64,000 nt of DNA from Collinsella aerofaciens (GTDB lineage Bacteria > Actinomycetota > Coriobacteriia > Coriobacteriales > Coriobacteriaceae): assembly GCF_015670795.1 (NCBI RefSeq), contig NZ_JADPCJ010000001.1, positions 62,001-126,000 on the forward strand. The letters are read 5' to 3'. Positions 1 to 64,000 of the stretch are shown here, piece by piece. The notes under the pieces are model-generated. The model was given only the letters and a program-made list of their open reading frames with translations. It was not told where the DNA came from and made no database searches. A program made the position numbers and the translations under genes. Every line of letters begins with the position of its first letter. Position 1 is the first letter of the stretch.

Positions 1-445
1 CACCTTTATGGACGAGGACGGCAAGGAGAAGCCGCTCATCATGGGCTGCTACGGCGTTGGTGTGTCCCGCTCGCTCGCTGCCGTCGTGGAGCAGCACAAC
101 GACGAGCACGGTATCGTCTGGCCGGTCTCCGTTGCCCCGTACGAGGTCGCGGTGATTCCGCTCGATCCCAAGAAGGAGGAGTGCGCTACCGTCTGCGAGC
201 AGATCGTTGATGGCCTGTGCGCCGAGGGTATCGAGGTTGTCGTCGACGACCGCGACGAGCGTCCCGGCTTTAAGTTTGCCGACAACGACCTTATGGGCTT
301 CCCGTATCAGGTCGTTCTGGGTAAGCGTGGCCTTAAGAATGGCACCGTTGAGCTCAAGGACCGTGCCACGGGTGAGCGCGAGGATGTGGCGATCGACGAG
401 GTCGTCGCCAAGGTCGCCGAGCTTGTGAAGGCTGCCCGTCGCTAA
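1..445 (+). CDS. proS: Prolyl-tRNA synthetase, C-terminal part (5' end outside window)
   Basis: This is the last ~147 residues of a class II prolyl-tRNA synthetase, which charges tRNA-Pro in the cytoplasm. The reading frame is open from base 2, so the true start lies upstream of the window. The segment GCYGVGVSR matches class II motif 3, which binds ATP, and it is followed by an anticodon-binding domain of the usual length ending at TAA 443-445. The motif 3 context (PLIMGCYGVGVSRSLAAVVEQ-like) is typical of bacterial ProS. A strong terminator follows directly, so this gene ends its transcription unit. Confidence 0.93.
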   Translation, partial: TFMDEDGKEKPLIMGCYGVGVSRSLAAVVEQHNDEHGIVWPVSVAPYEVAVIPLDPKKEECATVCEQIVDGLCAEGIEVVVDDRDERPGFKFADNDLMGFPYQVVLGKRGLKNGTVELKDRATGEREDVAIDEVVAKVAELVKAARR

Positions 446-474
446 TCTACGCTTCTGCTATTAGATGTAATTGC

Positions 475-523
475 AGGACTGCTCCGTATCTCTCTTAGGA
501 TGAGATGCGGAGCAGTCCTTTTT
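475..523 (+). terminator. Rho-independent terminator after proS
   Basis: An 18-bp, nearly perfect stem (475-492 with 502-519, loop about 9 nt) is followed by a run of five T on the plus strand. It lies 30 bases after the proS stop codon. Confidence 0.9.
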
Positions 524-550
524 GTTGCGTGAATTAGCTCGACGGGTAAA

Positions 551-588
551 GGAAAACCCCACAGCCCATTCGAGCTGCGGGGTTTTCC
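551..588 (-). terminator. Terminator of the phosphotransferase gene
   Basis: A 15-bp stem with one mismatch (551-565 with 574-588) lies just beyond the stop of the minus-strand gene. Read on the minus strand it is followed by TTTA, a short U-tract. The A-rich 5' side means it could also work weakly on the plus strand. Confidence 0.75.
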
Positions 589-623
589 TTTGTGCCTCCG
601 ATGCGAAATGAATCGCTCAGATA

Positions 624-1388
624 TTACTGATAATCGACGACGTCGATCCAGTTCTTCAGGAACTCATCGTTCACGTTGCGCTTGCGAGCGAGCTCGGAAG
701 CGGCGACGATGCTCGTCCACTGACGCACGACCTGCATGGGCATGTCGGCGCGGTCGCAGTAGAGCTCCAGGTAGGCCTCGGCCTGATCCTTGCTGTTGAG
801 GGCAAAGAGCAGGTAGGTGGTGGCAACGTCGGCAGCAGGGGAGCCCTGGGTAGCGTGTGCCCAGTCGCACACATAGAGCTGACCGTCGTCGCCGACGATG
901 ACGTTGGAGGGGTTGAAGTCGCCGTGGCAGACCTTGAACTCCTTGGTCATGCCGTCCAGACGCTCCTGAAGGTTGTAGCGCGTGGTGGCATTGAGCTGAT
1001 CAAGGCTGTCGATCATGCGGGCGTACTTGTCGCGCTGACGGTTGAGCAGCGGGGAGGTGTAGCCGTGGATCTCGATCTGGAGGTCGACGAACATCTCGAG
1101 GTACTCACCAAAGCGCTGGGGCTCGGCAGTCATCTTCTCGGCAAGGGTGGTGCCCGGAACCTTCTCGGTCACGAGCGCCCAGCCGTTGGCGTTCTCGAGC
1201 TGGGAAACCTCGAGCGCCTTGGGGCTGCGGATGCCGCACTCATTGATGCGGGCAAGATTCAAAGCCTCGTTGAACACGTCGGAGACAGGCTTGGTCTCGT
1301 TAAAGACCTTGACAATCTTGTCGCCCAGGTCGTAAACGACCTTGTTGCCACGGCGGACGAGCTCGGTCTTGGAATCGGGTAGCAGCAT
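624..1388 (-). CDS. Aminoglycoside/choline phosphotransferase-fold protein
   Basis: A 254-residue protein with the APH/choline kinase fold. It has a Brenner-type catalytic loop HGDFNPSN at about residues 155-162 and a metal-binding DWAHA at about 175-179. The N-terminal lobe is compact and contains a plausible ATP-binding Lys in KIVKVF. The start is supported by GAAAGGA placed 7 nt upstream of ATG. The family includes antibiotic kinases, choline kinases and many housekeeping small-molecule kinases, and the substrate cannot be read from the sequence. It stands alone between terminator-like hairpins downstream of adhE, and nothing around it suggests drug resistance. Confidence 0.8.
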   Translation of the reverse strand: MLLPDSKTELVRRGNKVVYDLGDKIVKVFNETKPVSDVFNEALNLARINECGIRSPKALEVSQLENANGWALVTEKVPGTTLAEKMTAEPQRFGEYLEMFVDLQIEIHGYTSPLLNRQRDKYARMIDSLDQLNATTRYNLQERLDGMTKEFKVCHGDFNPSNVIVGDDGQLYVCDWAHATQGSPAADVATTYLLFALNSKDQAEAYLELYCDRADMPMQVVRQWTSIVAASELARKRNVNDEFLKNWIDVVDYQ

Positions 1389-1420
1389 GGTTGCATCCTT
1401 TCAACGATGCGATAGAAGCG

Positions 1421-1459
1421 ACGGCGGGGGTGTGTGAAACACCCGTGCACCCCCGCCGT
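1421..1459 (-). terminator. Strong hairpin after adhE
   Basis: A perfect 12-bp G+C-rich stem (1421-1432 with 1448-1459) lies between the adhE stop and the next minus-strand gene. There is no T-run on the minus-strand 3' side, so termination may be incomplete or Rho-assisted. Its position suggests it separates adhE from the phosphotransferase gene. Confidence 0.6.
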
Positions 1460-1476
1460 TAAAAACCGTGCTAAAA

Positions 1477-4125
1477 CTAGCAGACGGCGTAATCCTGGGG
1501 CTCGCGGCCGTAGTAGGCGTCCAGGTAGAGCTCCTTGATCTCGCTCATGAGCGGGTAGCGCGGGTTGGCGCCGGTGCACTGGTCGTTGAATGCCTGCTCG
1601 GTCATTTCGTCGAGGGTGTCGAGGAAGTACTGCTCGTCAACACCGTAGTCGGCGATGGTCTTCTTGACGCCGATGAAGTCCTTGAGCTCCTCGAGCTTCG
1701 TGATGAAGTTCTCGAAGACCTCCTTGTCGTCCTTGCCCTCGATGCCGCAGTACTTGGCCATCTCGGCGTAGTTGTGCAGCGCGTTGGGGTAAGGATACTG
1801 GGAGAAGGTACCCATCTTGACGGGTGCCTCGGCGGCGTTGTAGCGCATGACGCGGGTCAGGATGACAGCGTTTGCGAGGCCGTGGGGCAGGTGATGGAAA
1901 GCGCCGAGCTTGTGGGCCATGGAGTGGTTGAGGCCCAGGAAGGCGTTGGCGAAGGCCATACCGGCCATGCAGGAGGCGTTGTGCATCTCCTCGCGGGCGT
2001 GCGGATCCTTGGCGCCGTTCGTGAAGCTGGAGGGCAGGTTCTCGAAGACGAGCTTGGCAGCGCGCTCGGAGAGGCCCTTGGTGTAGTCGGAAGCCATGAT
2101 GGAGACGTAGGACTCGATGGCGTGGGTCATGACGTCGATGCCGGAGGCAGCGGTCAGGCCGCGCGGGGCGGTCATGCAGTTGTCGGCGTCGACGATAGCC
2201 ATGTTGGGGAGCAGCGCGTAGTCGGCGAGCGGCCACTTGATGCCGGTCTCCTTGTCGGTGATGATGGCGAACGGCGTGCACTCGGAGCCGGTACCCGAAG
2301 AGGTCGGGACGGCGACGAAGTAGGCCTTCTTGCCCATCTCGGGGAAGGTGAAGATACGCTTGCGGATGTCCATGAAGTCCATGGCCATGTCCTCAAACTT
2401 GCACTCGGGGTGCTCGTACATCATCCACATGATCTTGCCGGCGTCCATAGCGGAGCCACCGCCGACGGCGATGATGACGTCCGGCTCAAAGAGAGCCATC
2501 TGCTTGGCGCCGCGACGTGCGCACTGCAGCGACGGATCGGGCTCGACGTCGTAGAAGCAGTCGTGGGCGATGCCCATCTCGTCGAGCTTGGCCTCGATGG
2601 CGCGGGTGTTGCCATTCTTGAAGAGGAACTGGTCGGTGACGATGAAGGCGCGCTTCTTGCCCATGACGTTGCCCAGCTCGTCGAGGGCGACGGGCGTGGA
2701 ACCCTTCTTGAAGTAGACCTTCTCGGGAGCGCGGAACCACAGCATATTCTCACGGCGCTCGGCCACAGTCTTAACGTTGATCAAGTGCTTCACCCCAACG
2801 TTCTCGGAGACGGAGTTGCCGCCCCAGGAGCCGCAGCCCAGGGTCAGAGACGGCTTCATGCCAAAGTTGTACAGGTCACCGATGCCGCCGTGCGAGGACG
2901 GGGTGTTGATGACGATACGGCAGGCCTTCATGACGTGCTCGAACAGGCTGATCCTCTCGGCCTGGGCGGGGTGCACGTACAGAGAGGCGGTGTGGCCCGG
3001 GCCACCGGCAAGCACCAGGTGCTCGGCCTTGTCGACGGCCTCCTGGAAGTCCTTGGCGTGGTACATGGCCAGGACCGGGGAGAGCTTCTCGTGGGAGAAC
3101 TCCTCCTTGGCGGGGTCGGTGGAGGTGACCTCGGCGATCAGGATCTTGGTCTTGGCGGGAACCTCGATGCCGGCGAGCTCGGCGATCTTGGCAGCGGCCA
3201 TGCCGGGGATGCGGTGATCGAGAGCGCCGTTCTTGAACATGGCGGCACGCAGGGCCTCCATCTCGGCACCCTGCTTGACGAAGTAGCAGCCGCGCTTCTG
3301 GAACTCGGCCTTGACCTGGTCATAGATGGTGTCGATGACGGTCACGGACTGCTCGGAGGCGCAGATCATGCCGTTGTCGAAGGTCTTGGAGTGGATGATG
3401 GAGTTGACGGCGAGCAGCACGTCGGCGGTGTCGTCGATGACGACCGGGGTGTTACCGGCGCCAACGCCCAGGGCGGGCTTGCCCGAGGAGTAAGCGGCCT
3501 TGACCATGCCCGGGCCACCGGTGGCGAGGATGATGTCGACGTCGCGCATGACCATGTTGGTCAGCTCGATGGAGGGGACATCGACCCAGCCGATGATGCC
3601 CTCGGGGGCGCCGGCCTTGACGGCGGCGTCAAGCACGAGCTTGGCGGCGGCGATGGTGCACTTGGCGGCAGCCGGGTGCGGGGAGATGATGATGGCGTTG
3701 CGGGTCTTCAGGCAGATCAGCGTCTTGAAGATCGCGGTGGAGGTGGGGTTGGTCGTCGGGATGACGGCGCCCACGATGCCGATGGGCTCGGCGATCTTGG
3801 TGATGCCGTAAGCCTCGTCGCGCTCCAGGACACCACAGGTCTTGGTGTTCTTGTAAGCGTTGTAGATGTACTCTGCGGCGTAGTGGTTCTTGATGACCTT
3901 GTCCTCAAGAACGCCGCGGCCGGTCTCCTCGATGGCCATCTTCGCCAACGGGATACGAGCCTTGTTGGCGGCCATGGCGGCCTCATAGAAGATCTTGTCG
4001 ACCTGCTCCTGCGTGTACGTAGCAAAAAGCGCCTGGGCCTCTCGCATCTGAGCGAGCTTAGCCTCAAGCGCCTCTACGTTGTCCACAATTGCGGGAGTAG
4101 TGTTTTCCGGTGACTTTTTCACCAT
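1477..4125 (-). CDS. adhE: Bifunctional acetaldehyde-CoA/alcohol dehydrogenase
   Basis: An 882-residue AdhE that reduces acetyl-CoA to acetaldehyde and then ethanol, regenerating NAD+ in fermentation. The N-terminal aldehyde dehydrogenase half carries the catalytic Cys at about residue 255 in NGMICASEQS. The C-terminal iron-dependent alcohol dehydrogenase half carries GGGSAMDAGK and a His-rich metal site (LNHSMAHKLGAFHHLPHG). Length and domain order match the family, whose members assemble into spirosomes. AAGGAG sits 6 nt upstream of the ATG. It is monocistronic, with a hairpin after it and an operator-like inverted repeat upstream (4218-4247). Presence of AdhE fits an anaerobic fermenter. 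Confidence 0.97.
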   Translation of the reverse strand: MVKKSPENTTPAIVDNVEALEAKLAQMREAQALFATYTQEQVDKIFYEAAMAANKARIPLAKMAIEETGRGVLEDKVIKNHYAAEYIYNAYKNTKTCGVLERDEAYGITKIAEPIGIVGAVIPTTNPTSTAIFKTLICLKTRNAIIISPHPAAAKCTIAAAKLVLDAAVKAGAPEGIIGWVDVPSIELTNMVMRDVDIILATGGPGMVKAAYSSGKPALGVGAGNTPVVIDDTADVLLAVNSIIHSKTFDNGMICASEQSVTVIDTIYDQVKAEFQKRGCYFVKQGAEMEALRAAMFKNGALDHRIPGMAAAKIAELAGIEVPAKTKILIAEVTSTDPAKEEFSHEKLSPVLAMYHAKDFQEAVDKAEHLVLAGGPGHTASLYVHPAQAERISLFEHVMKACRIVINTPSSHGGIGDLYNFGMKPSLTLGCGSWGGNSVSENVGVKHLINVKTVAERRENMLWFRAPEKVYFKKGSTPVALDELGNVMGKKRAFIVTDQFLFKNGNTRAIEAKLDEMGIAHDCFYDVEPDPSLQCARRGAKQMALFEPDVIIAVGGGSAMDAGKIMWMMYEHPECKFEDMAMDFMDIRKRIFTFPEMGKKAYFVAVPTSSGTGSECTPFAIITDKETGIKWPLADYALLPNMAIVDADNCMTAPRGLTAASGIDVMTHAIESYVSIMASDYTKGLSERAAKLVFENLPSSFTNGAKDPHAREEMHNASCMAGMAFANAFLGLNHSMAHKLGAFHHLPHGLANAVILTRVMRYNAAEAPVKMGTFSQYPYPNALHNYAEMAKYCGIEGKDDKEVFENFITKLEELKDFIGVKKTIADYGVDEQYFLDTLDEMTEQAFNDQCTGANPRYPLMSEIKELYLDAYYGREPQDYAVC

Positions 4126-4165
4126 TTGTGTCTCCTTGCGATCGGAGATTTACCCTACGCCTTGC

Positions 4166-4171
4166 ATGATA
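4166..4171 (-). promoter_or_regulatory. Extended -10 element of adhE
   Basis: On the minus strand the sequence TGC-TATCAT forms an extended -10. It would start transcription about 33 nt before the adhE ATG. No clear -35 is seen, as is common with extended -10 promoters. The same bases lie in a small CTTGC/GCAAG hairpin. Confidence 0.4.
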
Positions 4172-4217
4172 GCAAGAAATTATTCGGCGAACGGTAAGAT
4201 TCCCGTAAAAGGCACAC

Positions 4218-4247
4218 TAAAACGCTTCAATAAACTGAAACGCTTTA
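4218..4247. promoter_or_regulatory. Paired LacI/GalR-type operator-like boxes upstream of adhE
   Basis: TAAAACGCTTCA (4218-4229) and TGAAACGCTTTA (4236-4247) form an inverted repeat across a 6-bp spacer. Each half is a quasi-palindrome centred on CG, as in LacI/GalR-family operators. The pair is about 60-90 bp upstream of the predicted adhE transcription start. Confidence 0.5.
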
Positions 4248-4277
4248 ACTAAAACTATCTGCCTGCTGCATCGCCCC

Positions 4278-4326
4278 GCTCATTGGGGACAGACTTACAT
4301 GAGTGCTTTCACTCATTTGGGACAGA
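4278..4326 (+). repeat. Left inverted repeat of the RAYT element
   Basis: This 49-bp arm matches the reverse complement of 5278-5326 with only a few mismatches. It contains the palindrome GAGTG-CTTT-CACTC, which can fold as a hairpin, and two copies of a CATT(T/G)GGGACAGA-like motif. Confidence 0.85.
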
Positions 4327-4457
4327 TATCGTTTTGCCATTTTGCCGTTCTGAACCTGTTTTTGCCGCTCATTGGATATAAATAGGTCACAGGCTCAGCA
4401 TTTCGCGTTCCTTCTCTCCTTTTAGGTGTTGCCTGTTCAGTTTTGAAAGGAGAGATT

Positions 4458-5234
4458 ATGCCCCGATGCGCCCGCGCCGTTTCGCTCACCGGCTATTACC
4501 ACGTCTTTGACCGTGGCAACTCCAAACAGATTATTTTTGAAGATGACTCTGACCGATATCGTTTCTTATCGGACATCTCGGACAGGTTTGCGCGCCATGA
4601 AGTGGCGGTTTTGGCTTGGTGCCTTATGGACAACCACTTTCATTTGATGGTTGATGATCCGTTCGACAATCTTTCAAAGGCGATGCAGTGCGCATTGACG
4701 GCATATGCTAAGTATTTCAATGGGAAAACGGGGAGAACGGGGCATTTGTTTGACAATCGCTATTCGCGGGTCGCGGTCGAGTCGGACACACAGGCGGTGC
4801 AGCTACTCGATTATATCCATCTCAATCCTGTGAAGGGTGCAATTAACTCACTCGAAGCATACCGCTGGTCAAGCTACAAGGCATATCAGCTGGGCTATGA
4901 TCCCTTTGACATCTGTGATGCGGCTCCTATGCTCGATATTGTCGGAGGCTCCCGTTGCTATTGCGAGCATCTCGAGAAAGTTGCCGGGCGCATCTGGTCA
5001 GTAGAGGTTCTTCCACGCCGGCGGATCCCCGATGAGGAGGCCCTTTCCGTTGCGCACGAAGTCCTGCCGAGCATAGATCCTGCGCTGCTCAAGGCCCTGC
5101 CGCGACTCGAGCGTGATGCGTGTCTGCTGAGGCTCAGGCGGGCACATCTCACGGTCAAGCAAATTGCCCGTATCACCGGTATCGGCGCTACAAGCGTGAC
5201 CAAGGCCACTGCAGGCTGGAAGGAGGCTGCGTGA
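4458..5234 (+). CDS. REP-associated tyrosine transposase (RAYT, Y1/IS200-like superfamily)
   Basis: A 258-residue HUH-type transposase. NHFHLM supplies the metal-binding His pair, followed by RTGHLFDNRY and YIHLNPVKGA, which are typical of the TnpA_REP/Y1_Tnp family. The C-terminal ~60 residues look like a helix-turn-helix. The start chosen is the ATG at 4458 with AAGGAGAG just upstream; an in-frame TTG at 4443 lies on that ribosome-binding site. The gene sits between 49-bp inverted repeats with internal hairpins, the palindromic substrates such enzymes recognise. These enzymes are usually domesticated and single-copy, moving REP sequences rather than themselves. No frameshift is visible. Confidence 0.9.
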   Translation: MPRCARAVSLTGYYHVFDRGNSKQIIFEDDSDRYRFLSDISDRFARHEVAVLAWCLMDNHFHLMVDDPFDNLSKAMQCALTAYAKYFNGKTGRTGHLFDNRYSRVAVESDTQAVQLLDYIHLNPVKGAINSLEAYRWSSYKAYQLGYDPFDICDAAPMLDIVGGSRCYCEHLEKVAGRIWSVEVLPRRRIPDEEALSVAHEVLPSIDPALLKALPRLERDACLLRLRRAHLTVKQIARITGIGATSVTKATAGWKEAA

Positions 5235-5277
5235 GGCTGGGCAGGACCTGATCATGGCGCCGCATGTGTACGTCATG

Positions 5278-5326
5278 TCTGTCCCCAATGCGTGAAAGCA
5301 CTCATCTAAGTCTGTCCCCAATGAGC
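5278..5326 (-). repeat. Right inverted repeat of the RAYT element
   Basis: This is the inverted partner of 4278-4326. It holds a direct repeat GTCTGTCCCCAATG at 5277-5290 and 5310-5323, with a GTG-AAAG-CAC hairpin in between. Confidence 0.85.
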
Positions 5327-5339
5327 GCCCAATGAGCAC

Positions 5340-5370
5340 AAAAAAGCGCCCTCCGTAGGGGAGGACGCCT
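5340..5370 (-). terminator. Terminator of rpmB
   Basis: On the minus strand a GCG-T-CCTCC/GGAGG-G-CGC stem is followed by six T. It lies ~70 nt beyond the rpmB stop codon and abuts the right transposon repeat. Confidence 0.8.
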
Positions 5371-5440
5371 TTGGTAAGTTCTATATGAACGCGAGGTCTT
5401 TGACCCGGAGAGTCCGAGGTACTTGTTGGTAAGACCTTAT

Positions 5441-5629
5441 TTAGGAGCGCGCAACCTTGCCAGACTTGAGGCAGGTGGAGCAAACGTTCATCTTGCGACG
5501 GTGACCATCGACGACAACGTAGACGCGCTGGATGTTGGGGCGGAACTTACGGTTGGTGACGCGGTGAGAGTGGCTGATGGAGCGACCGGCAACGGGGTGC
5601 TTACCGCAAACTTCGCAAACTTTGGACAT
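5441..5629 (-). CDS. rpmB: 50S ribosomal protein L28
   Basis: A 62-residue L28 that binds 23S rRNA in the large subunit. It starts MSKVCEVCGKHP, with a Cys pair near the N terminus and a second pair in NVCSTCLKSG. This is the Cys4 zinc-binding form of the protein. The start is fixed by AAGGAGG 7 nt upstream of the ATG; a longer open frame reaches 5677 but lacks a ribosome-binding site. It is monocistronic, with its own terminator at 5340-5370. Confidence 0.96.
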   Translation of the reverse strand: MSKVCEVCGKHPVAGRSISHSHRVTNRKFRPNIQRVYVVVDGHRRKMNVCSTCLKSGKVARS

Positions 5630-6666
<1,037 letters not shown>

Positions 6667-6670
6667 TACC

Positions 6671-7615
6671 GTGGCGTTCAACCATAAGCACCTGATCGAC
6701 ATTACCGAGTACTCCGAAGAGGACATCAAGCTCATCCTCGAGACCGCCAAGGCGTTCTCTGAGGTCAACGAGCGTGCGATCAAGAAGGTCCCCACGCTCA
6801 AGGGTAAGACCATCGTCAACATGTTCAACGAGCCCTCGACGCGCACCCGTAGCTCCTTCGAGCTCGCCGAGAAGCGTCTTTCGGCCGACAGCCTCAACTT
6901 TGGCGGCTCCTCGACCTCCACGGTCAAGGGCGAGAGCCTCGTCGACACCGTCGAGACCCTCAACGCCTATAAGATCGACTGCATCGTCGTGCGCGATAAG
7001 CACGCCGGTGCTCCCTACATCGTCACGCAGAACTCGCCCGCGAGCGTCATCTGCGCCGGCGACGGCAAGCACAACCATCCCACGCAGGCCCTGCTCGACC
7101 TGTACACCATCTGGGAGCACAAGGGTGACTTCCACGGTCTGAAGGTCGCTGTCGTCGGCGATATCGCGCACTCCCGTGTCTGCGGCTCGCTGATTCCCGC
7201 CCTTAAGATCATGGGCTGCGAGACCTACGCCGTCGCCCCCGGCACGCTGTTGCCGCCGGCGCCCGAGGTCCTGGGCTGCGACCACGTGACGAGCGACCTC
7301 GATTCCGTCCTGCCCGAGCTGGACGTCGTCTACATGCTGCGCGTGCAGCAGGAGCGCCTCGAGGGTGCCCCGTTCCCGACCATTCGTGAGTACCACAAGC
7401 TCTTCGGTCTGACCAAGGACCGCGAGAAGCTCATGAAGCCCGATGCGATCATCTGCCACCCGGGCCCCATCAACCGCGGCGTCGAGTTCGACTCCTATAT
7501 GGCCGACCACCCGCAACGCTCCGTCATCCTGGAGCAGGTCTACGCCGGTATCTGCGTGCGTATGGCTATCCTGTATCTGCTGCTTGGAGGTGCCGATAAT
7601 GGCCTTGCTTCTTAA
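6671..7615 (+). CDS. pyrB: Aspartate carbamoyltransferase catalytic chain
   Basis: About 314 residues. It condenses carbamoyl phosphate and aspartate, the committed step of UMP synthesis. STRTRSSF (carbamoyl-phosphate binding, near residue 56), HPTQALLDL (near 136) and HPGPINRG (near 263) are all intact. A GTG at 6671 follows GGAGG (6655-6659) by 11 nt. An earlier in-frame GTG at 6659 overlaps that site and the end of pyrR, so it is less likely. No pyrI regulatory chain follows. The 3' end overlaps pyrC by 17 bp. Confidence 0.95.
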   Translation: MAFNHKHLIDITEYSEEDIKLILETAKAFSEVNERAIKKVPTLKGKTIVNMFNEPSTRTRSSFELAEKRLSADSLNFGGSSTSTVKGESLVDTVETLNAYKIDCIVVRDKHAGAPYIVTQNSPASVICAGDGKHNHPTQALLDLYTIWEHKGDFHGLKVAVVGDIAHSRVCGSLIPALKIMGCETYAVAPGTLLPPAPEVLGCDHVTSDLDSVLPELDVVYMLRVQQERLEGAPFPTIREYHKLFGLTKDREKLMKPDAIICHPGPINRGVEFDSYMADHPQRSVILEQVYAGICVRMAILYLLLGGADNGLAS

Positions 7616-8888
7616 GAATGCCCACGTCGTCGACCCGTCCGTCGAGCTTGACGGTGTCGTTGACGTCCTGATTGACGGCGACAAGATCGCCGAGGTCGGC
7701 GAGAATCTCGCCGTCGAGGGAGCCGAGGTCCGCGACCTTTCCGGCAAGTACCTCGTCCCTGGCCTGGTGGATATGCACGTTCACCTTCGCGAGCCCGGCT
7801 ACGAGGTCAAAGAGGACATCGAGAGCGGCACCCGCGCAGCTGCCAAGGGCGGCTTTACCGGCGTGTGCGCCATGCCCAACACCGATCCCGTCACCGATAA
7901 CGGCACCGTCGTGGAGTTCGTCAAGTCCCGCGCTGCCGAGGTCGGTCACTGCCGCGTCTATCCGTCGGGCGCCATGACCCGCGGTCTTAAGGGCGAGGCC
8001 ATGTCCGAGATGGGCGATATGGTCGCCCACGGCGCCGTCGCCTTCACCGACGACGGTCGCGGCGTGCAGGGCGCGGGTATGCTCCGTCGCTGCATGGACT
8101 ACGGCAAGATGTTCGGCAAGGTCTTTATGAGCCATTGCCAGGACGAGGACCTGGTCGGCCACGGCCAGATCAACGAGGGCAAGGTCTCGACCCGTCTGGC
8201 TCTCGAGGGCTGGCCGGCTGCCGGCGAGGAGCTCCAGATCGCCCGCGACATCGAGATCGCCAAGCTGACCGGTGCCAAGCTGCACATCCAGCACATCTCC
8301 ACCGCTCACGGTCTCGAGCTCGTGCGTGCCGGTAAGGCCGCTGGCGTTCAGGTTACCTGCGAGGCCACCCCGCACCACATGTTCCTGACCGAGAACGACC
8401 TGGACGAGACCTACAACACCTCGCTCAAGGTCAACCCGCCGCTGCGTACCGAGGAGGATGCCGAGGCCATCCGTCAGGGCGTCATCGACGGCACCGTCGA
8501 CGTTATCGTCACCGATCACGCTCCTCACACCCCGTGGGAGAAGGCCCGTGAGTTCGAGCTTGCGCCCTTTGGTATGATCGGCCTCGAGACCTCGCTGTCG
8601 CTCGTACTCACCGAGCTGGTCAACACGGGCAAGATGAGCATGGGCCGCATGGTCGAGCTCATGGCCATCAAGCCGCGTGAGATCCTGGGTCTCGACCAGG
8701 TTCAGGTCAAGGCGGGCTCCGTTGCCGACCTGACCGTGTTCGACCCCTCCGCAACCTGGACGGTTGGCGAGGACGGTTACGAGTCGCGCGCCGAGAACTC
8801 CGGTTTTGCCGGCCGCACGCTCACCGGTCGTGCCACCGATGTGTTTGTCGGCGGTAAGCAGACGCTTGCCGACGGCTGCATCTGCTAG
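7599..8888 (+). CDS. pyrC: Dihydroorotase (class I)
   Basis: A 429-residue amidohydrolase that cyclises carbamoyl aspartate to dihydroorotate. The HVHLREPG zinc motif is at about residue 60, the MPNTDPVTDN segment follows, and DHAPHT is near residue 306. These match the long class I DHOase type often co-transcribed with pyrB. The start is the ATG at 7599, preceded by GGAGG and overlapping the end of pyrB, which suggests translational coupling. The open frame extends to 7443 without a better start. Confidence 0.95.
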   Translation: MALLLKNAHVVDPSVELDGVVDVLIDGDKIAEVGENLAVEGAEVRDLSGKYLVPGLVDMHVHLREPGYEVKEDIESGTRAAAKGGFTGVCAMPNTDPVTDNGTVVEFVKSRAAEVGHCRVYPSGAMTRGLKGEAMSEMGDMVAHGAVAFTDDGRGVQGAGMLRRCMDYGKMFGKVFMSHCQDEDLVGHGQINEGKVSTRLALEGWPAAGEELQIARDIEIAKLTGAKLHIQHISTAHGLELVRAGKAAGVQVTCEATPHHMFLTENDLDETYNTSLKVNPPLRTEEDAEAIRQGVIDGTVDVIVTDHAPHTPWEKAREFELAPFGMIGLETSLSLVLTELVNTGKMSMGRMVELMAIKPREILGLDQVQVKAGSVADLTVFDPSATWTVGEDGYESRAENSGFAGRTLTGRATDVFVGGKQTLADGCIC

Positions 8889-8908
8889 CATAGCCTTATC
8901 GCTTTTGT

Positions 8909-8937
8909 GCGCGGCGCCCTTGCGGTGCCGCGCTTTC
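8909..8937 (+). terminator. Internal terminator-like hairpin between pyrC and pyrK
   Basis: A 10-bp stem (8909-8918 with 8924-8933) with a 5-nt loop is followed by TTT-C-TATT. It sits within the operon, 20 nt after pyrC, so it may reduce transcription of pyrK-pyrD-pyrF or stabilise the upstream message. Confidence 0.6.
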
Positions 8938-8980
8938 TATTAGTTTGGACCATGCAACCGCATGGGGGATTGGAGCGTCT

Positions 8981-9772
8981 ATGCCCACACCTTCCACTGC
9001 ACGCATGCACGACTTCGAGGTCGTCTCGAACCGGGAGATTGCCGACAGCATCTTCTCGCTCGTCATCTCGGCCCCCAAGCTTGCAAGTGCGCTCAAGCCC
9101 GGTCAGTTTGTGAACATCGCCGTACCCGGCGATGCGTCCTCGCTGCTTCGCGTGCCCCTGAGCTACTACCGCGCCGACGCCGAGGCCGGCACCGTCGAGC
9201 TGTGGTACGCCGTCGTGGGCGACGATACCCGTCGTTTGTCCCAGATGGGCTCTGGCTCCACCTCTAACCTGCTGGGCCCCGGTGGCCGTGGCTGGATGGT
9301 ACCCGAGGGCACCAGGAAGGCCCTGCTCGTCGCCGGTGGCATCGGTGTTCCGCCCGTGCTGTGCCTTGCCGACAAGCTTTCCGAGCAGGGTGTGGCCGTC
9401 GACGTGTGCCTGGGCTTTGGCACCGCGTCCAAGGCCGTGGGTGTCGATGAGTTCCGCGCGCTGGGCGCCACGGTCAACGTTTGCACCGATGATGGCACGC
9501 TGGGCACGCACGGTTTTTGCACCGACCCGGCAGCCGAGCTGCTCGGCGAGGGCGGCTACGACTATGTGGCCAGCTGCGGCCCCGCTGTCATGATGAAGAA
9601 AGTCGCCGCCGCTGCCGCCGAGGCCGGTGCGTACTGCGAGGTGTCGCTTGAGCGCATGATGAGCTGTGGCTTTGGCGCCTGCAACACCTGCAATGTCGAG
9701 ACGGTCGACGGTATGAAGGGTGCTTGCATGTGCGGCCCCGTGTTCGATGCTTCCAAGGTGGTGGTCTTCTAG
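8981..9772 (+). CDS. pyrK: Dihydroorotate dehydrogenase electron-transfer subunit
   Basis: A 263-residue FAD and [2Fe-2S] protein that passes electrons from PyrD to NAD+. It has a ferredoxin-reductase-type FAD domain, an NAD-binding GGIGVPPV near residue 119, and a C-terminal Cys cluster (SCGFGACNTC then CMCG, about residues 228-250) that binds the iron-sulfur centre. The start is ATG 8981 after GGGGGATTGGAG. Pairing with pyrD defines the class 1B enzyme, which uses NAD+ rather than quinone or fumarate and suits an anaerobe. Confidence 0.94.
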   Translation: MPTPSTARMHDFEVVSNREIADSIFSLVISAPKLASALKPGQFVNIAVPGDASSLLRVPLSYYRADAEAGTVELWYAVVGDDTRRLSQMGSGSTSNLLGPGGRGWMVPEGTRKALLVAGGIGVPPVLCLADKLSEQGVAVDVCLGFGTASKAVGVDEFRALGATVNVCTDDGTLGTHGFCTDPAAELLGEGGYDYVASCGPAVMMKKVAAAAAEAGAYCEVSLERMMSCGFGACNTCNVETVDGMKGACMCGPVFDASKVVVF

Positions 9773-10695
9773 TGGGTACCGTGAACATGGCCGTCGATTT
9801 CGGCGGCGTCAAGATGCAGAACCCCATCAACACCGCAGCCGGTACCTTTGGCTACGGTTGGCAGTTCCAGAACTTCTTTGATGTTTCCCAGCTGGGCGCC
9901 ATCACCACCAAGGGTTGCGCTGCCGAGCCCTGGCCCGGCAATCCCGCGCCCCGCATGGCTGAGATTCCCGGCGGTATGATCAACTCCGTGGGCCTTCAGA
10001 ACCCCGGCGTGGCTGCCTTTGCCCGCGAGTCCGGTCCGTGGCTCGAACAGCTGTCCAAGGACGGCTGCCAGGTCATCTGTCAGGTTGCCGGCCACTCCGT
10101 TGACGAGTTTGTCCGCGCGCTCGAGATGTATGTCGAGCTGTGCCCCTGGGCTGCCGGCTACGAGATCAACGTGAGCTGCCCTAATATCGCCGCCGGCGGT
10201 GCCGCCATGGGCTCTACGCCCGAGGGCGCCTCATCCGTTATGGCTGCCTGCCGCAAGGTGACCGATAAGCCGCTGTTCGTGAAGATGGCGCCGGTCAACG
10301 TCGCCGAGATTGCCAAGGCCCTCGAGGCTGCCGGCGCCGACGGCCTTTCGGTCATCAACTCCATTCAGGGCATGGCCATCGACGTCCATACCCGCAAGTC
10401 CCGCGTGGCCAAGCCCAAGGGCGGCCTTTCGGGCCCGCTGTGCCACCACATCGCCGTGCGCATGGTCTGGGAGGTTGCCCAGGCCGTCGATATCCCCATC
10501 AACGGCGTCGGCGGTGTCATGACCGGCGAGGATGCGGCCGAGTTTATCCTGGCCGGCGCCACCTGCGTGTCGGTCGGCATGGCCAACTTCGTCGATCCGT
10601 GCGCTTCGCTCAAGATCGCGCACGAGCTCGAGGCCTGGGCTGAGTCCCAAGGCGTGAAGGACATCAACGAACTGGTAGGTGCTTTCGAATGCTAG
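9772..10695 (+). CDS. pyrD: Dihydroorotate dehydrogenase catalytic subunit (class 1B)
   Basis: About 307 residues, an FMN-dependent TIM barrel that oxidises dihydroorotate to orotate together with PyrK. NVSCPN (about residue 135) contains the candidate catalytic Cys of class 1B enzymes, and GGVMTGEDA is the phosphate-binding loop. The GTG at 9772 overlaps the pyrK stop by one base with AAGGTGG upstream. ATG 9787 is an alternative that would remove five residues. The 3' end overlaps pyrF by 7 bp. Confidence 0.94.
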   Translation: MGTVNMAVDFGGVKMQNPINTAAGTFGYGWQFQNFFDVSQLGAITTKGCAAEPWPGNPAPRMAEIPGGMINSVGLQNPGVAAFARESGPWLEQLSKDGCQVICQVAGHSVDEFVRALEMYVELCPWAAGYEINVSCPNIAAGGAAMGSTPEGASSVMAACRKVTDKPLFVKMAPVNVAEIAKALEAAGADGLSVINSIQGMAIDVHTRKSRVAKPKGGLSGPLCHHIAVRMVWEVAQAVDIPINGVGGVMTGEDAAEFILAGATCVSVGMANFVDPCASLKIAHELEAWAESQGVKDINELVGAFEC

Positions 10696-11405
10696 AGACC
10701 GATGCCCGCGACCGCGTAATCGTCGCTCTCGACTGCGACCGCGAGCGTGCGCTCGAGCTTGCCCACGAGCTTTCGGGCCATGCCGCCTGGCTTAAGGTTG
10801 GTATGACGCTCTATTACGCTGAGGGCCCCGAGATCGTCAAGACCTTTAAGGACCTGGGCTTTAAGGTCTTCCTTGACCTTAAGTTCCATGATATTCCGCA
10901 TCAGGTTCGCGGTGCCGCCCGTTCGGCCTCGCTTGCCGGTGCCGACCTGCTCTCGGTTCACGGCTTGGGTTCGGGCGCCATGCTCGCTGCCTGCCGCGAG
11001 GGTGCCGAGGAGGCGCGCGAGGACCGCGCCAAGCTCGTCGCCATCACCGTGCTCACGAGCATGAATCAGGATGCCTTGAGCGAGATTGGCGTCGAGTCGC
11101 CGGTGGCCGAGGAGGCCGCCCGCCTGGCAAAGCTCGCTCAGGCCAACGGCATCGATGGCATCGTGTGCTCGCCGATGGAGGCTCACGACATGCGTGAGCT
11201 GCTGGGTCCTGATGCCCTGATCGTGACTCCGGGTGTGCGTCCGGTGGGTGCCGCCTTAGGCGACCAGTCCCGCGTGGCGACGCCTTCCCAGGCTATCGAG
11301 CGTGGCGCAAGCCACATTGTGGTGGGCCGTCCCATCACCGGCGCCGACGATCCGGTTGCCGCCTTTGACGCCATTGTCGCCGAGCTGGTCGAAAACATCG
11401 CGTAA
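10689..11405 (+). CDS. pyrF: Orotidine 5'-phosphate decarboxylase
   Basis: A 238-residue OMP decarboxylase that makes UMP. DLKFHDIP at about residues 63-70 contains the catalytic Lys and Asp residues. Its ATG lies inside the pyrD 3' end, so the two are probably translationally coupled. It is the last gene of the pyr cluster. pyrE and carAB are absent here, so orotate phosphoribosyltransferase and carbamoyl phosphate synthase must be encoded elsewhere. Confidence 0.95.
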   Translation: MLETDARDRVIVALDCDRERALELAHELSGHAAWLKVGMTLYYAEGPEIVKTFKDLGFKVFLDLKFHDIPHQVRGAARSASLAGADLLSVHGLGSGAMLAACREGAEEAREDRAKLVAITVLTSMNQDALSEIGVESPVAEEAARLAKLAQANGIDGIVCSPMEAHDMRELLGPDALIVTPGVRPVGAALGDQSRVATPSQAIERGASHIVVGRPITGADDPVAAFDAIVAELVENIA

Positions 11406-11450
11406 AAGATTCCCCTAAGTCACCACTTTTGGGTCTCATTAGCACAAAAT

Positions 11451-11508
11451 AGCCCCTGTGCCTGCGTAAACTTTCCCATCCTTTGTGTGGAATCGCAGGT
11501 CAGGGGCT
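11451..11508 (+). terminator. Long hairpin after the pyr operon
   Basis: AGCCCCTG-TG-CCTGCG pairs with CGCAGG-T-CAGGGGCT around a ~28-nt loop. The T-tail is weak (TTAACTTT), so termination is plausible but not certain. Confidence 0.5.
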
Positions 11509-11592
11509 TAACTTTGGGCGCAGTATATTGCACTTTTTGCGGGTATCGTCTAACCTATGGAGCCGCGATTGGGTATTTTGTACGTTCTACGT

Positions 11593-11600
11593 GCTAAAAT
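11593..11600 (+). promoter_or_regulatory. Extended -10 promoter of mihF
   Basis: TGC-TAAAAT is an extended -10 placed 44 nt before the mihF ATG. It would give a leader of about 38 nt. No -35 near consensus is seen at the usual distance. Confidence 0.5.
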
Positions 11601-11644
11601 GCCAATTATTGAATCAGATATAACCCAACTATTTGGAGGTACGA

Positions 11645-11953
11645 ATGGCACTCCCTCAGCTTACCGATGAGCAGCGCAAGCAGGCTCTTGAGAAGGCTGC
11701 TGCCGCACGTCACGCTCGCGCCGAGCTTCGCGAGCAGATCAAGAAGGGCGAGAAGCCCCTCGAGTCCGTGCTCAACTCCGATGACCCCATCGCTTCCCGC
11801 ATGAAGGTTTCCACCCTCATCGAGTCTCTTCCTGGTTATGGCAAGGCCAAGGCCGCCAAGATCATGGAGGAGCTTGGTATCTCCGCTACCCGTCGCGTCC
11901 AGGGCCTCGGCGTCCGTCAGCGCGAGCAGCTCCTCGAGCAGCTGACCAAATAA
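11645..11953 (+). CDS. mihF: Actinobacterial integration host factor
   Basis: A 102-residue basic nucleoid protein of the actinobacterial IHF type, unrelated to the alpha/beta IHF of proteobacteria. It has a long charged N-terminal helix (EQRKQALEKAAAARHARAEL) and a helix-hairpin-like DNA-binding segment (LPGYGKAKAAKIMEELGI). GGAGG lies 8 nt before the ATG. The order mihF-gmk-rpoZ is conserved across Actinobacteria, where the protein is needed for phage integration and nucleoid structure. gmk begins with no gap. Confidence 0.93.
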   Translation: MALPQLTDEQRKQALEKAAAARHARAELREQIKKGEKPLESVLNSDDPIASRMKVSTLIESLPGYGKAKAAKIMEELGISATRRVQGLGVRQREQLLEQLTK

Positions 11954-12523
11954 GTGAGCGCTCAGGATTCCAAGCTCTTTGTGATTTCTGGACCGTCAGG
12001 CGCAGGGAAGGGTACGCTCGTCACTCGTGTGCGCGAGCGCCGCTCGAACCTGGGCCTGACGGTTTCGGCTACCACGCGAGCACCACGCAAAGGTGAGGTC
12101 GACGGCGTCAACTACTTTTTTCTGACGCGCGAGGAGTTCGACCGCCGCGTGGCAAACGGTGAGTTTGTTGAGTGGGCCGAGGTCCACGGTAACTGCTACG
12201 GCACGTTGGTGAGCGAGGTCACATCCAAGCTCGCCTCTGGCGCATCTCTGATTTTGGAGATCGATGTCCAGGGCGCCCTGCAGGTGAAGGAGCGTTTCCC
12301 CGAGGCCGTGTTGATCTTTATCAAGCCGCCTTCGCTTGAGGTACTCCGCGAGCGCCTGGTCGGTCGCGGTACCGAGACGCCCGAGACGATTGAGCTGCGT
12401 ATGGCAAACGCCGCCGATGAGCTTGCCCTTGCCGACCGCTACGACGACGTCGTGGTTAATGACGATCTCGACCGCGCGACCGATGAGCTCGTTCGCGTTC
12501 TCGATATGCATGAAAGGATCTGA
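11954..12523 (+). CDS. gmk: Guanylate kinase
   Basis: A 189-residue kinase that converts GMP to GDP. The P-loop GPSGAGKG is at about residues 13-20, followed by a GMP-binding region with SATTRAPRKGEVDGVNYFF. It starts with GTG immediately after the mihF stop and has no clear separate ribosome-binding site, which suggests coupling to mihF. Confidence 0.95.
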   Translation: MSAQDSKLFVISGPSGAGKGTLVTRVRERRSNLGLTVSATTRAPRKGEVDGVNYFFLTREEFDRRVANGEFVEWAEVHGNCYGTLVSEVTSKLASGASLILEIDVQGALQVKERFPEAVLIFIKPPSLEVLRERLVGRGTETPETIELRMANAADELALADRYDDVVVNDDLDRATDELVRVLDMHERI

Positions 12524-12528
12524 GGTCC

Positions 12529-12810
12529 GTGTCCGTTGTAAAGCCTTGCATTGACGATCTTCTGGAGAAGACCGATCACAACCGCTTCCTGCTCGCTTCG
12601 CTTGCCTCCAAGCGCGCCTGCGACATTAACAGCATGCTGCGTGGCCAGCACAACCGCGTGCTTGCCGTCCAGGATGTCGATGACATCACCATCGGGCTTT
12701 CCGGTGCCGATACCATTTCGATGGCTATGGACGAGATTGTCGACGGCGACATCTCTTACGACGAGGCCCGTTACGAGAAGGCGCTCGGCCACAAGGTTGC
12801 TGAAGCCTAA
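12529..12810 (+). CDS. rpoZ: RNA polymerase omega subunit
   Basis: A 93-residue omega subunit that promotes beta-prime folding and RNA polymerase assembly. The N terminus has the family pattern (DDLLEKTDHNRFLLASLASKR). It begins with GTG 5 nt after gmk, behind GAGG. The gmk-rpoZ linkage is widespread. Confidence 0.92.
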   Translation: MSVVKPCIDDLLEKTDHNRFLLASLASKRACDINSMLRGQHNRVLAVQDVDDITIGLSGADTISMAMDEIVDGDISYDEARYEKALGHKVAEA

Positions 12811-14055
12811 ATGGCGGCTCGCGTCTGCCTGGTCCACTATCACGAGGTTGGACTGAAGGGTAAGAACCGCGCACATTTTGAGCATATCCTCATGGATAAC
12901 ATCAAGGCGGCCTTGGCCGCCTTTTCCGTGAATGCCGTGTCTCGAATTTCCGGTTATATCCTCGTGACCTTTAACGAGCATCAGGCCGATGAGGCGGCGC
13001 GTGTCATTCGCACCGTTCCCGGCGTTGCACGTGTGTCTTTGGCGTATCACACCAACCGCGACTCGCAGGAGTACTGCGCCGCCGCCGTGAAGGCGCTGCG
13101 CGAGCTTGGTTCCTTCGATTCTTTTAAGGTGCACGCCAAGCGCTCCAATACTGACTATGAGCTTACCTCGATTGACATCAATCGTCAGGTGGGTGAGGTG
13201 CTGTGTGAGGCCTTCCCCGATAAAAAGGTTCAAATGCACGACCCCGATGCGATGGTGCACGTACTGGTGGTCCAGGGTAGCGTTTATGTGTACGCGCGCT
13301 CCGAGCGCGGCGTGGGCGGTCTGCCGGTGGGTTCTGCCGGCAAGGTCGTGACGCTGCTGTCGTCGGGTATCGATTCTCCGGTGGCGACCTGGATGCTCGC
13401 GCGTCGCGGCGCGGTGTGCGTGCCGGTACATTTCTCTGGTCGTCCGCAGACGCCCGATACGAGTGAGTATCTGGTGCAGGACATCATCCGTGCGCTTGAG
13501 CCGGGTGTCCAGATCGGCCGCCTGTACGTGGTGCCGTTTGGCGACTGCCAGCGTGAGATTTCGGTCACCTGTCCCAGCAACCTGCGCGTGATCATGTATC
13601 GCCGCATTATGTATTCGGTTGCCGAGCGCATTGCACACATCGAGGGCGCCAAGGCCATCGTGACGGGCGAATCGCTTGGACAGGTTGCCTCCCAAACGCT
13701 TGAGAATATCATGGCCGTCAACGAGGCCGTGAAGATCCCCGTGTTCCGTCCTCTCATCGGTTCGGACAAGCAGGAGATCATTGCGCGTGCCGAGGAGATC
13801 GGTACGTTCGATATCTCGACTGAGGCCGCTCCCGACTGCTGCACGCTGTTTATGCCGCGCCGTCCCGAGACGCACGCTAAACTCGATGCCGTGCATGAGG
13901 CCTGGGAGTTGTTCGATCATGAGGAGATGATCGAGCGCCTGCTCAAGCAGACCGAGTACATCGACTTCGAGAGCAACACGTATAAGGCCCCTAAGACCTT
14001 AAAACGCAAACATTCGGAGCTTGCTCCGCGTGAGATTTACCAAGATCACGAGTAA
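12811..14055 (+). CDS. thiI: tRNA 4-thiouridine synthase (short form, no rhodanese domain)
   Basis: A 414-residue ThiI that makes s4U8 in tRNA and may donate sulfur for thiamine. It has an N-terminal ferredoxin-like and THUMP region (to about residue 165), then a PP-loop ATP-pyrophosphatase domain with LLSSGIDSPVA near residue 180 and CC in PDCCTLF near 345. It ends without the C-terminal rhodanese domain of E. coli ThiI, as in Bacillus, where a partner cysteine desulfurase delivers sulfur. It starts directly after rpoZ and is followed by a strong terminator. Confidence 0.93.
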   Translation: MAARVCLVHYHEVGLKGKNRAHFEHILMDNIKAALAAFSVNAVSRISGYILVTFNEHQADEAARVIRTVPGVARVSLAYHTNRDSQEYCAAAVKALRELGSFDSFKVHAKRSNTDYELTSIDINRQVGEVLCEAFPDKKVQMHDPDAMVHVLVVQGSVYVYARSERGVGGLPVGSAGKVVTLLSSGIDSPVATWMLARRGAVCVPVHFSGRPQTPDTSEYLVQDIIRALEPGVQIGRLYVVPFGDCQREISVTCPSNLRVIMYRRIMYSVAERIAHIEGAKAIVTGESLGQVASQTLENIMAVNEAVKIPVFRPLIGSDKQEIIARAEEIGTFDISTEAAPDCCTLFMPRRPETHAKLDAVHEAWELFDHEEMIERLLKQTEYIDFESNTYKAPKTLKRKHSELAPREIYQDHE

Positions 14056-14065
14056 TTTTGTGCAT

Positions 14066-14098
14066 AGACCGACGATGCGCCTGCATCGTCGGTCTTTT
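14066..14098 (+). terminator. Terminator of the mihF-gmk-rpoZ-thiI operon
   Basis: A perfect 13-bp stem (14066-14078 with 14083-14095) has a 4-nt loop and is followed by TTTTT. Confidence 0.93.
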
Positions 14099-14123
14099 TC
14101 TATCTGGGCATCTTGCGGCTAAG

Positions 14124-14159
14124 TGTCCATTTGCTGACGTGTGGCTGAATAAATGGACA
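14124..14159. repeat. Inverted repeat upstream of comEA
   Basis: TGTCCATTT (14124-14132) and AAATGGACA (14151-14159) form a perfect 9-bp inverted repeat around an 18-bp spacer. It could be an operator or a hairpin; there is no T-tail. Confidence 0.5.
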
Positions 14160-14268
14160 GATTTGTGCAAGGTTTTGGTCGGTTTTTGGTTTGACCGCTA
14201 AAACCGGTTTTGGAGCGTGGCTGTTGCGGAGCTCCCTTCCTGACACGATGGTGTTGGGAGGTTTTGCT

Positions 14269-14982
14269 ATGGCGCAGCGCGAACAACACGAACGGGTCAA
14301 AAAGATGGACCGCTGGGCGGACAAGCTGCTCGGTCACAAGGCAGTGGTGATGGCGATACTGGTCGTCATTGCGATGGCGAGCGGCTTGGCGATGGCGAAC
14401 CTTGGCGGCGGTACTGGCGGCGTGTCGTTTGAGCGCACTGATGGTTCGGGCTCGTTAGTGGAGCCGGGATCCGGCGATGCCTCGAGCGGAAAGACATCCG
14501 AAGGCTCTTCGTCTAAGGCGTCTGCCGCGGCAGAGGTTTATGTCGATGTTGATGGTGCCGTTGTGTCGCCCGGTGTATATCGCGTCAAGGACGGCGCGCG
14601 GGTGGCTCAGGCGATAGATGCCGCCGGCGGGCTGGCGCCCGAGGCAGACGTTACGGGGCTCAATCGGGCATCCAAGGTCGTCGATGGGCAGAAGATTCAC
14701 GTTCCAACGGTGGGGGAGCAGCAGGCGTCCATTGCGGAAGCCGGTGTTGATGGTGGGGCTTCCGCATCATTGGGCCTGAGTGGCGCAACGGGCCTAGTCA
14801 ACATCAATACGGCAAGCGCGGCAGAGCTGCAGACGCTCTCGGGCATCGGTCCCTCCGTGGCACAGTCGATTATCGATGAGCGTACAAAGAACGGTGCTTT
14901 TGCCTCGGTTGACGATCTGATGCGTGTGTCGGGAATCGGCGAGAAGAAGCTTGCCAAAATCAAAGATTGCATCTGCGTATGA
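14269..14982 (+). CDS. comEA: ComEA-like DNA-binding competence protein
   Basis: A 237-residue membrane-anchored DNA receptor for transformation. One membrane helix (residues 24-45) is followed by a low-complexity Ser/Gly linker, an SLBB domain (VYVDVDGAVVSPGVYRV, about 89-145) and a C-terminal helix-hairpin-helix domain (VNINTASAAELQTLSGIG, about 175-237). This is the usual ComEA architecture. GGGAGG precedes the ATG at 14269; the open frame runs further up to 14191 without a ribosome-binding site. The stop overlaps the comEC start. Confidence 0.92.
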   Translation: MAQREQHERVKKMDRWADKLLGHKAVVMAILVVIAMASGLAMANLGGGTGGVSFERTDGSGSLVEPGSGDASSGKTSEGSSSKASAAAEVYVDVDGAVVSPGVYRVKDGARVAQAIDAAGGLAPEADVTGLNRASKVVDGQKIHVPTVGEQQASIAEAGVDGGASASLGLSGATGLVNINTASAAELQTLSGIGPSVAQSIIDERTKNGAFASVDDLMRVSGIGEKKLAKIKDCICV

Positions 14983-17282
14983 GTGCGACCGAGCGCGAAC
15001 ATGTGATGCCTCCGCGGCCCCTGATGCCGTGGACGATGGCCCTGTGTGCCGGCATGTGCATGAGCTGCGCCTTGGTGCTCAACGTGGCCGCTGATGCGCT
15101 GCTGAGGGAGCAGGCGCCGGCGGTCGGGCTGCTATGGGCCATTCCCGTTGCGGCGACGGTATTCGTTGTGCTGGCTCAATCTTGTGCGCGGCTTGCCCCT
15201 TGGAAGCGGTGGCTGTATGCCGCGTCCGTCGGTCTCGTGGCGGGAGCGGTCGTCTCGGCGTGGTGGGCTGCGGGCGCGCTCAACGCCTCGAAGGCGCTCG
15301 ACGGTCGAGCGGCAAGCAGCCTCGAGTTTGTCGTGCAGGGTGATCCATCCATAAACGACGACGTGTATTCCTATACCTGCGAGGTACGCGCGGACGGTAA
15401 GAACTTGGCAACGGTTCGCCTATCGTGCGACCGCGAGCTCAAGGTCGGGGCGCACGTGCGTGTTATCGGTCGCGTTTCACGTTTTGAGAACGATGCGTAT
15501 GGACGATTGCGCGTGCTCCGAGGCGAGGTGCGCAAGGTTAAAGCCGTTCGGATTGTGTCGGTCGATGAGGGCTCTCCGGGGCCGCTGCTTCGGCTGCGAA
15601 ATTGGCTGCTTGCGTCCATCGCGCCTGCGACCGACCCGGCACGTGCGCTCATAGCTGGTGTCGTCTGTGGTCGTTCGGCCGAGCTGCGCGCCCAGCCGGC
15701 GGGCGACTGGTTTTCGGTGACGGGAACGGCGCATCTTATCGCCGTCTCGGGCAGCCATCTGGCTATCGTGGGGTTTGTGATCGAGGGCGTATTGCAAAAG
15801 ACTCGGTGCTCACGTGGTTTTCAGCGGGTGATATTGGCGATAACGCTTGTGGGCTACGCTGCCTTTACGGGCGCGTCTCCCTCGGCCGTGCGCGCGTGCT
15901 GCATGGTGTTCGCGACGCTTGTCGTAAACGGAGCGGGTCGTCGTCGGCACGGCGCATCGGCACTCTTCGTAACCATGTCCATCTTTGTGCTACTGAGGCC
16001 GACGGTGCTGTTCGAGATGGGCTTTCAGCTTTCATGTGCCAGCGTCTTTGCCATCCTGTGCTTTTGCCCGTATGCTACCTACGCTTTGGGTGAGCTGAGC
16101 GTGCCGTCGGGCATTGCCAGCACGCTCTCCGTCACACTGTGCTCGCAGTTGGCGACGCTCCCCATCACCATTCCTGCCTTTGGTACGTTCTCGCTCATTG
16201 CTCCGTTGGCAAATGCGGTCATCGGTCCGGTGGTGAGCGTACTGCTTGCTGTGTCGATCGTGCTGGTTCCCTTTTCGCTCGTGGCGCCGTTGCGGACTTG
16301 GGCGCTCGTTGTGCCCATGATTGCCGCCCGTTGCGCGCTGTTCTTCGAGCAGCTGTTTGCCGCCGTGCCGGGTGCATCCGTGAGCGTGCCGCCCGATAGC
16401 ATGTGGATTTACCTAGTGCCGTGTTTGCTGGCGGTTCTGCTGGTCTGGTGGCCGCGTCCCCGTGCACGTCTTATGGCGGTGGGGCTTGCATGCCTGGTGC
16501 TCTTGGCTGCGATTCCGTACGTCTACTGGGATCGATTCGCTCCGCCTTCGGTGACGGTACTCGATGTGGGCCAGGCCGATGCGATTCTTATCCGCGAGGG
16601 CGGCGCAGTAGCGCTCGTCGACTGCGGGCTCGACGAGCGCGTGGTAGCGGCGTTGGTTCGCAACAATGTCCACCATATCGACGCCGTCTTCGTGACACAT
16701 TGGGACGAAGATCATTGGGGTGGTCTTCCCGATGTGCTCGATCGGTTTTCGGTTGGAACCATTGCAGTTGCAGCGGATGCGCTGGACGGTGCGCCTGCTG
16801 AGGTCCTGAATCGCCCCGGCGTAACGTATCGGCAGGTGGCTCGCGGGGATACGGTCGATATCGGCGCATTTCGGGCTCGTGTGATGTGGCCGTTTGACAC
16901 GGTGGATGGCGAGGGCAATGAGGACTCGCTTGTCTTGCTGCTCTCCTATGCCCGGGAATGCAAGAGCCTGCGTATGCTCCTCACTGGTGATGCCGAGCTC
17001 GATCAGGAGCGCGAGTTTGTACAGGAGGTGGGTGATATCGATGTGCTCAAGCTGGGGCATCACGGCTCAAAAGTTTCCGTCGACAAAGACCTGCTGGAAA
17101 CGCTTAAGCCCGAGCTCTCTATGGCGAGTGCGGGCGAGGGCAACCGCTACGGCCATCCATCCGATGCCTGCATCGATGCCGTTCGCGATGCGGGCGGCGC
17201 GTTCGCATGTACCATTGAACAAGGAGACATTACCGTCTCGCCGACCGTAACAGGTTTTGCCATGCGATGCCAGCGACCGTGA
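14979..17282 (+). CDS. comEC: ComEC/Rec2 DNA uptake channel
   Basis: A 767-residue polytopic membrane protein that carries single-stranded DNA across the membrane during natural transformation. It has an N-terminal soluble OB-like region, a central competence domain with many hydrophobic helices (about residues 215-500) and a C-terminal metallo-beta-lactamase domain starting near residue 526. The metal motif THWDEDHWGG is near 573, and LKLGHHGS lies further on. The start is ATG 14979 in an ATGA overlap with comEA. An intact comEA-comEC pair implies the DNA uptake core is present, although pilus genes are not in this window. Confidence 0.93.
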   Translation: MSATEREHVMPPRPLMPWTMALCAGMCMSCALVLNVAADALLREQAPAVGLLWAIPVAATVFVVLAQSCARLAPWKRWLYAASVGLVAGAVVSAWWAAGALNASKALDGRAASSLEFVVQGDPSINDDVYSYTCEVRADGKNLATVRLSCDRELKVGAHVRVIGRVSRFENDAYGRLRVLRGEVRKVKAVRIVSVDEGSPGPLLRLRNWLLASIAPATDPARALIAGVVCGRSAELRAQPAGDWFSVTGTAHLIAVSGSHLAIVGFVIEGVLQKTRCSRGFQRVILAITLVGYAAFTGASPSAVRACCMVFATLVVNGAGRRRHGASALFVTMSIFVLLRPTVLFEMGFQLSCASVFAILCFCPYATYALGELSVPSGIASTLSVTLCSQLATLPITIPAFGTFSLIAPLANAVIGPVVSVLLAVSIVLVPFSLVAPLRTWALVVPMIAARCALFFEQLFAAVPGASVSVPPDSMWIYLVPCLLAVLLVWWPRPRARLMAVGLACLVLLAAIPYVYWDRFAPPSVTVLDVGQADAILIREGGAVALVDCGLDERVVAALVRNNVHHIDAVFVTHWDEDHWGGLPDVLDRFSVGTIAVAADALDGAPAEVLNRPGVTYRQVARGDTVDIGAFRARVMWPFDTVDGEGNEDSLVLLLSYARECKSLRMLLTGDAELDQEREFVQEVGDIDVLKLGHHGSKVSVDKDLLETLKPELSMASAGEGNRYGHPSDACIDAVRDAGGAFACTIEQGDITVSPTVTGFAMRCQRP

Positions 17283-17360
17283 TGCTGCCGTTGGCGCGGG
17301 ACCAACCCCTGGGCTAAAATGGCACGGTACGAATTCGAGAGTCTGCGGGAGGGGAGCGCA

Positions 17361-18323
17361 ATGTCCGAAACCGGTCTGCTGCCGGCATATCTGATCGTCG
17401 GTACCGACGGAGTCAAGCGCGATCACGCCGTCTCGCGTATGAAAGCGCGTCTGGAAAAGTCGGGTATGGTCGAGTTCAACCTCGACGAGCGCGATATGAC
17501 CAAAGACCCCGATATCGAGTCGATTATCGGATCGCTCAACACCTTTCCCATGGGCAGCGAGTTTCGCCTGGTAATCCTTGACGGCTGCTCAAAACTCGCC
17601 AAAGCGATCTCCGAGCCGCTTGTCGACTATCTGGCGAGTCCCAGCCCCACGACGGTTTGTCTCATCATCGCCGACTCGCTTGCCAAGAACACGCGCCTGT
17701 ATAAGGCGATCGCCAAGATCGACAAGAAGGCGGTGATCGATTGCTCCGGTACCAAGCGCTGGGAGCTACCGCGCCGCGTGCAGCAGATGGCGACGCAGCA
17801 CGGCAAGTCGATCTCGACGGCGGCCGCCGAGGAGCTCGTCTCGCGTTCGGGTGAAAACACTCGCATGCTCGATAACGATTTGGCTAAGCTTGCCCAGATG
17901 GTCGAGGCGCCCCAGATTGAGCTTGCTGATGTGGAGCGCTGGATTGTGCGCACGGCCGAAGTCCAGCCCTGGGACTTTCTCAATGCGGTCTCGGCCCGTG
18001 ACATGCGACGCTCGCTCGAGCTCTTCAATCTACTGCCCGCCAAGAGCTACGTGTGGACTTACACATTGCTGTGCGGCCGCATCCGCGAGCTTATCGTTGC
18101 CAAGGCGCTCGATGCGCGCGGACAGGGTCGTGAGCTGGCCGCAACGCTTAAGCTCCAGTCCTGGCAGGTCAAGAATCACCTGACCTGGGCACGTCGCTTT
18201 TCGATGGCAGAGCTCGTTGCCGCGCTCGAGGGCGCGGTCGATGTGGAGCTCGCGCTGAAGGGTTCGGCCGATTCTCAGACCGCGCTTTTGCTCTGGATTA
18301 CGTACATCTTGAGAAAATCGTGA
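17361..18323 (+). CDS. holA: DNA polymerase III delta subunit
   Basis: A 320-residue clamp-loader subunit that opens the beta clamp. It has the AAA+-like delta fold without a working Walker A, the IIGSLNTFPMGSEFRLVIL segment of the N-terminal domain, and the SGENTRMLDNDLAKL segment typical of the family. GGGAGGGGAG precedes the ATG at 17361. A GGGCTAAAAT element at 17308-17318 could be its own -10. The comEA-comEC-holA-rpsT order is common in Gram-positive genomes. Confidence 0.9.
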   Translation: MSETGLLPAYLIVGTDGVKRDHAVSRMKARLEKSGMVEFNLDERDMTKDPDIESIIGSLNTFPMGSEFRLVILDGCSKLAKAISEPLVDYLASPSPTTVCLIIADSLAKNTRLYKAIAKIDKKAVIDCSGTKRWELPRRVQQMATQHGKSISTAAAEELVSRSGENTRMLDNDLAKLAQMVEAPQIELADVERWIVRTAEVQPWDFLNAVSARDMRRSLELFNLLPAKSYVWTYTLLCGRIRELIVAKALDARGQGRELAATLKLQSWQVKNHLTWARRFSMAELVAALEGAVDVELALKGSADSQTALLLWITYILRKS

Positions 18324-18372
18324 TGATACCTGCTTATTTGACAAATTCGTTCTATCCCTTTGAGGGGGAGCG

Positions 18373-18381
18373 TGCTATAGT
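18373..18381 (+). promoter_or_regulatory. Extended -10 promoter of rpsT
   Basis: TGC-TATAGT is a near-consensus extended -10. It lies 75 nt before the rpsT start codon, giving an S20 leader of about 68 nt. A TTGACA at 18339 is too far upstream (about 32 nt) to pair with it. Confidence 0.6.
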
Positions 18382-18456
18382 AGGCGCTTGCATGACCTCA
18401 CCGTGTCTCAGAGGTGTCATACATTTTTTGCAAGGAACTCGAAAGGAACTCCAGAA

Positions 18457-18723
18457 GTGGCAAACATCAAGTCTCAGAAGAAGCGTATCCGCACCAATGA
18501 GGCAGCTCGCATGCGTAACAAGGCTGTCAAGTCCGAGCTCAAGACGCTGACCAAGCACGTCCAGTCCGCCGTTGCCGAGGGCGACGCCGAGAAGGCCCAG
18601 GCTGCCCTCAAGACCGTCACCAAGCGTCTCGACATGGCTGCCGCCAAGCATGTTATCCACAAGAACCAGGCTTCCAACCGCAAGTCCGGTCTTGCCAAGC
18701 TCGTGAACAGCATCAACGCCTAA
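18457..18723 (+). CDS. rpsT: 30S ribosomal protein S20
   Basis: An 88-residue S20 that binds the 5' domain of 16S rRNA. It is rich in Lys, Ala and Arg and begins [20 protein letters not shown] after the initiator. The start is GTG 18457 after AAAGGA. A longer open frame to 18388 has no support. It has its own promoter and terminator. Confidence 0.95.
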
Positions 18724-18759
18724 GTTGTAAATTTCACACCACACAGATTACGCGCATAA

Positions 18760-18794
18760 ATGGAGCCTGTTTTATGGAACAGGCTCCATTTTTT
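18760..18794 (+). terminator. Terminator of rpsT
   Basis: A 12-bp stem (18761-18772 with 18777-18788) is followed by T6. It is nearly symmetrical with A's on the left side, so it could act in both directions. Confidence 0.93.
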
Positions 18795-18806
18795 GTACCG
18801 CTCGGG

Positions 18807-18812
18807 TAAGAT
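18807..18812 (+). promoter_or_regulatory. -10 element for a leaderless lepA transcript
   Basis: TAAGAT lies 7 nt before the lepA ATG, so the expected transcription start is at or next to the start codon. No Shine-Dalgarno sequence is present. It is preceded by CGCTCGGG, which also precedes the -10-like element at 22925. Confidence 0.45.
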
Positions 18813-18819
18813 AGTCCGC

Positions 18820-20631
18820 ATGAATACTTCAATTGACATTTCCCACATCCGCAACTTCTCAATCGTTGCGCACATCGACCATGGCAAGTCCACGATCAGC
18901 GATCGCATCCTCGAGCTCACCCATACCGTCGACGAACGCGACATGGAGTCGCAGCTGCTCGACACCATGGATATCGAGCGCGAGCGCGGCATCACGATCA
19001 AGTCCAATGCCGTTCGCGTGTCCTATGACGCCGACGATGGCGAGACGTATCAGTTCAATCTGATCGATACGCCGGGCCACGTGGACTTTACCTATGAGGT
19101 CTCGCGCTCGCTGGCAGCCTGTGAGGGCGCGGTGCTCGTTGTCGACGCCACGCAGGGCGTCGAGGCGCAGACCGTCTCCAACGCGACGCTCGCCATGAAC
19201 GCCAATCTGGACATTGTGCCGGCCATCAACAAGATCGACCTGCCCTCGGCCCATCCCGACGAGGTTAAGACCGAGATCGAGGATGACCTGGCGATCCCTG
19301 CCGATGATGCCGTGTGCGTCTCGGGCAAGACCGGCGAGGGCATCCACGATCTGCTGGAGTCCATTGTCTTTTTGATCTCTCCGCCCAAGGGCGATGCGAA
19401 CGCGCCGCTCAAGGCACTCATTCTGGATTCGTACTTCGACGAGTATCGTGGCGTCGTCGCCACGGTGCGCATCTTTGACGGCTCCATCAAAAAGGGCGAT
19501 ACCCTGCGCATGATGCAGGCAAAGGGCGACTTTTTGGTCGATGGCGTGGGCGTCAAGCGTCCCGCCGAGACCCCGGTCGACGCGCTCACGGTCGGCGAGG
19601 TCGGATACGTGGTCACGGGCCTGAAGGACCCCGAGGCCGTTCGCGTGGGCGATACCCTCACGTGGGCGTCGAATCCCTGCCCCGAGCCGCTTCCCGGCTA
19701 CCGCGAGGCCAAGCCCATGGTCTATACGGGCCTGTTCCCGATCGATAACAAGGACTACGAGAACCTGCGTGACGCGCTCGATAAGCTGCACGTCAACGAC
19801 CCGTCGTTGGTGTGGGAGCCCGAGACCTCGGTGGCGCTCGGCTTTGGCTTCCGCGTGGGCTTCTTGGGCCTGCTGCATATGGAGGTCGTCAAGGAGCGCC
19901 TGGAGCGCGAGTTCAATCTTGACCTCATTGCCACGAGCCCCTCGGTGGACTATCACGTCTACAAGACTGACGGCGAGATGATTGATGTCCGCAGCCCGCA
20001 GGATCTGCCCGAGGCTACGCGCATCGAGCGTATCGAGGAACCCTACCTCAAGGCCAAGATTATCTGCCCGCCCGAGTATACGGGTGCCGTCATGCAGCTC
20101 GCTATCGAGCACCGCGGCATTACTACCGACATGATTCATCTCACGAGCAAGTCGGTCGAGATGCGCTTTGATATGCCGCTCGCCGAGCTCATCTTGGACT
20201 TCTTTGACCAGCTCAAGAGCCGTACCAAGGGCTATGCCTCGCTCGACTACGAGTTCAACGAGTATCGTCCCTCCGAGCTCGTCAAGCTCGATATCTTGCT
20301 TTCGGGCGACGAGGTGGACGCGCTGTCGTTTATCGTCCATAAGGACAAGGCCTATGGCCTGGCCCGTGGTCTGTGCGACAAACTTAAGGAGATCATCCCG
20401 CGTCAGCTGTTCGAGGTTCCCATCCAGGGTGCTATCGGCAACAAAATCATCGCCCGTTCTACCGTCAAAGCGCGTCGCAAGGACGTTCTTGCTAAGTGCT
20501 ACGGCGGCGATATCTCGCGTAAGCGCAAGCTGCTCGAGAAGCAGAAAGAGGGCAAGAAGCGCATGAAGGCCATCGGCTCGGTCGAGGTCCCGCAGGAGGC
20601 CTTTATGGCGATCCTCAAGGTGGACGAGTAG
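18820..20631 (+). CDS. lepA: Elongation factor 4 (LepA)
   Basis: A 603-residue translational GTPase that acts on stalled or back-translocating ribosomes and in 30S biogenesis. The P-loop AHIDHGKS is at about residues 18-25, DTPGH at G3 and NKID at G4. The C-terminal LepA-specific domain (from about residue 485, with [16 protein letters not shown]-like sequence) is complete. The ATG at 18820 gives the family's usual N terminus, but no ribosome-binding site precedes it and it sits 7 nt after a -10 element, so it may be leaderless. dusB follows after 4 nt. Confidence 0.96.
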
Positions 20632-20635
20632 GTCT

Positions 20636-21679
20636 ATGGCGCTTTCCGAATACAGCAAGCGGCTGCTGGGCGCCTATGCCGAGCAGCCGTTCCTTATGGC
20701 TCCCATGGCGGGCGTAACCGATCCCGCTTATCGCATCATGTGCCGCCGCCGCGGTGCCAATCTCGCCTATAGCGAGATGGTGAGCGTGGCGGGCCTTGCC
20801 TATGCCAGCAACAAGACCTGGCGCCTGGTGCTACCGGCCGACAAGGAGCAGCAGATTTGCGTGCAGCTCTTTGGCTCCAAGCCCGAGCAGTTTGCGAGTG
20901 CCGTCGCCGCCGTCGAGGAGCGTGTGGGCGATCGCCTGTCATTGATTGATATCAACATGGCCTGTCCGGCTCGCAAGGTCGTTACTAAGGGCGAAGGCTC
21001 GGCGCTTATGCGCACGCCCGACCTGGCCGAGAAGATTGTCGAGGCAGCGGTGGGCGCGGCGCATGTTCCCGTGACCGTGAAGATCCGCAAGGGTTTTTAT
21101 GCCGAGGACCGCAACGCCGCAACGTTTGCCCAGATGCTTGAAGGGGCGGGCGCCTCTGCAGTTGCCGTGCACGGCCGTTGTGCCACGCAGCTCTACACCG
21201 GCCAGGCCGATTGGTCGGTTGTCGATGAGGTTGCCGACGCCGTCGAGATTCCCGTGATTGGTTCGGGTGATGTGTTCTGCGCCGAGGATGCCGCGGAGCA
21301 TCTGCGCAGTTCTGGTGCCAGCGCGGTGTTTATCGCGCGCGGCATCTACGGCAATCCGTGGGTGTTCGGTGATGCTCGCGCCCTTGCGCTCGATGGCATG
21401 CCGGTGCCGGCGCGCAGCTCCGTTGAGCGCCTAGACGCCCTGCGTGAGCACCTAACGCTGACGCATGAGCTCCTGCCGCTCATGTCGCGTGCCCGTACGT
21501 ACGCAAGCTGGTACTTAAAAGGCATGCCCCATGCCGCCGCTTGGCGTGCCCATGTGGTGCGCTGTTCCACTTACGAGGAGTTTATGGCGCTGGTCGATGA
21601 GATCGAGCGCGATGTGGTGGCCTGCGAGGCTGCCCTTGCCGCCGGCGAATCGGTGCCTCCACATCCGCTGGAGGCTTAA
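20636..21679 (+). CDS. dusB: tRNA dihydrouridine synthase
   Basis: A 347-residue FMN-dependent enzyme that reduces uridines in the tRNA D-loop. PFLMAPMAGVTDPAYR at the N terminus and the catalytic Cys in INMACPARKV near residue 105 are diagnostic. Fold and length fit the DusB branch. It begins 4 nt after lepA and is followed 2 nt later by hemW, so the three are probably co-transcribed. Confidence 0.92.
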   Translation: MALSEYSKRLLGAYAEQPFLMAPMAGVTDPAYRIMCRRRGANLAYSEMVSVAGLAYASNKTWRLVLPADKEQQICVQLFGSKPEQFASAVAAVEERVGDRLSLIDINMACPARKVVTKGEGSALMRTPDLAEKIVEAAVGAAHVPVTVKIRKGFYAEDRNAATFAQMLEGAGASAVAVHGRCATQLYTGQADWSVVDEVADAVEIPVIGSGDVFCAEDAAEHLRSSGASAVFIARGIYGNPWVFGDARALALDGMPVPARSSVERLDALREHLTLTHELLPLMSRARTYASWYLKGMPHAAAWRAHVVRCSTYEEFMALVDEIERDVVACEAALAAGESVPPHPLEA

Positions 21680-21681
21680 GG

Positions 21682-22914
21682 GTGGCCGTTACCGCGCTGT
21701 ACGTGCACGTGCCGTTTTGCGCCCAAAAGTGCCGGTACTGCGACTTTGACTCGCGCAGTTTTGCTCCGTGCGACCTGAGCGCTGCGCTCGATGTCTATTT
21801 TGAGCAGTTGTTCGCGCGCCTCGATGCTTTTGGCAAGGCTAGGGCCCTTGAACAGATCCGCACCGTCTATGTTGGCGGTGGTACGCCGTCGCTGGCGGGG
21901 GAGCGCCTGGTGGAGCTGGCGCGGCGTATTCGTGCGTGGTGCGCCCCCGTTGAGTTTACCTGCGAGGCCAATCCCGAGTCGCTGACCGCCGAGCTTGCCG
22001 CTGCGCTTGCCAAGGTTGGTGTCACACGCGTCTCTCTGGGCGTGCAAACGCTCGATAACATCGAACTTACCGCTATCGGCCGTATTCACGATGCCGATCG
22101 GGCGCTCGCCGCCATCGCGACAGTCAAGAACGCTGGGCTTGACGTGTCGTGCGACCTTATGTGCGGACTTCCCGGGCAGACCGCAGCGAGTTGGAGGCGC
22201 ACGCTCGATGGCGTGCTGGCGGCGGCTCCGCATCATGTGTCGGTCTACCCGCTCACGCTTGAGGAGGGGACTCCCCTTTATCGCATGGCGTGCCGCGACG
22301 AGTCGGTAGAGCCCGACGAGGATTTTCAAGCTTCGTGCATGGATGTGGCGCGTGAGCGTCTGGGTGCGGCCGGCTATCACCCGTATGAGGTGGCAAGCTA
22401 TGCGCTCGACGGACATGAGTGCGCCCATAACATTGCCTACTGGACCGGCCAGGGCTATTTGGGCCTGGGTCGCTCTGCCGCGGGCATGCTCGATGCCGAG
22501 GATTTCGATCGTCTTGCAGGTTTGTTCCCCGGCGTGTCTTCTCGAGGCGATTCGTACCGCGTGCGTCTGGTGCAACGTGACGATGACGCGACGGCGTTCG
22601 AGGCCGAATATCTGTCGCAGCGTGAGGCTGCGGCTGAAGACCTGATGCTCGCTTGTCGCTTGACGCGCGGTATTGCGTCCGATCTGTTGGTTCGTGCAGC
22701 TTGCGTCATCCCAACGGGCGAGCTGGCAGCTGTCTGCGATCGCGCGCTCGAATTGGGTCTTGCCACTTGGGTGCCCGAGACGCTCGGAGTCCATGAGGGA
22801 CCCTTCACTTCGGCAGACGTCCTCGCGGGCCATGTCCGTGCTCGTTTAGCGCCCACCCACTTGGGCTGGCTCGATGGAAATGTGCTGTTCGAGCTGTTTT
22901 GGGGTCTAGCCTAG
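21682..22914 (+). CDS. hemW: Radical SAM heme chaperone HemW-like protein
   Basis: A 410-residue radical SAM protein of the coproporphyrinogen III oxidase-like family. The cluster motif CAQKCRYCDF (C-x3-C-x2-C) is near residue 15, followed by YVGGGTPS and GLPGQT segments and a C-terminal HemN domain. True HemN enzymes have a longer N terminus; this short form is normally HemW, a heme-trafficking chaperone. It starts with GTG 2 nt after dusB. Its place before two dnaJ genes is a common Gram-positive order. Confidence 0.88.
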   Translation: MAVTALYVHVPFCAQKCRYCDFDSRSFAPCDLSAALDVYFEQLFARLDAFGKARALEQIRTVYVGGGTPSLAGERLVELARRIRAWCAPVEFTCEANPESLTAELAAALAKVGVTRVSLGVQTLDNIELTAIGRIHDADRALAAIATVKNAGLDVSCDLMCGLPGQTAASWRRTLDGVLAAAPHHVSVYPLTLEEGTPLYRMACRDESVEPDEDFQASCMDVARERLGAAGYHPYEVASYALDGHECAHNIAYWTGQGYLGLGRSAAGMLDAEDFDRLAGLFPGVSSRGDSYRVRLVQRDDDATAFEAEYLSQREAAAEDLMLACRLTRGIASDLLVRAACVIPTGELAAVCDRALELGLATWVPETLGVHEGPFTSADVLAGHVRARLAPTHLGWLDGNVLFELFWGLA

Positions 22915-22924
22915 GCCGCTCGGG

Positions 22925-22930
22925 TAGAAT
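22925..22930 (+). promoter_or_regulatory. -10-like element upstream of the membrane DnaJ-like gene
   Basis: TAGAAT lies 43 nt before the ATG at 22973 and is preceded by the same CGCTCGGG string found before the lepA -10. No -35 is evident. Confidence 0.35.
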
Positions 22931-22972
22931 TACCGCAATATATACGCTGCTGTGAGCAGGAGGTTGCCGCGC

Positions 22973-24076
22973 ATGGCGACGATGAACGAAAAAGATTACT
23001 ACGAGATTTTGGGTGTCTCCAAGGACGCCACCTCGCGTGATATTCAGAAGGCCTTCCAGCAAAAGGCCCGCAAGCTCCATCCGGACGTCAACAAAGAACC
23101 TGATGCCGAGGAAAAGTTTAAAGAGGTTTCCGAGGCCTACGCCGTGCTTTCGGACGAGCAGAAGCGTGCGCGCTACGACGCCATGCGCTCGGGCAATCCC
23201 TTTGCCGGTGCACCGACGGCTTCGCCCTATGGCGGTGGCTATGCCGGCAGCGCCGGTTACGGCAATCCCTTTGACGGCGGTTTCCCCTTCGGGGGCGCCT
23301 GGGGCCAGCCGCGTCGCGGGCAGGCTGCCTATAATCCCGAGAACGGCGCCAACGTGGTCGTCGATATTAAGCTCGACGCCAAGGAGGCCAAGGGCGGTGC
23401 CCGCAAGACCGTTCGCTATACGCGCTTCGATACCTGTGGTCACTGCGGAGGCTCGGGTTCTGTTTCGTCCGAGCATGCACATACCTGTCCGAGCTGCGGC
23501 GGTCGCGGCCACATCGACGTCGACCTGTCCTTCCTGTTCGGTGCCGGCACGTTCCAGTCGGTCTGCCCCGAGTGCGGAGGTTCCGGTAAGGTCGTCGCCG
23601 ACCCCTGTCCCGATTGCGGCGGCAGCGGTCGAACCCGTGTGACCTCCGAGCAGACAATTGAGTTTCCTGCCGGCACGCACGATGGCGACGAGGTCCGCAT
23701 TGGCGGCATGGGTCACGCCGGCACCAACGGTGCCTCGGGCGGCGATCTTGTCGGCCGTGCCCATGTTGAGGCCGAGCGTCTGGAAGGCAAGGCCCGTACC
23801 GGTTTTTACCTGATGGGCATCGTGGCGCCGTTTTTGGTGCTGTCGGCCATATCGGGCGTGTTCTCGGCCTTTGCCGTGATGTGCTTTATTCCGTTTGCCA
23901 TGGGCCTTTTCATGGTGGTCTCGGACGGCGTGCTGCACCGCAGCCTGCTGTGGTGGAAGCGCGGCGCGATGCAGTTTGCCAACGGTTTTGCCAACGGATT
24001 TATGTTCGCGCTCGTGTCGGTTTGGTTTGCGAGCTGCTCGCAACGTGCCATGCTTTCGCCCTACGCAATGCAATAA
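22973..24076 (+). CDS. DnaJ-like protein with C-terminal membrane segments
   Basis: A 367-residue J-domain protein. Residues 5-70 form a J domain with an HPD motif in LHPDVN. A Gly-rich region follows, then a zinc-finger-like domain with CxxCxGxG repeats (about 150-225) and one substrate-binding-like stretch. The protein does not continue as a normal DnaJ: after about residue 275 it has two or three hydrophobic segments, which should anchor it in the membrane. AGGAGG lies 8 nt upstream of the ATG. It sits just before a full-length dnaJ, so it looks like a diverged duplicate that could bring DnaK to the membrane. Confidence 0.8.
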
Positions 24077-24157
24077 CATCTAGCCCTCTGTTTGCGGCCG
24101 GCCCAGCTTGGGTATAGGACGCACTGTGACAATAATGAAAGTCGGAAGGATTCGGTC

Positions 24158-25306
24158 GTGTCGGAAAATAGGGATTACTACGAGGTACTTGGCGTCGACA
24201 AGGATGCCGATGCGCGGACGATTAAGCGCGCGTTTCTAAAGAAGGCCCGTACCGTACACCCGGACGTTTCGGACGACCCCGAGGCCGAGGCCAAGTTCAA
24301 AGAGCTCAACGAGGCTTATTCCGTTCTTTCCGACGAGCAGAAGCGTGCTAACTACGACCGTTACGGCACCGCGGACGGCCCTGGTGGTTCGGGCTACGTC
24401 GATATCAACGATATCTTTGGCGGCATGGGCATGGACGACCTCTTCTCGTCGTTCTTTGGCGGCGGTGCCGGCGGTGGCGCCCGAAATCGCCGTGAGCGTC
24501 GTCGCGGCCGCGATATGGCGATCTCCCTTTCGGTGACCCTTGAGGAGGCGGCGCTCGGTTGCAAAAAGACGATCAGCTATGACCGCCTTGCCCCCTGCGA
24601 GGATTGTAACGGCACTGGTAGGGCCGAGGGCGCACAGGAAAAGCAGTGCAGCCGCTGCCACGGCACAGGCTATGTCACGACGGTCCAGCGCTCGTTCCTG
24701 GGCCAGGTTCAGTCCTCTTCGCCTTGCCCCGACTGCCACGGTGAGGGCACGGTCATCGACCATCCCTGCGAGACCTGCGACGGTCAGGGCCGCACACCTT
24801 CGCACGAAAAGATCGACATCGATATCCCCGCCGGCGTTTCGACCGGTCGCCAGCTGCGCGTGAGCGGCTTTGGCGAGGCAGGCCTTCGCGGTGAGCCCTC
24901 GGGCGACCTGATCGTCAACGTTCGTGTTGCCGACCACGAGCGTTTTAAGCGCAACGGTGACGACCTGTACCTCCTGAGCGATATCTCGATTGCGCAGGCT
25001 GCGCTTGGCTGCGAGATCGAGGTCGAGGGCATTATGCCCGACGAGGTCGTCAAGGTGACGGTTCCCGCCGGCGCCCAGTACGGTGACACCGTGAGCGTCA
25101 ATAATTACGGCATGCCGCGCATTGGCGGTGGCGGTTCGCGTGGCCGCTTGATCGTGCAACTGCGCGTGGTCGTTCCCACCAATCTTTCCAATAAGCAACG
25201 CGAGCTGCTCCGCGCTTTTGCCGATGAGATGGGCGATGACGTCGCTTCCGGTAAGAAGTCGGTGACCGACCGTATCAAGAGTGCCCTCGACGATATCCTC
25301 GATTAA
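24158..25306 (+). CDS. dnaJ: Chaperone protein DnaJ
   Basis: A 382-residue type I DnaJ, co-chaperone of DnaK. It has the J domain with HPD, a G/F region with SSFFGGGAGGG, four CxxCxGxG zinc motifs (about residues 145-215) and the C-terminal peptide-binding domain. The start is GTG 24158 with GGAAGGA upstream; the open frame reaches 24092 without support. hrcA, grpE and dnaK are not nearby and I see no CIRCE element. mtaB follows after 9 nt. Confidence 0.93.
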   Translation: MSENRDYYEVLGVDKDADARTIKRAFLKKARTVHPDVSDDPEAEAKFKELNEAYSVLSDEQKRANYDRYGTADGPGGSGYVDINDIFGGMGMDDLFSSFFGGGAGGGARNRRERRRGRDMAISLSVTLEEAALGCKKTISYDRLAPCEDCNGTGRAEGAQEKQCSRCHGTGYVTTVQRSFLGQVQSSSPCPDCHGEGTVIDHPCETCDGQGRTPSHEKIDIDIPAGVSTGRQLRVSGFGEAGLRGEPSGDLIVNVRVADHERFKRNGDDLYLLSDISIAQAALGCEIEVEGIMPDEVVKVTVPAGAQYGDTVSVNNYGMPRIGGGGSRGRLIVQLRVVVPTNLSNKQRELLRAFADEMGDDVASGKKSVTDRIKSALDDILD

Positions 25307-25315
25307 GGAGCCCGC

Positions 25316-26608
25316 GTGCTCGCACCTCATATCTCTGTCGTCAACCTCGGCTGCCGCGTCAACCGGGTTGAGTCCGACCGTATCACTGCCGATCTTATGC
25401 GCCTGGGATTTGCTATTGTGGAGCCGCAGGATGCCGATCTGATCGTCATTAACACCTGTGCCGTTACGGGCGAGGCCGAGGCCAAGACCCGTAAGGCCGT
25501 CCGTCATGCGCTGGCCTATCCGGGCGAGCCTTACGTGGTCGTAACCGGCTGCGTCGTCAACCTGCATCCCGAGGAGTTGCTGGAGCTCTCCGATCGCGTG
25601 ATCGCCGAGCCGTCCAAGATTGACGTCGCCGAGCGCGTCTGCGAGGTGCTGGGTGTCGAATCCGATAGCGTTCCCGCCTGCAGCGATGGCGAGGTGGTCG
25701 ATGCGCTCGGTCGCTCTCGCCTGGGCGTGAAGATTCAGGACGGCTGCAACCATCGCTGCACCTATTGCATTGTGTGGAAGGCACGCGGCCCCGAGCGCTC
25801 CGTGCCCGTCGAGTCCGTGCTCGAGCAAGTTCGCGAGGCCCAGGAGGCCGGCGTGCCCGAGGTGGTGCTGACCGGTGTGAACCTGGGTGCCTACGATGGC
25901 AAGAGCGCGACCGACGAGCACGTCGAAATCGATGAGCTGCTCGAGGCCATCATGGAGCGCACGTCTATTCCGCATGTGCGCATTTCCTCGGTCGAGCCCA
26001 TGGATATCTCCGAGCGCCTGCTTAAGGTTATGGCGCGCTATCCGCAGCGTATCGCCCCGTTTTTGCACCTGCCCGTGCAGTCCGGTTGCACGGCGACCCT
26101 GCATCGCATGGGCCGTCCCTATAGCGCCGAGGCCTTTGAGGACACGGTGCGTATGATTCGTGCCATCTTGCCCCAGGCGTCCCTTTCGTGCGATGTCATC
26201 GTCGGTTTTCCTGGTGAGACGGACGAGGAGTTCGAGGAATCGCTGGCGCTGTGCCGCCGTGTGGGTTTCTCGCGTATGCACGTGTTCCGCTACAGCAAGC
26301 GTCCCGGTACCCTTGCTGCCGACATGCCCGACCAGGTGCCACCCGAGGTTATGGCCGAGCGCAGCCGCCGTATGCGGGCCGCCGCACAGGAGCTCGCTAT
26401 TGCCGACGCTCGTCGTCGCGTGGGCACGGTCGAGCGTGCCGTGCTCGAGTATGGTGACAACCTGACGCTCGGCTCGTTCCATCATGCCCGTCTTGACGAT
26501 ACCTGTGGACTTACAGCCCCGTGCCTGCTCGATGTTGCTATCATCGGAGTCGATGATTCCGGCTTGGTCCATGCACGCAGGGAGGTTCATGGAAGCCTCG
26601 AAGATTAG
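25316..26608 (+). CDS. mtaB: tRNA t6A37 methylthiotransferase
   Basis: A 430-residue radical SAM methylthiotransferase that adds a methylthio group to t6A37 of ANN-reading tRNAs. It has the UPF0004 N-terminal domain with three Cys (NLGCRVN, NTCAVT, TGCV), the radical SAM motif CNHRCTYC near residue 143, and a TRAM-like end. NLGCRVN is typical of the MtaB branch, as opposed to MiaB (FGCQMN) and RimO (LGCAKN). AAGGAG precedes the GTG start. Its end overlaps phoH by 20 bp. Confidence 0.92.
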   Translation: MLAPHISVVNLGCRVNRVESDRITADLMRLGFAIVEPQDADLIVINTCAVTGEAEAKTRKAVRHALAYPGEPYVVVTGCVVNLHPEELLELSDRVIAEPSKIDVAERVCEVLGVESDSVPACSDGEVVDALGRSRLGVKIQDGCNHRCTYCIVWKARGPERSVPVESVLEQVREAQEAGVPEVVLTGVNLGAYDGKSATDEHVEIDELLEAIMERTSIPHVRISSVEPMDISERLLKVMARYPQRIAPFLHLPVQSGCTATLHRMGRPYSAEAFEDTVRMIRAILPQASLSCDVIVGFPGETDEEFEESLALCRRVGFSRMHVFRYSKRPGTLAADMPDQVPPEVMAERSRRMRAAAQELAIADARRRVGTVERAVLEYGDNLTLGSFHHARLDDTCGLTAPCLLDVAIIGVDDSGLVHARREVHGSLED

Positions 26609-27575
26609 ACTTACCGTTCCCGAGGGAATTGGTCCCTCGCGCGTTTTGGGCGCCGGCGACGGCGTCCTTCGTGCGCTTGAGAGCTTGGTTCGCGCCCATG
26701 TGGTCGCCCGTGGCGATAGCATCTCCGTGAGCGGCGACCCGGACGAGGTCGAACTCGTGGCGCGCTTTTTCGAGCACGCTTTTCGCGAGGCGGCCGCCGG
26801 GCGCACGCTGTCTGCCGACGATGTCTCTTGCTGCCTGGCCGTCTTGCGCGACGGTGAGCACGAGGCTACGTCGCTTCGCGATGACGTGCTGCTTTCGTAT
26901 CGCGGCCGCGTCATTCGCCCCAAGACGCTCGGGCAAAAGCGCTATGTGGATGCCATCCGCTCGCATACCATCACGTTTGGCTTGGGTCCTGCCGGTACCG
27001 GTAAGACCTATCTGGCTATGGCGCTCGCCGTTGCCGCGCTCAAGCGTCACGAGGTGGGCCGTCTGATCTTGACGCGTCCGGTTGTCGAGGCGGGGGAGAA
27101 TCTGGGCTTTTTGCCCGGCACCCTTGAGGAAAAGATCGATCCCTACATGCGTCCGCTTTACGACGCCCTTTTTGACATGATGGATCGCGAGCGCACCGAT
27201 GAGCTTATGGAGCGCGGCGTGATCGAGATCGCCCCGCTTGCCTACATGCGCGGCCGCACGCTGAGCGATGCTTTCGTGGTACTCGACGAGGCGCAAAATA
27301 CCACGCCCGAGCAGATGAAGATGTTCCTGACGCGCCTGGGCTTCAACTCCAAGTTCGTGATTACCGGCGACCTGAGCCAGCGCGACCTGGTGGGTCGTCG
27401 TGGCGGTCTTGCTGACGTTGAGCAGATTTTGGGCTGTGTCGACGATGTCGCATTTTCTCACCTCGAGCGTGCCGACGTGGTGCGCCATGCCCTGGTGGGT
27501 CGTATCGTCGAGGCATATGAAGCTTATGATGACGTGCGCGAGCAGCGCCCGCGCGACCGAAAGGAGTCCCGTTGA
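26589..27575 (+). CDS. phoH: PhoH-like ATPase
   Basis: A 328-residue PhoH-family NTPase. The Walker A GPAGTGKT is near residue 134 and the Walker B VVLDEAQN near 229, with the family's ENLGFLPGTLEEKIDPYMRP segment between them. GGGAGG sits 3 nt before the ATG at 26589. The phoH-ybeY-dgkA-era-recO order is conserved in Gram-positive bacteria and suggests a role in RNA or ribosome maturation, although the biochemical function of PhoH is not settled. Confidence 0.9.
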   Translation: MEASKIRLTVPEGIGPSRVLGAGDGVLRALESLVRAHVVARGDSISVSGDPDEVELVARFFEHAFREAAAGRTLSADDVSCCLAVLRDGEHEATSLRDDVLLSYRGRVIRPKTLGQKRYVDAIRSHTITFGLGPAGTGKTYLAMALAVAALKRHEVGRLILTRPVVEAGENLGFLPGTLEEKIDPYMRPLYDALFDMMDRERTDELMERGVIEIAPLAYMRGRTLSDAFVVLDEAQNTTPEQMKMFLTRLGFNSKFVITGDLSQRDLVGRRGGLADVEQILGCVDDVAFSHLERADVVRHALVGRIVEAYEAYDDVREQRPRDRKESR

Positions 27576-28081
27576 GTGTATTGATCAGCAACGATGCCGA
27601 GCTCGATACGCTGCTCGACGCGCAGGAGGTGGAGCACATCTGCGAGGTTGTGCTTGCCGCCGAGGGCGTTGAACGTGGAGTCGAGATTTCCCTTTCGTAT
27701 GTCGACGAGGACGAGATGCACGAGCTCAACCACGAGTGGCGCGGTATCGACCGCACCACCGATGTGCTCTCGTTTGAGTGCGATTCGGCCTTTGACGATG
27801 ACATTCCCGCCGATGAGACGCTTGAGCTCGGCGATATTATCTTGGCCCCGCAGGTTATTGCCCGTCAGGCCCCCGGTTTTGGCAATAGCCCCGCTGACGA
27901 GTGCCGTCTGATGCTCGTACACGGAATGCTGCACCTGCTGGGCTATGACCATATCGAGGACGACGAGGCCGAGGTCATGGAGGCCCGCGAGGACGCCATC
28001 CTGCGCGATCTGGCGCTCGAGCGCGGCGAGGACCCCAAGCTAGTCCACGTCGGCCCCATCACCAACCACGCCCACGACTAG
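27572..28081 (+). CDS. ybeY: Endoribonuclease YbeY
   Basis: A 169-residue zinc-dependent endonuclease for 16S rRNA 3'-end maturation and ribosome quality control. The HGMLHLLGYDH motif at about residues 116-126 carries the three metal-binding His. It starts with TTG at 27572 behind AAAGGAG, overlapping the phoH stop by 4 bp. It fits the phoH-ybeY-era module. Confidence 0.93.
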   Translation: MSVLISNDAELDTLLDAQEVEHICEVVLAAEGVERGVEISLSYVDEDEMHELNHEWRGIDRTTDVLSFECDSAFDDDIPADETLELGDIILAPQVIARQAPGFGNSPADECRLMLVHGMLHLLGYDHIEDDEAEVMEAREDAILRDLALERGEDPKLVHVGPITNHAHD

Positions 28082-28090
28082 GAGCCGTCT

Positions 28091-28468
28091 ATGATTCCCG
28101 GATCGAACAAGGACCATCCGTCCTTCTTAAAGTCGTTTTCCTACGCCATGGAGGGCTTCGTCACCGCCGTCAAGACCGAGCGCAACATTAAGGTCATGCT
28201 CGTGGCGGGCGTGTGCACCGTCATTGCCGGCTGTATCGTGGGCCTCGACATTGCCGAGTGGGCCACGATTATCATCTGTTGTGGCCTGGTGATTCACGGC
28301 GAGCTGTGCAACACCGCTATGGAGGCTATCGTCGACCTAGCGACCCAGGAGCTCCATCCGCTGGCCAAGCGTGCGAAGGACATCGCCGCCGCCTCTGTAT
28401 ACATTCTTTCCATCACCGCCGCGATTGTGGGCGTGCTGGTATTTGCCCACGCGCTCGACTTTATTTAG
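28091..28468 (+). CDS. dgkA: Diacylglycerol/undecaprenol kinase family protein
   Basis: A 125-residue membrane protein with three hydrophobic helices and the family motif ELCNTAMEAIVDL, followed by AKDIAAASV. In Gram-positive bacteria this family mostly phosphorylates undecaprenol for cell-wall lipid carrier recycling. AGGAG precedes the ATG. It lies between ybeY and era. Confidence 0.9.
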   Translation: MIPGSNKDHPSFLKSFSYAMEGFVTAVKTERNIKVMLVAGVCTVIAGCIVGLDIAEWATIIICCGLVIHGELCNTAMEAIVDLATQELHPLAKRAKDIAAASVYILSITAAIVGVLVFAHALDFI

Positions 28469-28480
28469 AAAGGGATTTTC

Positions 28481-29557
28481 ATGTCCGACAATATGCAGCC
28501 TATCGATGAAACTCTGGACGACGAGTCCCTGGATGCGGTGGATGCCGAAGCGTTAGAGGCCTATGAGGATGTCGAGGAGTTCGACCCGTTTGAGGACATG
28601 AGCGACGAGGAGCTTGACGCCCTGTGCGACGAGGACGACAACCTCGCGGGCTTTGGTGACTTGGAGCCCGGTTTCCGCAGCGGCTTTGTGGCCCTGGTCG
28701 GTCGTCCCAACGCTGGCAAGTCTACGCTGCTTAATGCCTGCTATGGCAAAAAGGTCGCCATCACCTCGCCGGTGGCCCAGACGACCCGCCGCCGCATGCG
28801 CGCCGTCGTCAACCGCCCCGGCTACCAGCTGGTCTTTGTCGATACCCCCGGTATTCATAAGCCCAAGGACGGCTTGGGATCCGAGCTCAACAAGAGCGCG
28901 TTGTTCGAGCTGAACGATGTTGATGTCGTCGCGTTTTTGATTGATGCCACCAAACCGATCGGCAGGGGAGACGCCTGGGTTGCCGAGCGCGTCAAGAACG
29001 CTCGTTCCAAGAAGGTCCTGGTGCTCACCAAGGCCGATGAGGCCGACCCCGCACAGGTCATGGAGCAGCTTAAGGCAGCCCACGAACTCATGGAATATGA
29101 CGACGAGATCGTGACGTCGTCGGTCAAGAACTTCAACGTCGATGCATTTATCGAGACCGTTGCGCACTTTTTGCCTGAGGGTCCGCGTTGGTTCCCCGAG
29201 GACATGGGTACCGACGCTTCCGATGAGACGCTCGTTGCCGAGTTTGTGCGCGAGAAGGTCTTGCGCCGCACCCGTGATGAGATTCCGCACTCCGTTGGCG
29301 TGATCTGCGATGCGCTCGAGCAGACCAAGAAGGTGCTGCGCGTGCACGCCACCATTTACGTCGAGCGCGAGGGCCAAAAGGGCATCATCATCGGTAAGGG
29401 CGGCGAGATGATCAAGCATATCGGTATCGACGCCCGTCGCGATCTTGAGCGCATCTTTGGCACGCAGGTCTTTTTGGAGCTGGACGTGAAGGTCAAGGCC
29501 GGCTGGCGTGACGACGAGGCCCAGATTCGCCGCTTTGGCTACACCGCCGAGGACTAA
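28481..29557 (+). CDS. era: GTPase Era with an acidic N-terminal extension
   Basis: A 358-residue Era, a GTPase that binds the 3' end of 16S rRNA during 30S assembly. The P-loop GRPNAGKS is at about residues 74-81, then DTPGIH, TKAD and a C-terminal KH domain (GKGGEMIKHIG). Typical Era is about 300 residues. Here an Asp/Glu-rich stretch of about 60 residues precedes the GTPase domain. AAAGGG 7 nt upstream of the ATG supports the long form, and no internal start with a good ribosome-binding site is seen before the P-loop. Confidence 0.93.
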   Translation: MSDNMQPIDETLDDESLDAVDAEALEAYEDVEEFDPFEDMSDEELDALCDEDDNLAGFGDLEPGFRSGFVALVGRPNAGKSTLLNACYGKKVAITSPVAQTTRRRMRAVVNRPGYQLVFVDTPGIHKPKDGLGSELNKSALFELNDVDVVAFLIDATKPIGRGDAWVAERVKNARSKKVLVLTKADEADPAQVMEQLKAAHELMEYDDEIVTSSVKNFNVDAFIETVAHFLPEGPRWFPEDMGTDASDETLVAEFVREKVLRRTRDEIPHSVGVICDALEQTKKVLRVHATIYVEREGQKGIIIGKGGEMIKHIGIDARRDLERIFGTQVFLELDVKVKAGWRDDEAQIRRFGYTAED

Positions 29558-29572
29558 GGGCGCGCGGCGCGC

Positions 29573-30322
29573 ATGGCAGGCTCCCGGACATATCGCACGA
29601 AGGTTCTCGTCCTCGACAAGACGAAGCTTAAAGAGACGGACCTGATCCTGACGATGCTTGACGAGCGGGGTCGGCAGGTTCGTGCCGTGGCAAAGGGCGC
29701 CCGCAAACCCGGTGGGCGCCTGGCTGCGCGCTGCGAGCTGTTCTGTACCGTCGATATGCTGCTCGCGCATGGACGGTCGCTCGACGTGGTTTCCCAGGCC
29801 GAACTTATGGAGGCGCCGCTCAGCGCTGCGCCCGATTACGAGACGACCTGCGCCGCAAGCGCGATCGCCGAGGTCGCGCGCGTATGCTCGTTCGAGGACG
29901 CCGAGGACCCGTTTACCTTTGCTATTACGCAGCGGGCGCTTGCCCTGGTGGGCGGCGGGCTCGACACGGCGCATATGGATCTACTCGTGGCGGCATATGT
30001 CTTTAAGCTGCTGTCGCATGTTGGCTATCGACCCGATTTTTCGGCCTGCGTACTGTGCGGAGACCCCATGCTGTCGTATTTTTCGCCCCAGGCCGGTGGG
30101 CTCATGTGCGGCTCGTGCGCGTCGAGCGTTCCGGGTGCCGAGTTGGTATCGACCGGTGAGACCGCATGGCTGCGCGCCCTCATGTCCATGACCTTCGATG
30201 CGCTCATGGCCGAGCGAATCGACCCGCATACGGCGGCATTCCTGCTCGGGCTTTCGCATGTTTGGGCTGCGACGCACACCGATCAGCGCCTCCGTGCGAT
30301 GGAATTCATGTTGGGTCGGTGA
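29573..30322 (+). CDS. recO: DNA repair protein RecO
   Basis: A 249-residue RecO that loads RecA onto SSB-coated gaps with RecF and RecR. It has an N-terminal OB fold (YRTKVLVLDKTKLKETDLIL) and a C-terminal helical domain with a zinc site (CVLCGD near residue 160, MCGSCA near 180). The start ATG follows a GC-only palindrome (gcgcgcggcgcgc) rather than an obvious ribosome-binding site, so it probably relies on coupling with era. Confidence 0.9.
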   Translation: MAGSRTYRTKVLVLDKTKLKETDLILTMLDERGRQVRAVAKGARKPGGRLAARCELFCTVDMLLAHGRSLDVVSQAELMEAPLSAAPDYETTCAASAIAEVARVCSFEDAEDPFTFAITQRALALVGGGLDTAHMDLLVAAYVFKLLSHVGYRPDFSACVLCGDPMLSYFSPQAGGLMCGSCASSVPGAELVSTGETAWLRALMSMTFDALMAERIDPHTAAFLLGLSHVWAATHTDQRLRAMEFMLGR

Positions 30323-30424
30323 TGATGCGCAGGCGCGGGCTGCTTGTGGTAACATACCGACCTGTTGGTACCTCGACCTTGGTTGTTCGCTCCACCGGCG
30401 GCTTCCCAGTCCGAGGCGAATCGA

Positions 30425-30440
30425 GTCGCCCGCGGGCGAC
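30425..30440 (+). promoter_or_regulatory. Palindromic hairpin in the rpsO leader
   Basis: GTCGCCCG-CGGGCGAC is a perfect 16-bp palindrome ending about 20 nt before the rpsO ATG. It is next to the ribosome-binding site and could be part of an S15 autoregulatory leader; a second weaker pairing (TTCGC/GCGAA) encloses the region upstream. Confidence 0.4.
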
Positions 30441-30460
30441 GTAAAACGAAAGGTGAAACA

Positions 30461-30739
30461 ATGACTGTTTCCAAAGAGCGCAAGGCGGAGCTGACTGCCC
30501 AGTTCGGTAACACCCCGGTCGACACCGGCAACCCCAAGGTTCAGGTCGCCATCCTGTCCGAGCGCATCAAGGAGCTGACCGAGCACATGAAGTCCCACCA
30601 GAAGGACTTCCACACCCGTCGTGGCCTGCTCATGCTCGTCGGCCGTCGTCGTCGTCTTCTCTCCTACATCAAGAAGAACGACATCGTCGAGTACCGTGAG
30701 CTCATCAAGGCTCTGGGCATCCGCGACAACATCCAGTAG
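30461..30739 (+). CDS. rpsO: 30S ribosomal protein S15
   Basis: A 92-residue S15 that binds the central domain of 16S rRNA early in 30S assembly. The conserved HxxDxHSRRGLL-like region (KSHQKDFHTRRGLLMLVGRRRRLL) is clear. The start ATG at 30461 is preceded by AAAGGTG. It is followed by a terminator and then pnp, the classic rpsO-pnp order in which read-through feeds PNPase synthesis. Confidence 0.96.
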   Translation: MTVSKERKAELTAQFGNTPVDTGNPKVQVAILSERIKELTEHMKSHQKDFHTRRGLLMLVGRRRRLLSYIKKNDIVEYRELIKALGIRDNIQ

Positions 30740-30754
30740 GATTTGTACATGCTA

Positions 30755-30786
30755 AGAGCGTCCTGCGCAGCGGGGCGCTCTTTTTG
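30755..30786 (+). terminator. Terminator between rpsO and pnp
   Basis: AGAGCG (30755-30760) pairs with CGCTCT (30776-30781), with extra G-C pairs inside, and is followed by T5. Confidence 0.8.
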
Positions 30787-30852
30787 TGTAAGGGCGCGAA
30801 CAATCACGCTCTGAAGCGTGGCGGGGGCAGGGGGCCCGCGTCACATGAGAAG

Positions 30853-30875
30853 CCCGCAGACAAGGGGTCTGCGGG
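30853..30875 (+). promoter_or_regulatory. Leader hairpin directly upstream of pnp
   Basis: A perfect 9-bp stem (CCCGCAGAC with GTCTGCGGG, 5-nt loop) ends 3-4 nt before the AAGGAG of pnp. A second 6-bp hairpin (CACGCT/AGCGTG) lies at 30805-30820. The position resembles the pnp leader stems of other bacteria that mediate autoregulation. Confidence 0.5.
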
Positions 30876-30888
30876 GTTAAGGAGAACA

Positions 30889-33135
30889 ATGACACTCGTA
30901 TCCAAGACCTTTGAGCTGTACGGCAAGACCTACACCTTTGAGTCGGGCGAGCTTGCCAAGCAGGCCACCGGCGCCTGCCTGGTCAAGCAGGGCGACACCA
31001 CGATGCTCGACACCGTGGTCGTCTCCAAGGAGCGCAAGAACTACGACTTCTTCCCGCTGACCGTCGACTTCAACGAGAAGATGTACGCAGCCGGCCGCAT
31101 CCCGGGTGGCTACCTCAAGCGTGAGGGCCGTCCCAGCGAGAAGGCCACGCTCACGGCCCGCATGATCGATCGCCCGATTCGCCCGAGCTTCCCGGATGGC
31201 TTCCGCAACGAGGTGCACATCGTCGCCACCTCGCTCGTCGCCGACCAGGTCAACCCCTTCGATGTCATCAACGTCATGGGTGCATCCCTGGCCATGACGC
31301 TTGGCGGCGTGCCCTTCGAGGGCCCGCTTGCCTGCGTGCGCATCGGCCGTAACGTGGAGACAGGCGAGTTTATCGTCAACCCCACCTACGAGGAGCGCGA
31401 GAACTCCGATCTGGACCTGGAGCTGGGCGGCTCTGCCGACTTTATTTCGATGGTCGAGGCCGGAGCCGAGGAGATCTCCGAGGACGACATGCTTGCCGCC
31501 ATGAAGTTTGGCCAGGAGGCCCTTGCTGCTTTCTGCCAGGCTCAGGACGAGTTCGTCGCCGAGTGGGAGCAGGTCAACGGCCCCATCGTCAAGAAGGAGT
31601 ACCCGCTCGACCAGCCCGTCGAGGAGGTCCAGGAGCGCATCTTCGCCCACTACGACGAGATGGCTGCCGCCCTTCGCGACGCCGACAAGCTCTCCCGTAT
31701 CGGTAAGGTCGAGGCTCTGAAGGAGTCCATCCGCGCCGAGTTCACCGAGGAGGAGCAGGCCGCTTGGGAGCGCGAGATCCCCGTGGCGCTCAAGAAGCTC
31801 GAGAAGAAGGCCATGCGCACCATGGTCGTCGAGACCGGTGAGCGCGTCGACGGCCGTGCCGCCGATGAGATCCGTCCCATCATGGTGAAGGACAACTACC
31901 TGCCGCTCGTTCACGGCTCCGGTTTGTTCCAGCGTGGCCAGACCCAGGTGCTCTCGGTTCTTTCGCTCGGCATGCTCAACGAGGGTCAGCGTCTGGATAC
32001 CATCGAGCCCACCGAGGGCAAGCGCTACATGCACCACTATAACTTCCCGCCGTTCTGCACCGGCGAGACTGGCCGCATGGGCAGCCCCAAGCGCCGCGAG
32101 ATCGGCCACGGCAACCTTGCTGAGCGCGCTCTGCTTCCGGTGCTCCCCGACGAGAACGAGTTCCCCTACGCCATCCGCGTCGTCTCCGAGGTCATGGAGT
32201 CCAACGGCTCCTCTTCGATGGCTTCGACCTGCGGTTCTACGCTCGCCCTTATGGACGGCGGCGTGCCCATTAAGCGCCCGGTCTCCGGTATCGCCATGGG
32301 CCTGATCCAGGAGGAGGGCAAGACCGTGGTCCTGTCCGACATCCAGGGTCTCGAGGACTTCCTGGGCGACATGGACTTTAAGGTCACCGGCACCACCGAG
32401 GGCATCACCGCTCTGCAGATGGACAACAAGGCCACCGGCCTCACCTTTGACATCCTGGCCCGCGCTCTGCAGCAGGCCAAGGAGGGTCGCGCCTTCATCC
32501 TGCAGAAGATGCTCGATGTGATCCCCGAGCCGCGCCACACCACGCGCAGCACCGCTCCGCGCATCGTTTCCATCCAGGTTCCGACCGACAAAATCCGCGA
32601 CGTCATCGGTTCCGGCGGTAAGGTCATCCGCGGTATCCAGGACGAGACCGGCGCCTCGGTCGACATCCAGGAGGACGGCACCGTCTTTGTTGGCGGCACC
32701 GGCGAGTCCGTCGACCAGGCCGTCGAGCGTATCAAGCTCATCATCAAGGTTCCCGAGCCGGGCGAGGAGTACACCGGTCGTGTGGTCTCCATCCAGCCCT
32801 TCGGCGCCTTCGTCAACCTGCTGCCCGGTAAGGACGGCCTGCTGCACATCTCCCGCGTCGCCAAGGGCCGCGTGGGGAAGGTCGAGGACGTCCTCAACGT
32901 GGGCGACGAGGTCAAGGTCGTCGTCATCGAGGTCGACGATCGCGGCAAGATCTCGCTCGATCGTCTTGATAAGCCCGAGGCCCCGGCTCGTGCCGAGGGT
33001 GCCTCCGAGGGCGACGGCGAGCACTTCCAGCGCCGTGAGCGTCCGCGTCGCGAGCGCTCTGAGCGCAGCGACCGTCCGCGCCGTCCCGGCGACAACGGAG
33101 GCCGAAAGCCCCGCCGTCACCACGACGCCGAGTAA
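30889..33135 (+). CDS. pnp: Polyribonucleotide nucleotidyltransferase (PNPase)
   Basis: A 748-residue phosphorolytic 3'-5' exoribonuclease. Two RNase PH domains flank a helical domain, followed by KH (VIGSGGKVIRGIQDETGA, about residues 570-620) and S1 (about 630-700) domains. The last ~45 residues are a very basic Arg-rich tail (RRERPRRERSERSDRPRR) that could bind RNA. AAGGAG precedes the ATG at 30889. It has its own structured leader and a strong terminator. With RNase J and RNase Y also in the window, the RNA decay set is well represented. Confidence 0.96.
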   Translation: MTLVSKTFELYGKTYTFESGELAKQATGACLVKQGDTTMLDTVVVSKERKNYDFFPLTVDFNEKMYAAGRIPGGYLKREGRPSEKATLTARMIDRPIRPSFPDGFRNEVHIVATSLVADQVNPFDVINVMGASLAMTLGGVPFEGPLACVRIGRNVETGEFIVNPTYEERENSDLDLELGGSADFISMVEAGAEEISEDDMLAAMKFGQEALAAFCQAQDEFVAEWEQVNGPIVKKEYPLDQPVEEVQERIFAHYDEMAAALRDADKLSRIGKVEALKESIRAEFTEEEQAAWEREIPVALKKLEKKAMRTMVVETGERVDGRAADEIRPIMVKDNYLPLVHGSGLFQRGQTQVLSVLSLGMLNEGQRLDTIEPTEGKRYMHHYNFPPFCTGETGRMGSPKRREIGHGNLAERALLPVLPDENEFPYAIRVVSEVMESNGSSSMASTCGSTLALMDGGVPIKRPVSGIAMGLIQEEGKTVVLSDIQGLEDFLGDMDFKVTGTTEGITALQMDNKATGLTFDILARALQQAKEGRAFILQKMLDVIPEPRHTTRSTAPRIVSIQVPTDKIRDVIGSGGKVIRGIQDETGASVDIQEDGTVFVGGTGESVDQAVERIKLIIKVPEPGEEYTGRVVSIQPFGAFVNLLPGKDGLLHISRVAKGRVGKVEDVLNVGDEVKVVVIEVDDRGKISLDRLDKPEAPARAEGASEGDGEHFQRRERPRRERSERSDRPRRPGDNGGRKPRRHHDAE

Positions 33136-33159
33136 CAGCTAAACATAAGCAGCTCAACA

Positions 33160-33189
33160 AGGGCGACTCCGGACAGGGGTCGCCCTTTT
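33160..33189 (+). terminator. Terminator of pnp
   Basis: AGGGCGAC (33160-33167) pairs with GTCGCCCT (33179-33186) and is followed by TTTT. The 3' half of this terminator is also the outer end of the palindromic repeat at 33182-33330. Confidence 0.85.
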
Positions 33190-33330
33190 GCTCGCGCCCG
33201 GGAGGGCCGCATATGAAGTTTCCTGCTCTACAGTCCTGCGTAAGACGGAAAGCACATTAAGTGCTTTCCTTTGCGTGCGGAACTCGCGATAAACTTCATA
33301 TGCGTCCCTCCCGGGCGCAAGCAAAAGGGC
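33182..33330 (+). repeat. Palindromic repeat, family A, copy 1
   Basis: A 149-bp structure. Outer 40-nt arms (33182-33221 and 33291-33330) are inverted copies with two mismatches. The interior holds an asymmetric core and an inner hairpin (GGAAAGCAC/GTGCTTTCC, 33247-33269). The core matches the copy at 34091-34223 in reverse orientation, while the outermost ~30 nt of the arms are unrelated to that copy. Confidence 0.85.
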
Positions 33331-33415
33331 TGGTTAACGCTGTTGGTAGCTTGCTGGTCTTCTGTTCTTAGTTGATATACTTTTTCGCATCTAACGCTTA
33401 GCCTAGGGGGTTGGC

Positions 33416-34036
33416 ATGACAAATAAGGTTGAATGGGACCGCATGATTGCCGGGGAGCTCTATAGCCCCTATCGGGTTAACGACCATTCGTTTTGTAGGG
33501 TGCATGCGGCTCAGAAGTTGTTTAATGAGTCGGAGTATTGGGCTGATTCGAGCGCCTTTGAGGAACTAAAGAAGTGTTTTCGCGTTGCTCCGGACGATAT
33601 GGTCTTAACGGCTCCCGTTTATTTTGATCACGGCGACAGGGTTTCGTTTGGTAACCATTTCTATGCGAATACCGGTTTGACGATTCTGGACGAAAATTAC
33701 GTGACCTTTGGCGACAACGTCTTTCTAGGACCCCATGTGAGTATATTTACTGCTGGGCATCCAATTGACGCCGATGTGCGCAATCTAGACCTCGAGTATG
33801 CTAAGCCTGTCGTAATCGGCAACAACGTCTGGATGGGCGGCGGGGTGATTATCAATCCGGGCGTATCAATCGGAGACGATGTGGTCATAGCCTCAGGTTC
33901 AGTTGTTGTTAAAGACGTTCCAAGCCACGTCATCATCGGCGGCAATCCAGCTCATATCATTCGAGAGATTACCGACAACGATCGCAAGCTCTGGCAAGGC
34001 CAGCTGAATGCCTACAACGAGGCAATTGGATCATAG
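33416..34036 (+). CDS. Maltose/galactoside-type O-acetyltransferase
   Basis: A 206-residue left-handed beta-helix acetyltransferase of the LacA/Maa/NodL family. It has an N-terminal Maa-type helix region (YSPYRVNDHSFCRVHAAQKL), hexapeptide repeats and the AGHP motif with the catalytic His (TAGHPIDADVR). It uses acetyl-CoA to acetylate a sugar or sugar-like acceptor that cannot be named from sequence. AGGGGG precedes the ATG. Its base composition is clearly richer in A+T than its neighbours, and it lies between two inverted palindromic repeats, so it was probably acquired as a unit. Confidence 0.88.
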   Translation: MTNKVEWDRMIAGELYSPYRVNDHSFCRVHAAQKLFNESEYWADSSAFEELKKCFRVAPDDMVLTAPVYFDHGDRVSFGNHFYANTGLTILDENYVTFGDNVFLGPHVSIFTAGHPIDADVRNLDLEYAKPVVIGNNVWMGGGVIINPGVSIGDDVVIASGSVVVKDVPSHVIIGGNPAHIIREITDNDRKLWQGQLNAYNEAIGS

Positions 34037-34411
34037 CCTCGGCATTCCCGCAGATAAAACCTACTAAAACAAACCTATCCCTTATTGGCAGGTTTCCCGT
34101 GGGGCGGGCACTGATGAAGTTTATCGCGAGTTCCGCACGAACAGGAGGCCACTTAATGTGGCCTCCGTCGTGAGCAGGACTGTAGAGCAGGAAACTTCAT
34201 CAGTGCCCGCCCCACGGGAAACCGGCGGGATGGACCAGTTCAGATGGGGCTTTGATGCATGGGTGGTCTGTTGGTGGGCAAATGGGTATCATACTGTGGT
34301 TACTGCGTCGACTCTGTGATGCATGTTTGTACGTTCCCGGCGGTCGGTTTGCCAGAAGCGCCCCGTCGGTTGTTCCAGACCCGTTTCGAAGAAAGGAAAC
34401 CACACTAACCT
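34037..34411. other. Intergenic region between the acetyltransferase gene and rnjA
   Basis: This 375-bp gap holds the second family A palindromic repeat (34091-34223). The following 190 bp up to rnjA must carry the rnjA promoter, but I see no clear -35/-10 pair, no tRNA and no convincing small ORF. Confidence 0.6.
34091..34223 (-). repeat. Palindromic repeat, family A, copy 2 (inverted)
   Basis: A 133-bp structure with perfect 32-nt inverted arms (34091-34122 and 34192-34223). The inner hairpin is GGAGGCCAC/GTGGCCTCC (34144-34166). Read in reverse complement, the core matches copy 1 over its whole length except for paired changes in the inner stem and differences at 33239-33246. The outer 23 nt are specific to this copy. 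Confidence 0.85.
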
Positions 34412-36082
34412 ATGGCAGCTAAAAAATCATCTCCCTTGAAGATCATTCCGCTCGGCGGCCTTGACGGCATCGGCAAGAACATGACGGTCTTCGAGTGCGG
34501 CGACGACATGGTGCTCGTCGACGCCGGTCTCATGTTCCCGGATGACTCCCAGCCTGGTATCGATCTGGTGCTTCCCGACTACACCTATGTTCTGGAGAAC
34601 GAGGAGAAGCTCCGCGGTATCGTCGTCACCCACGGCCACGAGGACCACACCGGTTCGCTTCCGTACCTGCTGCAGGACCTCAACAATAAGGTGCCCATCT
34701 TCTCGAGCAAGCTGACGCTTGGCTTTATCGAGGGCAAGCTTTCTGAGTTCCGCATCCGCGCACCCAAGTTCCGCGAGGTCAAGGGCGGCAGCCATGTCAA
34801 CCTCGGCGGCATCTCGCTCGACTTCTTCTCGATGACGCACTCCATCCCCGGCGCTCTGGGCGTGTTCATCCGCACAAATCAGGGCACCGTTATGCACACC
34901 GGCGACTTTAAGCTCGACCAGACGCCCATCGATGGCGTCACGCCCGACTATGCCGCTATCAGCCGCTTTGCTAAGCAGGGCATCGACCTACTGCTTTCCG
35001 ACTCCACCAATGCCACGGTTCCCGGCTTTACCAAGTCAGAGGCCGAGGTTGGTCCCAACCTGCTGCACGCCATCAAGAACGCCCCGGGTCGCGTGTTCGT
35101 CGCGTCGTTCTCGAGCCACATCCATCGTTTGCAGCAGATCTGCGATGCCGCCCGCAAGTGCGGCCGTAAGGTCGTTGTGACCGGTCGCTCCATGCTCACT
35201 AACACCCGCGTGGCGCGCGAGCTTGGCTACCTCAACATCGACGACGCCGATATCATCGATGCCTTTGACATTGATAACCTGCCTGACGACAAGATTGTCG
35301 TCATGTGCACCGGTTCGCAGGGCGAGCCGCTGTCGGCCCTGTCCCGCATGGCCAATGGCGAGCACAAGACGCTCTCCATCCACGAGGGCGATACCGTTAT
35401 CCTCTCGGCAACTCCTGTTCCCGGCAATGAGAAAGCCGTCCAGCAGGTCGTCAACAGCCTGGCCAAGCTCGGCTGCGACGTGTGGGATAAGAACCGCGCT
35501 CTCGTTCACGTTTCCGGTCACGGTAGCCAGGAGGAGCTCAAGCTCCTGATGGCCATGGCCAAGCCCACGTACTTTATGCCGGTTCACGGTGAAGCCGTGC
35601 ATCTGCGCGCCCATGCCCAACTGGCCCGCAAGATGGGTCTCAAGGACGATCATATCTTTATCCTCGACAACGGCGACACGCTCGAGATGCGCGGCGGTAT
35701 CGTTAAGCGCGGTACGCCCGTCGAGTCCGGCGTCGTTTACGTCGACGGCCTGCGCATCGGCGATACCGACCCCATCGTCTTGCGTGATCGTCAGAAGCTC
35801 GCCAACGACGGTATGGTTACCGCTGTTGCCATCGTCTCGCTCAAGCACAAGAAGATCGAGGCCATCGAGTTCTCGGGCCGCGGCGTCTCGTTTGCCATCG
35901 ACGACCAGTTCTCCGAGGATGCCTCCGCGTCCATTATGAAGACGATCGAGAAGGGCAAGTTCAGCTTTACGAGCAGCGGTTCCGATGCCATTCGCAAGGC
36001 CGTGCGCGACTCGCTCTCCAACTTTATCTGGAGCCGTACGCGCACTCGTCCGATGATCATCCCGGTCGTCATGGAGGTTTAG
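34412..36082 (+). CDS. rnjA: Ribonuclease J
   Basis: A 556-residue metallo-beta-lactamase/beta-CASP ribonuclease with 5'-3' exonuclease and endonuclease activity in mRNA decay and rRNA maturation. The metal motif THGHEDHTG is near residue 75, with later conserved segments GDFKLDQTP, SDSTNAT and SGHGSQEELKLL. Length matches RNase J1. AAAGGA lies about 15 nt before the ATG, rather far. ftsK starts right after the stop. Confidence 0.95.
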   Translation: MAAKKSSPLKIIPLGGLDGIGKNMTVFECGDDMVLVDAGLMFPDDSQPGIDLVLPDYTYVLENEEKLRGIVVTHGHEDHTGSLPYLLQDLNNKVPIFSSKLTLGFIEGKLSEFRIRAPKFREVKGGSHVNLGGISLDFFSMTHSIPGALGVFIRTNQGTVMHTGDFKLDQTPIDGVTPDYAAISRFAKQGIDLLLSDSTNATVPGFTKSEAEVGPNLLHAIKNAPGRVFVASFSSHIHRLQQICDAARKCGRKVVVTGRSMLTNTRVARELGYLNIDDADIIDAFDIDNLPDDKIVVMCTGSQGEPLSALSRMANGEHKTLSIHEGDTVILSATPVPGNEKAVQQVVNSLAKLGCDVWDKNRALVHVSGHGSQEELKLLMAMAKPTYFMPVHGEAVHLRAHAQLARKMGLKDDHIFILDNGDTLEMRGGIVKRGTPVESGVVYVDGLRIGDTDPIVLRDRQKLANDGMVTAVAIVSLKHKKIEAIEFSGRGVSFAIDDQFSEDASASIMKTIEKGKFSFTSSGSDAIRKAVRDSLSNFIWSRTRTRPMIIPVVMEV

Positions 36083-36083
36083 T

Positions 36084-38864
36084 TTGGCGCGCGGATCTGC
36101 ACAAAACGCCAAAGGCAATAAGGCCAACAACCAACCGGCATCTGCTAAGGGTGCCGGTTCCCATCTGCGTGCCAATAAGGGCCACGAGGCGGACTTCGAT
36201 GATTTTGAGCCCTTGGTCGAGCCCTCGGCCAACCGCGATATCGCCGGCGTGGTCATTGCCGTCTTGGCGATTGCGTCCTTTATTGCCGTGATTTCGCCGG
36301 CGACTGCGCCCGTTACGGCTGCGGTTGCCGGTTTCTACCACTTGGGCTTTGGTCTGGGCGCCTACGTGCTGCCGATCGTCATTTTGCTGTTTGCCGCCAC
36401 GCTCTTTTTAGGCGAGGACTCGCCGCTCAACGCGCGCTCTGTTGCGGGCGGCGCCGTGGTCTTTATCGCCGTCGTCTCCATTCTTTCGTTGATGGTGCCA
36501 GGTACGAGCGACTCGTGCGACCTTATGTTCACGCCGCAAAATCTGTCCGCCTCGGGTGGCTACATTGGTGCGTTTATTGCGAGTGCGCTGCAGAATGCCC
36601 TGGGTAAGCCTATCGCGATGGTGGTCCTGTTGGGCCTTGTCGTCGTGGGCCTGGTCATCATCGGCTTTTCGGTGGGCGGCGTTTTGCGCTCTGCTCGCGA
36701 CCGTGCGGCTGATTTTGCCGAGCGCCGTCGTGCCGATGTTAACGCGAGTCCGTGGGGTGACGATGAGGCCCTGTCGGTGCCCGGCGTTGCCCGTCCTCAC
36801 CTGAGCAATCTTCGTCAAAAGGGCTCCGATGCTGCCGTGACCACGGTCATGGGCAACGATGTGGACCCGGTTTTGGACGATGACGACGAGGACGAGGACC
36901 CGTTTGTCGACGTGTCCGATGCCGTGGAGGCCGAGCGGGCCAAGACAACGCTGTTGCCGCGCCGCCATGCCAAGAAGGGCAAGGCTGCGCCCAAACTCAA
37001 TACGAGTGAGCCCGACCCGTCTTGGTCCGAGAGCGAGATTGAGCTCACCGAGGGTGATGACGAGGACGACGAGGCTCCGATTGAGACCGCAAAGACAACT
37101 TTGCTGCCGCGTCGCCATGCAAAGCGCGACCAGGTAACCGGTCAGCTTTCGATGGAAGACGACCCCGATAAGATCGACGAGTCCGAGCCGCCGTTTGCCG
37201 TGAATCCTGTCTCGGCAGCACCTCAGATCCCCGACTTCTTGAAGCATCCCAAGGTTGCCGATGCGCCTGCCTTGAGTGCTGTCGAATCGGCTGCGGCCAG
37301 CGATGGGGGAACGGACGGCGGCGCCGCAGATAACGAGGGCGAAGAAGAGGACGGCCTCAAACTTCCGCCACTTGAGATTCTGCATGCCAACCCGCAGTTG
37401 GCTTCCTCCGCGTCTTCGGACAAGGAGCTGGAGCAAACTGCCGAGTCGCTTCAGTCCACCTTGCTGGAGTTTGGTCGTAGTGCCCGCGTGGTCGGCTGGA
37501 TCGCCGGCCCCACGGTGACGACCTTTAAGCTGCAACCTGGCGAGGGCGAGCGCGTGAGCAAGATTTCGAGCCTCGAGGACGATATCGCGCTATCGCTTGC
37601 TGCCCAGTCGGTGCGTATCTTTGCCCCGATCCCCGGCACCTCGCTTGTGGGTATCGAGATTCCCAATCGCAAGCGCCAGAACGTCAACCTGGGCGACGTG
37701 CTTCCCTATGTGAAGGGCGGTCCGCTCGAGCTCGCCATCGGTCGAGATGCCGAGGGTACGCCGGTCGTCGCCGACCTTGCCAAGATGCCCCACCTGCTGA
37801 TCGCCGGTACCACGGGTTCCGGTAAGTCGGTCATGATCAACTCCATCATCACGACCTTGCTCATGCGCGCCCTTCCCGAGGACGTTCGCCTGATCATGGT
37901 CGACCCCAAGCGCGTCGAGCTTGCGGGCTATAACGGTCTGCCGCATCTTTACGTGCCTGTAGTGACCGAGCCCAAGCAGGCCGCGAGCGCTCTGCAATGG
38001 GCCGTGTCCGAGATGGAGCGTCGCCTGAAGGTCTTCGAGCGTCTCAACGTGCGTAAGATCTCGACCTACAACGAAAAGCAGGCCGCCGGCGAGTTTGAGC
38101 ATTACGATAACCCGCCGCAAAAGATGCCCTACCTGGTCATCATCATCGACGAGCTCTCGGACCTGATGATGGTCGCCGGTAAGGATGTCGAGGCCTCGAT
38201 CGTGCGTATTGCTCAGCTGGGCCGTGCCGCAGGTATCCACCTTATCGTGGCCACGCAGCGCCCGAGCTCCAACGTGGTGACGGGCCTCATCAAGGCCAAC
38301 ATCACCAACCGCATCGCCTTTAACGTCGCCACGGGCATCGACTCGCGCGTCATCATCGACCAGATGGGTGCCGAAAAGCTCACCGGTTTGGGCGACATGC
38401 TGTTCTCTAAGGTCGACTGGGGCAAGCCCCGCCGTATCCAGGGCTGCTTTGTCTCGGATGATGAAATCAACGAGATCGTCGAGTTCGTCAAGTCGCAGAG
38501 CGAGCCCGACTACCACGAGGAGATCCTGTCTGCCGTGGCGCCCGCTTCCATGTCCATGGCGGGTGGCGGCGGCATTGTCCGTACCGGAGTCGCCGAGCCG
38601 CAAGACGATGATCCGCTCATTTGGGAAGCCGCCCATATTGTGGTGGAATCGCAGCTTGGCTCCACATCTGGCCTGCAACGTCGTCTGAAGGTTGGCTATG
38701 CGCGTGCCGGGCGTATTATGGATATGCTGGAAGAAAAGGGTGTCGTCGGTCCGCCCGACGGTTCCAAGCCGCGCGAGGTCCTGTTGGACGAGGAGGGGCT
38801 TGCCGCGCTGGAGTCTGTCGACGCCGAGATGGCACGTGAAGATCGTGAGTTTGGAGGATTCTGA
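36084..38864 (+). CDS. ftsK: DNA translocase FtsK/SpoIIIE
   Basis: A 926-residue septal DNA pump. Four or five N-terminal membrane helices (about residues 50-210) are followed by a long acidic linker, then the motor with Walker A GTTGSGKS (about 575) and Walker B LVIIIDELSDLMM, and a C-terminal gamma winged-helix domain (about 865-926) that reads KOPS/SRS sites. The linker carries two copies of KTTLLPRRHAK (about residues 287 and 336). It starts with TTG after GGAGG. The TGA overlaps the ATG of the RodZ-like gene. Confidence 0.95.
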   Translation: MARGSAQNAKGNKANNQPASAKGAGSHLRANKGHEADFDDFEPLVEPSANRDIAGVVIAVLAIASFIAVISPATAPVTAAVAGFYHLGFGLGAYVLPIVILLFAATLFLGEDSPLNARSVAGGAVVFIAVVSILSLMVPGTSDSCDLMFTPQNLSASGGYIGAFIASALQNALGKPIAMVVLLGLVVVGLVIIGFSVGGVLRSARDRAADFAERRRADVNASPWGDDEALSVPGVARPHLSNLRQKGSDAAVTTVMGNDVDPVLDDDDEDEDPFVDVSDAVEAERAKTTLLPRRHAKKGKAAPKLNTSEPDPSWSESEIELTEGDDEDDEAPIETAKTTLLPRRHAKRDQVTGQLSMEDDPDKIDESEPPFAVNPVSAAPQIPDFLKHPKVADAPALSAVESAAASDGGTDGGAADNEGEEEDGLKLPPLEILHANPQLASSASSDKELEQTAESLQSTLLEFGRSARVVGWIAGPTVTTFKLQPGEGERVSKISSLEDDIALSLAAQSVRIFAPIPGTSLVGIEIPNRKRQNVNLGDVLPYVKGGPLELAIGRDAEGTPVVADLAKMPHLLIAGTTGSGKSVMINSIITTLLMRALPEDVRLIMVDPKRVELAGYNGLPHLYVPVVTEPKQAASALQWAVSEMERRLKVFERLNVRKISTYNEKQAAGEFEHYDNPPQKMPYLVIIIDELSDLMMVAGKDVEASIVRIAQLGRAAGIHLIVATQRPSSNVVTGLIKANITNRIAFNVATGIDSRVIIDQMGAEKLTGLGDMLFSKVDWGKPRRIQGCFVSDDEINEIVEFVKSQSEPDYHEEILSAVAPASMSMAGGGGIVRTGVAEPQDDDPLIWEAAHIVVESQLGSTSGLQRRLKVGYARAGRIMDMLEEKGVVGPPDGSKPREVLLDEEGLAALESVDAEMAREDREFGGF

Positions 38865-40393
38865 TGGCTGCACGCTTTGGTGACATGCTGCTTGAGCAGC
38901 GTCGCCGAATGGGCCTTTCCATTCAGCAAGTCGCCAACACCATCAAAATCAGGCCGCAGATCATCGAGTTTTTCGAGACCGGTAACTTTGCTTCGATGCC
39001 GCCGCGCGGCTATGCGCAGGGCATGATTTCGAGCTATGCTCGCTTTTTGGGCCTCAATCCGCGCGAGGTCGTCAATGCCTACTTTGACGATCTGATGGCA
39101 TACGAACGCGAGACGTCGCAGCAGGGCGGTCGTTTTCAGGACGCCGCCGGCTACGTCAATTCGCGTTCCTCGGTCGATAACGGGCGCTTCCTGATGGTTC
39201 AGGGCGGTCGTTCGACCCGCTATGGACAGCGTCCTCAGCAGGCCGGTTATATTACCGAGACGGGTTCGGGCGAGGAGATTCGCTCACAGCGTGACCGGTT
39301 CCGCAGTACGCCGATGCCCGAGGACCGTGCACTTCCCGCTGCCCGAGGCGTGGCGCGTGACCCTCGTGCCGGCTACGGCGACGGCGGCTATTCCGATCGC
39401 GGTTACCGTGGGGTCTCTTCTGGTCGCTCTCGTGGCGGCTATGCGGACGCCGATACCACGCAGGTGACGCCGCGTCTTCGTTCTCAGTCGCAGCCGTATG
39501 GCCAGCGCTCTTCGGCTCCGCGTTCGGGCCAGCGTGGCTATCAAGGCCGCGGTGAACTTGCGCCCCGTTCGGGTCAGCGCAGCCTTCAGGGCCAGGGTGG
39601 CTATCGCGGCCGATCCGATAGCAATCGTGGCTGTATGCCTCAGGGAGGCGGCCGCAGCAGCTCCAATCGTGGACGCGGCGGATCACGTACTCCTCAAAAC
39701 AACGGGCTCGATCCGCGTATCGTCTACGCCGGCATCGGTGCCGTTGCGCTGCTGTTGATTGTGCTCATCGTGGTGCTTCTGCGCGGCTGCGCATCTTCGG
39801 CGCCCGAGACCACGCCCGAGACGCCCACTGCTACCAAGACGACGACCAAGAAGTCTTCTAAGAAGACCGAAACGGTCGACGAGGACGAAGACACCGATGA
39901 GGCGACGAATGAGTCGACTGACTCGGACGCTACCAAGACGACGGCCAAGAAGGAAGAGAACGAGGTCACGAAGGTCAAAGTCTCCGTTGCCAAGGGAAAG
40001 ACCGCGTGGATTGAGGTCAAGGTCGATGGCAAGTCGGTCTATGGCGCCCAAGCGACTGGCCCCTTTGAGCAGGAGTACACGCCCGAGTCCTCGATCGAGA
40101 TCACCACGTCCAAGCCTTCCGATGTCACCGTTACCAAGAACGGTGAAAAGGTCCGTTACGATACCAAGACCTCGGGCGTGGCGCGTGTGACGATCACCGT
40201 TCCCAAGAAGGAGACGACTGATTCCGAGAATGGTGAAAGTTCTGATGGTACCGACACCACCGATGGTGCCGATACCACCGATGGTACCGACACCTCCGAC
40301 GGTACCGATGCCCAGTCCACGGATGGCGCCGATACCGCAACTGACGGTCAGACACCCACCGATTCTACCGACTATTCGTACGATAGCTACTAA
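38864..40393 (+). CDS. RodZ-like helix-turn-helix membrane protein
   Basis: A 509-residue protein. Residues 1-75 form a RodZ-type HTH_25 domain (MLLEQRRRMGLSIQQVANTI). A long Arg/Gly/Gln/Ser-rich disordered region reaches to about residue 280, then one membrane helix (about 285-308), a Thr/Glu/Lys-rich linker, and a C-terminal beta domain (about 365-450) like the extracytoplasmic RodZ domain. The end consists of DGTDTTDG-type repeats. RodZ links MreB to wall synthesis; here the gene is coupled to ftsK. GGAGG precedes the ATG. Confidence 0.82.
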   Translation: MAARFGDMLLEQRRRMGLSIQQVANTIKIRPQIIEFFETGNFASMPPRGYAQGMISSYARFLGLNPREVVNAYFDDLMAYERETSQQGGRFQDAAGYVNSRSSVDNGRFLMVQGGRSTRYGQRPQQAGYITETGSGEEIRSQRDRFRSTPMPEDRALPAARGVARDPRAGYGDGGYSDRGYRGVSSGRSRGGYADADTTQVTPRLRSQSQPYGQRSSAPRSGQRGYQGRGELAPRSGQRSLQGQGGYRGRSDSNRGCMPQGGGRSSSNRGRGGSRTPQNNGLDPRIVYAGIGAVALLLIVLIVVLLRGCASSAPETTPETPTATKTTTKKSSKKTETVDEDEDTDEATNESTDSDATKTTAKKEENEVTKVKVSVAKGKTAWIEVKVDGKSVYGAQATGPFEQEYTPESSIEITTSKPSDVTVTKNGEKVRYDTKTSGVARVTITVPKKETTDSENGESSDGTDTTDGADTTDGTDTSDGTDAQSTDGADTATDGQTPTDSTDYSYDSY

Positions 40394-40419
40394 GCCGCTC
40401 GTACGCGAAAGGAAACATC

Positions 40420-40917
40420 ATGGCTAAAGATTCCAGCTTCGACGTCGTGTCCGAGGTCAACATGCAAGAGGTCGACAACGCCTTCCAGCAGACCACGCGC
40501 GAGATTTCCCAGCGCTATGACCTTAAGGATTCCGGCGCCACGATCGAGCTTTCGAAGGGCGACAAGCTCTTTACGATCAGCGCCCCGGCTGACTTTGTCT
40601 CTAAGCAGATTATCGACGTGCTGAGCTCCAAGCTCATCAAGCGCGGCATCGACCTCAAGGCTGTCTCGTGGGATGCTCCGCAGGCGGCATCGGGCGGCAC
40701 CGTGCGCGTGCTCGGCCATATCGTCGAGGGTATCGACCAGGCGACCGCCAAGAAGATCAACAAGGACATCAAGGACCAAAAGCTCAAGGTCAAGGTGACC
40801 ATCGAGGCCGACAAGCTGCGTGTTTCCTCTGCTTCGAAGGACGCGTTGCAGACCGTGATCCAGTTTCTGCGCGACCAGGACTACGGCCAGCCGCTGCAGT
40901 TCACCAACTACCGCTAA
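40420..40917 (+). CDS. yajQ: YajQ family nucleotide-binding protein
   Basis: A 165-residue protein of the UPF0234/YajQ family. It begins KDSSFDVVSEVNMQEVDNAF and ends with the typical DFLRDQDYGQPLQFTNYR-like sequence. Members bind nucleotides, and some proteobacterial ones bind cyclic di-GMP; the role in this lineage is unknown. GAAAGGA precedes the ATG. It sits between the RodZ-like gene and rimO. Confidence 0.9.
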   Translation: MAKDSSFDVVSEVNMQEVDNAFQQTTREISQRYDLKDSGATIELSKGDKLFTISAPADFVSKQIIDVLSSKLIKRGIDLKAVSWDAPQAASGGTVRVLGHIVEGIDQATAKKINKDIKDQKLKVKVTIEADKLRVSSASKDALQTVIQFLRDQDYGQPLQFTNYR

Positions 40918-40944
40918 TATCATTCGAAAGGACCGCTCTCCAAC

Positions 40945-42294
40945 ATGGATACACCGTTGGGCTCCGTGCTCTACATCACCCTCGGGTGCGCTAAGAACGA
41001 GGTTGACACCGACCGCATGCGTTCTCTTTTGACCGCTGCAGGCTACGATGAAGCATTCGACCCGCAGGATGCCGATATCGCCATCGTCAATACATGCTCG
41101 TTCCTTGCCTCCGCAACGTCCGAGAGCATCGAGACCACGCTCGAGCTCGCCAACGAGGTTCAGGACGGCGTTCGTTCTTGCCCCATCGTCATGTGCGGCT
41201 GTGTGCCGTCGCGCTATGGCGACGACCTGCCTGACGAGCTGCCCGAGGTCGCTGCCTTTGTGAAGGCCGACGAGGAGGACGGCATCGTGGCGGTCATCGA
41301 TGGCGTACTGGGTGTCGAGCGTGAGATCGCAGCCTATATTCCGCAGTTCAAGCGCACTGTCGAGGGCGCTGTCGCCTACGTCAAGATCTCCGATGGCTGC
41401 AATCGTTTTTGCAGCTTCTGCATGATCCCCTACATTCGCGGTCGCTATCATTCGCGCAATGCTGAGAGCATTATCTCCGAGGTGCGCGACTTGGTTGCCG
41501 GCGGTGTGCGCGAGATCGTGCTGATCGGCCAGGACACGGGTATTTGGGGCACCGACTTTGCCGACGAGGACGTCGCCGAGGGCTCGCCGCGCAATCTGGC
41601 ACAGCTGCTGCGTGCCGTCGCTGAGGCCGTGCGCCCGCACAACGTCTGGGTCCGCGTGCTCTACCTGCAGCCCGAGGGCATGACTGACGAACTCATCGAG
41701 ACGATACGCGATACGCCCGAGGTGCTGCCCTATATCGATATCCCCGTGCAGCACTGCGACGCGCGCATCCTCAAGGCCATGCGTCGCTCCGGTTCGCGCC
41801 AGGAGCTCGAGGACCTGTTCCGCGACCTTCGCGAGCGCATCCCCGGTATCGTGATTCGCTCCACGGCCATGGTCGGCTTCCCGACCGAGACCGACGACGA
41901 GTTTCGTGATCTTATCGACTTTATGGACACCGTCGGCTTTGACTACACGAGCGTCTTTGCCTACTCGCAGGAGGAGGGCAGCCTGGCCGCTAAGATGGAG
42001 GGTCAGGTCGACGAAGAGGTCAAGCTCGAGCGCGCCCAGGAGGCCATGGACCTGGCCGAGTCGCTCGGTTTTGCCGCCACCGCCGCACATGTGGGCGAGC
42101 GCGCCCAGGTGATCGTCGACGGTATCGAAGAAACCGAGGACGGCGCCGAGCTGATCGGCCATGCCTGGTTCCAGGCGCCCGATTCCGATGGCGCGGTGCA
42201 CTTGGATGCCAGCGAGGCATCTGTGGGCGATATTCTGACTGTCGAGTTTACCGATAGCTTCTGCTATGAGCTTATCGGCCATGTTGTGGAGTAG
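40945..42294 (+). CDS. rimO: Ribosomal protein S12 methylthiotransferase
   Basis: A 449-residue radical SAM enzyme that modifies the conserved Asp of ribosomal protein S12. It has YITLGCAKNEVDTD at the N terminus, NTCSF, MCGCV, a radical SAM motif CNRFCSFC near residue 151 and a C-terminal TRAM domain. LGCAKN separates it from MiaB and MtaB. GAAAGGA lies upstream of the ATG. It is followed by pgsA after 9 nt. Confidence 0.94.
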   Translation: MDTPLGSVLYITLGCAKNEVDTDRMRSLLTAAGYDEAFDPQDADIAIVNTCSFLASATSESIETTLELANEVQDGVRSCPIVMCGCVPSRYGDDLPDELPEVAAFVKADEEDGIVAVIDGVLGVEREIAAYIPQFKRTVEGAVAYVKISDGCNRFCSFCMIPYIRGRYHSRNAESIISEVRDLVAGGVREIVLIGQDTGIWGTDFADEDVAEGSPRNLAQLLRAVAEAVRPHNVWVRVLYLQPEGMTDELIETIRDTPEVLPYIDIPVQHCDARILKAMRRSGSRQELEDLFRDLRERIPGIVIRSTAMVGFPTETDDEFRDLIDFMDTVGFDYTSVFAYSQEEGSLAAKMEGQVDEEVKLERAQEAMDLAESLGFAATAAHVGERAQVIVDGIEETEDGAELIGHAWFQAPDSDGAVHLDASEASVGDILTVEFTDSFCYELIGHVVE

Positions 42295-42303
42295 GAGAGC
42301 ATC

Positions 42304-42942
42304 GTGGCAAACGAGAGCAATAAGGAACTGACGAGTGTTTGGACGCCCGCCAACATCGTGACGTGCGTTCGCATCGTTTTTATCCCGGTGTTCATGATCG
42401 TGTCGGCGCTTTCTCACACGAGTGTTGCCGGTACGGATTGGAGCACCTTCGACGGCCCGCTCGCCGCCGCTGCCTTCATTCTGTATGTGATCCTGTCGTG
42501 CACCGATAAGGTCGACGGTTATCTGGCGCGTTCGCGCAACGAGATCACCGACTTCGGTAAATTCTTGGACCCCATTGCCGATAAGCTGCTCGTGTTTTCG
42601 GCCCTGCTGCTGTTCTTGGATTTTGGCGCGGTGACCGTGTGGTCCGTGTTCATTATCCTGTTCCGTGAGCTTCTGGTGAGCGCCCTTCGCATGGTCGCAA
42701 GTGCGGCCGGTGTGGTCGTTGCGGCCGATAAGCTCGGCAAGTACAAGACGGCGACCACGATGGTCTCCATCTGCGGTTACCTGTGCGTTTTTGCTATGGC
42801 CGGCTTGCACCTCGGCCCGGTGGCGCTGACGCTCGGCATCTACTCGGTGTCGCGCTTCCTGTACGCCGTTGCCGTTGTCCTGACCGTTATCTCGGGCGCC
42901 CAGTACTTCTGGAACTGCCGCAAGATCGTCTTTTCGGTCTAG
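42304..42942 (+). CDS. pgsA: CDP-diacylglycerol-glycerol-3-phosphate 3-phosphatidyltransferase
   Basis: A 212-residue membrane enzyme for phosphatidylglycerol phosphate synthesis. The CDP-alcohol phosphatidyltransferase motif DG-x2-AR-x8-G-x3-D-x3-D is present as DGYLARSRNEITDFGKFLDP plus IADK. Several hydrophobic helices follow. AGGAG precedes the GTG start. A second family member is encoded at 63223-63927. The rimO-pgsA-cinA-recA order is conserved in Gram-positive genomes. Confidence 0.9.
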   Translation: MANESNKELTSVWTPANIVTCVRIVFIPVFMIVSALSHTSVAGTDWSTFDGPLAAAAFILYVILSCTDKVDGYLARSRNEITDFGKFLDPIADKLLVFSALLLFLDFGAVTVWSVFIILFRELLVSALRMVASAAGVVVAADKLGKYKTATTMVSICGYLCVFAMAGLHLGPVALTLGIYSVSRFLYAVAVVLTVISGAQYFWNCRKIVFSV

Positions 42943-42948
42943 GTCCTG

Positions 42949-43485
42949 GTGGGTATGACGGACTCTTTTGAGCAGATTTCCGCACATAACGAGGAGCTGG
43001 CGCGTGATATTGTCGAGCGCGCGAGCGCTCGGGGCGTGACGGTTTCGACGGCTGAGTCGCTGACGGCGGGTATGATCGCCTCGACGATTGCGGATATCCC
43101 GGGCGCCTCGGCGGTGCTGCGTGGCGGTGCGGTGACCTATTGCGATGAGATTAAGCATCGTGTTCTTGGTGTTGAGCAGGAGACGCTCGACCGCTATACC
43201 GCGGTGTCGCATCAGACCGCGCGCGAGATGGCGGTGGGTTCGCTGGAGCTGTACCAGAGCGATATTGCAGTGAGCGCAACGGGTTATGCCGGCCCCGGCG
43301 GTGGCACTGAGGGCGATCCGGCGGGCACTTTCTATATTGGCTGGGCGCATCGTTCCGCCGATGGGGGCGTGCCGGTCGTGGACTCTGTGCGCTGCCACTA
43401 TGAGGGCGACCGTTCGTGTGTTCGTGCCCATGCGGTCGCGGAGGCATTGGGGCGCATTGCCCTTGTGCTCAACTCTATGGAATAG
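42949..43485 (+). CDS. pncC: Nicotinamide-nucleotide amidohydrolase (CinA C-terminal domain)
   Basis: A 178-residue stand-alone CinA C-terminal domain, which deamidates NMN to nicotinate mononucleotide for NAD recycling. STAESLTAGMIAS, RGGAVTYCDEIKHRVLGV and SATGYAGPGGGT are the family's conserved segments. The N-terminal MoaB-like domain of full CinA is missing, as in E. coli PncC. Start GTG 42949 is uncertain; ATG 42955 is two codons inside. It lies just before recA, the usual cinA position. Confidence 0.88.
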   Translation: MGMTDSFEQISAHNEELARDIVERASARGVTVSTAESLTAGMIASTIADIPGASAVLRGGAVTYCDEIKHRVLGVEQETLDRYTAVSHQTAREMAVGSLELYQSDIAVSATGYAGPGGGTEGDPAGTFYIGWAHRSADGGVPVVDSVRCHYEGDRSCVRAHAVAEALGRIALVLNSME

Positions 43486-43492
43486 ACATGTT

Positions 43493-43516
43493 TTAAGGGG
43501 CCTTAGGGCCCCTTAA
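43493..43516 (+). terminator. Hairpin after pncC/cinA
   Basis: A perfect 10-bp stem TTAAGGGGCC/GGCCCCTTAA with a 4-nt loop lies 8 nt after the stop codon. The T-tail is short (TTGT), so termination strength is uncertain. Confidence 0.7.
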
Positions 43517-43589
43517 TTGTGGAGATAGGGACCTCTGACAAATTTAGCGTTTGTGCTGGTTGTAGATGTATTTTTGCCTGCCTTGTTCA

Positions 43590-43655
43590 TATTTGGTCCT
43601 TTGTGGTCAAGTATTTGGTCAGTGTTTGGTCGGCGTTTGGTTGGGTTTTGGAAAG
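43590..43655 (+). repeat. Six tandem 11-bp T/G-rich units upstream of recA
   Basis: Consecutive 11-mers start at 43590, 43601, 43612, 43623, 43634 and 43645. The consensus is about TRTTTGGTCRG, degrading at both ends; the block 43568-43589 is a weaker continuation. The array ends 28 bp before the recA -35. Confidence 0.75.
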
Positions 43656-43683
43656 ACCGCCTGCATATGATTGGCCTGAACGG

Positions 43684-43712
43684 TTGACCACGAACAGCCG
43701 TTCGTTTATTAT
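43684..43712 (+). promoter_or_regulatory. recA promoter
   Basis: TTGACC (43684-43689) and TATTAT (43707-43712) are separated by exactly 17 bp. The predicted transcript starts near 43719, about 24 nt before the recA ATG. Confidence 0.85.
43691..43704 (+). promoter_or_regulatory. LexA box (SOS operator) of recA
   Basis: CGAACAGCCGTTCG is a perfect match to the Gram-positive LexA consensus CGAAC-N4-GTTCG. It fills the spacer between the recA -35 and -10, so bound LexA would block RNA polymerase. Confidence 0.92.
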
Positions 43713-43742
43713 CGATGCAGGTTGTTAAGAGGAGGGCTATTC

Positions 43743-44891
43743 ATGGCCAAGAATTCAGGTCCCGTACGTACCGTTCATGCTCGCACGACGGGTAAAGAGC
43801 GCGATGAGATGATCGCCACCACCAAGGCCGAGATCGAGAAGAAATTCGGCCAGGGTTCCATCATGAGGTACGGCGACGGTGGCCCCGAGCTCGAGGTCGA
43901 GGCCATTCCCACGGGCGCCCTGGCCCTCGATGCCGCGCTGGGTATCGGCGGCGTGCCGCGCGGCCGTATCGTCGAGATTTACGGTCCTGAGTCCTCCGGT
44001 AAGACGACGCTTTCGCTCGAGATCCTGGCCGAGGCCCAGGCAATGGGTGGCGTTGTGGCATTTATCGATGCCGAGCACGCGCTTGATCCCACGTATGCCG
44101 CGCGCATTGGCGTGGATATCGACGAGGTACTGATTTCCCAGCCCGATACGGGTGAGCAGGCGCTCGAGATTGTTGACATGCTCGTGCGTTCCGGCGCCAT
44201 CGATGCTATCGTCGTCGACTCCGTCGCCGCGCTGACCCCGCGTGCCGAGATCGAGGGAGAAATCGGCGACACTACGGTCGGCTTGCAAGCTCGCCTGATG
44301 AGCCAAGCGCTCCGCAAGCTCGCCGGCTCGCTGTCCAAGTCCAACACGACGTGCATCTTCATTAACCAGCTGCGTGAGAAGATCGGCGTCATGTTCGGCA
44401 ACCCCGAGACCACGACGGGCGGCCGCGCCCTTAAGTTCTTCTCTTCGGTGCGTATCGACATTCGCCGCATCGACAGCATTAAGCTTAAGGACGAGGTTAT
44501 CGGTAACCGCGTGCGCGCCAAGGTCGTTAAGAACAAGGTGGCAGCTCCGTTCCGTTCTGCTGAGTTCGACATCATGTACGGTACGGGCATCTCTAAGGAG
44601 GGCTCGATTCTGGACATGGCTGTCGAGTGCGGCATTTGCAAGAAGATGGGCTCCTGGTTTGCCTATGGCGAGGATAAGCTCGGCAACGGTCGCGAGGCCG
44701 CCAAGGCGTTCCTGCGCGAACACCCCGATTGTGCCGACGAGATTGAGCATAAGGTCCGCCTTGCCTGTGGACTAGAGTTTGATGACGATGCTCCGTCCGA
44801 GGTCGAGCTGACCGATCAGCCTGCGCCTGAGGAGTTTGACGAGCTTTACGCCATCGATGGTTCCGCCATGCTCGATGATGACGACGAGTAG
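43743..44891 (+). CDS. recA: Recombinase RecA
   Basis: A 382-residue RecA. Walker A GPESSGKT lies at about residues 81-88, with a [28 protein letters not shown]-type L2 region following. The N terminus carries about 15 extra basic residues before the usual start of the fold, and the C terminus ends in a very acidic tail. The ATG at 43743 follows GAGGAGGG. It forms nucleoprotein filaments for repair and transformation and triggers LexA self-cleavage. Its promoter holds a perfect LexA box. recX follows after 11 nt. Confidence 0.97.
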
Positions 44892-44902
44892 CGGTTACGC
44901 TC

Positions 44903-45595
44903 ATGTCGTATACGGTGACCGAGGCCACGGTCGTCTTTCCCGATAAGAAGGCGGCCTCCTCGTTCTCGAGCGGGTATGCGTCCAAAAAGCCTTGCGCACA
45001 TATCGATTGTGAGCTTGAGGGCGGTTTTGAGCGGTCCATTTGGATTCCCGTGCGGGTCGCGCGGCTGTATGTCAAAAACCGCCCCGATCTTCCCTGTGAT
45101 TGGGACAACTTCCGTGAGGCGGTGCAGCTCATTGAGCGTAAATGTGCACTTACCATGGTGACCGAGATGTTATCGCGCCGCGACCATGCGACGGGTGAGG
45201 TCCGTGACAAGCTGGCTCGCTACGGCTTTCACCAGCCTGCGATCGATTTCGCCGTCGAGCGCGCCACCGAGTATCGTTTTTTAGACGAGAGCCGCTTTTG
45301 CTCGTACTTTATCGAGGAGCGCAAGCGGCGCGGTTGGGGACAGCGCAAAATCGAGACCGAGCTCAAGCGCCGTCATGTCGTGCTCGATGACATTCCCGGT
45401 TATCCCGAGGATTATTTTGCCGTCGAAGACGATTTGGCGCGTGCGTCAGCCCTGCTCGCCAAGCGGCGTGTTCCAGAGACGCGCGAATTCGAAAAACTGG
45501 TTCGGTTTTTGATGGGCAAGGGCTTCTCGTATCACGTCGCCGCCGATGCCGTTAAGGCACGTCTCGATGCCGAACGCGAGGAATGTGCGGTTTAG
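44903..45595 (+). CDS. recX: Regulatory protein RecX
   Basis: A 230-residue RecX with the repeated three-helix units of the family (LSRRDHATGEVRDKLARYGF, then YFIEERKRRGWGQRKIETELKRR). It binds RecA filaments and limits their activity. It has a ~75-residue N-terminal extension before the first repeat. It is encoded directly after recA and is probably co-transcribed under SOS control. Confidence 0.88.
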   Translation: MSYTVTEATVVFPDKKAASSFSSGYASKKPCAHIDCELEGGFERSIWIPVRVARLYVKNRPDLPCDWDNFREAVQLIERKCALTMVTEMLSRRDHATGEVRDKLARYGFHQPAIDFAVERATEYRFLDESRFCSYFIEERKRRGWGQRKIETELKRRHVVLDDIPGYPEDYFAVEDDLARASALLAKRRVPETREFEKLVRFLMGKGFSYHVAADAVKARLDAEREECAV

Positions 45596-45609
45596 GCGTA
45601 TGTGTTTTG

Positions 45610-45659
45610 TGGCCCTGCCGTTCACCGTGTTTTAGCCGCCGTGCCGGGGCCATTTATTT
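45610..45659 (+). terminator. Probable terminator of recA-recX
   Basis: TGGCCC (45610-45615) pairs with GGGCCA (45647-45652) with additional CGGC pairing inside, followed by TTTATTT. The loop is large, so confidence is moderate. Confidence 0.5.
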
Positions 45660-45686
45660 GACAGTTGTTGTGGTTCAACGTACGAT
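45658..45686 (+). promoter_or_regulatory. rny promoter
   Basis: TTGACA (45658-45663) and TACGAT (45681-45686) are separated by 17 bp. A near-perfect inverted repeat, GACAGT-TGTT and AACACTGTC (45660-45695), spans the promoter and could be an operator. Confidence 0.75.
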
Positions 45687-45791
45687 AAACACTGTCATTT
45701 GCTTTGTGATATGTGCTCATCTGTGATGAGTTTGTTTATATGTTTATCTGTATCCGACCCGCATAAGCTGCGCCCATATTACTCAAATGTC

Positions 45792-45821
45792 GCGAGCCGT
45801 TCGTAAGGACGGTTCGCTTTG
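45792..45821 (+). terminator. Terminator-like hairpin in the rny leader
   Basis: A 9-bp stem GCGAGCCGT/ACGGTTCGC (one G-T pair) is followed by TTTGTTGTGT. It lies between the rny promoter and its start codon, so it would act as an attenuator. Confidence 0.55.
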
Positions 45822-45852
45822 TTGTGTAACGAATCCATAAAAAGGAGTGAGC

Positions 45853-47403
45853 ATGCCTATCATCGCAGCGCTCGTTGGCATCGTTTTGGGTGCCATCGCC
45901 GCCATTGCCTACATGCGCACCGCCAAGCAGGGTAGTCTTCACGAGGCCGACGAAAAGATCCAGTCGGCACACGCACAGGCTGAGTCCCTGATCGGTGATG
46001 CTAAGCGTCAGGCCGAGACCCTCAAAAAAGAGGCTCTGCTCGAGGCTAAAGAGGAGATCATCAAGAACAAGCAGGCCGCCGAGGCCGAGGACAAGCAGCG
46101 TAAGAGCGAGATTCGTACGCTCGAGAACCGTGTGATGCAGCGCGAGGAGTCCCTTGATCGCCGAAACGACGCTCTCGACAAGCGTGAGCACCAGCTGTCC
46201 AGCCAGGCCGGTCAGGTCGAGAAGCGCTCCCGCGAGCTTGAGGAGCTCTGCGCCAAGCAGACCTCCGAGCTCGAGCGTATCGCCGACCTGACCCGTGAGG
46301 ACGCCCACAAGGAGCTCCTCGATAAGGTTCGCGGCGAGGTCACCCACGAGGCTGCCACGATCATTCGCGAGTCCGAGCAGCAGGTTCGCGCCGAGTGCCA
46401 CAAGACCGCCCAGGAGATTCTGTCCCTGGCGATTCAGCGCTGCGCTGCCGACCACACAGCCGAGGTCACCGTTACCTCCGTGCACATTCCCTCTGATGAC
46501 CTCAAGGGCCGTATCATCGGTCGCGAGGGTCGCAACATCCGGACCTTCGAGCAGGTTTCCGGCGTCAACCTCGTGATCGACGACACGCCTGAGACCGTCG
46601 TTCTTTCGAGCTTCGACCCGGTCCGTCGTGAGACCGCCCGTGTTGCCCTCGAGAACCTCATTGCTGACGGCCGCATTCACCCCGCCCGCATTGAGGAGAT
46701 GTATCACAAGGCTGCCGACCTGGTTCAGCAGCGCGTGCGCGAGGCTGGCGAGCAGGCTGCCTTTGATACCGGTATCCACGACCTGCACCCCGAGATCGTC
46801 AAGACCCTTGGTGCCCTGCGCTACCGTACCTCGTTTGGTCAGAATGTGCTTCAGCACTCCCTCGAGGTTTCCGATCTGTGCGGCGTGATGGCTTCCGAGC
46901 TTGGCCTGGACGTTGTTACCGCCAAGCGCGCCGGCCTGCTGCACGACCTGGGCAAGGCAATCGACCACGACGTCGAGGGCCCGCATGCCGTCATCGGCGC
47001 CGAGCTTGCCCGCCGTTATGGCGAGAAGCCCGTTATCGTTCACGCTATCGAGGCTCACCATGCCGATGTCGACCCCAACACGGTGCTCGATGTCCTGGTA
47101 CAGGCCGCCGATGCCGTCTCCGCCTCTCGCCCCGGTGCCCGTCGCGAGTCTGCCGAGAACTACATCAAGCGTCTTGAGAAGCTCGAGGAGATTGCCAACT
47201 CCCATGAGGGCGTCGAGCGTACCTATGCCATGCAGGCTGGTCGCGAGGTCCACGTCATGGTTCAGCCGGACAAGATCTCCGATGCCCAGTCCACGGTCCT
47301 GGCTCACGATATCGCCCATCAGATCGAGGAAGAGATGGAGTATCCCGGTCAGGTGCGCGTCGTCGTGATTCGCGAGAGCCGCGCTGTCGATATCGCTAAA
47401 TAA
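45853..47403 (+). CDS. rny: Ribonuclease Y
   Basis: A 516-residue membrane-anchored endoribonuclease that starts mRNA decay. An N-terminal membrane helix (about residues 2-22) is followed by a long coiled coil (about 30-195), a KH domain ([19 protein letters not shown]) and an HD domain with the catalytic HD in [12 protein letters not shown] near residue 364. The ATG at 45853 follows AAAAAGGAG. The GHKL ATPase gene starts 1 nt after its stop. Confidence 0.96.
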
Positions 47404-47404
47404 C

Positions 47405-48490
47405 ATGAGCGACGCGAACGAGCTCATCTCATTTATCGCGTCGATGTCGGGGGAGGGCAACCTTCGCGTCGAGGAGAACCTTGGCGAGGGGTATGTCCGC
47501 CTCCGCGTTTCGGAGGCCGAGCGGCGCCAGGCAAAACACGACATTCAGCATGTCGAGGATATCGTCATCGAAATGCTCCGTAATGCTCGCGATGCCGGCG
47601 CCGACAAGGTCTATCTCGCCACGACCAAGGAAGATGGCGTCCGCACGCTTGTCTTTCTGGATAACGGTTCGGGCGTTCCGCAGGATATGCAAGAGCGAAT
47701 CTTCGATGCCCGCGTTACCTCCAAGCTCGAGAGCATGAAGATGGACCGTTGGGGCGTTCACGGTCGTGGCATGGCATTGTTTTCGATCAAGCAGAACACC
47801 GACGAGGCCCGTGTGGTCACGTCCGGCGTCGATCTTGGTTCAGCCTTTAAGGTGAGCGTTGCAGCCGACCGCCTCAGTGAGCGTGCCGATCAGTCCAGCT
47901 GGCCCCAGGCCGTCAAGGATGAGGACGGACGTTATGTCTGTGCTCGCGGCCCGCATAATATTATTCGCGCTGCCTGTGAGTTTGCGCTCGAGGAGCTGCG
48001 TGGTTGCGATGTCTATCTTGGTTCTCCGTCTGAGATTGCCGCGACCCTTTATGCTCAGGCGTCAAGTCGGCTCGATACGTCTCGTCTCCTGTTTATTGAT
48101 GACGAGAGCGAGCTTCCGGTTGTCGATCGTTTAGGCCTTGCCTCTGATGCCGAGGACTTTATTCGTATCTGCTCGGGTTTGGGTCTTGAGATGTCCGAGC
48201 GCACGGCACATCGCATTTTGGCAGGGCAGATTAAGCCCGTTCGCGGTGTGACCGCGCGTCTGCTGCGCGAGCGTGATTCGTCCTCGCATGCGCCGGCTCC
48301 TGTCGATCTCGCGAAGGATCGTCGCGGGCTTCGTATTGCCAAGGATGACATGGCACAGTTTTCGCGTGCTGTGGAGCGCGACTTTAATGACCTTGCCGCC
48401 CGGTACTATCTCAACCTTTGCGGCGACCCAAAGATTCGCGTTTCGCGTGATCGAATCACTGTGACCTTCGATCTTGCCAAAGAGGAATAG
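47405..48490 (+). CDS. GHKL (HSP90-like) ATPase domain protein of unknown function
   Basis: A 361-residue protein whose first ~150 residues form a GHKL ATP-binding fold: N box EMLRNARDAGADKV (about 57-70), G1 DNGSGVP (about 85-91) and G2 GVHGRGMAL (about 117-125). There is no histidine-kinase phosphoacceptor, no HSP90 middle domain and no MutL transducer that I recognise. The C-terminal ~200 residues are of unknown type. No membrane segment is present. It starts one base after rny and is followed by spoVS, so it may work with RNA decay or a SpoVS-dependent process. I do not know its function. Confidence 0.75.
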   Translation: MSDANELISFIASMSGEGNLRVEENLGEGYVRLRVSEAERRQAKHDIQHVEDIVIEMLRNARDAGADKVYLATTKEDGVRTLVFLDNGSGVPQDMQERIFDARVTSKLESMKMDRWGVHGRGMALFSIKQNTDEARVVTSGVDLGSAFKVSVAADRLSERADQSSWPQAVKDEDGRYVCARGPHNIIRAACEFALEELRGCDVYLGSPSEIAATLYAQASSRLDTSRLLFIDDESELPVVDRLGLASDAEDFIRICSGLGLEMSERTAHRILAGQIKPVRGVTARLLRERDSSSHAPAPVDLAKDRRGLRIAKDDMAQFSRAVERDFNDLAARYYLNLCGDPKIRVSRDRITVTFDLAKEE

Positions 48491-48496
48491 TGCCTT

Positions 48497-48514
48497 TACC
48501 GAGTCCACTCGGTA
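48497..48514 (+). promoter_or_regulatory. Small hairpin upstream of spoVS
   Basis: TACCGAG-TCCA-CTCGGTA is a perfect 7-bp stem with a 4-nt loop just after the GHKL ATPase stop. A TACGAT, the same hexamer as the rny -10, begins inside it at 48512-48518, so the region may hold a separate spoVS promoter. Confidence 0.4.
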
Positions 48515-48564
48515 CGATACAGTTATTGCAGTTAAAACGTACTTTTAAACGCAGGAGTTTCTTC

Positions 48565-48882
48565 ATGGATTGCCTGAAGGTATCAAGCAAATCATCGCCC
48601 GCGTCCGTTGCCGGCGCCATCGCCGGCATGGTCAAGGATGGTGTGCCCGTCAACATTCAGTGTGTCGGCGCCGGTGCGGTCAACCAGGCCATAAAGGCTG
48701 TGGCTATCGCGCGCGGTTTTTTGATTCCAACCGGTTTTGATATTTCCTGCGCGCCCGTGTTCTCCGACATCCTTATTAACGGGGAGTCGCGCACGGCCAT
48801 CCGTCTTTCTATTTACGTTCACCAGATCAATCGAGCTGCTATGGATAACGTCGTCATGGATGATGTTAAGCCTGTGGCATAG
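48565..48882 (+). CDS. spoVS: Stage V sporulation protein S family (SpoVS/Alba-like)
   Basis: A 105-residue SpoVS. The core (LKVSSKSSPASVAGAIAGM, NIQCVGAGAVNQAIKAVAIA, ESRTAIRLSIYV) is very close to the family consensus, with about 18 extra residues at the C terminus. The fold is Alba-like and probably binds nucleic acid. In Bacillus it affects sporulation and septation, but the gene is also found in non-spore-formers, often near rny. CAGGAG precedes the ATG at 48565. Confidence 0.92.
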   Translation: MDCLKVSSKSSPASVAGAIAGMVKDGVPVNIQCVGAGAVNQAIKAVAIARGFLIPTGFDISCAPVFSDILINGESRTAIRLSIYVHQINRAAMDNVVMDDVKPVA

Positions 48883-48934
48883 CTTCTGCTTGCCTCGATT
48901 CGCCCCCCCCTCTCCATCGTTAGGACTTATGCAC

Positions 48935-50305
48935 ATGGACCAGCGTTCCGTACGCGATATTCTTGCCGGTAAAACCTACTTTATCCGCACCTTTGGCTGC
49001 CAGATGAATCAGCACGACTCTGAGCGCGTGAGCGGTCTGCTCGATTCGTATGGTTGCCTCATGGCGCTCGATCCCGAGCATGCCGATATTGTTGTCTTCA
49101 TGACATGCTGCGTGCGCGAGGCCGCCGATACTCGCCTGTACGGTCAGTGCAACTCTTGTAAGAGCCTCCCGCCCTCACCCTCGGGCAAGCGTGTGGTTGC
49201 CGTTGGTGGTTGCATCGCGCAGCGCGATGGCGAGGGCCTGCTCACCAACGTCGATAACGTCAATGTCATCTTTGGTACGCATTCCATCGCACATGTGGCC
49301 GAGCTCATTGCCGAGGCGTTCCTTGATGGCAAGCGTCATATCCGCACCAATGAGCATGAGGATACGGATGCCATGAGCATGCCGTGGCATCGCGAGACCC
49401 AGTATCACGCCTGGGTGCCCATTATGACGGGCTGCAATAATTTCTGTACCTATTGCATCGTGCCGTACGTGCGCGGTCGCGAAAAGAGCCGCCCCTTCGA
49501 GGAAATTGTCGACGAGGTGACCGGTTTGGTGCGCCAGGGCGTGCGCGAGATTACGCTGCTGGGCCAAAACGTTAACTCATATGGTCGCGATCTGTTTGGC
49601 AAGCCGCGTTTTGCCGATCTGCTGCGTGCCGTGGGTGATACGGGTGTGGAGCGCATCTTCTTTACCTCTTCTCATCCTAAGGATCTGCTGCCCGAGACCA
49701 TCGACGCCATGGCCGAGACGCCCGCCGTCATGCCGCAGCTTCACTTGGCCGTTCAGTCGGGCTCCACGCGTATCCTCAAAGAGATGAATCGCCGTTATAC
49801 ACGCGAGGACTATCTGGGCCTGGTCGATCGCATTCGCAACCGCATGCCCGATATCGCGCTCTCGACCGATATTATCGTTGGCTTCCCGGGCGAGACTGAA
49901 GAGGACTTTGAGCAGACGCTCTCACTTGCCGAGACGGTCCGCTATGCTCAGGCCTATACCTTCATCTATTCCAAGCGCGCCGGTACCCCGGCCGCAGAGA
50001 TTGACGATCCTACGCCGCATGAGGTTATTCTCGAGCGTTTCAACCGCCTGGTTAAGGTTATCGAGACTACGGCACACGAGTATAACCAGGGTGAGCTTCA
50101 TACTGTGGTGCCGGCGCTCATTGAGGGAACGAGTAAAAAGAACGACGCGGTCCTGCTGGGCAAGAGTCCCAAGAATCAGACCGTGCATGCGCCTATCCCC
50201 GAGGGTTACAGCATCGATCAGCTTGTTGGCAAGATCGTTGATGTTGACGTTGACGTTGCCAAGACCTGGTATTTGTCCGGCTCCGTTGTGGGCGAGCCGC
50301 GCTAA
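48935..50305 (+). CDS. miaB: tRNA i6A37 methylthiotransferase
   Basis: A 456-residue radical SAM enzyme that converts i6A37 to ms2i6A37. It has RTFGCQMNQHDSER at the N terminus, MTCCVR, VGGCIA, a radical SAM motif CNNFCTYC near residue 167 and a C-terminal TRAM domain. The start is ATG 48935 with TAGGA 9 nt upstream; ATG 48929 is possible but too close to it. A C8 run lies at 48903-48910 just upstream. It is coupled to miaA, which makes its i6A substrate. Confidence 0.95.
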   Translation: MDQRSVRDILAGKTYFIRTFGCQMNQHDSERVSGLLDSYGCLMALDPEHADIVVFMTCCVREAADTRLYGQCNSCKSLPPSPSGKRVVAVGGCIAQRDGEGLLTNVDNVNVIFGTHSIAHVAELIAEAFLDGKRHIRTNEHEDTDAMSMPWHRETQYHAWVPIMTGCNNFCTYCIVPYVRGREKSRPFEEIVDEVTGLVRQGVREITLLGQNVNSYGRDLFGKPRFADLLRAVGDTGVERIFFTSSHPKDLLPETIDAMAETPAVMPQLHLAVQSGSTRILKEMNRRYTREDYLGLVDRIRNRMPDIALSTDIIVGFPGETEEDFEQTLSLAETVRYAQAYTFIYSKRAGTPAAEIDDPTPHEVILERFNRLVKVIETTAHEYNQGELHTVVPALIEGTSKKNDAVLLGKSPKNQTVHAPIPEGYSIDQLVGKIVDVDVDVAKTWYLSGSVVGEPR

Positions 50306-51243
50306 TGGTTTCTCCCAGGGCAGGACTTTCCGCCGTTGCGATCGTCGGTCCGACGGCGGTTGGTAAGAGTGATGTTGCCGACCGTTTGGCAGCTCGTCTT
50401 TCGTCCGAAGTGCTGTCGTTCGATGCGATGCAAATCTATCGCGGCATGGACATCGGTACCGCAAAGATGGCGCCCGATGAGTGTACGGTGCCGCTGCGTC
50501 TCGTCGACATTGTAGAGCCGGGTGTGGCATATTCTGCTGCGCTTTATCAGGCTGACGCTCGCGCGCATGTTGAACGTCTCCTTGGTTCGGGTTGCCTGCC
50601 GGTTTTTTGCGGAGGTACGGGGCTGTATCTCAAGGCCGCCCTCGATGAAATGGACTTTCCTTCGGGTGAACTTGAGGACGATCGTCGTATGGGCTATCAG
50701 GAGCTTGCCGAGCGTATTGGCGAGGAAGAGCTGCATGCCCTGCTTGCCGAGCGCGACCCAGAATCGGCTGCTGTTATTCATCCCCATAATGTGCGCCGTG
50801 TGATTCGTGCGCTCGAGATGCATGATGATGGTATCTCCTATGCACAGCAAAAAAGTCAGTTTAGTGTTCCGCGCGAGCATTATCATGCTCTATGGTTTGG
50901 TCTGACGCGTAATCGCGAGGTGCTCTACGAGCGCATTAACCTGCGCGTCGATCTGATGTTTGAGCAGGGTCTTGTCGATGAGGTTCGCGGTCTTATGGAC
51001 CAGGGGCTGGGAGATGCCCTGACTTCGATGCAGGCAATTGGCTATAAAGAGATCATTGATGCTTTCAATGGCGTGATTTCTATGGATGAGGCTCGCGAAC
51101 TCATCAAGATGCGTTCGCGTCGCTATGCCAAACGTCAGCTTTCGTGGTTTAAGCGCGATGACCGTATCGTGTGGTTTGATATGGACGAGTTTACGATCGA
51201 TGAGGTCGTTGAGGACATCCTGCATCGTATTGAGGCTGCCTAA
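50305..51243 (+). CDS. miaA: tRNA dimethylallyltransferase
   Basis: A 312-residue enzyme that adds the dimethylallyl group to A37 of UNN-reading tRNAs. The P-loop GPTAVGKS lies at about residues 15-22, with the SFDAMQIYRGMDIGTAK and GGTGLYLKA segments of the family. The ATG overlaps the miaB stop by one base. The stop overlaps the hflX start, so miaB-miaA-hflX are coupled. Confidence 0.95.
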   Translation: MVSPRAGLSAVAIVGPTAVGKSDVADRLAARLSSEVLSFDAMQIYRGMDIGTAKMAPDECTVPLRLVDIVEPGVAYSAALYQADARAHVERLLGSGCLPVFCGGTGLYLKAALDEMDFPSGELEDDRRMGYQELAERIGEEELHALLAERDPESAAVIHPHNVRRVIRALEMHDDGISYAQQKSQFSVPREHYHALWFGLTRNREVLYERINLRVDLMFEQGLVDEVRGLMDQGLGDALTSMQAIGYKEIIDAFNGVISMDEARELIKMRSRRYAKRQLSWFKRDDRIVWFDMDEFTIDEVVEDILHRIEAA

Positions 51244-52532
51244 TGGCCCGTTTCCCCCTTGTTCCCACGGCACCCGAGCCCGAACGCGCCGTTCTTGTCG
51301 GAGTTGAGTGGCGCGATAACGCCTGGCCGCTCGATCGTTCGCTTGACGAGCTTGAGCGCCTGGCCCATACGGCTGGCGCCCAGTGCGTGGCGCGTTTGTC
51401 ACAGTGTCTGGTTAAGCCGTATCCAAAATCGTTTATCGGCTCCGGTAAGGTTGAGGAGCTTTGCGGGCTCGTACATCGTATGGATGCCGATGTTGTTATC
51501 TTCGACGACGATTTAACGCCTTCGCAGCAGTCGTATCTTGAGAAAGCCGTGGGCGAACCGGTTAAGATTATCGACCGTACGGCGTTGATTCTCGATATCT
51601 TTGGCCTGCACGCTCAGACCCGTGAGGGCCGCCTGCAGGTGCAGCTAGCCCAATTGCAGTATCTATTGCCCCGCTTGCGCGGTATGTGGAGCCATCTTGC
51701 TAAAGAGCAGACACGCGGTGGCATTGGTTCGCGCTTTGGCCAGGGCGAAAGCCAGCTCGAGGTTGACCGACGTTTGATTCGCAACAAGATTGCCGCGCTT
51801 CGTCGCGAGCTTAAGCAGGTTGAACAGCGCCGCGATGTCCAGTCAAAGAGTCGTATCGAGTCGCCGGCGTTTCGCGTTGCCTTAGCCGGTTATACCAATG
51901 CCGGTAAGTCGACGTTGCTCAATCGCCTGACCGGGTCTACGGTGCTATCACAGGATAAATTGTTTGCCACGCTCGATCCGACGACGCGCTCGTATCGCTT
52001 GCCCGGTGGTCGTGGTATGACCATTACTGATACCGTTGGCTTTATTCAAAAGCTACCGCATGGTCTCGTTGATGCCTTTAAGTCCACGCTGTCTGAGGTT
52101 CTTGGTGCCGACCTGATCCTTAAAGTTGTGGATGCCTCTGACGAGGACTACGAGCGCCAACTCGAGGCAGTCGATCGCGTTCTTGACGAGATCGGTGCCG
52201 GCGAGCGTTTGACGCTTACGGTGTTCAATAAAATCGACCTACTCGATAGCGTCGATCGATTGAGTTTCCGTCGTCGCTATCCCGAGGCCGTGCTGTTTTC
52301 AGCCCAGACGGGCGAGGGGCTCGACGATCTCGTCGACCGTATTGCTCGTGAGGCAGCTGCCACCGATGTGTTGCTCTCCGCTGATATCCCGTATCGCGAG
52401 GGTGCCCTCATCACGCTGGCGCATGAGCAGGGAACCCTTCTGCATGAGGAATATCTCGAGGATGGCGTTCGCATTGTGGCGAAGTTGCCGGCCCGAATCG
52501 CGCCGCGTCTTGAGCGCTATCGTACGGAATAA
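51243..52532 (+). CDS. hflX: GTPase HflX
   Basis: A 429-residue GTPase that splits stalled 70S ribosomes. It has the N-terminal HflX domain (FIGSGKVEEL, DDDLTPSQQ), a GGIGSRFGQGE segment, a coiled linker and a G domain with GYTNAGKS near residue 216. Its 3' end overlaps the convergent acyltransferase-like gene by 16 bp. I see no terminator between the two. Confidence 0.94.
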   Translation: MARFPLVPTAPEPERAVLVGVEWRDNAWPLDRSLDELERLAHTAGAQCVARLSQCLVKPYPKSFIGSGKVEELCGLVHRMDADVVIFDDDLTPSQQSYLEKAVGEPVKIIDRTALILDIFGLHAQTREGRLQVQLAQLQYLLPRLRGMWSHLAKEQTRGGIGSRFGQGESQLEVDRRLIRNKIAALRRELKQVEQRRDVQSKSRIESPAFRVALAGYTNAGKSTLLNRLTGSTVLSQDKLFATLDPTTRSYRLPGGRGMTITDTVGFIQKLPHGLVDAFKSTLSEVLGADLILKVVDASDEDYERQLEAVDRVLDEIGAGERLTLTVFNKIDLLDSVDRLSFRRRYPEAVLFSAQTGEGLDDLVDRIAREAAATDVLLSADIPYREGALITLAHEQGTLLHEEYLEDGVRIVAKLPARIAPRLERYRTE

Positions 52533-53221
52533 ATGAGCTCTAACACGCCTAGAATGACAGGTTGATGGAGCAGATAGAACGGCAAGGCATGCCGACCGAG
52601 GGCTGCGAGCACCGGGATGGGATTAGCGTATGCCCATGCTGGCGCTTCAAGGCTTGATGCTTGTGCTGCCTGGGCAGCAAAAAAGCCGGTAAGGTACATA
52701 AAGACAAACGGAATGAGCGGATAGTAGTCTCCCGAAACAAAACCCGGGCCCGGGAATCCAAGCCATGCCAGGTAGGGGAGTGGGTAGACCGCTTTTGGAA
52801 TGCCCCAGGTTAGGGCAAAAAGAACAAGGCACGCTGCGATGCCCCACGAGCCCGGCATTTTTTGAAGTAACGGACGGGTGAGTGCAACCACCGCGGTGCA
52901 CGCCGCCATGCAATAAATGATGCCAAAGTTTACCGAATCGTCGACTGATACCAGTGTAGTTGCAATCCATACGACCAAAGCTGCGGCCGCGTACTTGAGG
53001 GCGCGCTTAACGTTATTACGCGAGAGCGTGCACATCCAACCGGCGATAAACAAAAATACCCAGCTGATACTTGCGCGCCAGATATCCTGGAAAACCGTTT
53101 CGGTAAACCATGGCATATCCCATCTATATAGGTAGGCCAAATCGTAGCAGGCGTGAAAACCTGCCATCGACAGCATAGTAACCCCGCGGACGGTATCAAA
53201 TATGGTGATGCGTTTTTGCAT
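52517..53221 (-). CDS. DUF1624/HGSNAT-like membrane acyltransferase protein in the lexA operon
   Basis: A 234-residue integral membrane protein with about seven hydrophobic helices. It opens with TIFDTVRGVTMLSMAGFHACYD, which resembles the heparan-alpha-glucosaminide acetyltransferase catalytic domain (DUF1624), a family that moves acetyl groups across membranes. It ends with GRHALPFYLLHQPVILG, typical of membrane acyltransferases. Its ATG overlaps the lexA TAA (TAATG), so it should be co-translated with LexA and induced in the SOS response. Its substrate is unknown. The 3' end overlaps hflX. Confidence 0.75.
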   Translation of the reverse strand: MQKRITIFDTVRGVTMLSMAGFHACYDLAYLYRWDMPWFTETVFQDIWRASISWVFLFIAGWMCTLSRNNVKRALKYAAAALVVWIATTLVSVDDSVNFGIIYCMAACTAVVALTRPLLQKMPGSWGIAACLVLFALTWGIPKAVYPLPYLAWLGFPGPGFVSGDYYPLIPFVFMYLTGFFAAQAAQASSLEAPAWAYANPIPVLAALGRHALPFYLLHQPVILGVLELIYSVR

Positions 53222-53865
53222 TACGAGAACCGGCGCATTAACCCGACAACCTTACCCAAAATAACGGGGTTCGTCGCATAGATGGGCTCCATAGTGTCGT
53301 TCTCGGGCTGCAAGCGCACGCGCCCCTGCTCCTTGTAGAACGTTTTGACAGTCGCCGAGCCATCGATCATAGCCACGACGATTTCACCGTTCATCGCGCT
53401 CTTTTGCTCGCGAACGATAATGTAGTCACCGTTGTAGATGCCGACATTGATCATTGAGCTGCCGTGCACTTCAAGGATAAAGGAGCCCTGGTCTGTGGCG
53501 ATTTCGGTCGGGATGGTAAAGGTGTCCTCGATATTTTGTTCGGCCAGAATGGGAATCCCAGCCGCGACGCGACCGACGAGCGGCAGCGAGACCGTTCCGC
53601 GGGGCGCCGTGGGTTCATCGGATTTGGAAATCGAAACAGAGGATCCGTCCTCATCAAAGAGCTCTAGGGCGCGAGGCTTGGTGGCATCGCGCTTGAGCAG
53701 TCCTCGAGCCTCCAGGGCAGAGAGATGAGCATGCACCGTGCTGGGGGAGGAGAGGCCTACGGCCGATGCCATCTCGCGCACACTGGGCGGATAGCCCTTC
53801 TCCTGCTGATATTCCTTGATGAAGTCGTAAATCTGCTGCTGACGCTTGGTAATTTTGCGAGCCAT
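53221..53865 (-). CDS. lexA: SOS repressor LexA
   Basis: A 214-residue LexA with a winged helix N-terminal domain (PPSVREMASAVGLSSPSTVHAHL) and a C-terminal S24 peptidase domain. The Ala-Gly cleavage site is in RVAAGIP (about residues 102-103), with catalytic Ser137 in HGSSM and Lys174 in ATVKTF. The start is ATG 53865 behind GAGAGGA; a longer open frame to 53970 runs through the operators. Three LexA boxes upstream point to autoregulation. Confidence 0.96.
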   Translation of the reverse strand: MARKITKRQQQIYDFIKEYQQEKGYPPSVREMASAVGLSSPSTVHAHLSALEARGLLKRDATKPRALELFDEDGSSVSISKSDEPTAPRGTVSLPLVGRVAAGIPILAEQNIEDTFTIPTEIATDQGSFILEVHGSSMINVGIYNGDYIIVREQKSAMNGEIVVAMIDGSATVKTFYKEQGRVRLQPENDTMEPIYATNPVILGKVVGLMRRFS

Positions 53866-53888
53866 CAGGGGATCCTCTCTGCCAATGT

Positions 53889-53902
53889 CAAACAAATGTT
53901 CG
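53889..53902. promoter_or_regulatory. LexA box 1 (lexA-proximal)
   Basis: CAAACAAATGTTCG matches CGAAC-N4-GTTCG at 9 of the 10 defined positions. It lies over the likely lexA -10 region on the minus strand. Confidence 0.8.
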
Positions 53903-53910
53903 ATTATTGC

Positions 53911-53940
53911 TTGACAGGAACAACTGTTCGAAGATAATAA
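53911..53940 (+). promoter_or_regulatory. Promoter of the YneA-like gene
   Basis: TTGACA (53911-53916) and TAATAA (53935-53940) are separated by 18 bp, with LexA box 2 filling most of the spacer. Confidence 0.75.
53917..53930. promoter_or_regulatory. LexA box 2
   Basis: GGAACAACTGTTCG matches the consensus at 9 of 10 defined positions. It starts exactly 28 bp after box 1. Confidence 0.85.
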
Positions 53941-53944
53941 TAAC

Positions 53945-53958
53945 CGAACATTCGTTCT
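53945..53958. promoter_or_regulatory. LexA box 3
   Basis: CGAACATTCGTTCT matches the consensus at 9 of 10 defined positions. It starts exactly 28 bp after box 2 and covers the expected transcription start of the YneA-like gene. Confidence 0.85.
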
Positions 53959-54025
53959 CGCGCTAGACATTTTTGTCCGCGCGGCTTGATAAAACTGTTC
54001 TCAGCAAAACACGCGAGAGGAGAAC

Positions 54026-54478
54026 ATGATGAAAGCAACGAATATGGTCCAGGGAAACCTCGCCCTTAAGCTCGAGATGCCTGCGGAACCCACTTTTACG
54101 GTTGTTCAGGGTGGCCGCTCCGGCTTTCAGCCTTTGACCGTAAAGTCTGCTCGCAATCAGCAGGCTGCAGTCGCGCCGGCCCGCGTTGCCCTGAAGGTTC
54201 CGACGATTGTCGCTGTTGCCGTTTCGCTTACGCTCTTCTTTGTCCTTGCTACGTCGGTCTTTAGCGCTCGCCACACCGCGTATGCCGAGTCCGTTTCCAA
54301 CGTTACCTACGAGACCATTCGCGTTCAGCCTGGCGATTCTCTTTGGTCTCTTGCCGAGGAATATCCTATCGAAGGCCTTTCCACGCAAGAGACTTCCGAC
54401 ATGATCCGTAACGTCAATCATCTGGAGCATGGTTCGCTCGCCGCCGGTGCGCATCTTAAGGTTCCTGCTCGTTCGTAA
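54026..54478 (+). CDS. YneA-like SOS cell-division inhibitor (LysM protein)
   Basis: A 150-residue protein with an N-terminal cytoplasmic stretch of about 55 residues, one membrane helix (about 58-78, VPTIVAVAVSLTLFFVLATS) and a C-terminal LysM domain (VQPGDSLWSLAEEYPIEGLS). This is the layout of YneA, the Bacillus and Listeria protein that delays division after DNA damage and whose gene also diverges from lexA. The Bacillus protein lacks the long N-terminal tail. GAGAGGAG precedes the ATG. Three LexA boxes lie upstream. The assignment rests on layout and context. Confidence 0.8.
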   Translation: MMKATNMVQGNLALKLEMPAEPTFTVVQGGRSGFQPLTVKSARNQQAAVAPARVALKVPTIVAVAVSLTLFFVLATSVFSARHTAYAESVSNVTYETIRVQPGDSLWSLAEEYPIEGLSTQETSDMIRNVNHLEHGSLAAGAHLKVPARS

Positions 54479-54529
54479 TCATTATCGCGCTGCGCATGGT
54501 ACCCTTGTTATCGTTTAAGAGGAGGTACC

Positions 54530-54973
54530 ATGCGCTGTCCCAAATGCGGCAAGGCACATACCCGCGTCGTTGATTCCCGTATGCAGGAGTCAAATAACAC
54601 CATTAAGCGCCGTCGCGAATGTTGCTCGTGTAACTACCGCTTTACAACGTTCGAGCGATGTGAAGATCCAATCGAGGTTATTAAGTCAGACGGAACCAAG
54701 CAGCGGTTCGATCGCAATAAGCTGCTCGTCGGCTTGATGCGCGCCACCATCAAGCGCGATATCGACACTAAGAAGCTCAATGAGATTATCGATGACATCG
54801 AGGTCGAGCTGCGCTCTCGCACGCTGACGGCCGTTACGTCCCATGAGTTGGGTGACATGGTACTCAAGCGCTTGGCCAAGATCGACAAGGTGGCGTACAT
54901 CCGCTTTGCCTCGGTCTACCGCGATTTCAAAGACGTCGATGAGTTTCTGCAAGAGCTCGACAAGCTAAGGTGA
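54530..54973 (+). CDS. nrdR: Transcriptional repressor NrdR
   Basis: A 147-residue NrdR that represses ribonucleotide reductase operons in response to ATP/dATP. It has an N-terminal zinc ribbon (MRCPKCG, then [13 protein letters not shown]) and an ATP-cone domain (about residues 46-136). GAGGAGG precedes the ATG. It lies between the SOS genes and dut, which links it to dNTP supply, although no NrdR box or nrd gene is in this window. Confidence 0.94.
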
Positions 54974-54977
54974 TTCC

Positions 54978-55421
54978 ATGTCCAACATTACCGTCAACAT
55001 AAAGCGTCTCGACCCCACCGTCGAGCTTCCCAAATACGCCCATCCCACCGATGCCGGCTTGGATTTGCGCTCCAACGAGGACTGCGTCTTGAAGCCCTTC
55101 GAACGTCGTCTGGTCTCTACTGGGCTGGCCATCGCCCTGCCCGATGGCTACGCCGGCTTCGTGCAGCCCCGCAGCGGCTTGGCCATCAAGCAGGGCCTGT
55201 CTATAGTCAACACGCCGGGCCTCATTGACGCCCACTACCGAGGAGAACTCAAGGTTATCCTCATCAACCTGGACCCCTCCAACAACATCCAAATCAACAA
55301 AGGCGACCGCATAGCCCAACTTGTCATCCAAGAAGTCCCCACGGTCAACCTCGTAGAAGTAGAAGAACTAGACAAAACCGACCGAGGCAACGGAGGCTTC
55401 GGCTCCAGCGGCGTCGCTTAG
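54978..55421 (+). CDS. dut: Deoxyuridine triphosphatase
   Basis: A 147-residue trimeric dUTPase that makes dUMP and keeps uracil out of [27 protein letters not shown] and the C-terminal [10 protein letters not shown] motif are all present. It starts 4 nt after nrdR. The second half of the gene uses many A/C-ending codons (such as GTA, GAA, CTA, AAA, ATA) that are rare in the rest of the window, which hints at a hybrid or transferred segment. A palindrome cluster follows. Confidence 0.94.
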
Positions 55422-55489
55422 GGGCGCTCGTATCCCTCCCGCCCGTCTCCCACACATATCATTCCATGCTCAAACATTCTCGCTTCGCA
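55422..55489 (+). repeat. Palindromic repeat, family B, truncated copy
   Basis: The left half of a family B element: a diverged direct repeat of 55490-55555, sharing the catatcat-n-ccatgctcaaacattctcgct stretch in pieces. The right half is absent, so it cannot form the full palindrome. Confidence 0.65.
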
Positions 55490-55506
55490 GGGGCGCATGG
55501 ATCCCG

Positions 55507-55604
55507 CTTTCGCCTGAGCCCCATACATATCATCCCGTGCTCAAACATTCTCGCTGCGCTGCGAAACTGCGCGCGGGACGATATGTATGGGGCTCAGGCG
55601 AAAG
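55507..55604 (+). repeat. Palindromic repeat, family B, copy 1
   Basis: Inverted 31-nt arms (55507-55537 and 55574-55604, one mismatch) enclose a 36-nt core (55538-55573). The outer arm sequence (CGCCTGAGCCCCATAC) is not shared with copy 2. Confidence 0.85.
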
Positions 55605-55638
55605 GGCTACATGCTTGAGATAAAACAATCTTTCTAGT

Positions 55639-55681
55639 TAGCCGATGCGATAAAGGGATACCTCCTTTGTCGCATCGGCTA
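55639..55681. terminator. Long hairpin between the family B copies
   Basis: A stem of about 18 bp (TAGCCGATGCGATAAAGG with CCTTTGTCGCATCGGCTA, one G-T pair) has a short loop. There is no immediate T-run, so it may be a weak bidirectional terminator for dut and the convergent glycosyltransferase gene. Confidence 0.55.
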
Positions 55682-55761
55682 TCTGAATTAATATTTTCAG
55701 GTTTTGCCTTTGCAGGTTCTAGTGGTGGGGAATCTGGTATAGCTGCTAGTACGTTAACGCA

Positions 55762-55865
55762 GCTTACCTGCGGGAGGCCCCTATATATCGTCCCACGCGC
55801 AGTTTCGCAGCGCAGCGAGAATGTTTGAGCATGGGATGATATATAGGGGCCTCCCGCAGGTAAGC
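55762..55865 (-). repeat. Palindromic repeat, family B, copy 2 (inverted)
   Basis: Inverted 34-nt arms (55762-55795 and 55832-55865, one mismatch) enclose a 36-nt core (55796-55831) that is the exact reverse complement of the core of copy 1. The outer arms (GCTTACCTGCGGGAGGCCCC) differ from copy 1. Confidence 0.87.
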
Positions 55866-55878
55866 GGACAATCCAATG

Positions 55879-57180
55879 CTAGCGGATATGCGCAGGTTTT
55901 CCGCCCCAGTAGAAGCGGCAGAAGGCTCTTTTGCGCTTTTGGGGCTTGCCTACGAGCTCCATGGTTGCGATGGCGATGTCTTTGGCAGCGTGAGGGCGGC
56001 GTAGTACTTCGCCGTTGATGAGTAGGGCTTTGAGTGATTCGGGATGGTCGTGCAAGTGACGTAGGGTTACGATGAGTTCTCGTGCGGTGGTGACATGCAT
56101 GCTGGCGCCCATGCCGGTGAGCATCGTGGTGTTGGCCTTTTCCTGACCGTATGATTTGCCCAGTAGGATCATCGGCAGATGCGCGCACAGGCACTCAGTG
56201 ACGGTGAGCCCGCCCGATTTGAGGATTGCCAGGTCGCAGCCGTGCATGAGGGCTGCCATGTCGTCCACGTAGTCCAGAACCGTGACGTTCTCGAGCTTCA
56301 TGGCATCGAAGAGCGTCTTCAGCCGGGTGGCATACTCCACGTCTTTGCCGGGCAAAAAGACAAAGTGCATGTCTTCGAAGCCGCGCAGGAAGGGGAGTGT
56401 GTGGTCCATCGCCGCGCGAAAGCGGACGTAAGGCTGAGGCAAACTGGCACCGGCCATTACCAACACGACGGTCTTGTCGGTGGGGAGGTTGAACTTTGCG
56501 AGCTCTTCCTCGCGATCGTAATCCGTGTCGAATCCGGCGCGAATAGGAATGCCGGTAATGCGAATCTTTGATTCGGGTACCTTGCGCGGACGCAGCGTTT
56601 TGGCCATAAATTCGTTGGCAACACAGAACAGATCGGTGTCCTTGTGGGGCCACCAGCCCTCGACTTCGTAGTCGGTCGGTACGCAGATGACCGGATAATC
56701 GATACCCGTAATTACGCGGGCACCCACGGCAACATTGGCTGCTGTGATGTGCGTTGCGACCACGGCTATGGGCCTGCGGCTACGAATATATTCGTTGAAG
56801 GCGGGGAACATAATTCGCGACCATGCCGTGCCGCCACCCCAGAGAAGATGTCCCGTAAGCGTATATCTCCAGGTCAGATCGTAAATGGGGCGCGTGGCTC
56901 CTGTAAAAGAAGCCGCGGTCTTATTGCCGTCGAATTTAATACGTCCAAAATCAAGGATATCGAGCACTTCAATCTCAACGTCCTCGGGGATGCCATTGGT
57001 GCCGCGGATGAGGTCGAATGCCTGCGCAATCGCATTTGCGGCGGCCTTGTGACCCGAGCCGACCGAGGCGTGCACGATGGTCACGAGAGGTTTTTGCTGA
57101 GCCAAGAGCGTGGTTTGCTCCGATTGGGGAGTGGCCGGCATGGGCAGGGGAGCGTCGTCGCTCGTCTGCGTCTGATCCAT
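55879..57180 (-). CDS. MGDG synthase/UgtP-family glycosyltransferase
   Basis: A 433-residue GT28-type glycosyltransferase. It has the MGDG-synthase N-terminal motif HASVGSGHKAAANAI and a C-terminal nucleotide-sugar domain with KSGGLTVTECLCAHLPMIL. Relatives transfer glucose or galactose to diacylglycerol to make glycolipids and lipoteichoic acid anchors, so this is probably a membrane glycolipid synthase; donor and acceptor cannot be fixed. The start is ATG 57180 behind AAGGGGAG. An upstream in-frame ATG at 57219 has no ribosome-binding site. It is divergent from trxB. Confidence 0.85.
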   Translation of the reverse strand: MDQTQTSDDAPLPMPATPQSEQTTLLAQQKPLVTIVHASVGSGHKAAANAIAQAFDLIRGTNGIPEDVEIEVLDILDFGRIKFDGNKTAASFTGATRPIYDLTWRYTLTGHLLWGGGTAWSRIMFPAFNEYIRSRRPIAVVATHITAANVAVGARVITGIDYPVICVPTDYEVEGWWPHKDTDLFCVANEFMAKTLRPRKVPESKIRITGIPIRAGFDTDYDREEELAKFNLPTDKTVVLVMAGASLPQPYVRFRAAMDHTLPFLRGFEDMHFVFLPGKDVEYATRLKTLFDAMKLENVTVLDYVDDMAALMHGCDLAILKSGGLTVTECLCAHLPMILLGKSYGQEKANTTMLTGMGASMHVTTARELIVTLRHLHDHPESLKALLINGEVLRRPHAAKDIAIATMELVGKPQKRKRAFCRFYWGGKPAHIR

Positions 57181-57298
57181 CGATAACTCCCCTTCGACGT
57201 TGTAACACGGATTTATCATTGTAGTGCATGAGTGTCACGTTCACGTAAATTTGGGTATGAGCGCAAAGAACGACAACGTTTCGACGAGAGGACTCTTT

Positions 57299-58237
57299 AT
57301 GACTACCGACCAGAGGATCGATGTTGCGATTATCGGTGGCGGTCCCGCGGGTTATGCTGCCGCCATTTATGCGGCGCGCGCCAACCTGACGACGACTGTC
57401 CTTGAGCAGGGCATGTCGGGCGGACAGATTGCCACGAGCAATGAGATTGAGAATTATCCTGGCATTCCGCTACTGAGCGGTGCCGAACTTGGTGAGCGGT
57501 TCCAACAGCATGCTGAAGGCCTGGGGGCTCAGGTTGAATGGAGTATGGTGACGGGCGTCGATTACGATGCCGATGCGGCTCAATTTACCATCCATCATGA
57601 CATGGGCGACACAGCGGCCAAGAGCGTCATTGCGTGCATGGGCGCCACGCCGCGTCCTGCGGGTTTTGTTGGCGAGGACACGTATCGCGGTCGTGGCGTT
57701 TCGTACTGCGCGACGTGTGACGGCATGTTCTTCCGTGGCAAACAGGTCTTTGTTATTGGAGGTGGCAATTCGGCATGCGAGGAGGCGCTGTTCCTGTCCG
57801 ACATTGCCAGCAGCGTGACCATCGTGCTGCGTCGCGATCAGTTCCGTGCACCCGAGGGCGTTGTGAATAAGGTGCTTGCTAAGGACAATATTTCAGTTAG
57901 GTACCAAACTAGTATTGTTGAGCTTTCTGGCGAAACGATGCCCACGACAATCACGTTCAAGGACAATGCGAGTGGCAAAACGCATACTGAGACCTTTGAA
58001 CCTGGCTCGTTTGGCATTTTTGTCTTTACGGGGACGCAGCCACATACCGAGCTTGTTGAGCATCTGGTCGATCTGGGGCCCGATGGCGGCATCCTTACCG
58101 ATGATTCTATGGCCACCCGCACGCCTGGCCTATTTGCCGCCGGCGATATCCGCTCCAAGCGTTTACGCCAGGTTGTGACCGCCGTTTCTGACGGAGCCAT
58201 AGCGGCAACCAGTGCATACGCTTTCCTACGCGGATAA
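57299..58237 (+). CDS. trxB: Thioredoxin reductase
   Basis: A 312-residue FAD/NADPH disulfide reductase. GGGPAGY near the N terminus binds FAD, the active-site CATC is near residue 136 (YCATCDG), GGGNSACEEA binds NADPH, and the C-terminal AGDIR motif is present. It reduces thioredoxin or a related partner. GAGAGGA precedes the ATG at 57299; the open frame extends to 57224 without support. A terminator follows. Confidence 0.94.
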   Translation: MTTDQRIDVAIIGGGPAGYAAAIYAARANLTTTVLEQGMSGGQIATSNEIENYPGIPLLSGAELGERFQQHAEGLGAQVEWSMVTGVDYDADAAQFTIHHDMGDTAAKSVIACMGATPRPAGFVGEDTYRGRGVSYCATCDGMFFRGKQVFVIGGGNSACEEALFLSDIASSVTIVLRRDQFRAPEGVVNKVLAKDNISVRYQTSIVELSGETMPTTITFKDNASGKTHTETFEPGSFGIFVFTGTQPHTELVEHLVDLGPDGGILTDDSMATRTPGLFAAGDIRSKRLRQVVTAVSDGAIAATSAYAFLRG

Positions 58238-58280
58238 GTACGATAATATATCTTATGTAAGGTTGCTATCTTTAAAACAA

Positions 58281-58321
58281 AGTGGTTGGACGGTGCATCA
58301 ATGTGCTGTCCAACCACTTTT
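58281..58321 (+). terminator. Terminator of trxB
   Basis: AGTGGTTGGAC (58281-58291) pairs with GTCCAACCACT (58308-58318), followed by TTTT. Confidence 0.9.
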
Positions 58322-58342
58322 ACTTGCCGGCTATATGGTATG

Positions 58343-58368
58343 CAAAACTAGATAACCTAGAATACAAT
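58343..58368 (+). promoter_or_regulatory. Promoter and putative operator of the DUF1836 gene
   Basis: A -10 TACAAT lies at 58363-58368. Upstream, CAAAACTAGATA (58343-58354) begins a small palindrome CTAG-ATAAC-CTAG and overlaps the expected -35/spacer region. The same 12-mer is found at 60018-60029 upstream of degV. Confidence 0.5.
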
Positions 58369-58392
58369 ATAGCTAATGAACGGAGGATCCTT

Positions 58393-59004
58393 ATGAACCA
58401 CGCCAAACGCGTTATCCCGATGTCCGATACATCGGTCAGCATTAAGCCTGAGGATATTCAGCCCACTGTGCTGCCCGATGCATTTATTCAGTCCGATATC
58501 GTGCGCAAACTTAATACGTTGAGTCTGCCGCGCTATAACCAGTTGCCCAATGTGACGCTCTACCGCGACCAGGTTATTGAGTATGTTGCGCTGTGGATGG
58601 AGCCGCTGTCCATTTGCGTTGAGCAGCCTGTCATTACGCCATCGATGATCAATAACTACGTGAAGGTCGGCCTGGTGCCTGCTCCGGTCAAAAAGCAATA
58701 TGGCCGCGAGCAGATTGCCCGCCTGATCGCTATCTGCATCTTTAAGCAGGTGCTACCTATTGCTGCGGTGCAGGCACTCTTTAACATTCAGCGTTTGAGC
58801 TACGATGCCCCGACGGCCTTTGATTATGTGGTCGATCAGCTCGAGGCATCGATTCGTTCGGCGTTTTCCGTCGAGCAGACGCCGGTTCCCGATACGGCGC
58901 ATCAGGTAACGCGTGAGTCGCTGCTTGTGCGCAGCGCGGTTTCATCCTTTGTTTTGAAGGCTTACTTGATGAGCTATCTCAAGTTCAACGGGTTTAATAG
59001 CTAG
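58393..59004 (+). CDS. DUF1836 domain protein, probable DNA-binding regulator
   Basis: A 203-residue DUF1836 protein. The central part (ITPSMINNYVKVGLVPAPVK and YGREQIARLIAICIFKQVLP) resembles a MerR-type winged helix, so DNA binding is likely. CGGAGG lies 6 nt before the ATG at 58393. It is convergent with degV, and the two share a bidirectional terminator. In Firmicutes and Coriobacteria DUF1836 genes are often near degV-type genes. Function is not established. Confidence 0.8.
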   Translation: MNHAKRVIPMSDTSVSIKPEDIQPTVLPDAFIQSDIVRKLNTLSLPRYNQLPNVTLYRDQVIEYVALWMEPLSICVEQPVITPSMINNYVKVGLVPAPVKKQYGREQIARLIAICIFKQVLPIAAVQALFNIQRLSYDAPTAFDYVVDQLEASIRSAFSVEQTPVPDTAHQVTRESLLVRSAVSSFVLKAYLMSYLKFNGFNS

Positions 59005-59013
59005 CCGACGTAT

Positions 59014-59065
59014 AAAACGGGCGGGACAAAGAGCCATCTGTCGCTTTGTCCCGCCCGTTTTTTTT
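59014..59065. terminator. Bidirectional terminator between DUF1836 and degV genes
   Basis: A perfect 18-bp stem (59014-59031 with 59044-59061) has A4 on the left and T8 on the right, with a 12-nt loop. It serves the plus-strand gene strongly and the minus-strand degV through the complementary A-run. Confidence 0.95.
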
Positions 59066-59078
59066 GCTTGGTTGGACT

Positions 59079-59945
59079 TTATTTGCCCGAAGCTACGCCC
59101 ATGCCGTAGCCGATGATCAGGCCGTGCATCTCGGCATAATAGGAATCCAGGCCGTTGCAGGGCATGATGATGGTCTTGGAGCCGGGCCAATGTTCGACTA
59201 TGCGATCAGTAAGCGCCTGGGCTCCAGCTTCGTTCTCAACGTGATCGATGATGACCTCACCGCCCGTAAAGCCCTCGGCTTCCATAGTGTCGATGATCTT
59301 GTTGAGCATCTTCTTTTCGCCACGCGTGTGCCCGACGAGTTCGATTTTACCGGCCTCACTCGCCGTGCCCAAAATGCGGATATTGAGCTTGTTGGCAATG
59401 ACGCCGGCTGCCTTAGGGATACGTCCGGCTTTGGCGAGGTTTTCGTAATTGCACAAACTGAAGAGGATTTTGCTGTTCTGTTCAAGGCTATCGAAGTATG
59501 CGCAAGCATCCTCGAATGAGACATTCGGATTGCTTGCAAGATAGCGGTCGAACAACAGGAAAATGAGGTCCATTTTGCCGCCAGCTGCGCGTGAATTGAC
59601 TAGATGAATCTGTCGGTCGGGCTCCTCGGCAAGAACCATATCGCGAGCCGTGGCTGCTGCGTTGTAGCTTCCCGACACGCCCTCAGAGATCGGCATGCAG
59701 ATGGTCTTGTCTGCCAATTTGAAGAGCTCGGCCCACTCCCCTACGCTGGGACAAGCGCTCGAAGAAGCGTTCGTCTCCGCCTGAACAGCGCAGTTGAGCT
59801 CATGAACATCGAGAGAAAGGTCATCGACGAATTCACGCTCCCCCACTCGAATTTTGAGGGGCGCAAATGCAAAGGTGGTATGGGGTGCGGTCGGTTGCCA
59901 ATCGCGGAGGTTACAGCTTGAATCGGAGATAAGTGCCCAGCTCAT
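59079..59945 (-). CDS. DegV family fatty-acid-binding protein
   Basis: A 288-residue DegV protein with the family's N-terminal ISDSSCNL motif and the ISEGVSGSYNAAATA segment that contacts the lipid carboxylate. In Gram-positive bacteria related FakB proteins bind fatty acids for phosphorylation by FakA; no FakA gene is in this window. The start is supported by GAAAGGA. A perfect TATAAT -10 lies upstream on the minus strand, and a 12-mer shared with the DUF1836 promoter lies farther up. Confidence 0.9.
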   Translation of the reverse strand: MSWALISDSSCNLRDWQPTAPHTTFAFAPLKIRVGEREFVDDLSLDVHELNCAVQAETNASSSACPSVGEWAELFKLADKTICMPISEGVSGSYNAAATARDMVLAEEPDRQIHLVNSRAAGGKMDLIFLLFDRYLASNPNVSFEDACAYFDSLEQNSKILFSLCNYENLAKAGRIPKAAGVIANKLNIRILGTASEAGKIELVGHTRGEKKMLNKIIDTMEAEGFTGGEVIIDHVENEAGAQALTDRIVEHWPGSKTIIMPCNGLDSYYAEMHGLIIGYGMGVASGK

Positions 59946-59974
59946 AGAGGGTCCTTTCTAATTGTTCTCTAACA

Positions 59975-59980
59975 ATTATA
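59975..59980 (-). promoter_or_regulatory. -10 element of degV
   Basis: TATAAT on the minus strand, about 30 nt before the degV ATG. The -35 is not clear, which would suit activator control. Confidence 0.6.
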
Positions 59981-60000
59981 GCCATCTTGCAGACCGATTG

Positions 60001-60035
60001 GGCCGCTATCTAGTATTCAAAACTAGATAGCGGCC
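60001..60035. other. Perfect inverted repeat upstream of degV
   Basis: GGCCGCTATCTAGT (60001-60014) and ACTAGATAGCGGCC (60022-60035) form a perfect 14-bp stem with a 7-nt loop. It has no T-tail on either strand. Its right arm contains the 12-mer shared with the DUF1836 promoter, so it may be an operator rather than a terminator. Confidence 0.6.
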
Positions 60036-60047
60036 TGCACGGAAGGC

Positions 60048-60087
60048 AAAAGAATGGACCCCATGACTCAAAGCCACGAGGTCCATA
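60048..60087 (-). terminator. Terminator of the NlpC/P60 gene
   Basis: On the minus strand ATGGACC pairs with GGTCCAT around an 19-nt loop with inner CGTGG/TCATGG pairing, followed by TCTTTT. Confidence 0.6.
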
Positions 60088-60109
60088 TCCGTTTGCTTTA
60101 TCTGAATAC

Positions 60110-61237
60110 TTAGTAGCGCACAAAGATGTAGTTATTGTTCATGCCGGCGGCAACGGAGCTGATGATAACACCCGTGTTGTAGTCGGAAGCATGAATCATC
60201 TGACCACCGCCGATGTAAATGCCGGTGTGGTACGAGTTGACCACAACGTCACCGGGCTGCGGATCGGACACACGCGTCCAGCCCATAAAGGTACCCGTGG
60301 TGCCCAGGCGGCAATAGCGACCAGTGAGGCAATAGCTAACAAAACCAGAGCAGTCGAAGCTGTTCGGGCCAATTCCGCCCCAGGAATAAGCACAACCAAG
60401 CTTGCTGTATGCACGTGAGACAACAGAACCGCCATCGACGGACTGGCTCGGAGCAGAAGGCGTCGGAGCCGGAGCAGGCGTGGAGGGCTGCGGCGTCGGA
60501 GCAGGTGTCGGCGTGGGCGCCGGAGTGTTGCCGCCCTGGTTGTTGTTATTGCTGGTCTGGCCACCGTTGTTGGTGTTCTCGGTCGCACCGGCAGTCTCGT
60601 TGCTCACCGTGGCCTTCTCGGCGGTGCTGGCGTTGATGCCGGCCTGCAGCGCGGCGTTGGCCTCGGCCTCGGCGGCAAGCTCGGCTTGCAGCTGCGAATC
60701 CAGGGAGTTTACGACGTTCTGGGCTTCAGCCTGCTGGGCGTTAAGCTCGTCGACCTTCTTTTGCGTGGTGGCGACGTTCTTTTCCTGCTCGGCCTGCTTA
60801 TCGGTGAGCTGCTGCTTAAGCTCCTTGACCTCTTGAATGGTCTGAGCTTGCTTATCGGAAACTTTGCCGTAGTAGAACAGACGGTTGAGCATATCGCTCA
60901 GGTCATCGACACCCGTCAGAACCTGAAGCAGGCTCAGGCCGCCGGTTTTGTACTCGCCGGCGACATAGGTCGAGAGCTTGGCCTGACCGTCGGCGATCTC
61001 CTGCTGCTTTTGCGTGATCTCGCCAGCAGTCTGATCGAGCGCCTGCGTCTGCGTGGCGAGTTCATCGTAAATCTGCTGGGTTTGGGTACCGATCTGCTCG
61101 AGCTTCGTACGAGCAGCGGCAAGGTCGGATGCGGTATCGGCGTAGGCAGGAGCCGCGAGGCCCAAGCCCAAAACACAAGCGAGGGTTGCCGTAGCAGCGC
61201 AGCGTGCCATGTTTTTGTGCGTGTTTGCTGTGCGCAT
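60110..61237 (-). CDS. Secreted NlpC/P60 peptidoglycan hydrolase
   Basis: A 375-residue exported cell-wall hydrolase. It has a signal peptide (cleavage likely after AAPAYA, about residue 33), a long coiled coil (about 35-200), a Pro/Thr-rich linker and a C-terminal NlpC/P60 endopeptidase domain with the catalytic Cys in FDCSGFV and His in YHTGIYIG. The layout matches the PcsB/RipA/CwlO type of division-linked hydrolases that are activated by FtsEX-like complexes. GGAAAGGA precedes the ATG. It is the last gene downstream of apt on the minus strand. Confidence 0.92.
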   Translation of the reverse strand: MRTANTHKNMARCAATATLACVLGLGLAAPAYADTASDLAAARTKLEQIGTQTQQIYDELATQTQALDQTAGEITQKQQEIADGQAKLSTYVAGEYKTGGLSLLQVLTGVDDLSDMLNRLFYYGKVSDKQAQTIQEVKELKQQLTDKQAEQEKNVATTQKKVDELNAQQAEAQNVVNSLDSQLQAELAAEAEANAALQAGINASTAEKATVSNETAGATENTNNGGQTSNNNNQGGNTPAPTPTPAPTPQPSTPAPAPTPSAPSQSVDGGSVVSRAYSKLGCAYSWGGIGPNSFDCSGFVSYCLTGRYCRLGTTGTFMGWTRVSDPQPGDVVVNSYHTGIYIGGGQMIHASDYNTGVIISSVAAGMNNNYIFVRY

Positions 61238-61269
61238 GTAGCTTCCTTTCCAGTAACTAAGGGTAACGG

Positions 61270-61800
61270 CTAGTCCACCGTCACCAGGCTAAAGAGCTCC
61301 ACATCGTCATCAGACGGCGTGAGCTTCTCGCGCGGGTTGAGAAACGCAAGCTCAAGGATACAACCATAACCGACAAGCTTTGCGCCCATATCTCGCACCA
61401 GTTTACCTGTTGCCTCGACGGTTCCGCCCGTCGCGACCAAGTCGTCCAGAATCAACACGGTATCTTTAGAGCTGATAGCGTCGGCATGGATCTCAATTGA
61501 ATCGGTGCCGTACTCGAGCTCGTAGCTCTGGCTCACGGTCTCGCGCGGCAGCTTTCCCGGTTTACGTGCGGGAACAAAGCCGGCGCCAAGGGCTACAGCC
61601 ACCGGTACGCCAACCATAAAGCCGCGAGCCTCGGGACCCACGACCTTGGTGATTCCCATGCCGGCAAAGTGCTCGGCGAGGGCATCGGTCATGGCTTTGA
61701 GAGCCTCGGGATTGCCAAAGAGCGGCGTGATGTCCTTAAATACGACTCCGGGTTCGGGATAGTCGGGAATATCGACGATATGAGATTCGAAGTCATACAT
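61270..61800 (-). CDS. apt: Adenine phosphoribosyltransferase
   Basis: A 176-residue APT that salvages adenine to AMP with PRPP. The PRPP motif VLILDDLVATGGT and the GPEARGF segment are diagnostic. The start is ATG 61800 behind GAAAGGT; an in-frame ATG at 61815 overlaps that site. It lies between merR and the NlpC/P60 gene in the same direction. Confidence 0.94.
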   Translation of the reverse strand: MYDFESHIVDIPDYPEPGVVFKDITPLFGNPEALKAMTDALAEHFAGMGITKVVGPEARGFMVGVPVAVALGAGFVPARKPGKLPRETVSQSYELEYGTDSIEIHADAISSKDTVLILDDLVATGGTVEATGKLVRDMGAKLVGYGCILELAFLNPREKLTPSDDDVELFSLVTVD

Positions 61801-61839
61801 GGCGTGACCTTTCATGGATTGCCGAAATTTCAGCAGCGG

Positions 61840-62718
61840 TTATTTGCCCGCGGTGGCGGCGCCGGATTGCGACGGGGCGACGACTTTGAGCGGCTTTACG
61901 AGAGAATCCTCGTGCGAAACCGGCGCGGCTGGCTCTTCGTTTTTGGCCTTGGTGGACTCGGAACGCGTGATTTCCTCATCGAGTGCATCGATGTCGGCGT
62001 CCTCGACCACGGCGTTGAGCGACTCAAAAACGCGGTTCTTGAGCAGCGCGGTGTGCACGCCCTCCGTCAGGTCGTGAAGCTTCTTAAACGCACGCTCGAG
62101 CTTGGCGTCGCGCTCGTCATCGGAGGTATCCATTCCGAGCATGCTCACGAGCACCTGCTCAAACATCGAGGACTCGCGGTTGGCGGAAGACACGTACTGA
62201 CGCAGGTTGCGTGGCTCGATATGGAAGCGCGACAGCTCGGAGCAGTAACGGATGATCGGGAAATCTCGGCCATCGACGAGCTCACGATTCTGCGGACTCT
62301 TGATGATGCGAATGAGGTCGTTCTCAGCGAGCGAGCGGATAAACGAAATCTCGACGCCCAGCATATCGGGAATGGTCTCGATGGGATGCAGCTTTTGCTT
62401 AGTCTCCTTGGGCTCCGTCTTGAGCGGAACATCGGACAGCAAGCCCACCTCGTAGGCGAGCGTTGACAGGTCCGTGGCGTTTTCCAAGCGCTGCTTAATC
62501 ACGTTGAGTGGCATATAGCGGGTCTTCTGCAGGTGCAGAATGACCTCCAGGCGATCAACGTCCTCCTTGGAGTACTGACGGTATCCCTTTGGCGTACGAT
62601 GAGGGGTAATGAGCCCCTCATCCTCTAGAAATCTAATTTTTGAGTTCGAAAGATCGGGGTATGCGCCTCGAAGTAGGTTGACGACTTGGCCGATACTCAG
62701 ATAGTTGCGTTCGGCCAT
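61840..62718 (-). CDS. MerR-family transcriptional regulator (Rv1828-like)
   Basis: A 292-residue protein with an N-terminal MerR winged helix (LSIGQVVNLLRGAYPDLSNSKIRFLEDEGLI, then TPKGYRQYSKEDVDRLEVI). It has a long helical middle and an acidic, Ala/Pro-rich C terminus. The unusual SNSKIRFLEDEGL recognition helix fits the actinobacterial group that includes Mycobacterium Rv1828, encoded next to garA. It starts 3 nt after the FHA gene, which supports a conserved garA-merR pair. Ligand unknown. Confidence 0.85.
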   Translation of the reverse strand: MAERNYLSIGQVVNLLRGAYPDLSNSKIRFLEDEGLITPHRTPKGYRQYSKEDVDRLEVILHLQKTRYMPLNVIKQRLENATDLSTLAYEVGLLSDVPLKTEPKETKQKLHPIETIPDMLGVEISFIRSLAENDLIRIIKSPQNRELVDGRDFPIIRYCSELSRFHIEPRNLRQYVSSANRESSMFEQVLVSMLGMDTSDDERDAKLERAFKKLHDLTEGVHTALLKNRVFESLNAVVEDADIDALDEEITRSESTKAKNEEPAAPVSHEDSLVKPLKVVAPSQSGAATAGK

Positions 62719-62721
62719 GCC

Positions 62722-63156
62722 CTACTCACCGGTTTCGATGCGCTCCGGCGTGCTCTCGTGGTAGATGAGCGTAAACGTACCGATCTGAACGGAAGAACCG
62801 TCGTGCAGCGGGGCTGCATTGACAATGGCACCGTCGACCCAGGTACCATTGAGCGAGCCCAGGTCCTCGATGCGAGCGCCGAGGCCCTCGCGAATAATGC
62901 GCGCGTGGCTGCGCGAAACGGTCATGTCATTAAGGAAGATGCCGTTCGCGGGATCGCGGCCGATGGTGGTCACGTCGTCCTCGAGCTCAAAGGCGGCACC
63001 AGTCTGCGGACCCTTGACGATGGACAGAACGGGGGCGGTGATGCGCACGTTGGCCATGAGGTCGGGAACGGTGACGTCGCTTGAAGGCACGCGGAATACG
63101 CAGGTAGCGTCAGCAGTCTTATCATTCTGAGACATATTGTTAACCATGTTGTCCAT
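62722..63156 (-). CDS. GarA-like FHA domain protein
   Basis: A 144-residue protein with a single FHA domain (about residues 50-138; GRDPANGIFLNDMTVSRSHA and DLGSLNGTWVDG). The N-terminal tail carries ATCVFR, which lines up with the TTSVFR phosphorylation motif of mycobacterial GarA, where phospho-Thr folds back onto the FHA domain and releases metabolic enzymes from inhibition. The start is ATG 63156 after TAGGGG; ATG 63189 and ATG 63135 are alternatives. The pgsA-FHA-merR order matches the mycobacterial locus. Confidence 0.85.
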   Translation of the reverse strand: MDNMVNNMSQNDKTADATCVFRVPSSDVTVPDLMANVRITAPVLSIVKGPQTGAAFELEDDVTTIGRDPANGIFLNDMTVSRSHARIIREGLGARIEDLGSLNGTWVDGAIVNAAPLHDGSSVQIGTFTLIYHESTPERIETGE

Positions 63157-63222
63157 GACAACCCCTAACTTATCGCGGACGTGCCGCAAATAATGAACCG
63201 TACGTAATCATACCCCAACGAA

Positions 63223-63927
63223 TCAGTCTTCGATTTCAGGGTTCAGAAAGTCGATGTCCTCGTCCTCGGGATGCGTGAGAGCCTGTTTAATGGCCGCTCC
63301 GCCCTTAATGGAGTAGATGACAGCGGTGAGCATGGAGAAGATCACGCCGCCGTACACAAAGAAGATGCCGAGGGGCATCGAGCTTCCGTTGAGGCCCGGG
63401 AAGGCCGTAAGGGATGAAGGTAAAAGATGCAGGCCGTCAATAACGGGGAAACCGAGCAGCATGAGCGAGAAACCAGTCATGAGCAGCGCTGTGGCAATCT
63501 TTCCGGGGAAGACGACATCGATGGGGCGACGGTGATAATGACGAACGATAAGCGTGCCGATGCCCAGATAGATGTCGCGGCCAATAATGAGCACACAGAC
63601 CCAGATGGGCAGCTCTCCGCGGACCACCAGTCCCAAGACGCCGGTGAACAGCAGCGCGCGGTCGCAAATGGGATCCATGACCTTGCCGAGCCACGAGACC
63701 GTCTTGGTCATGCGGGCGATCTGACCGTCCATCCAGTCGGTGGAGGCGGCAACGGCGTAGATAACGATGGCGATGACGCGGTTGTTGTCCGTCACAAACA
63801 GGTACAGAAATACCAGGGTGAGGATCAGGCGCGTAAAGGTGATGAAATTGGAGATCGTAAAGATCTTATTCGACGGGTAATCGGAAGTGCCGATAAGCTC
63901 CTTTTTGATCTTCTTTTTGATGCCCAC
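63223..63927 (-). CDS. CDP-alcohol phosphatidyltransferase (second PgsA-like)
   Basis: A 234-residue membrane protein with the motif DG-x2-AR-x8-G-x3-D-x3-D, present as DGQIARMTKTVSWLGKVMDP plus ICDR, and about six hydrophobic helices. The family makes phosphatidylglycerol phosphate, cardiolipin, phosphatidylinositol phosphate or similar lipids; the head-group acceptor here is open, since another PgsA lies at 42304. The start is GTG 63927 after GGGGGAG. It is first in a probable minus-strand unit with the FHA and merR genes. Confidence 0.85.
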   Translation of the reverse strand: MGIKKKIKKELIGTSDYPSNKIFTISNFITFTRLILTLVFLYLFVTDNNRVIAIVIYAVAASTDWMDGQIARMTKTVSWLGKVMDPICDRALLFTGVLGLVVRGELPIWVCVLIIGRDIYLGIGTLIVRHYHRRPIDVVFPGKIATALLMTGFSLMLLGFPVIDGLHLLPSSLTAFPGLNGSSMPLGIFFVYGGVIFSMLTAVIYSIKGGAAIKQALTHPEDEDIDFLNPEIED

Positions 63928-63963
63928 AGGACTCCCCCGCTGGTTAACGACAAAACTTTCGAT

Positions 63964-63969
63964 ACTATA
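63964..63969 (-). promoter_or_regulatory. -10 element of the pgsA2-FHA-merR unit
   Basis: TATAGT on the minus strand, about 36 nt before the GTG start, preceded by CGGG as in the -10-like elements at 18807 and 22925. Confidence 0.5.
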
Positions 63970-64000
63970 CCCGTTCCGGCGATGTCTATCCAGCGTAAGC

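Follow-up and report, generated by a model that had tools for sequence, protein, structure and literature searches.

Our analysis showed that the two palindromes located in the region that separates pnp from an RNase J-like gene of Collinsella aerofaciens belong to a dispersed family of elements, in which the arms change in concert, coding flanks are mirrored, and copies turn over between loci. The family is probably a REP-like foldback element, composed of a conserved asymmetric hairpin core and of arms of host DNA that would be made and re-made by fold-back copying (template switching).

The two copies were found in the window, which is the whole stretch of 64,000 nucleotides that was analysed. 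They are inverted relative to each other, as the first-pass annotation had described, with a spacing of 757 nt; the second copy is slightly longer than first drawn (34088-34226, previously 34091-34223). Each copy consists of a core of 69 nt flanked by arms of 40 nt (copy 1) or 35 nt (copy 2). The features of this region, in window coordinates, are as follows.

30784..33135, plus strand: pnp (open reading frame), upstream of copy 1; we take its product to be polynucleotide phosphorylase from sequence knowledge
33159..33187, plus strand: pnp intrinsic terminator (inverted repeat I5), whose 3′ half overlaps the first arm
33182..33221, plus strand: left arm of copy 1 (inverted repeat I2), locus-specific, starting in the 3′ half of the pnp terminator
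33222..33290, plus strand: conserved asymmetric core of copy 1, defined from the 42-copy alignment and class-wide sequences
33230-33237 and 33277-33284: invariant blocks of the copy 1 core, ACAGTCCT and GCGGAACT
33247..33269, plus strand: covarying inner hairpin of copy 1, GGAAAGCAC-ATTAA-GTGCTTTCC, with arms at 33247-33255 and 33261-33269
33291..33330, plus strand: right arm of copy 1, mirroring the left arm and ending in AGCAAAAGGGC, the mirror of the terminator's GCCCTTTTGCT
33416..34036, plus strand: acetyltransferase-like gene (open reading frame), between copies 1 and 2, in this genome only
34088..34122, minus strand: right arm of copy 2 in core orientation (inverted repeat search)
34123..34191, minus strand: conserved core of copy 2, with an inner hairpin of the GGAGGCCAC/GTGGCCTCC type
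34192..34226, minus strand: left arm of copy 2 in core orientation (inverted repeat I3); relatives carry alternative arm alleles at this locus
34412..36082, plus strand: RNase J-like gene (open reading frame), downstream of copy 2; its product is presumed from sequence knowledge

The arms are near-perfect inverted repeats within each copy (95% complementary in copy 1 and 97% in copy 2), and over 113 nt the two copies are 80% complementary to each other. Their predicted RNA folds had energies of −102 and −101.7 kcal/mol (z = −11.6 and −12.5, respectively), which no shuffled sequence equalled. Two finer points of the first-pass annotation were also borne out: the arm of copy 1 takes in the 3′ half of the pnp terminator, with GCCCTTTTGC at 33182 mirrored by GCAAAAGGGC ending at 33330, and the inner hairpin has changed on both sides, from GGAAAGCAC/GTGCTTTCC in copy 1 to GGAGGCCAC/GTGGCCTCC in copy 2.

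The acetyltransferase-like gene between the copies has a low GC3 and is absent from 10 orthologous intergenic regions, in which about 180 nt are found instead. This suggests that the gene is a recent gain between the paired elements. No relative of it was found in viral contigs. A second repeat, approximately AGATAAAACCGACCAAAATAAACCTGTCCCTTTTTGGCAGG, precedes copies at two loci (34050-34095 of the window and 1400-1450 of L018) and may represent another dispersed family.

A DNA search of this genome gave 24 matches, corresponding to about 20 loci, as several of the matches represent a single palindrome split in two at contig ends (L003/L004, L005/L006, and L007/L017). The contig pairs C43/C27, C34/C24, and C40/C25 of G000 end inside a palindrome, which indicates that short-read assemblies break and undercount the family. 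All of the loci possess the common core and their own arms, whose two sides match almost without indels. Arm length ranges from 20 to 49 bp with a median of 28 bp, and the arms are locus-specific and match local host DNA. The core consists of CTCRRACAGTCCT, a variable inner hairpin, and TGCGGAACTCGC. The flanking blocks, including their unpaired nucleotides, are invariant throughout the class, while the inner hairpin can be reduced to CGCTTCGC, giving a minimal core of 28 nt.

The inner stem had been predicted to covary, and it does so strongly. In an alignment of 42 copies, 98.9% of the cells were paired and 237 cells were double-changed, against 68 in shuffles; the covariation score was reached by none of the 500 shuffles. 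One-sided G-U states were nearly absent from the arms in this alignment. A fixed A:C (G-U on the opposite strand) was observed near the core in several lineages of the genus (L048, L284, L307, and others) and may be a recognition feature. An asymmetry of mismatches seen at first (106 AC vs 52 GU) was traced to such fixed near-core positions in certain lineages and disappeared in the outer arm, whose mismatches have no bias of GU over AC.

Further copies of the core, which the first-pass annotation had anticipated, were found elsewhere in the genome as well as in relatives. Within the genus, the DNA search gave matches in 36 of 45 genomes; a covariance model search raised this to 41 of 45, and found the element in 63 of the 67 genomes and five of the six genera of the family. 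Many genomes of the order gave matches, and single copies were found in other orders of the class. In the phylum-wide sample, the sole genome outside the class with a match was G213, and this match was weak. The exact 28-nt minimal core was present in 33 stretches of GTDB contigs, mostly from Eggerthellaceae, Coriobacteriaceae, and Atopobiaceae, and also in one Bdellovibrionaceae MAG and one Omnitrophota MAG. These two MAGs had 11 and 5 pattern matches, respectively, with none for the reversed control. Most of the Bdellovibrionaceae copies have AT-rich, host-like, locus-specific arms, and one of them (L455) pairs at 28 of 28 positions. Six core-pattern matches in viral contigs lacked arms and were rejected as chance, and no convincing core was found upon searching phages and plasmids. 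A literature search with the core sequence returned nothing, and no published description of the family was found. In Rfam, there was no match above the curated threshold, only a sub-threshold match of a miRNA hairpin at the element. Separately, positions 2662-2695 of L230 gave a match to the L31-Coriobacteria ribosomal leader (RF03128), just over the gathering score.

The outer arms had been said to differ between loci, and their sequence was indeed not conserved from one locus to another. At orthologous loci, too, copies keep their position and differ in their arms. Among the nearest allele pairs of 14 loci, 70 positions had changed on both sides and were still paired, against 45 one-sided changes; the expectation for such paired double changes was 1.9. 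The L021 locus has two alleles of the whole arm, which have their outer flanks in common and are distinguished by one mirrored block together with a mirrored indel of 6 bp; the L010 and L013 loci likewise have alleles of this kind and mirrored indels. In two orthologs of L010 (L058 and L095), an ordinary terminator and another long palindrome, AGGGGCCCTGGCACGGCAATCTGACGTTCAACTTCGGCGGCGCG..., stand in place of the left half of the element, and what remains is the right half of the core with its arm. At the locus of copy 2, arm alleles X and Y alternate among relatives, and two recombinants (L031 and L042) carry one arm of each; L060 is also recombinant. Arm correction is not instantaneous, as shown by the survival of recombinant copies whose arms do not pair (L031, L042, L060, and L117).

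Beyond the arms, strong inverted similarity of the two flanks was found at 8 of 100 independent loci, while 0.15 were expected from shuffled partners. The mirrored source was coding in all six loci inspected, and its inverted copy was non-coding DNA on the other side. In five of them (L020, L327, L351, L222, and L343) the source was the 3′ end of a gene, and in L048 it was the 5′ end of a gene, which we take to be thrB from its peptide. The copying direction was from left to right in all six, which could be the result of selection against the overwriting of coding DNA. These mirrored flanks are direct support for flank DNA being copied into an inverted arm. Of the two readings offered by the first-pass annotation, flank copying is upheld by the mirrored coding flanks, by the two-sided block changes with mirrored indels, and by the host-like arms found around the core in other phyla, and selection for long hairpins alone is weakened.

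The element has a strong bias of position and orientation. A stop codon lies within 35 nt of the left arm at 60 of 124 loci in the core sense and at 13 in the opposite sense (p = 4e-9; loci of other genomes), with a median of 13 nt from stop codon to arm. Divergent gene pairs are rare at the copies (3/99), i.e., divergent promoter regions are avoided. Leader positions form a minority, found at leuS and serA (each in two genera) and lepA. In some cases the position has been kept over deep splits (L062, L081, and the leuS and serA leaders), and in certain relatives the gene concerned ends in an ordinary terminator instead (L065 and L078). These biases would be explained if the element were a functional RNA, a 3′-end or leader hairpin in which ordinary selection and compensatory mutations preserve the long stem, and in which the internal loop is a binding site for a protein or a block to RNA polymerase or exonucleases. 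The conservation of position over deep splits also suits this explanation, as do the class-wide invariance of the unpaired nucleotides and a wobble position near the core that is fixed in one lineage. However, the covariation is Watson-Crick only, one-sided states are nearly absent, and the outer arms lack an excess of GU. Compensation by point mutations is not expected to give mirrored indels, whole-arm swaps, or mirrored coding DNA. The fraction of T in the 10 nt past the right arm was 0.25, and at least five T in 8 nt were found in only 3 of 246 cases, so that the missing U tract excludes a standard intrinsic terminator as the identity of the element. Like such terminators, the element forms a hairpin about 13 nt behind stop codons, but it differs from them in its much longer stem, its conserved internal loops, and its occurrence in both orientations. 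Selection for RNA hairpins alone thus fits poorly and is unlikely as the explanation of the family. A function of the core is compatible with copying of the arms, and therefore this rival mainly concerns what maintains the arms.

Comparison of related species showed that elements are inserted or lost. In a Gordonibacter-like genus, one copy (L403) fills a junction at which the genes of relatives overlap (L371/L372), another lies within a reading frame (L401/L386) that is uninterrupted in L392, and others are nested in older elements (L399/L380 vs L389; L398). This indicates that the core arrives at or leaves loci between close species. The arms of a nested copy could not be derived from the outer element (L399 vs L389), so some copies may arrive with arms. 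The relatives offered no alignable pre-insertion site with one arm native and the other new. At L128 and L151, two candidate empty sites, the element was judged to have been deleted later, as outgroups are filled or flanking bases are missing. Among the compared loci, no target-site duplication was seen and no alignable empty site was close enough. A left-boundary motif, RACCTGYG, noticed by eye at some Eggerthellaceae loci, was abandoned because it stands beside only 9 of 46 copies there and 2 of 200 elsewhere.

Presence/absence polymorphism, nested insertions, and nested arms absent from the outer element are also what a MITE-like non-autonomous transposon would give, with its own arms as terminal inverted repeats and the arm diversity as old subfamily divergence. 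The element is, like MITEs and Correia-type repeats, short, non-coding, and hairpin-forming. But conserved terminal repeats and target duplications are expected of those, whereas here the ends are locus-specific and the centre is conserved, the reverse of a MITE. The arms differ by locus within one genome and track host composition across phyla, and unique coding DNA is mirrored. Genes for Y1_Tnp (PF01797) are also lacking in G016 and G018 despite 12 and 24 copies, and copy number was independent of RAYT genes, so that an association with RAYT was rejected. We therefore consider this explanation improbable. A RAYT-like Y1 transposase gene (282-aa frame, PF01797) is present in the window at about 4458-5232, with repeats of its own (TGGGGACAGACTT...GTGCTTTCAC...) that are unrelated to the element. 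Insertion of the core into the loop of existing hairpins such as terminators, with the old stem as arms, would account for the shared sites of elements and terminators, for nested copies in the loop of older elements, and for the overlap of the first arm with half of a terminator, but it is very improbable given that arms of 20-49 bp are long for terminator stems, that in relatives lacking the element the site is occupied by an unrelated terminator (L065, L078) or intergenic DNA is absent (L371/L372), that blocks in the arms change after insertion, and that the mirroring extends into coding sequence.

Among known systems, the element resembles REP/BIME sequences and RAYT-mobilised REPINs, which are likewise dispersed intergenic palindromes with tens of copies and inverted pairs, mostly behind genes, and which also avoid divergent promoter regions. 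REPs have conserved ends, with GTAG or CGTC as a terminal tag, and stems of 5-13 bp (PMC3733652, PMC3116915, PMC8266576). In the present element, by contrast, the middle is conserved and the stems are locus-specific with a length of 20-49 bp (median 28), far beyond the short stems of REPs. No constant unpaired tetranucleotide was found at the element ends, where the arms differ at every locus. The arms themselves resemble the products of template-switch (quasipalindrome) mutation, in which one arm is copied onto the other, giving perfect stems and mirrored multi-base changes, and which can copy sequence outside the stem (PMC8794818, PMC7202029). Template switching has been shown to create and maintain perfect hairpins (Monttinen and Loytynoja, PMC8794818) and, in E. 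coli, to turn quasipalindromes into perfect ones (PMC7202029). Two of its marks, paired double changes and a flank mirrored beyond the stem, were found here (70 vs 45 changes, with 1.9 expected; 8/100 vs 0.15 loci). The difference is that this mutation is known as a sporadic event at single sites, whereas here it has apparently recurred throughout a dispersed family whose copies share one conserved core.

Fold-back copying could proceed in the following way. The core-bearing strand would become single-stranded during replication or as an insertion intermediate, and the core would fold. Its 3′ side would then pair with its 5′ side, the core serving as a putative fold-back primer, and the polymerase would use the left flank, already synthesised, as the template for a second arm in inverted orientation and then switch back, so that one event could create or enlarge a palindrome. 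Repeated copying would correct mutations and lead to concerted arms, mirrored indels, and covariation of the Watson-Crick type only. The core would be spared from such correction by selection, or by the recognition of a putative mobilising enzyme, keeping its asymmetric loops. Copies would be tolerated mainly just behind stop codons, with a possible role as a 3′-end hairpin. No enzyme or transposition intermediate was found for the element. Flank copying that is tied to the insertion mechanism and replicative template switching on an older palindrome each explain the same data, and core mobility and arm correction may be two separate processes. Tentatively, the family might form a new class of mobile DNA, with a conserved foldback core of 30-70 nt, whose insertion or later replication copies the recipient flank into a second arm and whose core has moved between phyla; we regard this as possible but short of probable.

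The origin and upkeep of long perfect palindromes are usually approached with single reporters. The present family provides hundreds of natural replicates in which both can be followed on bacterial chromosomes. Covariation that looks like that of a structured RNA would here be made largely at the DNA level, which calls for caution in RNA discovery based on covariation. A mobile core would make the element a repeat with a conserved interior and an exterior made by the host, one that duplicates gene ends in inverted form. If the family is truly a new mobile class, each copy would be mostly host DNA, with inverted fragments of the neighbouring genes.
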